From Lautropia sp. (GTDB taxonomy: Bacteria > Pseudomonadota > Gammaproteobacteria > Burkholderiales > Burkholderiaceae_E): a stretch of 37,216 bases of DNA. Made by a program: the position numbers and the translations under genes. Below, piece after piece: positions 1-37,216 of this stretch. Positions within the stretch are counted from its first letter, which is position 1, and each line of letters begins with the position of its first letter. Location: the NCBI GenBank assembly GCA_030532895.1, contig JAUNKF010000033.1, positions 1 to 37,216 on the forward strand, written 5' to 3'. The notes under the pieces were generated by a model. The model was not told the DNA's origin, made no database searches, and saw only the letters and a list, made by a program, of their open reading frames with translations.

Positions 1-57
1 CAGGCTTTCGATCCGGCCGGGTTGATCAACCCCGGCCGCTGGTATGACTGGTTGTGA
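1..57 (+). CDS. glcE: Glycolate oxidase FAD-binding subunit GlcE, C-terminal end only
   Basis: Only the last 18 codons and the TGA stop are in the window. They read QAFDPAGLINPGRWYDWL, and the FDPAG-x-x-NPGR pattern is the usual end of FAD-linked glycolate/lactate oxidase subunits. The gene lies 17 bases upstream of glcF in the same direction, which fits the glcDEF order. GlcE with GlcD and GlcF oxidises glycolate to glyoxylate at the membrane. The assignment rests on the short tail plus the neighbour, and the rest of the gene is outside the window. Confidence 0.75.
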   Translation, partial: QAFDPAGLINPGRWYDWL

Positions 58-74
58 GTCAGAACGAATAGATC

Positions 75-1301
75 ATGGAAACCCGACTTGTCGAACGCTT
101 CCGCCACACGCCTGATGGCATCGAGGCTGAGCAGATTTTGCGCACTTGCGTGCATTGTGGCTTCTGCACGGCCACCTGTCCCACCTATCAGGTGATGGGC
201 GATGAAAAGGACGGCCCCCGTGGGCGCATTTACCTGATGAAACAGGTCCTCGAGGGCGCCACCCCCACGATGGCGACGATGACCCATCTGGATCGCTGTC
301 TCACCTGTCGCAACTGCGAAAGCACCTGTCCGTCTGGTGTCAAGTATTCGCATCTGTTGGACATCGGCCGGAAGGTGGTTGAGGCACAGGTCGAGCGACC
401 ACTGGCGCAGCGTTTCTCTCGCGGCTTTCTCATCTGGCTGATCGGCAAGCGCCCTCTGTTTCATGGCCTGATGAAAACCGCCCGATGGCTGCGTCCGGTG
501 CTACCGGCCGCCATTCAGGCCAAGGTGCCCGTGGTGCGCGAGGTGGGTCATTGGCCCAAGCGTCACCATGCCGAGAAGGTACTGATGCTCAACAGTTGTG
601 TGCAGGGCGCCATGCTGCCGGGCGTGGATCGTGCCACGGCCCGTGTGCTTGATCGCCTGGGCGTCGAGGTCATCATCGACCCGGCTTCGGGTTGCTGCGG
701 CTCGCTCAAGCACCATCTGAACGAGCATGAAGGCGCACTGGCCGAGGTCAAGCGCAACATCGATGCCTGGTGGCCTCATGTGGCACGGGGCGTCGATGTG
801 CTGCTGATGAACGCCTCGGGCTGTGGCGCGATGGTGAAGGATTACGGTCACCTGCTGCGCAACGATCCGGTCTATGCCGAGAAGGCCGCCAAGATCTCTG
901 CCATCACGCAGGACGTGATCGAGTGGCTGGCCGTGCGGCTTGCCGAGCGCAAGCCCGAAGCGCCGCTGCGCACGCAGAAGCTCGTTTTCCATCCCCCTTG
1001 CACCTTGCAGCATGGCCAGAAGATCCGGGGCCAGGTCGAGAAACTGCTGACGGTCTGGGGGGCCGAGTTGCTGCCTTTCAATGAATCGAACCTGTGCTGT
1101 GGCTCGGCCGGTGTCTATTCGGTGCTGGAGCCGACCATTTCCAAAAACCTGCGGGATCGCAAGCTTGGCCATCTGGAGAGCAACCAGCCCGAGGTGATCC
1201 TGTCGGCCAACGTCGGCTGCATTGCCCATCTGGCAGGCGGCACCAGCACGCCTGTCATGCACTGGATCGAGTGGATCGAGACGCGGCTCGCCGCGGCTTG
1301 A
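75..1301 (+). CDS. glcF: Glycolate oxidase iron-sulfur subunit GlcF
   Basis: A 408-aa protein, the usual length for GlcF (about 407 in E. coli). Two ferredoxin-type cysteine clusters are visible: C25-x2-C28-x2-C31-x3-C35-P and C75-x2-C78-x2-C81-x3-C85-P, expected to hold two 4Fe-4S clusters. Two cysteine-rich CCG domains follow (the CCGSLKHH and CCGSAGVYS motifs), typical of the GlpC/HdrB-type half of the family. It passes electrons from the GlcD/GlcE flavin subunits to the membrane quinone pool during glycolate oxidation. It begins 17 bases after the glcE stop, so the two are very likely cotranscribed. Nothing in the sequence looks broken. The identity is clear from motifs, length and context. 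Confidence 0.95.
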   Translation: METRLVERFRHTPDGIEAEQILRTCVHCGFCTATCPTYQVMGDEKDGPRGRIYLMKQVLEGATPTMATMTHLDRCLTCRNCESTCPSGVKYSHLLDIGRKVVEAQVERPLAQRFSRGFLIWLIGKRPLFHGLMKTARWLRPVLPAAIQAKVPVVREVGHWPKRHHAEKVLMLNSCVQGAMLPGVDRATARVLDRLGVEVIIDPASGCCGSLKHHLNEHEGALAEVKRNIDAWWPHVARGVDVLLMNASGCGAMVKDYGHLLRNDPVYAEKAAKISAITQDVIEWLAVRLAERKPEAPLRTQKLVFHPPCTLQHGQKIRGQVEKLLTVWGAELLPFNESNLCCGSAGVYSVLEPTISKNLRDRKLGHLESNQPEVILSANVGCIAHLAGGTSTPVMHWIEWIETRLAAA

Positions 1302-1588
1302 TGCCAAACGTACAGGTGGTGTGGGAAGCCGGATCATCACCGGGAGCCGAGTCTTACAGGTACAAGGGTGCCCGGCTTGAATGTTCGTTCGGGAGGTCTG
1401 CCCTCTGATCGTCGAGGGCGGGTGAGCGTTGTGCCGAGGTTTGAATCTGCTGACATGACCGTTGGTCGGCCAGGTGCAAATCAGGGATGGCGTTTGTACA
1501 ACAACGGGCTGCCAGGGCTGGCGGTGTTGGTGTGTGCGGCGCACAATGCGTCAGCCCCCTTGTTTGTTTTGTCGTCAGGAGTCTGTTC
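1302..1588. other. Intergenic stretch, no gene seen
   Basis: 287 bases between glcF and the MarC-like gene. Open frames here have no ribosome site and no recognisable protein pattern. No strong terminator hairpin with a T-run is seen. The only useful element is AGGAG at 1577-1581, which sets the start of the next gene at 1589. Confidence 0.6.
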
Positions 1589-2242
1589 ATGGCGGGTGAG
1601 AGTTTTGCCGCCTTTCTGCTCGGCAGCTTCATCAGTCTGATCACCATCATCAATCCACCCGCCACGCTGCCGATCTTCTCGTCGGTCACGGGCGGCATGG
1701 ATGGGGATGCGACGCGCCGCACGGCCACCTCGGCCTCCATTTACTGTTTCTGCATTCTGGTTGGCAGCCTCTTCGTGGGCAGCATGATCATGAAGGCGTT
1801 TGGTATTTCTTACGGAGCCATGCGGGTGGCGGGCGGCATGGTCGTCGGCCTTCTGGGGCACAGCATGCTCTACGGCAAGGCCGAAGTCTCCGAGGTGGCC
1901 AAGGTGCAGTACAGCAACCCGGCCTTCTTTCCGCTCGCGCTGCCCGGCATCACCGGCCCTGGCTCCATCGCCGTCGTGATCGGTCTGGAAACCCAGATTC
2001 GGGAGCTGGATACCTTTCAGAACCGCATCAGCGCCTACCTGGCCGTGCTGGCAGCCATGGCGCTGGTGTGCGCCGTCGAATTCGTGCTGCTGCGCAGCGC
2101 CCGCCCCGTCATGGCCCGCCTGGGCCGCACCGGCATCGAGGTCATCACCCGTCTGAGCGGCTTCCTGCTGATCTGCGTCGGCGTACAGCTCGTCGCCTCC
2201 GGCGTGCAAACGCTGTATGTGTCGTTGAATCAGGCGGGGTGA
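1589..2242 (+). CDS. MarC family integral membrane protein
   Basis: A 217-aa membrane protein. The start at 1589 is chosen because AGGAG (1577-1581) sits 7 bases upstream; the frame is open 34 codons further up, but without a site. About six hydrophobic segments are visible. The early SLITIINPPATLPIF stretch and the later FPLALPGITGPGSIAVVIG stretch match the conserved NP and GPG elements of the MarC (UPF0056) family. The family function is unsettled: E. coli MarC was once linked to antibiotic resistance, but that link was not upheld. No partner gene is obvious. It stands between the glc operon and an unknown gene and probably has its own promoter. The family assignment is confident; the function is unknown. 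Confidence 0.88.
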   Translation: MAGESFAAFLLGSFISLITIINPPATLPIFSSVTGGMDGDATRRTATSASIYCFCILVGSLFVGSMIMKAFGISYGAMRVAGGMVVGLLGHSMLYGKAEVSEVAKVQYSNPAFFPLALPGITGPGSIAVVIGLETQIRELDTFQNRISAYLAVLAAMALVCAVEFVLLRSARPVMARLGRTGIEVITRLSGFLLICVGVQLVASGVQTLYVSLNQAG

Positions 2243-2325
2243 GTACGACAGTCTTGTCAGCAGGCCGCTAAAGTCTGGTGCATCAAGGTCGATATAGCCG
2301 ATACCACCCTCGTAGGAGACGGCTC

Positions 2326-3501
2326 ATGCTTGGCCACGCAACCCTCAACCCCACAGCTCATGTGGCAACCCAGTCCCGTTTGCCGCGTGCCGAGGTTTCT
2401 CTGCCGCAGCAAACAACGGCGTCTGGTTTGCCGGCCACGCCGGCTGCTGAGGCCGATCGTGTGAGTCTGTCTGAAGCATCCCGGCGGCAGGCTGGGTTAG
2501 CGGCGGGAGACGCTGTTCCGGCAACCGAAGGGGAGCACGGTGATGAGGCGATGGCGCGCTATGCTGCGCTGGGTTCCCGCGTATCGGCACCGAAGGAGGC
2601 TTCCGGGGCGTATCAGCGCTTGCTTGATCGCTTTTATGGTGGGAAAGAGCCGTCGGACTTCGATGTCTCGGCCGCCCAGGGTATGGGCAATATCCAGCGC
2701 TTCCCGACTGACTTTCTGACCAAGGCAGACAGACTCAAGTTGGCCGAAATTTACCAATACGCCGAAGAGCAGCAGGTGGATATCGAATATGTGGATACGC
2801 TGGCCTGGGCGTTGGGTAACTATCGGGAATTGGATGATGGGAAAAGGTTAATCAGCTTCAATGACGGGGGGATGTATGATGGGGAGGGCAGGCCGTTGAC
2901 TGTTGCGTTCACGCCCGAAGATGCCGCGCTGGCTTCTCGCATCAAGGATAGTGCCGCATTGGGCACGACAACACTTGACCAGGGCTTTGTGCGTCATCTG
3001 CTCGATCCCGGCAAGAGCGCATTGGGCTTTGGTGTTGATTTTTCTTTTTTGGAAAATATCGTTCAGCGTTTTTCAGCCAGTGCCGGGCAGACTGAGCCGT
3101 TGAATCAGGTCGTGGGGCCGTATCGGGTTAGAGAGGTGAGTGAGCGGGCGGTGATCACGGCTCATGAGGAAGGCCGCCTGCCGCCGGATGAAGAGCCGCT
3201 CTTCATGAACGTGAATGATCGGTGGGTGATTACTGAGCGCGGCAAGGCGGCTGGTTTGACGATCGCTCAGGTGATGGAGGGCGGCCCGGCTCTTGAGAAG
3301 ATCATGAGGCAAGACACCCTCATGCTTCAGGCCAAAAAGCTGGCTGAAAATGCCATGGGAGATGCCAAGGAGATGATGGTGAAGGCGCTTTTGGAAGGGG
3401 ATGTTTTGTCCCCTTCTTTAGGTGGATCAAAGGCTGCGATGAAGGAACTATCCTCGGCTAGCCGTGAAAATATCACTACTTATCGTAGTAATGGAAAATG
3501 A
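2326..3501 (+). CDS. Hypothetical protein, 391 aa, soluble
   Basis: I do not recognise this protein. The start at 2326 is preferred over 2278 because TAGGAG (2313-2318) lies 7 bases upstream. There is no signal peptide or membrane segment. The N-terminal 80 residues are rich in Ala, Pro, Thr and Gln and include VSLSEASRRQAG, a pattern I have seen in disordered N-termini of gammaproteobacterial and betaproteobacterial unknown proteins. The rest is mixed alpha/beta with an acidic character, ending in a helical, Lys- and Met-rich tail. GC content drops toward the 3' end, and the last 26 bases overlap the convergent gene ending at 3476. It could be a secreted effector or a regulator, but nothing in the sequence decides this. 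Confidence 0.7.
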   Translation: MLGHATLNPTAHVATQSRLPRAEVSLPQQTTASGLPATPAAEADRVSLSEASRRQAGLAAGDAVPATEGEHGDEAMARYAALGSRVSAPKEASGAYQRLLDRFYGGKEPSDFDVSAAQGMGNIQRFPTDFLTKADRLKLAEIYQYAEEQQVDIEYVDTLAWALGNYRELDDGKRLISFNDGGMYDGEGRPLTVAFTPEDAALASRIKDSAALGTTTLDQGFVRHLLDPGKSALGFGVDFSFLENIVQRFSASAGQTEPLNQVVGPYRVREVSERAVITAHEEGRLPPDEEPLFMNVNDRWVITERGKAAGLTIAQVMEGGPALEKIMRQDTLMLQAKKLAENAMGDAKEMMVKALLEGDVLSPSLGGSKAAMKELSSASRENITTYRSNGK

Positions 3502-3934
3502 CCACATCCTTACCGGCAGCTCTCCCATGTTTGTCGCCACCTGATACATAGTGACGTATGTTAACGGTGGCTCCATTTCCAAATCGCTCGTTATTGAAGG
3601 AGTACACAGCTCCTGACCCGTTGGGGGCAATCTCGGCGCAGCCTACTTCTTTGGTCGAATAGGGCCTCATGTAGCAAAGTTGAACTTTCTCCCCAGTGTT
3701 TCGCGGGAAGTAGGTTGTTTTCCACTCAATGGCTTTTAGGGTTTTCATTCTTGAAAGAGTGCCCTTGGGGAAATTGATTGATTGCAAGGAGTGACGGCTT
3801 GTTCCCATGCCTTGTTTTGTGCTGTTCAGTATCAAAACTTGAGAAGGGGCTGCCTCTTTTTTAATTCGATATTCAGCGGCTTGAATAGATAGAGACATGG
3901 TGGCAAGCATGATGCCAATCAGATAGGAACGCAT
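3476..3934 (-). CDS. Hypothetical secreted protein, 152 aa
   Basis: Reads right to left from ATG at 3934; a GGAG lies about 10 bases upstream. The first 20 residues (MRSYLIGIMLATMSLSIQAA) form a clear Sec signal peptide with an AxA-like cleavage site (IQAA), so a periplasmic or secreted product of about 130 residues is predicted. The mature part is basic, with two cysteines (in VQLCYMRPY and VGCAEIAP) that could form a disulfide. I recognise no family. Its codon use is more AT-rich than its neighbours, which may mean acquisition. Its 3' end overlaps the convergent gene ending at 3501 by 26 bases. Confidence 0.7.
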   Translation of the reverse strand: MRSYLIGIMLATMSLSIQAAEYRIKKEAAPSQVLILNSTKQGMGTSRHSLQSINFPKGTLSRMKTLKAIEWKTTYFPRNTGEKVQLCYMRPYSTKEVGCAEIAPNGSGAVYSFNNERFGNGATVNIRHYVSGGDKHGRAAGKDVVIFHYYDK

Positions 3935-4161
3935 AGTCTGAATGCTCCATAGGTTTGTTGGTCTATGAGAGACTTCATGATCTATCGGTGATAGGTGTAT
4001 TGAGGTTGTAACGAGACGACGCTGTTGTGTTCCCTGTCTTGGTGAAAACCCAGAGTTGAAAGGTCGATGTGTGAATCATGGTTTCTGGGGCTTGAAACCA
4101 GGGGCCGGCGCTACCATGTATTTACCCGCAGTCGCAAGGTACTTTCAGGAGAGGATACGTC
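3935..4161. other. Intergenic region between divergent genes
   Basis: 227 bases that must carry the promoters for the secreted-protein gene (leftward) and the DUF4870-like gene (rightward). AGGAG at 4148-4152 is the ribosome site for the start at 4162. No repeat or RNA gene is seen. Confidence 0.5.
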
Positions 4162-4551
4162 ATGCCCCGTCCTTACGATTTCGATTACGAAGATGTCCGC
4201 ACGGTTGAGGCCGAGCGTGAGTCCAACTATCGGCGAACCGCCATGCTGGATTACATCCTGCACATCTGCGGCATGGTCTTCTCGCTCGGCACCTTGTCGA
4301 TCGTGGCGCTGATCATCAACTACATCCAGCGGCCAGCCTCCCGCGGCACCATTTATGAAAGCCACTTCACCTGGATGATCCGCACCTGCTGGTGGACACT
4401 CTTTTGGGTGGCCGTGCTTTCGCTGCCGGTGCTGATCACCTTCGGCGCGCTGAGCTTCCTCTACTTCATCCCGGCCATCTGGTATCTGTACCGCATGGTC
4501 AAAGGCTTGCTGCGTCTCAGCGATCTTCGGCCGATGCCCATTTATGCCTGA
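4162..4551 (+). CDS. Small membrane protein, DUF4870-like
   Basis: A 129-aa protein with a charged N-terminal 30 residues followed by about three hydrophobic segments: residues around 35-55 (ICGMVFSLGTLSIVALIINYI), 75-95 and 95-115. The layout, with a YI/LHICG first helix, a short loop containing SHFTWMIRT, and an Ile/Trp/Tyr-rich last helix ending RMVKGLLRL, fits the DUF4870/Tic20-like family of small inner-membrane proteins of unknown role. AGGAG at 4148-4152 supports the ATG at 4162. It appears to be a single-gene unit; the following toxin-antitoxin pair starts 46 bases later. The family is likely; the function is unknown. Confidence 0.8.
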   Translation: MPRPYDFDYEDVRTVEAERESNYRRTAMLDYILHICGMVFSLGTLSIVALIINYIQRPASRGTIYESHFTWMIRTCWWTLFWVAVLSLPVLITFGALSFLYFIPAIWYLYRMVKGLLRLSDLRPMPIYA

Positions 4552-4563
4552 TCAAGAGGGCTG

Positions 4564-4592
4564 TTGACATTAGGCACACATGGTGCGAACAT
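4564..4592 (+). promoter_or_regulatory. Possible sigma-70 promoter of the toxin-antitoxin pair
   Basis: A perfect TTGACA (4564-4569) is followed after 17 bases by GAACAT (4587-4592), a weak -10 with 3 of 6 matches. It would start transcription almost at the toxin ATG (4598), giving a leaderless or nearly leaderless message, which fits the lack of a clear ribosome site. Low confidence because the -10 is poor. Confidence 0.3.
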
Positions 4593-4597
4593 GAACC

Positions 4598-4885
4598 ATG
4601 AAACCTTTTCAGTGGTCTGTCGAGAAAAATCATCGTTTGAGGCAGGAACGCGGCGTCTCGTTTGAGGATGTTGTTGTCGCCATTGAATCGGGGCGCCTGC
4701 TGGATGTGGTGGAGCATCCGAACAAAGCACGTTATCCCGACCAACAGATCATGGTGGTTGATCTGTTTGGTTATGCTTATCTGGTTCCCTTCGTTGAGGA
4801 ATCAGAGTATCTGTTCTTGAAAACGTTGATCCCGAGTCGGAAGGCCACTCGTGATTTTTTAGGCAAGAGAGATACCGATGATTGA
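4598..4885 (+). CDS. BrnT-like (DUF497) toxin
   Basis: A 95-aa protein that fits the BrnT/DUF497 ribonuclease toxin fold: N-terminal FQWSVEKNHRLRQERGVSFEDVVVAI, a central HPNKARYPDQQIMVVDL strand pair, then YLVPFVEE and the terminal FLKTLIPSRKATRDF typical of this family. BrnT toxins resemble RelE and cut RNA; the cognate antitoxin binds and blocks them. The gene precedes and overlaps its antitoxin by 8 bases (4878-4885), the toxin-first order of brnTA. No strong ribosome site is seen before ATG 4598. Autoregulation by the antitoxin is expected from the family, but no clear operator is visible. The family is fairly sure; activity is inferred. Confidence 0.82.
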   Translation: MKPFQWSVEKNHRLRQERGVSFEDVVVAIESGRLLDVVEHPNKARYPDQQIMVVDLFGYAYLVPFVEESEYLFLKTLIPSRKATRDFLGKRDTDD

Positions 4886-5144
4886 ATTGGATCGGGAAGA
4901 AGTAGAGGTGCTGGCGGCTTTCGAGGCTGGAGAATTGAAGTCTGTGGCCTCGCGGGAGAATATCCTGCGCCTGAAGGATGCTGCGCATGCCACAGCCAAA
5001 AAGGATCGTCGGGTCAACATTCGCCTTTCTGCGGTTGACCTGCATGAGATTCAGGCCCAGGCGCTGCGAGAAGGTATGCCTTATCAGACCTTGATGGCCA
5101 GCGTCCTGCACAAGTATGTGACCGGGCAGCTGAAAGAAGCATGA
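4878..5144 (+). CDS. CopG/BrnA-like antitoxin
   Basis: An 88-aa protein directly coupled to the toxin (its ATG lies inside the toxin's last codons). The N-terminal part is acidic (IELDREEVEVLAAFEAGEL). The C-terminal half contains KKDRRVNIRLSAVDLHEIQAQA and GMPYQTLMASVLHKYVTGQL, which is the ribbon-helix-helix DNA-binding module and the recurring YQTL-SVLHKY motif of CopG-type antitoxins paired with DUF497 toxins. It should neutralise the upstream product and repress the pair. Both genes look intact, so the system may be active. Confidence 0.85.
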   Translation: MIELDREEVEVLAAFEAGELKSVASRENILRLKDAAHATAKKDRRVNIRLSAVDLHEIQAQALREGMPYQTLMASVLHKYVTGQLKEA

Positions 5145-5182
5145 GCATACTCTCTGCTGTTTAGGTGGGCGCGTGCAGCATG

Positions 5183-5200
5183 CATTCTGCATTCAGAATG
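5183..5200. repeat. Short perfect hairpin after the toxin-antitoxin pair
   Basis: CATTCTG (5183-5189) and CAGAATG (5194-5200) form a perfect 7-bp stem with a CATT loop, about 40 bases after the antitoxin stop. There is no T-run, so intrinsic termination is doubtful. Confidence 0.35.
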
Positions 5201-5278
5201 ACGTGATGCGTTGATGGTGTTTGGGGTCAATCAAAGGTAGGAGCAGAGTCGTATCGCCTTGGCGCCCAAAACCAAAGA

Positions 5279-5316
5279 AAAAGCCCCTTGCCGGTTTTCA
5301 TCGGCAAGGGGCTTTT
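5279..5316. terminator. Bidirectional intrinsic terminator
   Basis: A perfect 15-bp stem: AAAAGCCCCTTGCCG (5279-5293) pairs with CGGCAAGGGGCTTTT (5302-5316), loop of 8. A-rich sequence on the left and T's on the right mean it can end transcription in both directions. It lies about 60 bases past the pntB stop and also after the toxin-antitoxin pair. Confidence 0.9.
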
Positions 5317-5325
5317 CTCATCGGA

Positions 5326-5360
5326 AGGGTGACGCCCTTACAGAGAAAGGGCGTCACCCT
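5326..5360. repeat. Perfect 14-bp inverted repeat next to pntB stop
   Basis: AGGGTGACGCCCTT (5326-5339) and AAGGGCGTCACCCT (5347-5360) are perfectly complementary around a 7-base loop. It sits between the pntB stop codon (5380) and the terminator at 5279-5316, giving two strong hairpins in tandem in the pnt mRNA tail. It may stabilise the 3' end or act as a first pausing hairpin. Confidence 0.8.
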
Positions 5361-5379
5361 CTTCAGAAGGACATCACCA

Positions 5380-6822
5380 TCAGTCGATGGCTTTCACCAT
5401 GTCCTCGACCACTTTCTTGGCATCGCCAAAGACCATCATCGTCTTCGGCATGTAGAAGAGTTCGTTGTCGAGGCCGGCGTAGCCCGAGGCCATCGAGCGC
5501 TTGTTCACGATGACCTGGCCGGCCTTGAAGGCATCCAGGATCGGCATGCCCGCGATCGGTGAGTTCGGATCCTTGGCGGCCGGGTTCACCACGTCATTGG
5601 CGCCCAGCACCAGCACCACATCGGTTTCGCCAAAGTCGGGGTTGATGTCCTCCATCTCGAACACCTGGTCATAGGGCACTTCAGCCTCGGCCAACAGCAC
5701 GTTCATGTGACCTGGCATCCTGCCAGCCACCGGGTGGATCGCATAACGAACCTGCACGCCTTTCTCGATCAGCTTGTCGGTCAGCTCCTTGAGCGGATGC
5801 TGGGCACGGGCCACCGCCAGACCATAACCCGGCACGATGATGACCGAATCGGCATTGGCCAGCATGAAGGCCGCATCATCCGCCGAACCGGACTTGACCG
5901 GGCGCTGCTCCTGCGCGCCGCCCTGGGCTGCGCTGCTCGGATCGGTGCCGAAACCACCCAGAATCACGTTCAGGAACGAGCGGTTCATCGCCTTGCACAT
6001 GATGTACGAGAGGATGGCGCCGCTGGAGCCGACCAGCGAACCGGCGATGATCAGCATCGGGTTGTTGAGCGAGAAGCCGATGCCGGCGGCCGCCCAGCCC
6101 GAGTAGCTGTTCAGCATCGAGACGACCACAGGCATGTCGGCACCGCCGATCGGGATGATGATCAGTACACCCAGCACGAAGGCGATGATCATCATCAGCC
6201 AGAACGGCGTCCAGCCCTGCGTGACGGTGAACCAGATGCCGAAGACGATCATCAGGATGGCGAGCGCCAGATTCAGCGCATGCTGGCCCGAGAAGATCAC
6301 TGGGGCGCCCTGGAACAGGCGGAACTTGTACTTGCCCGACAGCTTGCCGAAAGCGATCACCGAGCCGGAGAAGGTGATGGCACCCACCGCCGTGCCGATG
6401 AACAGCTCCAGACGGTTGCCCACCGGAATGGCCTCGCCGTGCTGCACGATGTTGAAGGCCCAAGGCTCGGCCACACAGGCAATGGCGATAAACACGGCCG
6501 ACAGGCCGATCATCGAGTGCATGAAGGCCACCAGCTCGGGCATCTTCGTCATCTCGACCCGACGGGCCATGATCGTGCCGGCCGTGCCGCCGATCAGCAG
6601 ACCCAGGATGACGAGCGAGACGCCGCCGCCATCACCGTGGGTGCCCATCTCCCCCTGCAGCTTCAGGATCAGGGCGATGGTGGTGAGCGCGGCAATGCCC
6701 ATCCCTACCATGCCGAAGAGGTTCCCTCGGCGGGAGGTGGTGGGGTGTGAGAGACCTTTCAACGCCTGAATGAAACAGACGGAGGCCACCAGATAAAACA
6801 GAACGACGAGATTCATACTCAT
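5380..6822 (-). CDS. pntB: NAD(P) transhydrogenase subunit beta PntB
   Basis: A 480-aa protein if started at 6822, where [10 protein letters not shown] follows a GGAG 7 bases upstream; the frame is open 16 codons further without a site. The N-terminal two thirds form about nine membrane segments (domain II, the proton channel half). The last about 180 residues are the NADP(H)-binding domain III, with [21 protein letters not shown] and the closing [19 protein letters not shown]. With PntAA and PntAB it couples hydride transfer between NADH and NADP+ to proton entry across the inner membrane. It is the last gene of a three-gene minus-strand operon. It has a normal length and no sign of damage. 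Confidence 0.96.
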
Positions 6823-6941
6823 CAGAAAACTCCAGCGCTTGAATGTAAAAGGTGCCTGGTGTGCCCTCAAGCGGGCACAGGGGCAGCGACAGTGCAGGGA
6901 TCACCCATTCAGCGGGCCGCGGTGCGGCCTGCCATCACCGA
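6823..6941 (-). other. pntAB-pntB intergenic spacer with small hairpin
   Basis: 119 bases inside the pnt operon. On the minus strand GTGCCC and GGGCAC form a 6-bp stem (about 6863-6880), with TTTT only some 13 bases later, so it is not a convincing terminator. It may tune expression of pntB. Confidence 0.35.
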
Positions 6942-7259
6942 TCAGGCGGCGTCGGCTTCTGCCTTTTTAGGCTCCTTTTTCTTGAACATTTCCAGCATGC
7001 GCCGGGTGACTAGAAAGCCGCCGAACACGTTGACGGCTGCGAGCACCACGGCCAGAAAGCCCATCGTCCTGCCCAGGCCGGTTTCGGTGAGGGCGGCCGC
7101 CAGCATGGCGCCGACGATGACGATGGCCGAGATGGCGTTGGTGACGGCCATCAGCGGGGTGTGCAGGGCTGGCGTGACGTTCCAGACGACGTGATAGCCG
7201 ACGTAAATGGCCAGCACCAGAATGATCAGGTTGAGAATGGTTGGAGAGATGGCTTCCAC
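6942..7259 (-). CDS. pntAB: NAD(P) transhydrogenase subunit alpha, membrane part (alpha2)
   Basis: A 105-aa protein. I place the start at GTG 7259 (VEAISPTILNLIIL), because GGAGGA on the minus strand (7265-7270) sits 5 bases before it; upstream ATGs in the frame lack a site. Three to four membrane helices (around residues 5-25, 32-55 and 60-85) are followed by a Lys/Glu-rich tail. This is the small membrane portion of the alpha subunit, separate from alpha1 in many bacteria and fused to it in E. coli. It forms the proton-translocating domain II together with PntB. It is flanked by pntAA and pntB in the expected order. Confidence 0.92.
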   Translation of the reverse strand: MEAISPTILNLIILVLAIYVGYHVVWNVTPALHTPLMAVTNAISAIVIVGAMLAAALTETGLGRTMGFLAVVLAAVNVFGGFLVTRRMLEMFKKKEPKKAEADAA

Positions 7260-7284
7260 AGGATTCCTCCGAAACATGGCGCTG

Positions 7285-7313
7285 AAAAAGTGCGCCCCTT
7301 CGGGCAGGGGCGC
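7285..7313 (-). terminator. Hairpin with T-run between pntAA and pntAB
   Basis: GCGCCCC (7292-7298) and GGGGCGC (7307-7313) form a 7-bp GC stem. On the minus strand the stem is followed by AC and then TTTTT (complement of 7285-7290), so it resembles a weak intrinsic terminator or attenuator inside the operon. It would lower pntAB-pntB relative to pntAA. Confidence 0.5.
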
Positions 7314-7444
7314 CCTCATCCAGCGCGGGGACAAGGGGCAGACAACGAAACTTCGGATACTGAAACGCCGGTCTTTCTGGTCGGTATCGACCGGCGGCCT
7401 TGCCTCAGGCCACCGTGGCAGCGGCCTGGGGCGGGAGAGCGTCT

Positions 7445-8563
<1,119 letters not shown>

Positions 8564-9077
8564 GTTCTGACCTTGGTTGAGCTTGTTGGGTTTCTGATGG
8601 CTGCACAACCACCAGCCGCAGGCCGCTTGCGAGCGGTCGTGCGGAGGAGGAGGGGGCAGTTGATGACATGCATGGCACCGGCTTGAAGCGTGCCGAAGCT
8701 TGGGCGGCTGGCGCCTGTTCCGCTTTGGCACGCATGAGCCGTGCGCACGGGCATTCGTCCGGGCGGATGGCAGCCGCCTGACGGACTGGCCAAGCTTTGC
8801 GTGATGAAACGCTGTCCGATTGTAGACGAGCTGGGGCCTTGGTATTTGCAGAGATTGACAATCCAGCCATGCATACAGTAATGCAGCATCGGCATATTGA
8901 TCAGAAGCACCTGGCTGCCTTGGCGGATTGAGCATCGATGTCGACCGGGCAGGCGTGAGCTGCTTGGCTGTTGGCACGAGGCGTCACGGCTGGCCCGCTC
9001 AGGTCATGCCTCGATGGGGGCGTGAGCGCCTCTCCGGGCGTTCAGCACGGCGCGGCCAACCGCTCTACAATCCGGGC
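8564..9077. other. Divergent intergenic region pntAA / mnmA with long imperfect inverted repeat
   Basis: 514 bases holding the promoters of two divergent units. GCGTGCCGAAGC (8688-8699) and GCTTTGGCACGC (8722-8733) pair over 12 positions with one mismatch, enclosing a GC-rich 22-base loop; this would fold in the pntAA 5' leader. Frames in this stretch lack ribosome sites and look non-coding. No known riboswitch motif was recognised. Confidence 0.5.
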
Positions 9078-10196
9078 ATGAAACATGGCATACCGGACGG
9101 CGAAGGCCGTCGAATCGTCGTCGGCCTGTCTGGCGGCGTGGATTCTGCTGTCAGCGCCTGGCTGTTGAAAGAAGCAGGCTGGGATGTGCTGGGCCTCTTC
9201 ATGAAGAACTGGGAGGACGATGACGACGGCGAATACTGCTCCACCCGGCAAGACTGGCTGGATGCCGCCAGTGTGGCCGATGTCATCGGCATCGACCTCG
9301 AAGCGGTCAATTTTGCGGCCGACTACCGCGATCGTGTGTTCCGGCTCTTTCTGGAGGCCCATCAAGCGGGGCTGACACCCAACCCCGACGTGCTCTGCAA
9401 CGCCGAGATCAAGTTCAAGGCTTTCCTCGATCATGCCATCGAGCTGGGCGCCGAACATATCGCCACCGGCCACTATGCCGGGGTGCACCGAGCCGAAGCG
9501 GGGCATGTGGCGCTGCTGCGTGGTGCCGATGCCAACAAGGATCAGAGCTATTTCCTGCATCGGCTCAACCAGAAACAGCTCTCGCATGCGGTCTTTCCGC
9601 TTGCCAACCTCACCAAGCCCGAAGTGCGAGACATCGCGCAGCGCCTGGGCTTGCCGAACGCCGGCAAGAAAGACTCCACCGGCATCTGCTTCATCGGCGA
9701 GCGACCGTTTCGGGCGTTTCTGTCACGTTATCTGCCCACCGAGCCGGGGCCGATGGTCGATGATCGGGGCGTGATCGTGGGCGAGCACATCGGGCTGTCC
9801 TTCTACACGATTGGCCAACGCAAGGGCATCGGCATCGGGGGGCGCAAGGACAACAGCGATGGTATCCCCTGGTTCGTGGCGGCCAAGGATTTGGCCACCA
9901 ACACGCTCACCGTGGTGCGCGGCCATGATCATCCTTGGCTGCTGTCCAGTGAACTGAGCGGGCGCGATGTTCACTGGATCGGCCCCGCGCCAGTGCCAGG
10001 GCAAAACTATGGCATCAAGTGCCGGTACAGGCAGGCAGATGCCGTGGGGCGCCTGCTCGATCCGCTTGGGGATGGCTTCATTCGTGTGGCGTTCGACCAG
10101 CCCCAATGGGCCGTCACCCCTGGCCAGTCGGCCGTGTTCTATGATGGACAGGTTTGCCTCGGGGGCTGCCTGATAGCGGCCGAAGCACGCCGTTAA
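9078..10196 (+). CDS. mnmA: tRNA-specific 2-thiouridylase MnmA
   Basis: A 372-aa protein starting at ATG 9078. The PP-loop SGGVDS (residues 18-23) binds [14 protein letters not shown] and the conserved [12 protein letters not shown] carry the first catalytic cysteine, and [13 protein letters not shown] carries the second. The C-terminal beta domain ends [24 protein letters not shown]-like. MnmA adds sulfur to uridine 34 of Lys, Glu and Gln tRNAs in the cytosol, receiving sulfur from a Tus-type relay. The frame is open upstream to 8928, but 9078 gives the family-standard N-terminus. It is the first gene of a short-spaced plus-strand group with purB. Confidence 0.96.
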
Positions 10197-10243
10197 TCTT
10201 GTTGCGTGCGGCAGGCAGGCGTCGTCCCGCATAGGATCGGCGC

Positions 10244-11245
10244 ATGCGAGCAGACTCCCCCGATCCGTTCATCAACACACACCCTGAGGCGGCGGGCCTT
10301 GGGGTGCGTGAGAGTCAAACCGGGCATCCTTCGTGCCCGGTGTGGACTGCTTTTGGGCGGGTCACGCCTGATGAGCCAGTCTCGGAGGGCGTGGCCAAGC
10401 CAATGCGCGAGGTGGATCTTATCCGTGGTGTGGGTGCTGGGGCGGTGAGGCCGATGTTTGCGGCGGCGAGGCCAGTCTGCTCGGCTTCGCGGCCATCGGC
10501 TTTGAGGCGCCGTTCCCTGTTGCTCGGGCTGTTGGTGCTGGGCTTGGGCTTGTCGTCTAATGCCCTTGTGTTTGCGCGTCGACAGGCAGGGCCTGGTGCC
10601 CGGCGTCCGCTCTCGCGCGCCCAGCAGGCATTGGTCATTCAAGCCATGACGGCACTGGCCCAGCTTGAAATTGCCTACATTCACGCCGGCATCGATCAGG
10701 CAGAGGCTGGCTTGATGGCGAGACTCATGCAGGCGCGCAAGCAGGTGGATCAGCTGATGAGCCGAATCCGTCATGAGCTGGGGCGCCATGTCGAACCACG
10801 GGATCTGAAGCGCATCAGGGCGCAGTGGGAAACGGTGGCCGATGCCACACGTACCCGCCCTTCGAAGGACATCGCCCATCTGATGATGCCGATGGCCGCC
10901 GAGATCAACGCCACGCTGGCCGCCTTGTTGCCGGAGGTGCCAGAGCAGATCATCACCAGCCGGGAAGGGCGTTCGCGGCGCGTGCTGCTGTTGCAGCAAT
11001 TGCTGCTGTCGGGCGTGGCCATCTGCTGGGATCCGAGTCTGGCGCCCGCCGACGAGATGCTGCGTCAGCGTGAAACGCTTGCTCGCTGGCTGGAAGCTCG
11101 CGCCGGGCAGGGCATCGACGGGGTGCGTCTGCGCGCCCAGTGGAACCTCTTCACCAGCGCCTTGCCGCTGCCCAATGGCGATTGCCTGCCGGATGCTGCC
11201 CACACGATGATGGCGGTTTGTGAGCGCCTGGAGAAGCTTGTTTAG
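10244..11245 (+). CDS. Hypothetical protein, 333 aa, possibly membrane-anchored
   Basis: I do not recognise the family. Residues 1-80 look disordered. A hydrophobic stretch (RRRSLLLGLLVLGLGLSSNALVF, about 86-108) resembles an internal signal anchor, so the true start may be later, for example near 10454. The remaining 220 residues are strongly helical, with amphipathic runs such as MTALAQLEIAYIHAGIDQAEAGLMARLMQARKQ shortened here to its pattern of Ala, Leu and Gln heptads. This gives real protein character, unlike the antisense frame covering the same bases. AGGA lies 8 bases before 10244. It ends 21 bases before purB and may be cotranscribed with mnmA and purB. A periplasmic helical sensor-like domain is one possibility, without proof. 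Confidence 0.6.
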   Translation: MRADSPDPFINTHPEAAGLGVRESQTGHPSCPVWTAFGRVTPDEPVSEGVAKPMREVDLIRGVGAGAVRPMFAAARPVCSASRPSALRRRSLLLGLLVLGLGLSSNALVFARRQAGPGARRPLSRAQQALVIQAMTALAQLEIAYIHAGIDQAEAGLMARLMQARKQVDQLMSRIRHELGRHVEPRDLKRIRAQWETVADATRTRPSKDIAHLMMPMAAEINATLAALLPEVPEQIITSREGRSRRVLLLQQLLLSGVAICWDPSLAPADEMLRQRETLARWLEARAGQGIDGVRLRAQWNLFTSALPLPNGDCLPDAAHTMMAVCERLEKLV

Positions 11246-11257
11246 AGTCTGCCGTAA

Positions 11258-12637
<1,380 letters not shown>

Positions 12638-12738
12638 CCAGTGATGGAGGGCATGCTGCTGCGAGATCGGTGGGATGCCGCCCGACATCGACGGCAGCTA
12701 CCTGGCCTGCCAAGCCGGCCGCCCAGGCCATGGTGTGC

Positions 12739-13107
12739 ATGAAGACCCTGCTAATGGTTGCACTGGGCGGCGCCATCGGCGCCGTTTCCCGCCATCTGTT
12801 GGGGGCCTGGCTGTTGCCCTTGTCCACCCAACACCGTTTTCCCCTCGGCACCCTGGCCATCAACGTGCTCGGGTGCTTTTTTATGGGTCTTTTGGCCGCC
12901 ATCCTCCAGCGTCACGCCCCCGCCGACCAGACCCTGCGGCCCTTACTCATCACCGGCATCCTCGGCGGCTTCACCACCTTCTCCACCTTCGGCATCGAAA
13001 CTTTCGAGCTGATCCGCCGGGGCGAATCCGCCACGGCCTTGCTGTATGTTGGCCTCAGCCTGCTGCTGGGGCTGGTGGCGGTTTGGGGTGGGTGGAAGGT
13101 GGGGTGA
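12739..13107 (+). CDS. crcB: Fluoride channel CrcB/Fluc
   Basis: A 122-aa protein with four membrane segments, starting MKTLLMVALGGAIGAVSRHLL at 12739 (12730 is an in-frame alternative; neither has a strong ribosome site). GTLAINVLGCFFMG and GGFTTFSTFGIETFELI are the family hallmarks; the Asn and the Phe residues line the fluoride pathway in the dual-topology dimer. It exports toxic fluoride across the inner membrane. It lies 101 bases after purB. Fluoride riboswitches often precede this gene, but no clean match was seen here. Confidence 0.93.
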   Translation: MKTLLMVALGGAIGAVSRHLLGAWLLPLSTQHRFPLGTLAINVLGCFFMGLLAAILQRHAPADQTLRPLLITGILGGFTTFSTFGIETFELIRRGESATALLYVGLSLLLGLVAVWGGWKVG

Positions 13108-13143
13108 GGGGGCTCGACAGCAAAAAACAAGGAGATTCATCGG

Positions 13144-14349
13144 ATGTGTGGTAGAAATGAACGTCAGCCTAGTAAAGAACAGTCCCGTGCTAATGGGAGA
13201 AAACAGATAAAAGAAAGTGCGATGCGAGGAGTTGGTTCAAGCGCAAGAGATCAGTGCCTTGTTGAGGAAGGGAAGGTTTTGCTATCTCGGATTCAGAAAC
13301 GCTGGGCGATATTGTCGCTTTGGGTGTTTATTCTGTCCCTGGTGGCTGTGGCTAATTACTTCATTGTCGAGAGGATTCCTTTGAGTTATACATCGCCTGA
13401 TGTACTTGGCGCTCTGCCTGCTGTGTTTATTTCTATTGTTTTTGGTGTTGCACTGGTTGTCGGAGGGTTGGTGTTTCCTGTTCCTTCTCTGCTTAGTGAT
13501 GCCAATTCTACGTGTAAGCGCAAGAAGGTGGAAAAAGGGGTTTGTTATTATCCTGTTTTAAATAGAAAAACTAATTCTCGTGTTTGTGTTTATGATCGGC
13601 TCGTGGATCCGGTTGGCTGGTGTCGCGTTGGTCTGGCTTGTTGTCTTTACTATTTTTTGGGTGTCGTTGTTTGTGGTTTTTTATTTCAATTGGGGCTTGA
13701 TGGGGGGTGGGGTGTGTGGTTGACATTATTTTCTATGTATTTTTTTATTTTTATTGGAGGGGTTTTGTTTGTTTTTATGATTGATAAAGAGGGGTTTGGG
13801 GGTCTCTTCTCTGTGGATCGTTTGCTTATTTTGTTCGCGGTTTCTTGTTATCAATTTATTGTGGTTGTTTCTGTGTCGTTTTATTTTTACTCGTATGATC
13901 GTGAGGGTGGGGCTGCATTTCTTGTTGTGTTGTTTTTTGCTCAGGTTTTACTTTCCATGGTTTGCATTTTTCTGATTAGGCAGGAGTTGCCTTTGAGCTT
14001 TTATTTTGTTTTGGGGGCGATTTTGGTGACGGCTGTTAGCGTTTTTCCTGATGCCAGTCGCCTCTTTGTTTCTGTCGTTTTTTCTCGCCAGGTTATGGGT
14101 GGGGCAGACTGTGTGGAGTTGGGCTGGTCTGGTGATATGAAGGTGTCACCTGATATCGTGGGAGGTGTGGCGCATGAAGGACAAGAGGTGTACAGCAAAG
14201 GACTTCGGGTTTTGTATGCTTCGTCTTCAACTTTATATGTTCGTCTGCTTGATGATTGGAAGCGAGAGCAGGAGGAGGGCAGTTTTCGAGGGGTCACCTA
14301 TCAAATTGCTCAAAGTGCGATCATCAAACATGCTCGCTGTCGCAAATAG
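13144..14349 (+). CDS. Hypothetical multi-pass membrane protein, 401 aa
   Basis: No family recognised. AAGGAG (13129-13134) sits 9 bases before ATG 13144 and fixes the start. After about 60 charged residues come some seven hydrophobic segments rich in Phe, Val and Cys (for example AILSLWVFILSLVAVANYFIV, then two in tandem near residues 165-215). A soluble C-terminal domain of roughly 90 residues (from DCVELGWSGDMKVSPDIV) follows. Base composition is strikingly T-rich and lower in GC than the genes on either side, which suggests horizontal acquisition. It opens an island of similar orphan genes reaching to about 16058. Confidence 0.65.
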   Translation: MCGRNERQPSKEQSRANGRKQIKESAMRGVGSSARDQCLVEEGKVLLSRIQKRWAILSLWVFILSLVAVANYFIVERIPLSYTSPDVLGALPAVFISIVFGVALVVGGLVFPVPSLLSDANSTCKRKKVEKGVCYYPVLNRKTNSRVCVYDRLVDPVGWCRVGLACCLYYFLGVVVCGFLFQLGLDGGWGVWLTLFSMYFFIFIGGVLFVFMIDKEGFGGLFSVDRLLILFAVSCYQFIVVVSVSFYFYSYDREGGAAFLVVLFFAQVLLSMVCIFLIRQELPLSFYFVLGAILVTAVSVFPDASRLFVSVVFSRQVMGGADCVELGWSGDMKVSPDIVGGVAHEGQEVYSKGLRVLYASSSTLYVRLLDDWKREQEEGSFRGVTYQIAQSAIIKHARCRK

Positions 14350-14352
14350 CTG

Positions 14353-14499
14353 TCAGTCAGGCCGCTCGACGAGCAAAACGATCCAAGCTAAACCTGCTGC
14401 ATCTTTATCGGTTTGTATTTCGGGTTCTGCGCAGTAGCAGAAAGTCATTGAAACAACCTCAAGAGTACTGTTTGTTGTCCACGGCTCGAGGATGACCAT
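14353..14499 (-). pseudogene. Probable stump of a FitB/VapC-type PIN toxin
   Basis: On the minus strand an ATG at 14499 overlaps the end of the FitA-like antitoxin gene, exactly where a FitB-type PIN toxin should begin. The first residues read MVILE, close to the usual MVILDTN beginning, but the sequence then departs from any PIN pattern and stops after 48 codons. I infer that the toxin was deleted just past its start and unrelated DNA was joined. The match is only about four residues, so this is a hypothesis based mainly on position. Confidence 0.35.
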
Positions 14500-14747
14500 A
14501 TCGTGAGATCTGGTGCCAGGGGAAGGGCGTCCCGCTTTGGGATGTCCAGCTCGATACCGCCAACTGGTGCCGCCCTTCGGCGAATGGACTCGATCAGGGT
14601 TGCGCCGCTTTCAGAGTCGGTATCGACACACGCCGATTCCGGAATGGTTCGAGCCTCTTCTTGCATGGAACGACCGTTCATGGTTGCCTGAAGCCGCAGG
14701 CGAGCTTTCGTTTCTTCTTCCAGGTTGCGAATGGTGATGACGGCCAC
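14445..14747 (-). CDS. FitA-like ribbon-helix-helix antitoxin, orphan
   Basis: Started at GTG 14747 (VAVITIRNLEEETKARLR), where AGAGAGG lies about 8 bases upstream; 14756 is an alternative. The N-terminus ITIRNLEEETKARLRLQA and NGRSMQEEAR form the Arc/FitA-type ribbon-helix-helix. The middle IESIRRRAAPVGGIELDIPKRDALP is the conserved C-terminal toxin-binding tail of this family. A normal FitA would stop near residue 80; here translation runs on through about 18 unrelated residues (SSSSRGQQTVLLRLF), apparently because the downstream toxin gene is gone. It may still bind DNA. The family is clear; function without its partner is doubtful. Confidence 0.72.
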   Translation of the reverse strand: MAVITIRNLEEETKARLRLQATMNGRSMQEEARTIPESACVDTDSESGATLIESIRRRAAPVGGIELDIPKRDALPLAPDLTIWSSSSRGQQTVLLRLFQ

Positions 14748-14756
14748 AAATTTCAC

Positions 14757-15227
14757 CTCTCTAGGTTGCTGTCAATGACTGCATCTTAGTCAATGAAAGC
14801 GTTTGCCTCAAAATTTACGTATTGCCGATAGGGCGTTGTGGTTTCTGAGGGGGCGGAGGTTGCTTAGTCCAGATAGCGGTGGCAGGGAAGGGGTGTAAAG
14901 CCGTCCCCTGTGATTTGTGTCTCGTGCGGGGAAGTCTACTGCCTATCTTGCTCTGGGCAGGTTCCGGGGCGAGACTTTTAGGTGATGGTGGTGTTGTACT
15001 GCATGCAGGGCGTTATCAGAATGGTAATGCCCTGGTATGAAGAAGGGGCAGGGGGACATGCTACTGTTTTGGGCTGTTAGATTTATCCCTATGTCCGTTG
15101 AGGGGCTGCTGTGCCGAAACGGCCTTTCAAACGTGCGGATCTTGGTAGGGCATGCCGGCTAAATGGCTAAATTCAGGGTGTAGAGTGGCTCTTCCTCTGA
15201 GGGCGCTGAGGAGGCTGGTGAAGCTAT
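14757..15227. other. Intergenic stretch, no gene seen
   Basis: 471 bases in the AT-richer island. There is an imperfect hairpin (AGGGCGTTA 15007-15015 against TAATGCCCT 15025-15033). No RNA gene, convincing open frame or mobile-element end was identified. The antitoxin promoter should lie at its left edge. Confidence 0.4.
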
Positions 15228-15533
15228 ATGGGGTTGGATCGAGTTGTTATGGTTGGTATTGCCGGCTTCCTGATGGGCTTGATTGTTGATAGGTCTGGGC
15301 GGCAAAGGTGGTCAGTCTGGAAGACGTTTCTTTATGCTTTTTTAGCCGCTTTTGTCCTGTTCTTTGCGTCATCGCTGGTTGCGCGCCCCGACGTTGGTGT
15401 GCCGAGGGTCTTTGTGTTTTCTACAGGTATTGGCTTGTTTGGCGGTCTTGTCGGGGTGATCTGCTCTGTTGTCATGCAGCGTGTTTTGGAGAAGCAGAAA
15501 AGGGGCGATAAGCAGGGCTGTGATGGTGATTGA
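15228..15533 (+). CDS. Small hypothetical membrane protein, 101 aa
   Basis: Unrecognised. Three hydrophobic segments are visible: residues about 5-20 (VVMVGIAGFLMGLIV), 33-50 (FLYAFLAAFVLFFASSLV) and 63-84 (VFVFSTGIGLFGGLVGVICSVV). A charged Lys/Gly/Asp tail follows. A GAGGAGG lies some 13 bases before ATG 15228, rather far for a ribosome site. T-rich codon use like the 401-aa gene to its left suggests common foreign origin. It stands alone between non-coding stretches. Confidence 0.5.
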   Translation: MGLDRVVMVGIAGFLMGLIVDRSGRQRWSVWKTFLYAFLAAFVLFFASSLVARPDVGVPRVFVFSTGIGLFGGLVGVICSVVMQRVLEKQKRGDKQGCDGD

Positions 15534-15818
15534 GCTTAAATGCCGGAGATGGTCACCATTCTTGGGCGAGTGATTTCAATAGGCTTGGTATTGCGCTCAG
15601 CGGTGGTTTTGTCTGGCGCTTCTTTTGACGACTTCGTGTCTGCTCGGTTCTGGGTTTGGGCTGGCAGAGGTTTGTCGATTGCTGACATGGCGCTCACTCG
15701 ATGGACGTTGTGGCCTCGTTCGGAAATCATGTCTTGAAGTCAGTGACTTTCGGTGTTGCGTCTTGGATGGATGGTGAGCGACGATGTCTTTCAATAGACG
15801 ATTGGGGGAGGTGTTTCT
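15534..15818. other. Undecided stretch with two overlapping small frames
   Basis: 285 bases. On the plus strand a 65-codon frame (15540-15737) and on the minus strand a 64-codon frame (15536-15730) cover the same bases. Neither has a ribosome site or recognisable motif. The minus product is hydrophilic (rich in Lys, Thr, Pro, Asn) and slightly more protein-like. A short palindrome ATGGTCACCAT lies at 15549-15559. I make no gene call. Confidence 0.3.
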
Positions 15819-16058
15819 TTGGTGTTCAGGGTTTCGTACTCGCCTGTGGCTGCTTTTCTTCTGTCGGCCGCTTTTGCTTTGCTGTGCTTGTTTTTTATTC
15901 TTTATACGAGATCCTATGCGTGGCCTTATGGCCTGTTCTTGTTTGGGGTAATTCTTTCCTATTCGAGAAGAAAGGGCTTTCTGTTCGACTCGTCTGATCG
16001 AAGTTTGAATTTGGGGTGGGCTTTTCTTCTCTTGTCTTTATCGCTTTCGTGTTTTTAG
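15819..16058 (+). CDS. Small hypothetical membrane protein, 79 aa
   Basis: Starts at TTG 15819 or GTG 15822, with GGGGGAG (15804-15810) about 8 bases before. Three hydrophobic segments follow: YSPVAAFLLSAAFALLCLFFIL, WPYGLFLFGVILSY and LGWAFLLLSLSLSCF at the very C-terminus. It is T-rich like the rest of the island. Its last 4 bases overlap the convergent rtcR stop. I do not recognise it. Non-ATG start and small size keep confidence modest. Confidence 0.4.
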   Translation: MVFRVSYSPVAAFLLSAAFALLCLFFILYTRSYAWPYGLFLFGVILSYSRRKGFLFDSSDRSLNLGWAFLLLSLSLSCF

Positions 16059-17800
16059 ATGCCCCGAACCTGCTGCCAGCTCAGCCCAAACTTCATCAGA
16101 TACTTTCGCAGCCGGTCGCTGTCGTTGACGGCACGGCGTTGGGTGCGGGATTGGGAGAAAAGGCGGCGCCCGGCTTCGGCCAGCGTGTTGCTTTGCTGGC
16201 AGACGTGGAGGACGGTTTCCAATTGCAGGCGATCGAAGAGGTCGAGGTTGGCGAGTGTTTCCTCGGACAGCAGTGAGGCCAACACGGAGGAAGCTGGCCG
16301 GTTATTGATTTCTTCGGATCGCGATGAGGCTGGCATGGAGACGGGCCACTTGGCGCTCTCGTCGCCGGGCTGCTGCCACAACCACCGAAGCCGGCTGATC
16401 TCCGCCTCGACCAGCGTCGTCGTGATGCGGCCGCCTTCGGCGAGTGTGGCAAGCCGGGTGATGCTGGCTGACAGGTCCCGGAAATTGCCTCGCCAGAGCG
16501 CTTCATCGCTTTGTGCAAAATCCAGATAGCGTGTCTTGGCTTCCCGATTGAAGTGTGCGGCCTTGCCACCCTCGGTGGGCATGCGGGCGAGCAGGTGGTC
16601 GATGTTCGGCTCGATGTCTTCGGGGCGTTCGGCCAGGCCCGGCAGGTGATATGTCCACAGGTTGATACGGGCAAACAGGTCTTCCCGGAATCGGCCTGCC
16701 AGCACTTCTGTTCGCAAGTCACGATTGGTGCCGGCCATCAGCTGAAAATCACTATAAGCCTCCTGATCACTGCCGAGCGGGTAGAAGCGTTTTTCTTCGA
16801 CGGCTTTCAGCAGCATCGCTTGCTCGTCCAGCCCGAGTTCGCCGATTTCATCCAGAAAGAGAATGCCCTGATGGGCGCTGCGAAGCAGGCCGGCACGTTC
16901 GGTGGCAGCGCCAGTGAAGGCGCCTTTCTTGTGGCCGAATAGGGTGGCGCTGGCCGTGTCACCGCGAAGGGTGGCGCAATTCACTTCGATGAAAGCGCCC
17001 TTGATCTGGTGGCGAGCCTTCTTCAGCTCAAAAATCCGCCGGGCCAGATGCGATTTGCCAGCGCCCGTGGGGCCAGAAAGCAAAATGGGCGCCTGCGAGC
17101 GGATGGCCACTTGCTCGATCTCGTCGATCAGCTGGTTGAAGCGCAGGTTTCGCGTGGGGATCCCGTTTTTCAGATACTCCTGCGCCTGCTGTCGTGCGTG
17201 CTCGAAGCGCTGGGCCAATCCGTCGTAACGTGAGAGATCCAGATCGATCAGCGTGTAGGTGCCGACGGATGACCAGCGCCTGTGTCGGGATATCTTGTCT
17301 GCCTGAGCTTCGTCGTGTTCGTCGTGCAGGTCTGCCTCATCTTGTGCTGTGTTGATGTTCGATGGCAGGCGCTTGCGAGGCGGCGAGCTTTGCAGCAGCA
17401 CGCCAGGAATGAATCGGGCCTCCACCATCAGAAAGAGGCAGATTTGGGCAACGTGGGTGCCGGTGGTGATGTGTACCCAATAATCTTCGTGCTCGGTGTC
17501 GAAGTGCTGGCGTTTGGCCCAGTCGTAGAGGTTGGCATACACCTCGCCAAAGTCCCAGGGATCATCAAGGGGCATCGGGATCGGGTTCACCACGGTGTTG
17601 GGTGACATCTCGGCGATGTCGGCCACGACGGTATTCAGCAGGGCTTCGTACTTGGGGGCGTAGAAGAGTTCCAGCCGGTCGATGGGGTGTGCCTGCTGAA
17701 CCATCGACAGGGTGGGGCGCCATTTTTTCCAGCGCCCGGCGCGCTGACCGCTGTCGAGCTGGGTGCCGAGATAGCCGATGATGACGGTGCGTTTGTTCAT
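16055..17800 (-). CDS. rtcR: RtcR, CARF-domain sigma-54 activator of the rtc operon
   Basis: A 581-aa protein. Residues about 1-180 are the RtcR sensor (MNKRTVIIGYLGTQLD, HITTGTHVAQICLFLMVEA), a CARF-type domain. In this family it responds to damaged tRNA or RNA ends. The AAA+ domain has Walker A GPTGAGKS (243-250), the sigma-54-contacting GAFTGA (about 293-298), Walker B GILFLDEIGEL and the arginine-rich second region of homology. The C-terminus (QTRRAVNDSDRLRKYL and LSWQQV) is the DNA-binding region. It is divergent from the sigma-54 promoter at 17978 and should activate the RNA-repair unit there. It is intact and of normal length. Confidence 0.96.
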   Translation of the reverse strand: MNKRTVIIGYLGTQLDSGQRAGRWKKWRPTLSMVQQAHPIDRLELFYAPKYEALLNTVVADIAEMSPNTVVNPIPMPLDDPWDFGEVYANLYDWAKRQHFDTEHEDYWVHITTGTHVAQICLFLMVEARFIPGVLLQSSPPRKRLPSNINTAQDEADLHDEHDEAQADKISRHRRWSSVGTYTLIDLDLSRYDGLAQRFEHARQQAQEYLKNGIPTRNLRFNQLIDEIEQVAIRSQAPILLSGPTGAGKSHLARRIFELKKARHQIKGAFIEVNCATLRGDTASATLFGHKKGAFTGAATERAGLLRSAHQGILFLDEIGELGLDEQAMLLKAVEEKRFYPLGSDQEAYSDFQLMAGTNRDLRTEVLAGRFREDLFARINLWTYHLPGLAERPEDIEPNIDHLLARMPTEGGKAAHFNREAKTRYLDFAQSDEALWRGNFRDLSASITRLATLAEGGRITTTLVEAEISRLRWLWQQPGDESAKWPVSMPASSRSEEINNRPASSVLASLLSEETLANLDLFDRLQLETVLHVCQQSNTLAEAGRRLFSQSRTQRRAVNDSDRLRKYLMKFGLSWQQVRGI

Positions 17801-17844
17801 GTGAGATAGAGGGCGATATATTTTTCTATTTTAGTATCCATGTA

Positions 17845-17872
17845 TCTATAACTCGAAGCTAGGGGACTGCAA
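17845..17872 (-). promoter_or_regulatory. Candidate sigma-70 promoter of rtcR
   Basis: On the minus strand TTGCAG (17867-17872) and TATAGA (17845-17850) are separated by 16 bases in an AT-rich stretch, 45 bases before the rtcR start. This fits constitutive low-level expression of the activator. Confidence 0.45.
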
Positions 17873-17977
17873 TAAACCGTGGATCTGTTCGCCATGTGAT
17901 CGCCTTAATGTTTTCAAAATGTCAAATATTTATGTTGAAGGGGGTTTTAAGCACGGAGCGGCCCGTTTTGGCCAAGT

Positions 17978-17993
17978 TGGCACGGGATTTGCT
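17978..17993 (+). promoter_or_regulatory. Sigma-54 promoter of the rtc RNA/slipin/rtcB unit
   Basis: TGGCACGGGATTTGCT is a full match to the sigma-54 -24/-12 consensus (TGGCAC, five bases, TTGCT). It faces right, about 180 bases from divergent rtcR, leaving space for RtcR sites upstream; the AT-rich imperfect palindrome TTAATGTTTTCAAAATGTC near 17905-17923 is one candidate. Transcription should start near 18005, just before the first structured RNA module. Confidence 0.92.
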
Positions 17994-18009
17994 TGGTAAT
18001 GCTCATCGA

Positions 18010-18169
18010 CCATGACTGCCTGGCTGACAGCAACGCTTGCTGCCACGCCACCCGGGCAGAAAGCTTGGGGTTTGGGCAAAGAGGCCCGCCCCAGCGGTGC
18101 CGGTATCCGTCGTCTGCTTCTTGTTGGGGCTGCGATGTGGATGGCCGCCATGCCGCCAGGCAGTGATGG
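18010..18169 (+). ncRNA. Structured RNA module 1 with paired ends
   Basis: About 160 nt beginning only 17 bases past the sigma-54 -12 element. CCATGACTGCCTGGC (18010-18024) pairs with GCCAGGCAGTGATGG (18155-18169): 10 continuous bp, one G-G mismatch, then 4 bp. Inside are a perfect CAGCAA/TTGCTG hairpin (18028-18042) and a long hairpin TGGGG..GGGC / GCCC..CCCCA (18066-18093), with GCAGA/TCTGC (18056-18060 and 18113-18117) enclosing the latter. A frame crosses it (from 18012) but its product has no protein character. Paired ends closing a branched body are the layout of Y RNAs. The RNA nature is inferred from folding and position; no family match is claimed. Confidence 0.6.
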
Positions 18170-18245
18170 AAGAGGATGGTGTTCCGCCTGGCTTGTGAAA
18201 ACGGGCCGGAAGGCAGGGCAAAGATCAGTCCGTAAAAAACGGCTG

Positions 18246-18371
18246 GTTGCTGTCTGGCAACACCATCGGGTGGCTCCGCTCGGGTTGGAGCAACGTCCTG
18301 ATAAGGCGTCTGGCGGGTTCGATTCCCGCCTTGGTCAAACCGGTCGCAAGACCGGTTGTACTGGCAGCAAC
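18246..18371 (+). ncRNA. Structured RNA module 2 with tRNA-mimic domain (YrlA/Y RNA-like)
   Basis: About 126 nt. Ends pair as GTTGCTGTC (18246-18254) with GGCAGCAAC (18363-18371), 9 bp with one G-U. The body is a tRNA mimic: D-like arm GCTCC/GGAGC (18273-18277 and 18287-18291) with GG in its loop, anticodon arm ACGTC/GGCGT (18293-18297 and 18305-18309) with loop CTGATAA (anticodon GAU), and T arm GCGGG/CCCGC (18313-18317 and 18325-18329) with loop TTCGATT. No acceptor stem pairs; a CACC/GGTG hairpin (18261-18272) and a GCAA-capped 8-bp hairpin (18338-18357) flank it. Upstream is a small hairpin (18226-18245), and TTTTTT at 18413-18418 may mark an end. Rtc-linked Y RNAs (YrlA) are known to carry such tRNA-like domains. 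Confidence 0.75.
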
Positions 18372-18450
18372 GCTGGCTGGACAGGCAGGGATGGGTCGCC
18401 ACGCAAAGCATCTTTTTTGAAGGTGCAGCGCGTGAGGCCGATACCGGCCA

Positions 18451-18559
18451 CCGCATCAGCGACCTTGTGCGTGACGCACGGTTCCTGGGGATACGCGACG
18501 GTGTGGCAGCAGGCCGGTCGCGCACATCACGAACCCCGTTGCGCCCGTCGCTGATGCGG
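18451..18559 (+). ncRNA. Structured RNA module 3 with paired ends
   Basis: About 109 nt closed by a perfect 13-bp helix: CCGCATCAGCGAC (18451-18463) with GTCGCTGATGCGG (18547-18559). Inside: hairpin GTGCG-TGA-CGCAC (18467-18479), then GGTTC (18480-18484) pairing with GAACC (18531-18535), nested around CGCGAC/GTCGCG (18494-18499 and 18517-18522). The long perfect closing helix cannot be explained by any gene, and frames here are not protein-like. It is the third such module between the sigma-54 promoter and slipin, comparable in place to the second Y RNA (YrlB) of other rtc operons. No tRNA-like arms are visible in this one. Confidence 0.62.
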
Positions 18560-18796
18560 GTCTAGACCAGATCATCGAGAGCGTGTGATGCAAGGAGGCG
18601 TTTCTGAAAGTGCCTCTCTGGATGTGTTGTGTGCGCCTCGCAGATCAGGGGCGTTGAGATGCTTGCGAAGGCATCAAGCCTTGGCTGTGCGTGGCGTCTT
18701 GTCTGCCCGCTATTTGGGGGCTGTACGGGGACGAATTCATGCATGACACACGCCAAACCCGAGGCATGGAAAACTGTTGAGATCAAGGAATACACG
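18560..18796 (+). other. Leader between RNA module 3 and slipin
   Basis: 237 bases with the palindrome GGTCTAGACC (18558-18567), small hairpins GATGC/GCATC (18658-18675) and AAGGC/GCCTT (18668-18682), and AAGGA (18785-18789), the ribosome site for slipin. An upstream in-frame ATG exists at 18629 but has no site. Confidence 0.45.
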
Positions 18797-19135
18797 ATGA
18801 AAACCTACGGCTGGAAAAGCATTCAAGTCAGCAAGCATGAGCGCGCACTGCTGGTGCGAAATGGCGACCTGGAGCGTCTGCTGCCGGCTGGCCGGCATCG
18901 GGTGACGGCTTGGGGGGATGAGTTGAGCGTGCTTCGCCTGTCTGGGGTTGAATCCGCTTTTGATCATCCGTTGGCCGAGCAGGTTCTGGATGCCGTGGCC
19001 AATGATGCCTCGGGCATGGCGGGCTGGTCGCAGCATCTGTTCGCGGTGAAGCTGGCGGATGATGAGGTGGGCCTGGTGATTGAAGATGCTTTGCTGACGG
19101 CCATCTTGCCGCCGGGCACGCGCCGGCTTTTCTGA
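18797..19135 (+). CDS. Slipin (SPFH/stomatin-like), N-terminal part before a frameshift
   Basis: ATG 18797 has AAGGA 7 bases upstream. The 112-aa frame contains two copies of a recurring slipin pre-domain module: ALLVRNGDLERLLPAGRHRV near residue 18 and GLVIEDALLTAILPPGTRRLF near residue 92. It ends at TGA 19133 in CTTTTCTGAAG. Slipping back one base at TTTTC, or one missing T, joins it to the frame LKAPRPLKVERLS and the SPFH domain downstream, giving a 389-aa protein of normal slipin size. Slipins are membrane-associated scaffold proteins that accompany rtcB in several rtc operons (known context). The break is either a real mutation, a sequencing error or a programmed frameshift. Confidence 0.8.
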   Translation: MKTYGWKSIQVSKHERALLVRNGDLERLLPAGRHRVTAWGDELSVLRLSGVESAFDHPLAEQVLDAVANDASGMAGWSQHLFAVKLADDEVGLVIEDALLTAILPPGTRRLF

Positions 19136-19155
19136 AGGCGCCGCGGCCGCTCAAG

Positions 19156-19965
19156 GTGGAACGCTTGTCGCTCGCGGCCGGTGCGCAGATCGAGCCGGCG
19201 CTGGTGGCAAGGCTGCAAGCCTTGATGGCCCGTCAGCCGGCTGAGTTGGCATCTTCTGTCTTGTTGGCGCAGGTGCCTCAGCATCATGCGGGCCTGCTGT
19301 GGATCGACGGTGTGTTGCAACCGTTGCTGCCAACAGGCGTGCATGCCTTCTGGCGTCATGGTCGCGATGTGTCGGTGACGGTGGTGGATTTGCGCACGCA
19401 GACGCTGGAGGTGAGCGGACAGGAAATCCTGTCACGTGACAAGGTGAGTCTGCGCCTCAATCTTTCGGCCGGCTGGCGCTATCAGGATGTGACCCGTGCC
19501 TTCTCACAATGGCCGCAGCCGGCCGATCAGGTCTATCGTGAGCTGCAATTTGCGTTGCGCGCGGTGGTGGGCGGCCAGACGCTGGATGCGCTGCTGTCGG
19601 ACAAGTCGCAGATGGATATGGCGCTGATGGCGCAGGTGGCACCCCGGCTGGCCCAGCATGGCATTGTGCTCGAAAACGTCGGGGTGAAGGACATCATCCT
19701 GCCGGGTGAAATGCGCAGCTTGCTCGCCAAGGTGGTGGAGGCTGAAAAGTTTGCCCAGGCCAACCTGATCCGGCGCCGTGAAGAAACAGCGGCCACCCGT
19801 TCGCTGTTGAACACGGCCAAGGTGATGGAAGACAACCCGGTGGCGCTTCGGATGAAGGAGCTGGAAACGCTGGAGCGTGTGGCCGAGCGTATCGACCGCA
19901 TTTCGGTGGTGGGCGGGCTGGATCAGGTGTTGGATGGCCTGGTGAAGCTTCGGCCGGCAAGATGA
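19156..19965 (+). CDS. Slipin (SPFH/stomatin-like), main part after the frameshift
   Basis: 269 aa from the first ATG, but the reading probably continues from 19132 without its own start. A third module copy LLWIDGVLQPLLPTGVHAFW comes first, then the SPFH/band-7 domain: VDLRTQTLEVSGQEILSRDKVSLRLNLSAGWR, then DALLSDKSQMDMAL and VGVKDIILPGEMR, which are standard stomatin segments. A coiled-coil helix with AEKFAQANLIRRREETAATRS closes it. No ribosome site precedes 19156, supporting expression as one protein with the upstream part. It lies between the structured RNAs and rtcB, so it should be induced with RNA repair. The membrane role is inferred from the family. Confidence 0.85.
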   Translation: MERLSLAAGAQIEPALVARLQALMARQPAELASSVLLAQVPQHHAGLLWIDGVLQPLLPTGVHAFWRHGRDVSVTVVDLRTQTLEVSGQEILSRDKVSLRLNLSAGWRYQDVTRAFSQWPQPADQVYRELQFALRAVVGGQTLDALLSDKSQMDMALMAQVAPRLAQHGIVLENVGVKDIILPGEMRSLLAKVVEAEKFAQANLIRRREETAATRSLLNTAKVMEDNPVALRMKELETLERVAERIDRISVVGGLDQVLDGLVKLRPAR

Positions 19966-19985
19966 GGTGTGGCGAAGAGTACAGG

Positions 19986-20112
19986 GGGAGGCAGGGCGGA
20001 GCGTCTGGGTGAAGAGCCTACCAACGTAAGAGGCTACGCTCGTTTCGTGGACGCCTTGGGTAAGACCAGAAGGCAGGCTTGGCCCCGACGTGCCTTGCTC
20101 GCCCTGAGTCCC
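19986..20112 (+). ncRNA. Structured RNA module 4, between slipin and rtcB
   Basis: About 127 nt in a 262-base gap. Ends pair as GGGA (19986-19989) with TCCC (20109-20112), a 2x2 internal loop, CAGGGCG (19992-19998) with CGCCCTG (20100-20106), a bulged G, then AGC with GCT. Inside are TCTGG/CCAGA (20004-20008 and 20066-20070), an AGCCT/AGGCT hairpin (20015-20035) and a perfect AAGGCA/TGCCTT hairpin (20070-20096; one base is shared with CCAGA). The general form is like the three upstream modules. No open frame with a ribosome site is present. The support is weaker than for modules 2 and 3 because the closing helix is interrupted. Confidence 0.5.
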
Positions 20113-20187
20113 TCGATTGCCTGCTCGCGCCACTCGGTGATGATGGCCCTGTGCTTCAGCCCACAATCTGAACAATAAGGAAAATCC

Positions 20188-20214
20188 GCCTTGGGGGCGA
20201 ATACCAAGGCTTTT
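20188..20214 (+). terminator. Terminator-like hairpin just before rtcB (possible attenuator)
   Basis: GCCTTGG (20188-20194) and CCAAGGC (20204-20210) form a perfect 7-bp stem followed at once by TTTT. It ends 13 bases before the rtcB ATG, so partial termination here would end the RNA module 4 transcript and limit rtcB expression. Confidence 0.6.
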
Positions 20215-20227
20215 CAGGAAAAATGAT

Positions 20228-21448
20228 ATGGATACGTATGATGTGATCAGTCAGCCGGACGCCGTGCCGGTAAAAATGTGGACGAAGGGCGTGCCGGTGG
20301 AGGATGAAGCCCGCAAGCAACTGGAAAACGTGGCCCGTCTGCCAATCGTGTTCAAGCATGTGGCGGCCATGCCAGATGTGCATTACGGTATCGGCGCAAC
20401 CGTGGGGTCGGTGATTCCCACCTTCAAGGCCATCATTCCGGCCGCGGTGGGGGTGGATATCGGCTGCGGTATGATCGCCTGCAAGACGACGTTGCGTGCG
20501 CAGGATCTGCCAGACAACCTCGGGCCGTTGCGTGCCGAGATCGAGAAGGCCGTGCCGCACGGGTTGTCGCCCCGTCGTTGGGGGCGAGACAAAGGCTCGT
20601 GGGAAACCCCGCCGGCTGAAACCGATGCCGCCTGGTCGGGCCTGGTGGATGAGTTCAAGCAGATTTGCGACAAATACCCGCGCCTGGAAAAAACCAACAA
20701 CTACACGCAGTTGGGTACGCTGGGTACGGGCAATCATTTCATCGAGATCTGTCTGGATCAGGATGCGGTGGTGTGGATCATGCTGCACAGCGGTTCACGC
20801 GGGGTGGGTAATGCCATCGGTACGCACTTCATCGAGCTGGCCAAAAAGGATGCCGAGCAGCATCAGCGAAACCTGCCGGATAGGGATCTGGCCTATTTTG
20901 AAGAGGGTAGCCGCTACTTTGGTGATTATGTGCAGGCCGTGGGCTGGGCGCAGCGTTTTGCCCGTGCCAACCGCGAGGTGATGATGCAGCGGGTGATCAG
21001 CGCGATGCGACGGATCATCACGAAGCCTTTTGAAACGCATCTGGAAGCTGTCAACTGTCACCACAACTATGTGCAGCAGGAGCGGCATTTTGGTGAGGAC
21101 GTGTTCGTGACCCGAAAGGGCGCCGTGTCGGCCCGAGAAGGTGAGTTGGGCATCATCCCCGGCAGCATGGGCGCGCGCAGTTACATCGTGCGCGGTAAAG
21201 GCAACCCGGAGAGCTTCATGAGTTGCAGCCACGGTGCCGGCCGACGGATGAGCCGCAGCCAGGCCAAGAAGCGCTTCACGGTGGCTGACCAGATCAAGGC
21301 CACCGAAGGGGTGGAGTGCCGAAAGGATGCCGATGTGATCGACGAGATCCCGATGGCCTACAAGGACATCGACGCCGTGATGGCCGCCCAGCGCGATCTG
21401 GTGGATGTGGTTTACACGTTGAAGCAGGTGGTGTGTGTGAAGGGGTGA
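20228..21448 (+). CDS. rtcB: RNA-splicing ligase RtcB
   Basis: A 406-aa protein (E. coli RtcB has 408). VGVDIGCGM (D77, C80) and HSGSRGVGN supply manganese ligands, NCHHNYV further histidines, and SCSHGAGRRMSRSQA contains the histidine that takes GMP. RtcB joins RNA 2',3'-cyclic or 3'-phosphate ends to 5'-hydroxyl ends using GTP. It repairs tRNA and rRNA cleaved by ribotoxins. AGGA lies about 10 bases before ATG 20228. It is the enzyme of the sigma-54/RtcR-controlled unit, downstream of slipin and the structured RNAs. Neither rtcA (cyclase) nor archease is in the window. Intact. Confidence 0.97.
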   Translation: MDTYDVISQPDAVPVKMWTKGVPVEDEARKQLENVARLPIVFKHVAAMPDVHYGIGATVGSVIPTFKAIIPAAVGVDIGCGMIACKTTLRAQDLPDNLGPLRAEIEKAVPHGLSPRRWGRDKGSWETPPAETDAAWSGLVDEFKQICDKYPRLEKTNNYTQLGTLGTGNHFIEICLDQDAVVWIMLHSGSRGVGNAIGTHFIELAKKDAEQHQRNLPDRDLAYFEEGSRYFGDYVQAVGWAQRFARANREVMMQRVISAMRRIITKPFETHLEAVNCHHNYVQQERHFGEDVFVTRKGAVSAREGELGIIPGSMGARSYIVRGKGNPESFMSCSHGAGRRMSRSQAKKRFTVADQIKATEGVECRKDADVIDEIPMAYKDIDAVMAAQRDLVDVVYTLKQVVCVKG

Positions 21449-21477
21449 GCTTGGTCTGGCATCTGGTCGGGTGCCTG

Positions 21478-21504
21478 GTATTACCGTATCATTATCGGTA
21501 ATAC
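21478..21504. promoter_or_regulatory. Operator-like perfect inverted repeat upstream of vapB
   Basis: GTATTACCG (21478-21486) and CGGTAATAC (21496-21504) form a perfect 9-bp repeat around an AT-rich 9-base centre, 55 bases before the antitoxin ATG. This is the layout expected for a VapB/VapBC autorepression site. There is no T-run, so a terminator for rtcB is less likely. Confidence 0.7.
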
Positions 21505-21558
21505 TGATGCGGGCAGGTGCCGCATGTTGGCGCACCTCCACGATTGGATGAACACCCC

Positions 21559-21819
21559 ATGCAAACCACGCTCACTCGTAAAGGCCAAGTCACCATTCCG
21601 CAACATATTCGCCTGGCGTTGGGGCTGCTGCCAGGGGCCAAGGTGGAGTTTTCTGTCCGGGAGGACGGAGACGTGGTGTTGCGGAAAGTGGCCGCTGAGG
21701 AAAATTCAGACACCCCATTGGCGTCTGATCGTTTTGAGGCGGTTCGAGGAAAGGCCGATATCAAGTGGCGCACCGATGCCCTGATGGCGCTGCTACGTGG
21801 AGAGGCGGATGCTGGTTGA
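21559..21819 (+). CDS. vapB: AbrB/VapB-type antitoxin
   Basis: 86 aa from ATG 21559; the in-frame upstream extension to 21517 is not needed. The N-terminus MQTTLTRKGQVTIPQHIRLALGLLPGAKVEF is a textbook swapped-hairpin AbrB/MazE DNA-binding domain. The C-terminal 40 residues (FEAVRGKADIKWRTDALMALLRGE) form the toxin-binding tail. It overlaps the PIN toxin gene by 11 bases. It should repress its own promoter through the palindrome at 21478-21504. The pair lies between rtcB and the MoxR gene on the same strand. Confidence 0.9.
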   Translation: MQTTLTRKGQVTIPQHIRLALGLLPGAKVEFSVREDGDVVLRKVAAEENSDTPLASDRFEAVRGKADIKWRTDALMALLRGEADAG

Positions 21820-22225
21820 TACCAACGTCCTGATTGATGTGCTTGAGAATGACCCGGTCTGGGCGGATTGGTCGATCCGGCAATTGGGTCATCAGTCCCG
21901 CGTGCATCAGCTCTGCATCAACCCGGTGATTTATGCCGAGCTGTCATTGACCTTTTCGAGCGTTGAAGCGCTGGATCAGGTGCTTGAGCAGATGCAGTTG
22001 GAGATGCGCCAGATTTCCAGGGATGCCTTGTTTCTGGCGGGCAAGGCTTTCGTTCAGTGTCGTCGCCAAGGTGGCACACGAAACAACGTTTTGGCGGATT
22101 TCTTCATCGGCGCACAGGCTGCGGTGGAAGGCCGGCCGATTCTCACGCGCGATGCGCGGCGTTATCGTGCGTATTTTCCAACCGTCAGACTGGTGACGCC
22201 CGAGTCCGGCCGAGCGGCACCCTGA
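21809..22225 (+). CDS. vapC: VapC-type PIN-domain ribonuclease toxin
   Basis: 138 aa from ATG 21809; GGAGAGG lies just upstream inside the antitoxin gene. The PIN-domain acidic residues are visible: LVDTNVLIDVLE (first Asp), INPVIYAELSL (Glu), NNVLADFFIGAQA (Asp) and LTRDARRYRAYFP (last Asp/Arg box). VapC toxins cut specific tRNAs or rRNA, and the antitoxin blocks them. Since rtcB repairs just such breaks, its place beside the rtc genes is notable, but a random insertion is equally possible. Intact. Confidence 0.9.
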   Translation: MLVDTNVLIDVLENDPVWADWSIRQLGHQSRVHQLCINPVIYAELSLTFSSVEALDQVLEQMQLEMRQISRDALFLAGKAFVQCRRQGGTRNNVLADFFIGAQAAVEGRPILTRDARRYRAYFPTVRLVTPESGRAAP

Positions 22226-22250
22226 ACCTCTGTTGCAAAAAAAACACAGC

Positions 22251-23315
22251 ATGCAAGCCACCATCTCCCTCACGCCCTCCCAACTTGCCGAGTTTCTTCT
22301 CAACGTTGCCACCGTGCGTCCCGTGTTCATCTGGGGGCCGCCGGGTATTGGCAAGTCGGCCTTGGTCACGCAGTTTGCCGAGAGCGTGGGGCTGCCCTGC
22401 GTGTCGCTGCTGGGCAGCCAGCTCGCACCGGAAGACCTGATGGGCGTGCCGCAAATCCGCGATGGCATCACGCGCTTCTGCCCGCCAGCCCTGATCGCCC
22501 GTGAGGCGCCTTATTGCCTGTTTCTGGATGAGCTGAATGCCTGCTCGCAAGATGTGCAGAAGGCTTTTTACAGCCTGATCCACGACCGGCGGGTGGGGGA
22601 GTACGAGCTGCCAGAAGGCTCCATCGTGATCGGCGCGGGCAACCGGGCGCAGGATTCGGCCATCGTCAAGCCGATGTCCTCGGCGCTGATGAACCGCATG
22701 GTGCACGTGCATCTGCGCGTGTCGGCGAGTGAATGGTTGCAGTGGGCCACCTCGGCCGGTCTGCATCCGCTCGTCATCGATTATCTGACGCAGCGTCCCG
22801 ACCACCTCTGGAGCCAGCCGCCACGGCATGAAGAGCCGTTTTCCACGCCGCGTGCCTGGCACATGTTGAGCGATGCGTTGCACGGCTTTGGTGAAGACTT
22901 GTCGCCCGTGATGATGGAGGCGCTTGCAAGCGGTTGCCTCACACCACAGCATGCGGCGCAGTTTCGGGCCTTTGGCAAGCTCGCGGGTGATCGACACCGG
23001 CTCGATGCCATCATCAAGGGGGATGCCCGCTGGCCGCATGAGCCGGCTGATCGGGATCTGCTGTATTTTCTGGTGCAGGCGTTCCGGGCGCGATTGCTGA
23101 AGGTGCTTCCCCATGAGAAGAATCTGGTCAGCAGCGAGGAGCAGGCTTTCGTTCATCGCAGCAAGGCGATGTTGAAGGAGATTGCCCAGATCAGCCTGGA
23201 GATGGCGCAGATCGTGGTGGCCGATGAAGGTGGCGAGGTGTTGCCGGCCTGGTACATGGTGGAGGTTGTGCGAGACCTGCCGCGCTTGGTCGAGAAAAAA
23301 ACCGAGGTGAAGTGA
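22251..23315 (+). CDS. MoxR-type AAA+ ATPase
   Basis: 354 aa from ATG 22251 (a TTG at 22233 is in frame but less likely). Walker A is GPPGIGKS (residues 29-36); Walker B is YCLFLDELNACSQ; the sensor-like IVIGAGNRAQD and SSALMNRMVHVHL follow. A helical lid with IVVADEGGEVLPAWY closes the protein. MoxR ATPases act as chaperones for partner proteins with VWA domains. The next gene is such a partner, with stop and start overlapping by one base (TGATG at 23313-23317), so the two are translationally coupled. It could be cotranscribed with rtcB, but the vapBC pair lies between. Confidence 0.93.
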   Translation: MQATISLTPSQLAEFLLNVATVRPVFIWGPPGIGKSALVTQFAESVGLPCVSLLGSQLAPEDLMGVPQIRDGITRFCPPALIAREAPYCLFLDELNACSQDVQKAFYSLIHDRRVGEYELPEGSIVIGAGNRAQDSAIVKPMSSALMNRMVHVHLRVSASEWLQWATSAGLHPLVIDYLTQRPDHLWSQPPRHEEPFSTPRAWHMLSDALHGFGEDLSPVMMEALASGCLTPQHAAQFRAFGKLAGDRHRLDAIIKGDARWPHEPADRDLLYFLVQAFRARLLKVLPHEKNLVSSEEQAFVHRSKAMLKEIAQISLEMAQIVVADEGGEVLPAWYMVEVVRDLPRLVEKKTEVK

Positions 23316-25195
23316 TGAGCCGGGGCAGCAGCAAGGCCAAGGCTTCCAACCCGGCATCTCAGCAGCATCATGAAGGGCGGCTGCTACTGATGGCGCATCC
23401 GGTTTTCCAGCCCTTGGATCGTCGGGTGAACTGGATTCGCAGCACGGCGGTATACCGGGCTGGTTTTCCGTGGCCGTCGGACGATTGGCCTGCCGATGCC
23501 TGGCTGTGGTTGTCACGTGACGAATACCTGCATGCACACCCGAAACGCCTGGCCGAACCGAGCGCCTGGGCGTACGTGATGGCGCGGGGGCTGCTTTGCC
23601 ACGCGTTGGAACTCTGGCAGGCGGATCGCGGCAACTGGGCCGCCTGGAGCGCGGCCTGCGATGTGGTCACAGCGCGCTTTCTGCACAGCATCAAGTTTCA
23701 TCGTGGCCCATCCGGCATGCGTCTGCCAGAAGATTTGCCGGCCTGGGATGAAGAGCGCTGGTATCGAAAATTTTGTGAGGACGGCATCCCTGCCTGGGCG
23801 GCGGCGTTGTCGCTCGCCGGCCCTGGTCGCAGCACGATGCAACCACCGGCAGAATGGGACAGGATTCCGTCCGATCAGTATCGGCAGACATGGGCCGAAG
23901 CCTTTGCCGGGGGCATTGCCGAATCCGTCAAGCAGGCGGTGGAGGTGGTGGCGGGTTTGCGCACGTCTTTAGGGGGCGAACTGGATGCTTCATCTCAGGC
24001 GGGCCAGGCAGGAGGGCGCAACGTACTGCGAGCCGTTACCCGGCAAGCACGAGACTGGTTCATCAGCAGTTTCCCCTTGTTGGGCGCAATGGTCGCCTCT
24101 TTCGAGCTGGTGGAAAACGCCGAGTTGTGCCGAAGAGAAGAGATCCTCGTGGCGGCCGTCGATGAAAGTCTGCGCACCATTTACCTGAACCCGGCCGCAG
24201 GGCTGAACGAGGAAGAAAGCCGCTTCGTCATCGCGCACGAGGTGCTGCATGTGGCGCTTAGGCACCTGCCGCGCCGCCAGGGGCGCGAGCCGTGGTTGTG
24301 GAATGTGGCTTGCGATTTCGTCATCAATGATTGGCTGATTCAGATGCAGGTGGGCACACCGCCGGCCTTGGGGCTACTTTTTGATGAGAGCCTGCGTGGC
24401 CTGTCGGCCGAAGAGGTTTATGATCGCATCGCGCGTGATCTTCGTCGGATGCGCAAACTGCGCACGCTGGCGGGCGGTCAGTGCGACATGCTGGAGCGCC
24501 GGCTTGGCACTGGGGGCGTGCCTTTCACCGATCTGGATGCTTTCTGCCGTGAGCAGCTGGGCAAGGGCTTGCTCCTGCATCAGCAGCAGGGGCGCGGGTT
24601 GTTGCCGGCCGGGCTGATCGAAGAGATCAACGCGCTGTTGCAGCCGCCCATTCCGTGGGAGGTGAAGCTCGCGCGCTGGTTCGATCATCATTTTCCGCCG
24701 TTGGAGACGCGGCGAACCTATACGCGGCTATCACGGCGCCAGTCGGCCACGCCTGACATTCCGCGCCCGCATCTGGGCGTGGATGAAAGCCGGCGTGAAG
24801 GGCGGACTTTTGGCGTGGTGCTTGATACCTCCGGCTCGATGTCGCGGCAGATGCTGGCTCGTGCGCTGGGCGCCATTGCGAGCTATGCCGAGGCGAAGGA
24901 AGTCTCGGCCGTGCGTGTGGTTTTTTGCGATGCGCGCGCGCATGATGCTGGCTACCTGGCGGCACAGGATATCGCGGGGCGGGTGCGTGTGCATGGGCGG
25001 GGTGGTACCGTGCTGCAACCGGGCATCGACTTGTTGCAGGGGGCGGTGGATTTCCCGCCGGATGGGCCAATCCTGATCATCACCGACGGTGCATGTGATG
25101 TGCTCCAGGTTCGTCGCAGTCATGCCTTCCTGATGCCGCCGGGGGCGCGCTTGCCTTTCTCGCCGCGAGGGGACGTGTTCCGCATGACGGATTAG
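23315..25195 (+). CDS. VWA-like protein with putative metallopeptidase domain (DUF2201-type)
   Basis: 626 aa from ATG 23315, overlapping the MoxR stop. After a 230-residue N-terminal helical region comes a putative zinc peptidase segment: EESRFVIAHEVLHVALRHL, with H308-E-x-x-H312. The C-terminal part is a VWA-like domain with the MIDAS motif DTSGSMS (from D504) and later ILIITDGACD. This domain order fits the DUF2201 family that travels with MoxR ATPases. It likely acts in a MoxR-driven complex on a protein or nucleic-acid substrate; the substrate is unknown. Location after rtcB suggests a stress-linked role, an inference only. Confidence 0.9.
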   Translation: MSRGSSKAKASNPASQQHHEGRLLLMAHPVFQPLDRRVNWIRSTAVYRAGFPWPSDDWPADAWLWLSRDEYLHAHPKRLAEPSAWAYVMARGLLCHALELWQADRGNWAAWSAACDVVTARFLHSIKFHRGPSGMRLPEDLPAWDEERWYRKFCEDGIPAWAAALSLAGPGRSTMQPPAEWDRIPSDQYRQTWAEAFAGGIAESVKQAVEVVAGLRTSLGGELDASSQAGQAGGRNVLRAVTRQARDWFISSFPLLGAMVASFELVENAELCRREEILVAAVDESLRTIYLNPAAGLNEEESRFVIAHEVLHVALRHLPRRQGREPWLWNVACDFVINDWLIQMQVGTPPALGLLFDESLRGLSAEEVYDRIARDLRRMRKLRTLAGGQCDMLERRLGTGGVPFTDLDAFCREQLGKGLLLHQQQGRGLLPAGLIEEINALLQPPIPWEVKLARWFDHHFPPLETRRTYTRLSRRQSATPDIPRPHLGVDESRREGRTFGVVLDTSGSMSRQMLARALGAIASYAEAKEVSAVRVVFCDARAHDAGYLAAQDIAGRVRVHGRGGTVLQPGIDLLQGAVDFPPDGPILIITDGACDVLQVRRSHAFLMPPGARLPFSPRGDVFRMTD

Positions 25196-25452
25196 CCGTG
25201 TCATGCCGATTCGTTGCCGGGAACGTTTCTCCATGCGTGCAGAAACACGCATGCATGGCCCGTTTGGTACCAATCTGTAGTGACTCAGGTGGAATAGCCT
25301 GCTTGCCGCGCAGCCGCTACATCATGCATCAACGCAGTAAGTCGTCGGGGCAATGAAAGCCGATGCTTTCCGGCGTTGGCAAGGGGGATCTGCGGAGGAT
25401 AGTACGGATGTCTTTAGAATCATGTTTTCCCTTCTCTTTCCAAGGATCGAAC
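25196..25452. other. Intergenic region with a perfect hairpin
   Basis: 257 bases. CATGCGTG (25232-25239) and CACGCATG (25246-25253) form a perfect 8-bp stem with a CAGAAA loop, 37 bases after the VWA gene; no T-run follows, so at best it is a weak terminator. AAGGA at 25442-25446 serves the next gene. No other gene seen. Confidence 0.5.
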
Positions 25453-26247
25453 ATGACAAGCTCGAAACCCCTCGTGTGGGCCGGCCTGCTGGTGGCAGGC
25501 ATGGCGCTCTCTGGCTGCGCGGCGTATCAGACCGAAACGGTGGCTTCTGAGTCGGCCGCGCCGGTGGTTGCGGCCAAGGCCGCTCAAGGTTCGGTCGAGC
25601 CGGCACCGTTCCGCTTCTCGCGGACGGAGATGGAAGACATCGCCAACCCGAACAAGCTGTCGTGGCGGATCTTTTACGACAAGCCCTCCACTGGCCCGGA
25701 TGCCGTCTGGTTCGACGCGGTCAAACGGGGCGATCTGGATACCGTCAAGCGCATGGTGGCTGCTGGCCAGAACCTTGAAGCCAAAGACAGGGATTCGCTG
25801 GGGCAAACCGCCTTGGGCTGGGCCGCGTTCATCGGCTATGAGGACATGGTGGATTATCTGATCGCCCAGGGGGCCGACCTGAAGGCCACCGATGAGGGCG
25901 ATGTCTACAACGTGCTGAAATCGGCCGTGCTGGGCAAGAACGTCAACATCGTGAAGAAGGTGCATGCGCTCTTGAAGGACAGTACTGATCTGAATGATCA
26001 GTCGGTGGAAAGCGACGGCGAGACGCTCCTGATGGTGGCGGCCAGCAACAACCGGCTGGAGATCGTCGAATACCTGATCTCCCAGGGCGCTGACCTGAAC
26101 CTCGTCACGACGCAGACCGACCGCAGCGCGGGCTCCTATAACCAGAGTGCCTTGTCCTACGCCTGCACGCGTAACCACCCCGAGATGCAGAAGTTGCTGA
26201 TCTCGCACGGGGCAATCAATCATCGCACCGGAAAGTCGGGTTGCTGA
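25453..26247 (+). CDS. Ankyrin-repeat lipoprotein
   Basis: 264 aa. AAGGA (25442-25446) sits 6 bases before ATG 25453. A lipoprotein signal is clear: GLLVAGMALSGC with the lipidated cysteine at residue 22. After a linker come ankyrin repeats: FDAVKRGDLDTVKRMVAAGQNLEAKD, then GQTALGWAAFIGYEDMVDYLIAQGADL, then GETLLMVAASNNRLEIVEYLISQGADL, and a last SALSYACTRNHPEMQKLLISHGA. It should be anchored in the outer or inner membrane facing the periplasm, for protein binding. It is a single gene. Its partner is unknown. Confidence 0.9.
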   Translation: MTSSKPLVWAGLLVAGMALSGCAAYQTETVASESAAPVVAAKAAQGSVEPAPFRFSRTEMEDIANPNKLSWRIFYDKPSTGPDAVWFDAVKRGDLDTVKRMVAAGQNLEAKDRDSLGQTALGWAAFIGYEDMVDYLIAQGADLKATDEGDVYNVLKSAVLGKNVNIVKKVHALLKDSTDLNDQSVESDGETLLMVAASNNRLEIVEYLISQGADLNLVTTQTDRSAGSYNQSALSYACTRNHPEMQKLLISHGAINHRTGKSGC

Positions 26248-26252
26248 GCGGC

Positions 26253-26272
26253 GCCTGATGACGCCTGATGAC
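26253..26272 (+). repeat. 10-bp tandem duplication
   Basis: GCCTGATGAC occurs twice head to tail (26253-26262 and 26263-26272) just after the ankyrin lipoprotein stop. Probably a small slippage event. Confidence 0.7.
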
Positions 26273-26447
26273 GGCCAGACTGCCCATTCGGGGGCTGGCC
26301 GCCTTGTCCTGCATCCCGTTCCGAGGGGGCACCTGGACTTGTTCCGTGCTTCCCCTTGGCCTGATCGGGGCGAGCACACGCCCCTCAGACATCGGGCACC
26401 CTTTTCTGTCCTGACCGCATGGCCCTGTTCCTTTCATGGCTACTAAT

Positions 26448-26466
26448 ACGTATAGTTTTCATTATC
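26448..26466 (+). promoter_or_regulatory. Candidate Fur box before the TonB receptor
   Basis: The 19 bases ending in CATTATC match the Fur consensus at 11 of 19 positions by eye, with all seven of the right arm. The site lies in an AT-rich pocket about 50 bases before the receptor ATG, where an iron-regulated promoter is expected. Confidence 0.45.
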
Positions 26467-26517
26467 GAATGTATTAAGATATGGGCTATTGTCAATGAAC
26501 CCGAGGAGACAGACGAC

Positions 26518-28893
26518 ATGGCACCTGACAAGATGGCAACTGTTTCGGCCGCCGTGCAATCCGCTAGACAACAGGGTGATATCGAGCCGTTGCGAATCCC
26601 GGTTGCCATGTTGGTAACGTGGGCCTTGCTGGCTTTGGGAGGACATCATGCCGTGGTACGGGCCGATGAGGGAGGGGCGCCCGAGGGGGGAAAAGAGCCG
26701 GCGAGCAGGCATGAAAAACCATCATCCGGTCTTTCGGGTGCGGCAGCAGCCGTGATCATGGCGCCGGTGCAACCGTACCATCCGGTACGGCTTGCCCAGA
26801 CAGGGGCTGATGTCACCTTGCCGGAGATCCGGGAACGTGCCAAGCGGCAGGCGCCATCCAGTGAAGCCCTGGGAGGCTATGTCGTTCCCCAAAGCCGCTC
26901 GTCCACCGGTTTGACGTTGACACCCAGGGAAATTCCGCAGTCCGTGTCCGTCATGACGCGTGAGCGGATTCAAGATCAGGGGGCTGCCACGCTCAGTGAT
27001 GTCATCAAGCATGTGCCAGGCGTGAGTGTCAAGACGACCGATTCTCGGGGGAAAAACTTTCAGGTGAGAGGATTTCCGGTCGACAACATCCAGATCGATG
27101 GTGTGCCGATGGAATGGTCTGGTCCTTGGTCCACGGGGGAAACGCGCGATGGCACCGTCATCTATGACCGGATCGAAGTGGTGCGGGGCGCCACCGGGCT
27201 GCTGACCGGCAGTGGGCAGCCATCTGCTGCCATCAACCAGATACGGAAGCGGGCCGACAGCAAGGTGTTCCGGGGTGAGGTGGCGCTGCGAGCAGGTCGC
27301 TGGAGCCAATATGGGATGGCAGTCGACCTGAGTGCACCACTTGCTCAGGATGGCAGTATTCGGGGGCGTCTGGTGGCCGAGCATGATCAGCATGAGTCGT
27401 TCATCGACTTTCATGAGAACAAGCGGCAGGTGTTGTATGGTGTGGTCGATGCCGATCTGTTGTCGAATACGCAGCTCAGCGTCGGGGTGAGTTATCAGAA
27501 GGATACGCCCGTGGCAGGCATGTGGGGCGGGCTGCCGGCCTGGTACGATGATGGCAGCCGTATTGATTGGCCCGTATCGAAGAACACTGCGGCTCGTTGG
27601 GGACGTTGGGGATCCACGGAACAGACATGGTTTGCGTCGTTGACGCACCAGCAAGGGGCCTGGCAATGGCGGGCAGACCTGAGCCAGATTCGGCGTAAAG
27701 GTGAGGCGCGGTTGTTGTGGGCGGTCGGGACACCCAATCGCGTGACCGGGTTGGGACTCGAAACCGAAGGACTTGCCTGGTATGACAATGATCGGAAGCA
27801 GCGTCAGGTGCGTGTGGAGGCCAGTCGCCCCTTTGAGTGGTTTGGTCACGAACATGAGGTCATGCTGGGGGGGAGTCATGGCAAGCTGGACTTCACCGCA
27901 ATGACCCGTGATCAGGAAAGCGAGGTGGCGCCCATAGGTGATTTCAACGCATGGGATGGAAGCTACCCCTATCCGGGTACATTTGGCCCCAGCTACCTGA
28001 GTGCAGGCAACAAGAGTGTGCAAAGTGCGTTGTATGCGGTGACGCGACTTCAGCTCACGGATCCACTGAAAATCATTCTCGGGGCGCGTTTGAGCAATTG
28101 GCAGCGTGATGAGGCAGCAACGCAAGACGACGCAGCCTACACGATCAGGCACCGTCGAAAACTCACGCCTTATGCGGGGCTGGTGTATGACATCCAGCCC
28201 GAGTTGTCGGCCTATGCCAGTTACACGACCATTTTCAAGCCACAGGAAGAGCAGGATGTTCAGGCCAACTATCTGGAACCGCTGGCCGGCAACAGCCATG
28301 AGGTTGGCCTGAAAGGGGCGTGGCTGGAGGGCAAACTCAATGCCTCACTCGCCTTGTTCCGTCTTGAGCAGGACAACCTGGCGGAGCCGGATGCGGACAA
28401 CAAGGTGATGGGTACCGACAATCAGGCTTATCGTGCTGCCAAGGGTACCCGTACCACGGGTTATGAGATAGAGATCGTGGGCCAGCTTGCGCCGCAGTGG
28501 GATCTGAGCCTGGGCTGGACGCAATACAAGGCCAAGGACGCAGCAGGCAAGGAGGTCAGTACGCGTCATCCCCGAAAAGTGTTGAAGCTTTTCACGAAAT
28601 ATCGTTTACCGGGTGAGTGGCAAGGCTTGACTCTGGGGGGCGGCATCAGTTGGGAGGGGCGCACCTATGCGGATGTGAGAAACCCGGTGACATCCGCATC
28701 GGAGCAACTGGCACAACCTGCGTTCCTGTTGCTTGATCTGATGGCCCAGTACCGCATCGACAACCGATGGACGGCCCAGTTGAACATCGACAATGTGCTT
28801 GACAAGAAGTACTACAGTTCGGTCGGTTTCTTCAACCGGTATACCTATGGCGAGCCGCGTCGCTATCTGCTGTCACTCAAATACCGTTTTTGA
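26518..28893 (+). CDS. TonB-dependent ferric-siderophore receptor
   Basis: 791 aa from ATG 26518, supported by GAGGAG about 9 bases upstream; the frame extends to 26419 but that part spans the promoter. A long N-terminus precedes the hydrophobic segment VAMLVTWALLALGG, a late signal peptide. The plug domain shows TLTPREIPQSVSVMTRERIQDQG, VIKHVPGV, FPVDNIQIDGVP and VRGATGLLTGSGQPSAAIN. The rest is a 22-strand barrel ending GEPRRYLLSLKYRF with the terminal Phe. It imports ferric siderophore across the outer membrane using TonB. No FecA-type signalling domain is obvious. A Fur site upstream fits iron control. Substrate not determinable. Confidence 0.93.
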   Translation: MAPDKMATVSAAVQSARQQGDIEPLRIPVAMLVTWALLALGGHHAVVRADEGGAPEGGKEPASRHEKPSSGLSGAAAAVIMAPVQPYHPVRLAQTGADVTLPEIRERAKRQAPSSEALGGYVVPQSRSSTGLTLTPREIPQSVSVMTRERIQDQGAATLSDVIKHVPGVSVKTTDSRGKNFQVRGFPVDNIQIDGVPMEWSGPWSTGETRDGTVIYDRIEVVRGATGLLTGSGQPSAAINQIRKRADSKVFRGEVALRAGRWSQYGMAVDLSAPLAQDGSIRGRLVAEHDQHESFIDFHENKRQVLYGVVDADLLSNTQLSVGVSYQKDTPVAGMWGGLPAWYDDGSRIDWPVSKNTAARWGRWGSTEQTWFASLTHQQGAWQWRADLSQIRRKGEARLLWAVGTPNRVTGLGLETEGLAWYDNDRKQRQVRVEASRPFEWFGHEHEVMLGGSHGKLDFTAMTRDQESEVAPIGDFNAWDGSYPYPGTFGPSYLSAGNKSVQSALYAVTRLQLTDPLKIILGARLSNWQRDEAATQDDAAYTIRHRRKLTPYAGLVYDIQPELSAYASYTTIFKPQEEQDVQANYLEPLAGNSHEVGLKGAWLEGKLNASLALFRLEQDNLAEPDADNKVMGTDNQAYRAAKGTRTTGYEIEIVGQLAPQWDLSLGWTQYKAKDAAGKEVSTRHPRKVLKLFTKYRLPGEWQGLTLGGGISWEGRTYADVRNPVTSASEQLAQPAFLLLDLMAQYRIDNRWTAQLNIDNVLDKKYYSSVGFFNRYTYGEPRRYLLSLKYRF

Positions 28894-28914
28894 GCGTGTT
28901 GACGTTGGGCGGCG

Positions 28915-28947
28915 GGGCAGGCAAGGCATGATCCTCTTTGCCTGCCC
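28915..28947. terminator. Strong hairpin between convergent genes
   Basis: GGGCAGGCAA (28915-28924) and TTGCCTGCCC (28938-28947) form a perfect 10-bp stem with a 13-base loop between the TonB receptor (ends 28893) and the nitronate monooxygenase (ends 29024 on the other strand). No T-run on either side, so termination is plausible but not certain. Confidence 0.55.
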
Positions 28948-29023
28948 GAGACGCCTTGTTCATGCGAATTCAGTGGGCGGTGCAGTTCAGTCAGCCAGTC
29001 TGCCTCCTTATTTTCCGTTTGTG

Positions 29024-30112
29024 TCAACTGGATATCAAACCGGCTTCTTGCACCAAGAGCGTCATCAGCTCGGCGGCCGGAAGCGCACGCGCCAGCGGTG
29101 CACCTTGGCCTGCCCAGTGCGCGTTGTATTCGTCGCTGCCGGCACGCGTGGCCGCTGTGCTCAACTGCTTGAAGGCATCATAGGCCCGAGGGTAGGCGGC
29201 CGGTGGCGCACCGTCGCTTGTTTCAATCTGCTGGATGAAATCATTGAGCAGCCCGCGGGCAGGCCGGCCCGAGAGGGCTGCTGTCAGGCGGGTATGCCGG
29301 GCACGTTCGCTGCCTAATTGTACCCGGTAAGCGGGGCTGGCCGATGATTCCGGACACAGGATGAAGGCCGTGCCCATCTGAACGGCTGCGGCGCCCAGAT
29401 CCAGGGCCGAACGAATGCCTTGTCCGTTCATGATGCCGCCGGCCGCCACGATCGGCAGCTTTGTCTGCGCCCGCAGTTGTGACAGCAGCACATGCGCGGG
29501 CAAGCGTTCATCTGCTGCCGCTGGGTTGAACATGCCCCGATGTCCGCCCGCTTCGATCCCTTGGGCGATGATGGCATCCAGCCCTGCCGCTTCGATGGCT
29601 TGGGCTTCAGACAGGTTGGTGGCCGAGGCCATCAGAAAAATGCCGGCCGTTTTCAGCGCGTTCAGATAGTCGGCATCCGGCAGGCCAAAATGAAAGCTCA
29701 CGACCGTAGGGCGCATTTCCAGGAGCAGCGCCTGCATGTCGCCATCTCTCAAAAAGGAGGGATAGATTTCTTTCAGCTCGCTGGGGGCCGTCGCTGAAAA
29801 CTGCCCAAACAGTGGGGCCAGACGATTCAACCAGGCAGCATCGGCTGTTGGATCGGGTATCGGGGGCTGATGGCAGAACACGTTCAGGTTCAGTGGCAAT
29901 GTCTTCGGCAACTGGTCTTCAGACCATGTTGCTTTCACCATAGCCCGTGCCTGTGTGGCACTGCTGGCCCCCAAGCCCAGAGATCCCAGTCCGCCTGCAC
30001 GGGAGACGGCCGCTGCCAACGCGGGCGTGGCCACCCCCGCCATCGGCGCCTGAATGATCGGATGGCGGATGCCAAGGCGTTGGCAAAATTCTGTGGCGGC
30101 AGGGGGCATCAT
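29024..30112 (-). CDS. Nitronate monooxygenase (2-nitropropane dioxygenase family)
   Basis: 362 aa from ATG 30112; AAGGAG lies 6 bases upstream on the minus strand. A TIM-barrel flavoprotein pattern: LGIRHPIIQAPMAGVATPALAAAVSRAGGLGSLG at the N-terminus, IIAQGIEAGGHRG in the FMN phosphate region, then LPIVAAGGIMNGQGIRSALDLGAAAVQMGTAFILCPES, all standard for this family. It oxidises alkyl nitronates such as propionate 3-nitronate with FMN, a detoxifying reaction in the cytosol. It may be transcribed with the MFS and GMC genes upstream (169-base gap). Family is sure; physiological substrate is not. Confidence 0.92.
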   Translation of the reverse strand: MMPPAATEFCQRLGIRHPIIQAPMAGVATPALAAAVSRAGGLGSLGLGASSATQARAMVKATWSEDQLPKTLPLNLNVFCHQPPIPDPTADAAWLNRLAPLFGQFSATAPSELKEIYPSFLRDGDMQALLLEMRPTVVSFHFGLPDADYLNALKTAGIFLMASATNLSEAQAIEAAGLDAIIAQGIEAGGHRGMFNPAAADERLPAHVLLSQLRAQTKLPIVAAGGIMNGQGIRSALDLGAAAVQMGTAFILCPESSASPAYRVQLGSERARHTRLTAALSGRPARGLLNDFIQQIETSDGAPPAAYPRAYDAFKQLSTAATRAGSDEYNAHWAGQGAPLARALPAAELMTLLVQEAGLISS

Positions 30113-30281
30113 GCTGGTCTCCTTGATGTATGGGGCAGCTCAGACGTTTTTGACTGAATGATGTCTTCTGGGGGCGTGGGTCATGTCCAGAACCTTCGTG
30201 CTCATCCTGACCGCAGGTGCATGGATGTAGTTGATAGCAGGAGGGATGGTATCCGGATGACGGGGTGGACTTGTTGAGGCA

Positions 30282-31607
30282 TCAGTCAACCGGCCGTCTT
30301 GTCTTTTCCCGCCCGATCAACCAGGCACTCCAGGCCGAGACGAGTCCAGCGAAGAGGACATAGGCGCAGACGAGCCAGGGTTCACCGCCTGCTTGCTGAA
30401 GCAGCGCGGTGGCGATGATGGGGGTGATGCCAGAGGCAAAGATACCCGAGAACTGGTAGACGAAGGAAATGCCGGTATAACGAACCTTGGCGTCAAACAG
30501 GTCGCAAAAGAGGGCTGCTTCCGGGCCGTAGACACTGGCATACAAGATTCCGAAGGGAATGATGATCGCCAACCAGATCGTGCGGGTGTCGGCGCCTTCC
30601 TGCATCAGCCAGAAGGCCGGAAAAGCCGACAAGGCGGTGATCACGGATCCCCATCCAAACACCACGGTTCGGCCCCAACGGTCTGAGAGGTAGCCGAAAA
30701 ACGGGATGGTGAACACCATGACCAGCGAGGCCGCCATCACGCCGAGCAGCGCATCGGTGCGGGGCAGATTCAGTGAGGTGGTCAGATAAGTGATCGAGAA
30801 CACACCGAAGATGTTGAAGAACACGCCATCGATATAACGCGCACCCATGCCTTTCAGCGTGTTGCGGGGATAGCGTTGAAGCATCTCCATGAAGGGAATG
30901 CGTGTGGCGTCATTGCGGGCCTTCACTTGCGTGAACTCGGGCGTTTCCTTCACGTTCAGCCGGATGTACATGCCGACAAAGACCATCGCCGCCGACAGCA
31001 GGAAGGCGATGCGCCATCCCCAGCTCATGAACTGTTCTTCGGATAGCAGCAATGACAACAGGCCCACGATGCCCGAGGCAAGGCACAAACCCAGCGCCAG
31101 GCCGATTTGTGGCAGGGAGGCGTAAAACCCCCGTTGGTGCTTTGGCGCATATTCATAGGCCATCAGGACGGCTCCGCCCCATTCACCGCCCAGCCCGATG
31201 CCTTGAGCAACGCGAAGCAGCAACAAGAGGATGGGCGCCCAGATACCGATCTGCTCATAGGTTGGGACAAGACCGATCAGAAAGGTGGAGACACCCATGA
31301 TCATCAGCGTGAGCACCAGCATGCTCTTGCGTCCGATCTTGTCGCCGAAGTGCCCGAAAATCAGCCCACCCAAAGGGCGTGTGACGAAGCCGACGGCAAA
31401 GGTGGTGTAGGCGAGCAGGGTGGCAACCAGGGGATCGCCCGCCGGAAAATATGCTTTGGCAAACACGATGCCCGCCACGACACCGTACAGGAAGAAGTCA
31501 TACCACTCGATGGTGGCACCGATCAGTGCCGAGGTGACGACACGGCGCAGGGTGGCTTGGGCCGGCACGCTGGCCGGGGCGGATGTGGGGGCGTGTGGGG
31601 TGTTCAT
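30282..31607 (-). CDS. MFS metabolite:proton symporter (MHS family)
   Basis: 441 aa with 12 predicted membrane segments. Family signs: the start region TLRRVVTSALIGATIEWYDFFLYG, FGHFGDKIGRKSML (loop 2-3 signature), EWGGAVLMAYEYAP and LSDRWGRTVVFG. This subgroup (ProP, ShiA, KgtP relatives) carries small organic acids or osmolytes with protons into the cell. It follows the GMC oxidoreductase by 83 bases on the same strand, so it likely imports that enzyme's substrate or a related one. Start at ATG 31607; the ribosome site is weak. Substrate unknown. Confidence 0.93.
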   Translation of the reverse strand: MNTPHAPTSAPASVPAQATLRRVVTSALIGATIEWYDFFLYGVVAGIVFAKAYFPAGDPLVATLLAYTTFAVGFVTRPLGGLIFGHFGDKIGRKSMLVLTLMIMGVSTFLIGLVPTYEQIGIWAPILLLLLRVAQGIGLGGEWGGAVLMAYEYAPKHQRGFYASLPQIGLALGLCLASGIVGLLSLLLSEEQFMSWGWRIAFLLSAAMVFVGMYIRLNVKETPEFTQVKARNDATRIPFMEMLQRYPRNTLKGMGARYIDGVFFNIFGVFSITYLTTSLNLPRTDALLGVMAASLVMVFTIPFFGYLSDRWGRTVVFGWGSVITALSAFPAFWLMQEGADTRTIWLAIIIPFGILYASVYGPEAALFCDLFDAKVRYTGISFVYQFSGIFASGITPIIATALLQQAGGEPWLVCAYVLFAGLVSAWSAWLIGREKTRRPVD

Positions 31608-31690
31608 GATGTTGGCTCACGGTGTTCCGGGTGAAAGAAGGAAAGGGGTTCAAGGTGTTTTCTGTGCTTCAAAAGGTGTTGGCGATTTGT

Positions 31691-33310
31691 TCAAATGGGT
31701 AGCCGAGCGTCTTCCCGAATCATGTCCACGGCTTTCTCCGCCATCATCACCACAGGTGCATTGGTGTTGCCTGAGACCAGCGTGGGCATGGCCGAGCAAT
31801 CGACGACGCGCAAGCCGCTCACGCCATGCACGCGCAATCGCTCGTCCACGACGGCCATCGGGTCGTGCCCCATGCGGCAGGTGCCGCTGGGATGAAAGAT
31901 CGTGGCGCCATGATGGCGGGCAAAATCCAGGAGCGCCGCTTCATCGATGGCTTCCGGCCCCGGCCGGTGCTCGCGTGCCGTGAAGGCTTGCATGGCGCGG
32001 CTGTTGGCGATGCGGCGCGCGGCCTGGATGGCGGCCACGGCCATGCGTCGGTCGGTGTCGGTCGAAAGGTAATGGGGCTGCATGGCGGGCGGCACGAGCG
32101 GGTCGCTTGATCGGATGCGCACATGCCCGCGTGATTCGGGCCGTAGCTGACAGACCGATAGCGTGAAACCAGAGAAGGGATGTACCTTGCCGCCCGCCAT
32201 GTCGGCCGAGAGTGTGGCCACATGAAACTGGATGTCGGGCCGTGTGGCGTTCGGATCGACGCGCATGAAGCAGCCGCCCTGGTTGATGCCAACTGCCAGC
32301 GGCCCGGAGCGTTTGCTGAGCCAATCCCAGCCCATGCGGATGCGTCCGGGCAGGGATTTGAGCTGATCATTGGTGGTGATCGGTTGGCGGCATTCATAGA
32401 CGAGCCGCAATTGCAGATGGTCTTGGAGGTTTTCGCCCACGCCGGGTAGCGCGTGTTGCACCTCGATGCCGTGGGCCTGTAGCAATTCGGGTGGGCCGAT
32501 ACCGGAGAGTTGCAGCAGCTGGGGCGATTGCAGGGCGCCGGCCGAGAGAATGACTTCGGCCGTGCAGTGGGCTTGTTGCACCTTGCCGCCTCGCATGAAC
32601 TGGATGCCCACGGCGCGACCCTTGTCGATGAGGATCTGCGTGGCTTGCGCTTCGGTGACAATATGCAGGTTGGGGCGGTGCCGGTGCGGTTTGAGGTAGG
32701 CGGTGGCCGTGCTGCATCGCCAGCCGCGCCAGGTGGTCAGTTGGTAATAACCGGCGCCTTCCTGATGCGCGCCGTTGAAATCCTCGTTGCGCGGTACGCC
32801 CAGCTCGGCCGCGCCCGTGATGAAAGCCTCGATCAACGGGTGCTGGTTGCCGATGTCGGACACTTTCAGTGGCCCCGCATGCCCATGAAAGGCGTTGGCG
32901 CCGCGCTGATTGTGTTCGCTCTGAATGAAGTAAGGCAACACGTCGTCGTAAGCCCAGCCACGGTTGCCGAGCGCGGCCCAGTGATCATAGTCTTCGCGCT
33001 GTCCTCGAATGTAGATCAGCCCGTTGATGGCGCTGGAGCCGCCCAGCGTCTTGCCACGGGGCCAGTAGATGCGACGATCGTGCATGCCGGGGTCTGGCTC
33101 GGTCTGAAATCGCCAGTTGTAGCGATCGCTCCACATCGTTTTGCCATAGCCGATGGGCAGGTGCAGCCACAGGGAGCGATCGGGCGGCCCGGCTTCGAGC
33201 AGCAGCACACGGGTGCCAGGATCTTCGCTCAAGCGGCCGGCCAGCACGCAGCCCGCCGATCCGGCGCCGACGATGATGTAATCGTAGGCGGGGGGAGGTG
33301 TTGTCTTCAT
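31691..33310 (-). CDS. GMC family FAD oxidoreductase (choline dehydrogenase-like)
   Basis: 539 aa from ATG 33310; AGAAGGA lies about 9 bases upstream. DYIIVGAGSAGCVLAGRLSED (GAGSAG at 15-20) is the FAD dinucleotide fold. GKTLGGSSAINGLIYIRGQREDYD is GMC signature 1, LSAGALQSPQLLQLSGIGP is signature 2, and HPSGTCRMG contains the catalytic histidine, with VSGNTNAP closing. It oxidises an alcohol to an aldehyde or ketone, using FAD. Close in type to choline and polyethylene glycol dehydrogenases; the substrate cannot be read. Divergent from the IclR regulator across a 135-base region with a palindrome, so IclR control is likely. Confidence 0.94.
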   Translation of the reverse strand: MKTTPPPAYDYIIVGAGSAGCVLAGRLSEDPGTRVLLLEAGPPDRSLWLHLPIGYGKTMWSDRYNWRFQTEPDPGMHDRRIYWPRGKTLGGSSAINGLIYIRGQREDYDHWAALGNRGWAYDDVLPYFIQSEHNQRGANAFHGHAGPLKVSDIGNQHPLIEAFITGAAELGVPRNEDFNGAHQEGAGYYQLTTWRGWRCSTATAYLKPHRHRPNLHIVTEAQATQILIDKGRAVGIQFMRGGKVQQAHCTAEVILSAGALQSPQLLQLSGIGPPELLQAHGIEVQHALPGVGENLQDHLQLRLVYECRQPITTNDQLKSLPGRIRMGWDWLSKRSGPLAVGINQGGCFMRVDPNATRPDIQFHVATLSADMAGGKVHPFSGFTLSVCQLRPESRGHVRIRSSDPLVPPAMQPHYLSTDTDRRMAVAAIQAARRIANSRAMQAFTAREHRPGPEAIDEAALLDFARHHGATIFHPSGTCRMGHDPMAVVDERLRVHGVSGLRVVDCSAMPTLVSGNTNAPVVMMAEKAVDMIREDARLPI

Positions 33311-33342
33311 GGCAGCGAATCCTTCTCGTGGGTTTCGTTTGA

Positions 33343-33358
33343 TGAAACCACGGTTTCA
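33343..33358. promoter_or_regulatory. Perfect palindrome, IclR/KdgR-type operator
   Basis: TGAAACC (33343-33349), AC, GGTTTCA (33352-33358): a perfect 16-base palindrome in the gap between the divergent GMC and iclR genes. It matches the TGAAA-C-xx-G-TTTCA form of KdgR, an IclR-family repressor. A second overlapping repeat, GGTTTC / GAAACC with a 7-base spacer, lies just left of it. Confidence 0.75.
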
Positions 33359-33445
33359 CTTTTATTGTCCGGCTTTTAAGGCTGTCGATAGAATGGGCAA
33401 TAACCCTATCGTTCAACGCAATCATGTTCAGGGGAGCCTGTGACC

Positions 33446-34261
33446 ATGTCTGATGCAGGAATGAGGGATAGCGAGCCAGATGAGGAAGATGCCGCCAAGT
33501 TGTCCGGCGAGGAACCGCAGCTTGCATCGTCCTCTCAGCGTTCATTGGCCGTGCTTGAATTTGTGTCTCAAGCAGACCCAGCTCCTACGCTGATGGACAT
33601 TGCTGATGCACTCGCCTTGCCCAAGGCGACAGTGTTTCGTCTTTGCACCCAATTGGTCGCGCAGCGCTGGTTGTCCAAGACGGAGGAAAGGGCTTATCGA
33701 CCTGGGTCGCGTTTACATGCTTTGTGTTTCAACCTGAATCAGGAAGATCGGTTCAAAATGCTGAGACATCAGATATTGACCCGGTTGGTGGAACGTATCG
33801 GTGAAACTTGCAATCTGACCATGCTGGATGGCAATGAGGTTCTGTATCTGGATCGGGTTGAAACGCACTGGCCCTTGAGGATGGTGCTGGACGCAGGCTC
33901 TCATGTACCCATCCATGCAACCGCCAGTGGCAAGTTGTTTTTGGCGTTCATGTCGGCCCCAGCTCGCCGGGCGTTGCTGGAGGCGGTTGATCTGTGCCCA
34001 TTGACACCGCACACGTTGACCAGTATCGAAGCGTTGGATGCAGAAAGTCGGCAGATTCGTGAACTGGGCTATGCCTGTGACCGGGAGGAATTTCTGGCAG
34101 GCTTGATCGCGTTGGCCGTGCCGGTTCACACAGAAGGGCAAGCGTGCAGGGCTGCGATTGCCGTGCATGCGCCGTCGGCAAGAATGTCACTCGATAAGGC
34201 CAAGGAGGCATTACCGTTGTTGCAGGATGCTGCCATGTCCATGCAAGGTTTGTTGCGTTAG
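33446..34261 (+). CDS. IclR family transcriptional regulator
   Basis: 271 aa from ATG 33446 (GGGGAG at 33431-33436, 9 bases upstream; the GTG at 33440 is too near). Residues about 30-90 form the winged helix-turn-helix: SQRSLAVLEFVSQ, TLMDIADALALPKATVFRLCTQLVAQRWL. The effector domain shows LERIGETCNLTMLDG-like and ALVAGSHVPIHATASGKLFLAFM, with REEFLAGLIALAVPVH near the end. It probably senses a substrate of the GMC/MFS pathway and controls the divergent genes through the palindrome at 33343-33358. Activator or repressor cannot be told. Confidence 0.93.
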   Translation: MSDAGMRDSEPDEEDAAKLSGEEPQLASSSQRSLAVLEFVSQADPAPTLMDIADALALPKATVFRLCTQLVAQRWLSKTEERAYRPGSRLHALCFNLNQEDRFKMLRHQILTRLVERIGETCNLTMLDGNEVLYLDRVETHWPLRMVLDAGSHVPIHATASGKLFLAFMSAPARRALLEAVDLCPLTPHTLTSIEALDAESRQIRELGYACDREEFLAGLIALAVPVHTEGQACRAAIAVHAPSARMSLDKAKEALPLLQDAAMSMQGLLR

Positions 34262-34343
34262 ACAGTTTCCCTTGCCTGCCTTTGAAGAGGGCTGATGTTC
34301 GTTGGTTCAGGTGTTTGGCGCACAGTAGTTGGAGGGAGACAGT

Positions 34344-34631
34344 ATGTCGAAGGGGCTCACGATGGATGGTTCTGGAAATCTTCGTCCCTGTGCCACTCAG
34401 GCCCGTGAATCTGTTGGGGAGATACAGGTTTTTGAGCGACGAGTGTCGAAAGACCTATCCCGTCCTTGCGTAGAACATGAGCGTTTTCAGCATGGCGGAT
34501 CAGCGTTTGTAGAAGCTTGGGCTATCTGGCGCAGGAAAGCTGAAGAAGTGGGGCTTTGGGATGAAGCGGAGGATGATCCCTTCAAGGATCTCAGGGATCA
34601 AGGGGATCGTCAGATACCGGATTTTGATTGA
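34344..34631 (+). CDS. Small hypothetical protein, 95 aa
   Basis: Unrecognised. GGAGGGAG lies about 6 bases before ATG 34344, giving better support than the in-frame 34329. The product is hydrophilic and has no membrane segment. Its C-terminus FVEAWAIWRRKAEEVGLWDEAEDDPFKDLRDQGDR resembles tails I associate with AbrB-like antitoxins (a Trp-rich helix followed by DPF-x-x-LRD), but the N-terminus has no AbrB fold. No toxin gene follows. It is a single gene between iclR and secF, on the opposite strand to the latter. Confidence 0.5.
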   Translation: MSKGLTMDGSGNLRPCATQARESVGEIQVFERRVSKDLSRPCVEHERFQHGGSAFVEAWAIWRRKAEEVGLWDEAEDDPFKDLRDQGDRQIPDFD

Positions 34632-34664
34632 AAAAAACGCCGCGATCTTGTGATGCGCGGCGTT
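34631..34664 (-). terminator. Intrinsic terminator of secDF
   Basis: On the minus strand AACGCCGCG (complement of 34656-34664) pairs with CGCGGCGTT (complement of 34636-34644), a perfect 9-bp stem followed by a run of T's (34631-34637 are A's on the plus strand). It lies 28 bases past the secF stop. Confidence 0.9.
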
Positions 34665-34691
34665 GGCAGAAGGATCAGGCAGCGTGCCTTG

Positions 34692-35636
34692 TCAGGGCAG
34701 CTCCACCTCCATCTCATCCTTCTTCTTCACGGGCTTGACCAGATCCTCGCGCTTCAGGCCGAGGCGCATCAGGATGGCGGCGGCCACGAAGATCGACGAA
34801 TACACGCCGAAGAGGATGCCGATCGACAGTGCCAGCGCGAAGTAGAAGAGGGTGGGGCCACCGAAGAACAGCATCGACAGCACCATCATCAGCGTCGAGG
34901 TGTGCGTGATGACGGTTCGTGAGATGGTGGTGGTGATGGCATGGTCGAGCACCTGCGAGGTCGTCATGTTCTTGGCCTGACGCTCGCGGAACTTCTCGCG
35001 CACCCGGTCGAAGATGATCACCGACTCGTTGACCGAGTAGCCGAGCACGGCCAGGATGGCGGCCAGCACCGAGAGAGAGAACTCCCACTGGAAGGCGGCA
35101 AAAAAGCCCAGGATGATCACCACGTCGTGCAAGTTGGCGATGATGCCGGCCACGCCAAATTTCCACTCGAAGCGGATGGCGAGGTAGATCACGATGCCGA
35201 TGATCACCATCAGGAGCGCCATGGCGCCACCCGTGGCCAGCTCCTTGCCGACCTGTGGGCCGACGAACTCGTTGCGCCGCAGCTCGACTTTGGGGTCGAT
35301 GTCCTTCAGCGCGGCCACGACCTGCTCAGCCTGTTGGGCAGCCGAGACGCCTTCGCGCAGCGGCAGGCGCACCATCACGTCCCGCGAGGTGCCGAAGTTT
35401 TGCACCTGTGGCTCACCAAAGCCCAGTTCTTCGAGCTTGGCGCGGGTTTGGGTGAGGTCGGCAGTGGTGCTGTAGTTGAACTCCATCACCGTGCCGCCGG
35501 TGAATTCCACCGACAGGTTCAGCCCGCGCGTCACCAGAAAGAAGACGGCCAGGATGAAGGCGGCGATCGAGATGCCGTTCAGCACGCCAGCGCGGCGCAT
35601 GAACGGGATGTCACGTCGGATCTTGAACAATTCCAT
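34692..35636 (-). CDS. secF: Protein translocase subunit SecF
   Basis: 314 aa from ATG 35636; GGAG lies 8 bases upstream. Six membrane segments with the signature GLNLSVEFTGGTVMEF near residue 40 and, late, GYSVNESVIIFDRVRE. SecF with SecD uses the proton gradient to help pull proteins through SecYEG into the periplasm. It follows secD by 15 bases in the same operon. The Lys-rich tail (KKKDEMEVELP) is short. A normal, intact gene. Confidence 0.96.
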   Translation of the reverse strand: MELFKIRRDIPFMRRAGVLNGISIAAFILAVFFLVTRGLNLSVEFTGGTVMEFNYSTTADLTQTRAKLEELGFGEPQVQNFGTSRDVMVRLPLREGVSAAQQAEQVVAALKDIDPKVELRRNEFVGPQVGKELATGGAMALLMVIIGIVIYLAIRFEWKFGVAGIIANLHDVVIILGFFAAFQWEFSLSVLAAILAVLGYSVNESVIIFDRVREKFRERQAKNMTTSQVLDHAITTTISRTVITHTSTLMMVLSMLFFGGPTLFYFALALSIGILFGVYSSIFVAAAILMRLGLKREDLVKPVKKKDEMEVELP

Positions 35637-35651
35637 CGTCGTTGCTCCGTA

Positions 35652-37216
35652 TCAGCGCTTGGCGGGTTTTTCGGGCTGCCAGTCACTTTGGCCGAGTGAC
35701 AGGCGCTTGATGCGTTTCTGGCTCCCATACCAGAGGTTCACCAAGCCGCGAGAGACGAACACGGCCGAGAACATGGAGGTCAGGATGCCTAGGCAGTGCA
35801 CGACCGCAAAGCCCTTGATGGGGCCTGAGCCGAAGGCGAGCAGTGCGAGACCAGCGATCAATGTCGTGATGTTGGCGTCCAGAATGGTGGCCCAGGCACG
35901 GTCATAGCCGGCGGCGATGGCGGCATGTGGCGTGGCACCGGCACGCAGCTCTTCACGAATCCGCTCGTTGATCAGCACGTTGGCGTCGATGGCCATGCCG
36001 AGCGTGAGTGCGATGGCGGCCATGCCCGGCAGCGTCAGCGTGGCCTGCAGCAGCGACAGCACGGCCACCAGCATCAGCAGGTTGAAAGCCAGCGCGATCG
36101 TCGAGAACAGGCCGAAGAGCATGTAATAGACGATCATGAAGATCGCGATGGCCAGAAAGCCCCAGGTGACCGAGGCAAAGCCCATCTGGATGTTTTCGGC
36201 GCCCAGCGAAGGGCCGATCGTGCGCTCCTCGATGATGTCCATCGGTGCGGCCAGCGCACCGGCACGCAGCAGCAGCGCCAGATCGGTGGCGTTCTTCTGC
36301 GATCCCATGCCGGTGATCTGGAAGCGGCTGCCCAGCTCCGACTGGATGGTGGCCACCGTCAGCACCTCACCCTTGCCTTTCTCGAAGAGCACCACGGCCA
36401 TCGGTTTGCGGATGTTCTTGCGAGAAACTTCGCGCAGATGACGGCCACCGGCTTCGTTCAGCGAGATCGCCACGGCCGGCTGGTTGTTCTCGTCGAAGGC
36501 GGCCGAGGCGCTGGTGAGCTGCTGACCGGTGAAGATCGGCTCGCGCTTCAGCACGACAGGGGCGCCACGGCCTTGTCGGAACAGATCCGAGCCGAAGGGC
36601 ACGACAGCGTTCTCGTTGTTGAGGGCACGCTGGGCTTCAGGGCTGAGATCCACCAGGCGGGCTTCGAGCGTGGCGGTGCGGCCGAGGATGTCCTTGGCAC
36701 GGGCCGTGTCCTGCACGCCGGGCAGCTGCACGACGATGCGGTCGGCGCCCTGGCGCTGGATGACGGGTTCGGCCACGCCCAGCTCGTTGATCCGGTTGTT
36801 CAGCGTCGTGATGTTCTGCTGCACCGAGTTGTCGAGGAAGGTGCGCATGGCGTTTTCGGTCATCACGAGCACCAGGCGCGAATCGGCGCCGCTACCTCGG
36901 GCAGTGACGCTGAGATCGGTCTGGTTGTCACGCAGCACGCCTTCGGCGCGGTTGCGGGTGGCTTCGTCGGCGAAAGCCACGATCAGCTGATTGCCATTGC
37001 GCTGGATGACGCCATGACGGATCTTTCGATCACGCAGCAGGGTGCGCACGTCCGAGATCGCGCTGTCGAGCCGCTTGTTCAGCGCCTCGGTGGTGTCGAT
37101 CTGCATCAGGAAATGCACGCCCCCCCGCAAGTCCAGGCCCAGGTACATGGGCAGTGCGCGAAGCTGCGTCAGCCACTCGGGGGAGCTGGACAGCAGGTTC
37201 AGCGCCGTGATGTAGA
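35652..37216 (-). CDS. secD: Protein translocase subunit SecD, N-terminus outside the window
   Basis: The frame is open to the right edge, so the gene is cut. An ATG at 37148 is internal: upstream codons read YITALNLLSSSPEWLTQLRALP, the usual SecD sequence just before MYLGLDLRGGVHFL. Seen here are the periplasmic P1 domain, the LGLDLRGG motif, the GMAIDANVLINERIREEL loop, and five C-terminal membrane segments. With SecF it powers the last step of Sec export. About 100 N-terminal residues with the first membrane helix are beyond the window. Confidence 0.95.
   Translation of the reverse strand, partial: YITALNLLSSSPEWLTQLRALPMYLGLDLRGGVHFLMQIDTTEALNKRLDSAISDVRTLLRDRKIRHGVIQRNGNQLIVAFADEATRNRAEGVLRDNQTDLSVTARGSGADSRLVLVMTENAMRTFLDNSVQQNITTLNNRINELGVAEPVIQRQGADRIVVQLPGVQDTARAKDILGRTATLEARLVDLSPEAQRALNNENAVVPFGSDLFRQGRGAPVVLKREPIFTGQQLTSASAAFDENNQPAVAISLNEAGGRHLREVSRKNIRKPMAVVLFEKGKGEVLTVATIQSELGSRFQITGMGSQKNATDLALLLRAGALAAPMDIIEERTIGPSLGAENIQMGFASVTWGFLAIAIFMIVYYMLFGLFSTIALAFNLLMLVAVLSLLQATLTLPGMAAIALTLGMAIDANVLINERIREELRAGATPHAAIAAGYDRAWATILDANITTLIAGLALLAFGSGPIKGFAVVHCLGILTSMFSAVFVSRGLVNLWYGSQKRIKRLSLGQSDWQPEKPAKR

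Follow-up and report, generated by a model that had tools for sequence, protein, structure and literature searches.

The closest described counterparts of the RNA considered here are the Y RNAs of the YrlA family (RF02553) in rsr-yrlBA-rtcBA operons, where a tRNA-mimicking RNA likewise forms part of an RNA-repair operon controlled by RtcR. One study reports that RtcR responds to damaged tRNA and suggests that YrlA may act as a decoy (PMC7790460). A second related arrangement is the trn tRNA operon and TrcR regulon of Anabaena, in which a tRNA operon, rtcB and a slipin gene stand under one regulator, but which comprises 26 tRNA genes on a megaplasmid, separate loci and a repressor rather than RtcR (PMC10272220). 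Furthermore, a 2026 paper notes an SPFH gene in the rtc locus of P. aeruginosa (PMC13086221). The leader RNA reported here was not found among the families of Rfam as a separate entry, nor was a description of it found in the accessible portions of the literature searched on RtcR/rtcB operons, slipin/SPFH proteins and Y RNAs. It precedes the first gene of many bacterial RNA-repair operons and is apparently undescribed; the SPFH genes themselves may be mentioned in the work of Burroughs and Aravind (2016) and Chen (2014). As read from predicted structure, it is an RNA that folds like one to three tRNAs and breaks the rules of decoding.

The window, i.e. the whole stretch of DNA that was analysed (37,216 bases), almost certainly holds one copy of this conserved leader-RNA family. 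The tRNA-like element is located between a sigma-54 type motif beside rtcR and an SPFH ('slipin') gene, which is followed by rtcB. The features of the locus are as follows:

16055..17800, minus strand: rtcR, encoding the sigma-54 activator of RNA repair and transcribed away from the leader (Pfam RtcR PF06956, E 5.8e-70)
17978..17992, plus strand: -24/-12 promoter motif TGGCACGGGATTTGC, read in the sequence and presumably of the sigma-54 type
18054..18157, plus strand: probable 5' module (hairpin P1 and helix P2, with a conserved YAT stretch; model R2)
18158..18245, plus strand: linker, where most relatives have another T arm
18240-18379, plus strand: outer helix around the tRNA-like and the 3' hairpin, 18240-18254 with 18363-18379, bulge 18370-18371 (minimum-energy fold)
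18261-18264/18269-18272, plus strand: CACC/GGTG hairpin (read in the sequence)
18264-18336, plus strand: tRNA-like unit with acceptor-like (18264-18270/18330-18336), D, anticodon and T arms (ARAGORN, Rfam, model R3)
18273-18276 (GCTC) / 18288-18291 (GAGC), plus strand: D-like stem (read in the sequence)
18293-18297 (ACGTC) / 18305-18309 (GGCGT), plus strand: anticodon stem (read in the sequence)
18298-18304, plus strand: anticodon loop CTGATAA (read in the sequence)
18313-18329, plus strand: T arm GCGGG-TTCGATT-CCCGC (read in the sequence)
18338-18357, plus strand: GCAA-capped 8-bp hairpin directly 3' of the tRNA-like (sequence and fold)
18797..19135, plus strand: N-terminal part of the SPFH (slipin-like) gene, ending in a stop (ORF, reading frames)
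19156..19965, plus strand: SPFH portion of that gene, read in the -1 frame with respect to its N-terminal part (Pfam Band_7 PF01145, E 3.1e-22)
20228..21448, plus strand: rtcB RNA ligase (Pfam RtcB PF01139, E 4.8e-132)

The rtcR product scores 787 bits against NCBIfam NF038308 (cut-off 650), and a motif similar to that at 17978..17992 occupies a comparable place in 9/33 relatives scanned with one strict pattern, and in a few more by eye. The split in the SPFH gene (18797-19965) may reflect decay of the gene, a true frameshift or an error in sequencing. Downstream, a PIN-domain, VapC-like gene (21797-22225) is located between rtcB and a pair of genes encoding a MoxR-type ATPase and a DUF2201 protein (22233-25195); its product scores 34.8 bits against Pfam PIN and 33.1 bits against NCBIfam VapC, below the cut-off of 80 for the latter.

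An earlier note on this DNA had placed a tRNA mimic with D-like, anticodon and T arms at 18246-18371, and these arms are present in that order and at those positions, as are the two small hairpins that it had described around them. The larger of these, the GCAA-capped hairpin, recurs by eye at the same place in several relatives. The unit has an anticodon arm of 17 nt and a normal loop. ARAGORN reads it as tRNA-Ile(gat) at 18264-18337, and Rfam tRNA (RF00005) scores it at 31.1 bits against a threshold of 29, the weakest of 40 such matches in its own genome, the other 39 of which score 50.1-77.6 bits. A CCA end is not encoded in the unit, and a DNA search revealed no second copy of the RNA in the same genome. 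The segment 18236-18385 has a predicted folding energy of -69.9 kcal/mol (z -3.31), a value as low as which was attained by 0/200 shuffles; the minimum-energy and centroid structures disagree in the D region, and an outer helix closes both. The earlier note further held that the acceptor stem is missing, which is only partly correct: 18264-18270 can pair with 18330-18336 at 6/7 positions, three of these as G.U, in competition with the CACC/GGTG hairpin, and acceptor stems are better formed in many relatives. Similarly, the extent given in that note does enclose the tRNA-like but is too short, as the feature is longer and probably has a 5' module at 18054-18157.

DNA searches of 73 other genomes of the window's family returned no match to the leader, and relatives were therefore sought by means of the encoded proteins. 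An RtcR query identified 20 loci in genome contigs and, in a set of 369 genomes from the class, 13 places spread over 12 of them (the window's own included); no tRNA-like was found at the rtcR genes of the two other genomes of the family that carry one. The SPFH protein query yielded nine plasmid records and no match in phages, and an SPFH profile was positive in 23/398 genomes of the phylum and 12/247 of one order, one being shared. Once four copies of the window locus and one duplicate had been discarded, the final set comprised 52 loci with this SPFH gene and 24 RtcR loci without it. The named carriers are Pseudoalteromonas, Photobacterium, Lampropedia, Burkholderia, Citrobacter, E. coli and the Firmicute Subdoligranulum, while the others are genomes of the window's phylum, some of which belong to another class, probably the Alphaproteobacteria. 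The range thus covers Beta- and Gammaproteobacteria, this second class and one Firmicute, within an uneven sample (Pseudoalteromonas contributes 8/52 loci).

A T arm, defined by 5/5 pairs and a TTCRANY loop no more than 750 nt upstream of the SPFH gene, is present in 48/52 of these loci, compared to 0/52 on the opposite strand and 34/10,400 mononucleotide shuffles. The four misses are three enterobacterial loci with 4/5 pairs and one contig end with 148 nt upstream. By contrast, only 1/24 RtcR loci without the SPFH gene (L026) has such an arm, two of the 24 having less than 350 nt of sequence. Furthermore, the leader is present in eleven loci where neither rtcR nor rtcB was found within about 1.5 kb (L062-L066, L068, L069, L054, L077-L079). 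In its distribution the leader RNA follows the SPFH gene and not rtcB or rtcR, an association that the earlier note had missed.

Under a relaxed rule of 4/5 pairs, with real tRNAs excluded, two T arms are seen in 41 loci and three in one, while nine loci have a single T arm and one has none, so that 42/52 leaders contain at least two, usually as one full cloverleaf and one reduced unit. In the window linker no T arm is recognisable, with model R1 reaching at most 3.0 bits and model R3 giving no match. The window copy is atypical in its single T arm, its weak 5' module and the frame change that splits its SPFH gene, suggesting that this locus may be decaying.

Several loci have distinctive surroundings. 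Genuine tRNA genes lie near some leaders (L077, L078 and L079, Asn and Lys; L049, His and Leu). In Citrobacter (L042, 1957-5910), RtcR, a compact leader, slipin and an RlaP-like nucleotidyltransferase form a cassette with no adjacent rtcB, while in L040 (3740-4063) a compact leader with the T arm only, slipin and RlaP-like genes are located between DUF3811 and lysC, with neither rtcR nor rtcB adjacent. The T arm alone is recognisable in the E. coli and Citrobacter leaders, and a compact leader of this type precedes the SPFH gene in 1624/5426 complete E. coli genomes; among the 12 matches listed, none has an annotated feature beneath it. In the Firmicute locus (L045, 1004-3495), a WYL-domain protein is weakly predicted upstream of the cassette (25.3 bits, cut-off 21.8), and RtcR was not found within the 9 kb of sequence.

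After five real tRNAs in L077-L079 had been dropped, 94 T arms were considered. For 19 of them no cloverleaf could be parsed, and a further 23 fell short of a parser score of 13.5, leaving 52 units in 42 loci (one complete cloverleaf in 32 loci, two in 10). Reduced or unparsed units hence account for 42/94 T arms. Forty-seven of the 52 units are distinct, and 45 were aligned (alignment A3, without L052 and L058 unit A). The covariance comparison across relatives that the earlier note had proposed revealed both conservation and compensatory change, the four arms covarying over the 45 units with a score of 0.623 against 0.171 in shuffles and at most 0.153 in slid alignments. Cells changed on both sides number 232, compared to 61 in shuffles, and 91.9% of cells are paired over the four arms (97.3% in the anticodon stem), percentages that are inflated because the parser that picked the units rewards stems. 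A model built from the same units with the window left out (alignment A7, 44 units; model R3) was run over both strands of the 37,216-base window, where its sole match at E 10 or below is 18264-18336 (42.5 bits, E 3e-13). The tRNA mimic claimed for the rtc operon leader is thereby upheld by conserved, covarying arms as well as by the T arms at 48/52 SPFH loci.

Beyond the training set, R3 was applied to 34 further loci and recognised non-training units in L048, L052, L056, L072 (two) and L073, with scores of 39.0-63.7 bits, together with a genuine tRNA-Pro in L045. In L045, L074, L040, L042 and L044 it returned no more than partial T-arm matches (13.1-18.3 bits). In the set of 24 RtcR loci that lack the SPFH gene, L026 scores 22.6 and 22.2 bits, while L034 (17.6) and L006 (13.0) give partial matches.

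By eye and from group folds, a typical leader consists of the promoter, a hairpin, a helix GGTGCR...YATRCC, the tRNA-likes, more structured sequence and the SPFH start codon. The tRNA-likes in a typical leader number one or two, with three in L053 and one in the window. A permissive pattern for the 5' helix was matched in 31/52 loci but also in 25/52 on the reverse strand and in 504/2080 shuffles, and this high background led us to drop it in favour of a covariance model (R2). The 5' module could be aligned in 28 loci and is clear in six more that were scanned, giving 34/52, and is weak or not found in the others. Its 26 distinct sequences show a covariation score of 0.528 against 0.200 in shuffles and at most 0.125 in slid alignments, with no excess of further pair types (23 against 22.6 in shuffles). 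The window copy, which lies outside the R2 training set, is the top R2 match of the 901-nt leader and at the expected place, with 17.2 bits (E 0.00058 in the leader, E 0.24 in 372 kb). Across 398 genomes R2 found nine, all of them slipin-positive and all members of its training set, which speaks for its specificity and not its sensitivity; it missed 14 of the 23 slipin-positive genomes, the window's among them.

The units retain the tRNA body and elbow, namely U8, the GCUC/GAGC D stem, GG in the D loop and the TTCRA T loop, and the elbow elements rank among the best conserved columns. The anticodon loop, which is strongly constrained in true tRNAs, behaves differently. Between close relatives it differs at 24.7% of positions (65/263, with gaps counted for the loop alone), compared to 8.0% (197/2462) for the rest of the unit and 12.4% (1552/12473) for the rest of the leader. 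It is more divergent than the rest of the unit in 26/34 locus pairs and than the leader in 23/34, although these pairs are not independent. Where only substitutions in loops of equal length are counted, the values are 42/185 for the loop and 122/1862 for the stems and T loop. Such rapid change may represent a loss of constraint and not an arms race.

The most variable part of the RNA is the loop that RNA-damaging enzymes cut, and as such the RNA may be a decoy or a partner of the SPFH protein. Our preferred, though tentative, reading, to which we give somewhat less than an even chance, is that the tRNA-likes are damage-induced tRNA decoys that work with the SPFH protein. RtcR would turn on the operon as cleaved tRNAs build up, as reported for Salmonella, and the tRNA-likes would be excised from the leader as stable RNAs. 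These would then act in trans as non-decoding decoys that occupy, or are cut by, anticodon-loop nucleases, while RtcB and RlaP mend the real tRNAs, and the leader RNA would work as the partner of the operon's SPFH protein. This partnership is suggested by the near-constant co-occurrence of the two, even without rtcB or rtcR nearby, and by that co-occurrence alone. The unproven decoy mechanism is the uncertain part of this proposal, as we infer expression, processing, binding and decoy action alike. Related possibilities had been raised in the earlier note, according to which the RNA may be a substrate or decoy for RtcB or a feedback ligand for RtcR.

The tRNA-likes could instead remain in the mRNA leader as a cis-acting damage sensor, in which a nuclease would cut the anticodon loops, the cut would alter SPFH expression or give cyclic-phosphate ends that feed RtcR, and re-ligation by RtcB would reset the switch. 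The tRNA-likes precede the first gene in almost every locus, and this position, the variability of the anticodon loop and the reported response of RtcR to damaged tRNA (PMC7790460) are consistent with such a sensor. However, the T arms are not at the ribosome-binding site but 126-635 nt upstream of where protein homology begins, and some leaders stand at loci with no rtcR or rtcB found within about 1.5 kb; we regard a sensor as unlikely, but as a serious candidate.

Similar weight attaches to a structural role, whereby processing of the leader would yield an RNA that binds the SPFH protein as the scaffold or cargo of a cage, in the manner of vault RNA or of Y RNA on Ro60, with any decoy activity being secondary. 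The co-occurrence of the RNA with the SPFH gene speaks for this role. The predicted model of the SPFH protein contains tandem beta-repeats, followed by an SPFH domain and a long helix, and the major vault protein (MVP) is among its fold matches, though not the best one; in these fold searches a missing or weaker match was not taken to signify a different fold. In the models, the SPFH domain and long helix would be shared with both the SPFH/stomatin family and MVP, and the beta-repeats in front may be arranged as in MVP, a partial resemblance. The operon's protein is nevertheless shorter than MVP, the likeness is known from predicted models alone, and at the sequence level the protein matches stomatin and not MVP. 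A cage RNA is an improbable though respectable alternative to the decoy reading.

It is very unlikely that the tRNA-likes are processing signals which draw RNase P and RNase Z to trim the leader and so set the 5' end of the SPFH mRNA. Transfer RNAs within operons are known to be excised, and the conserved elbow elements would suit this role, but two or three tandem units, a covarying anticodon stem with 97.3% of its cells paired and loops that change faster than their surroundings would be left unexplained.

The units share the cloverleaf and the D/T-loop elbow motifs with tRNA (RF00005), and many exceed the Rfam tRNA threshold (up to 66 bits), such that they might serve as ordinary or back-up tRNA genes, making good the loss of cleaved tRNAs. 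As a control, the best 30 of the 40 tRNA matches in the window's genome were taken and 24 class I tRNAs parsed. All 24 have an anticodon arm of 17 nt and an encoded CCA, and 22 have 7/7 acceptor pairs (the other two have six). In contrast, the anticodon arm of the 52 units measures 17 nt in 25, 16 in 15, 15 in seven, 18 in three and 19 in two; CCA is encoded in 14/52 and 7/7 acceptor pairs are formed in 12/52. Furthermore, the loop is altered in 26/38 unit pairs of close relatives, and the 31.1 bits of the window unit make it an outlier in its genome. A normal 7-nt loop is retained in 25/52 units (16 of them with T33 and 21 with A37), and together with the full acceptors this means that some units might still be usable tRNAs. 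By these sequence features, the units of this leader family are not ordinary tRNAs, and a back-up function is highly improbable.

The earlier note had also suggested a Y RNA without a neighbouring Ro60, but a search with the YrlA model (RF02553) left the window RNA unmatched at E values up to 1. Five of the 11 leader loci scanned match it at 29.4-34.0 bits, against a threshold of 69; genuine tandem tRNA genes score 25.0-30.0 bits, which implies that the model responds in the relatives to little besides two tRNA shapes in a row. The idea that Y RNAs descended from such tandems, drawn from sub-threshold YrlA matches across the unit junction, was withdrawn because true tRNA tandems come close to the same scores. 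Two RNAs next to Ro60-type genes likewise fall below the threshold (37.9 bits in L026 and 32.7 in L006), so that it is not decisive by itself and may miss some Y RNAs. In L026, by eye, a YrlA-like RNA at about 700-830 on the minus strand is permuted (T arm, hairpin, D arm, anticodon arm) and stands before a gene whose TROVE match is at the Pfam cut-off (23.6 bits, cut-off 23), whereas the window RNA has the canonical order of D, anticodon and T arms.

With a bacterial Ro60 protein query, no Ro60 was found in 33/34 slipin-carrying genomes, including that of the window; the query matched G697, the sole slipin genome to do so, and the comparison genomes G003, G238 and G313, but its reach is limited in that it misses G374, home of the L026 TROVE gene. 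A Pfam TROVE search was positive in 0/35 genomes, and was replaced as proof of Ro60 absence because its reach is limited, the Ro60 of G003 being missed. The leader family thus differs from YrlA in its D-anticodon-T order, its one to three units, its own 5' module, an SPFH neighbour in place of Ro60 and scores below the YrlA threshold, and despite the same operon family, the tRNA mimicry and the sub-threshold matches, there is next to no chance that it belongs to the Y RNAs.

A bolder extension of the partnership between RNA and protein is that the leader RNA and SPFH protein would form a bacterial vault-like ribonucleoprotein, an MVP-like cytosolic cage that holds a tRNA-like RNA in its interior or on its surface, induced by tRNA damage. 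We consider this distinctly unlikely. If true, rtc operons would hold, at the same position, either Ro60 (TROVE) with a Y RNA or an MVP-like protein with a tRNA-like RNA, and both halves would meet in the eukaryotic vault, with its TEP1 TROVE domain, MVP and vault RNA. If the SPFH protein does bind the RNA, how the vault particle arose would become a question open to experiment. More generally, the leader adds a seemingly unnamed family of tRNA-mimic RNAs to a stress-response operon of proteobacteria and at least one Firmicute. It provides direct candidates for the role of the SPFH protein of rtc operons, for bacterial decoys that protect tRNAs and for the readout of RNA damage in these operons, and the variability of the anticodon loop makes the decoy idea testable nuclease by nuclease.
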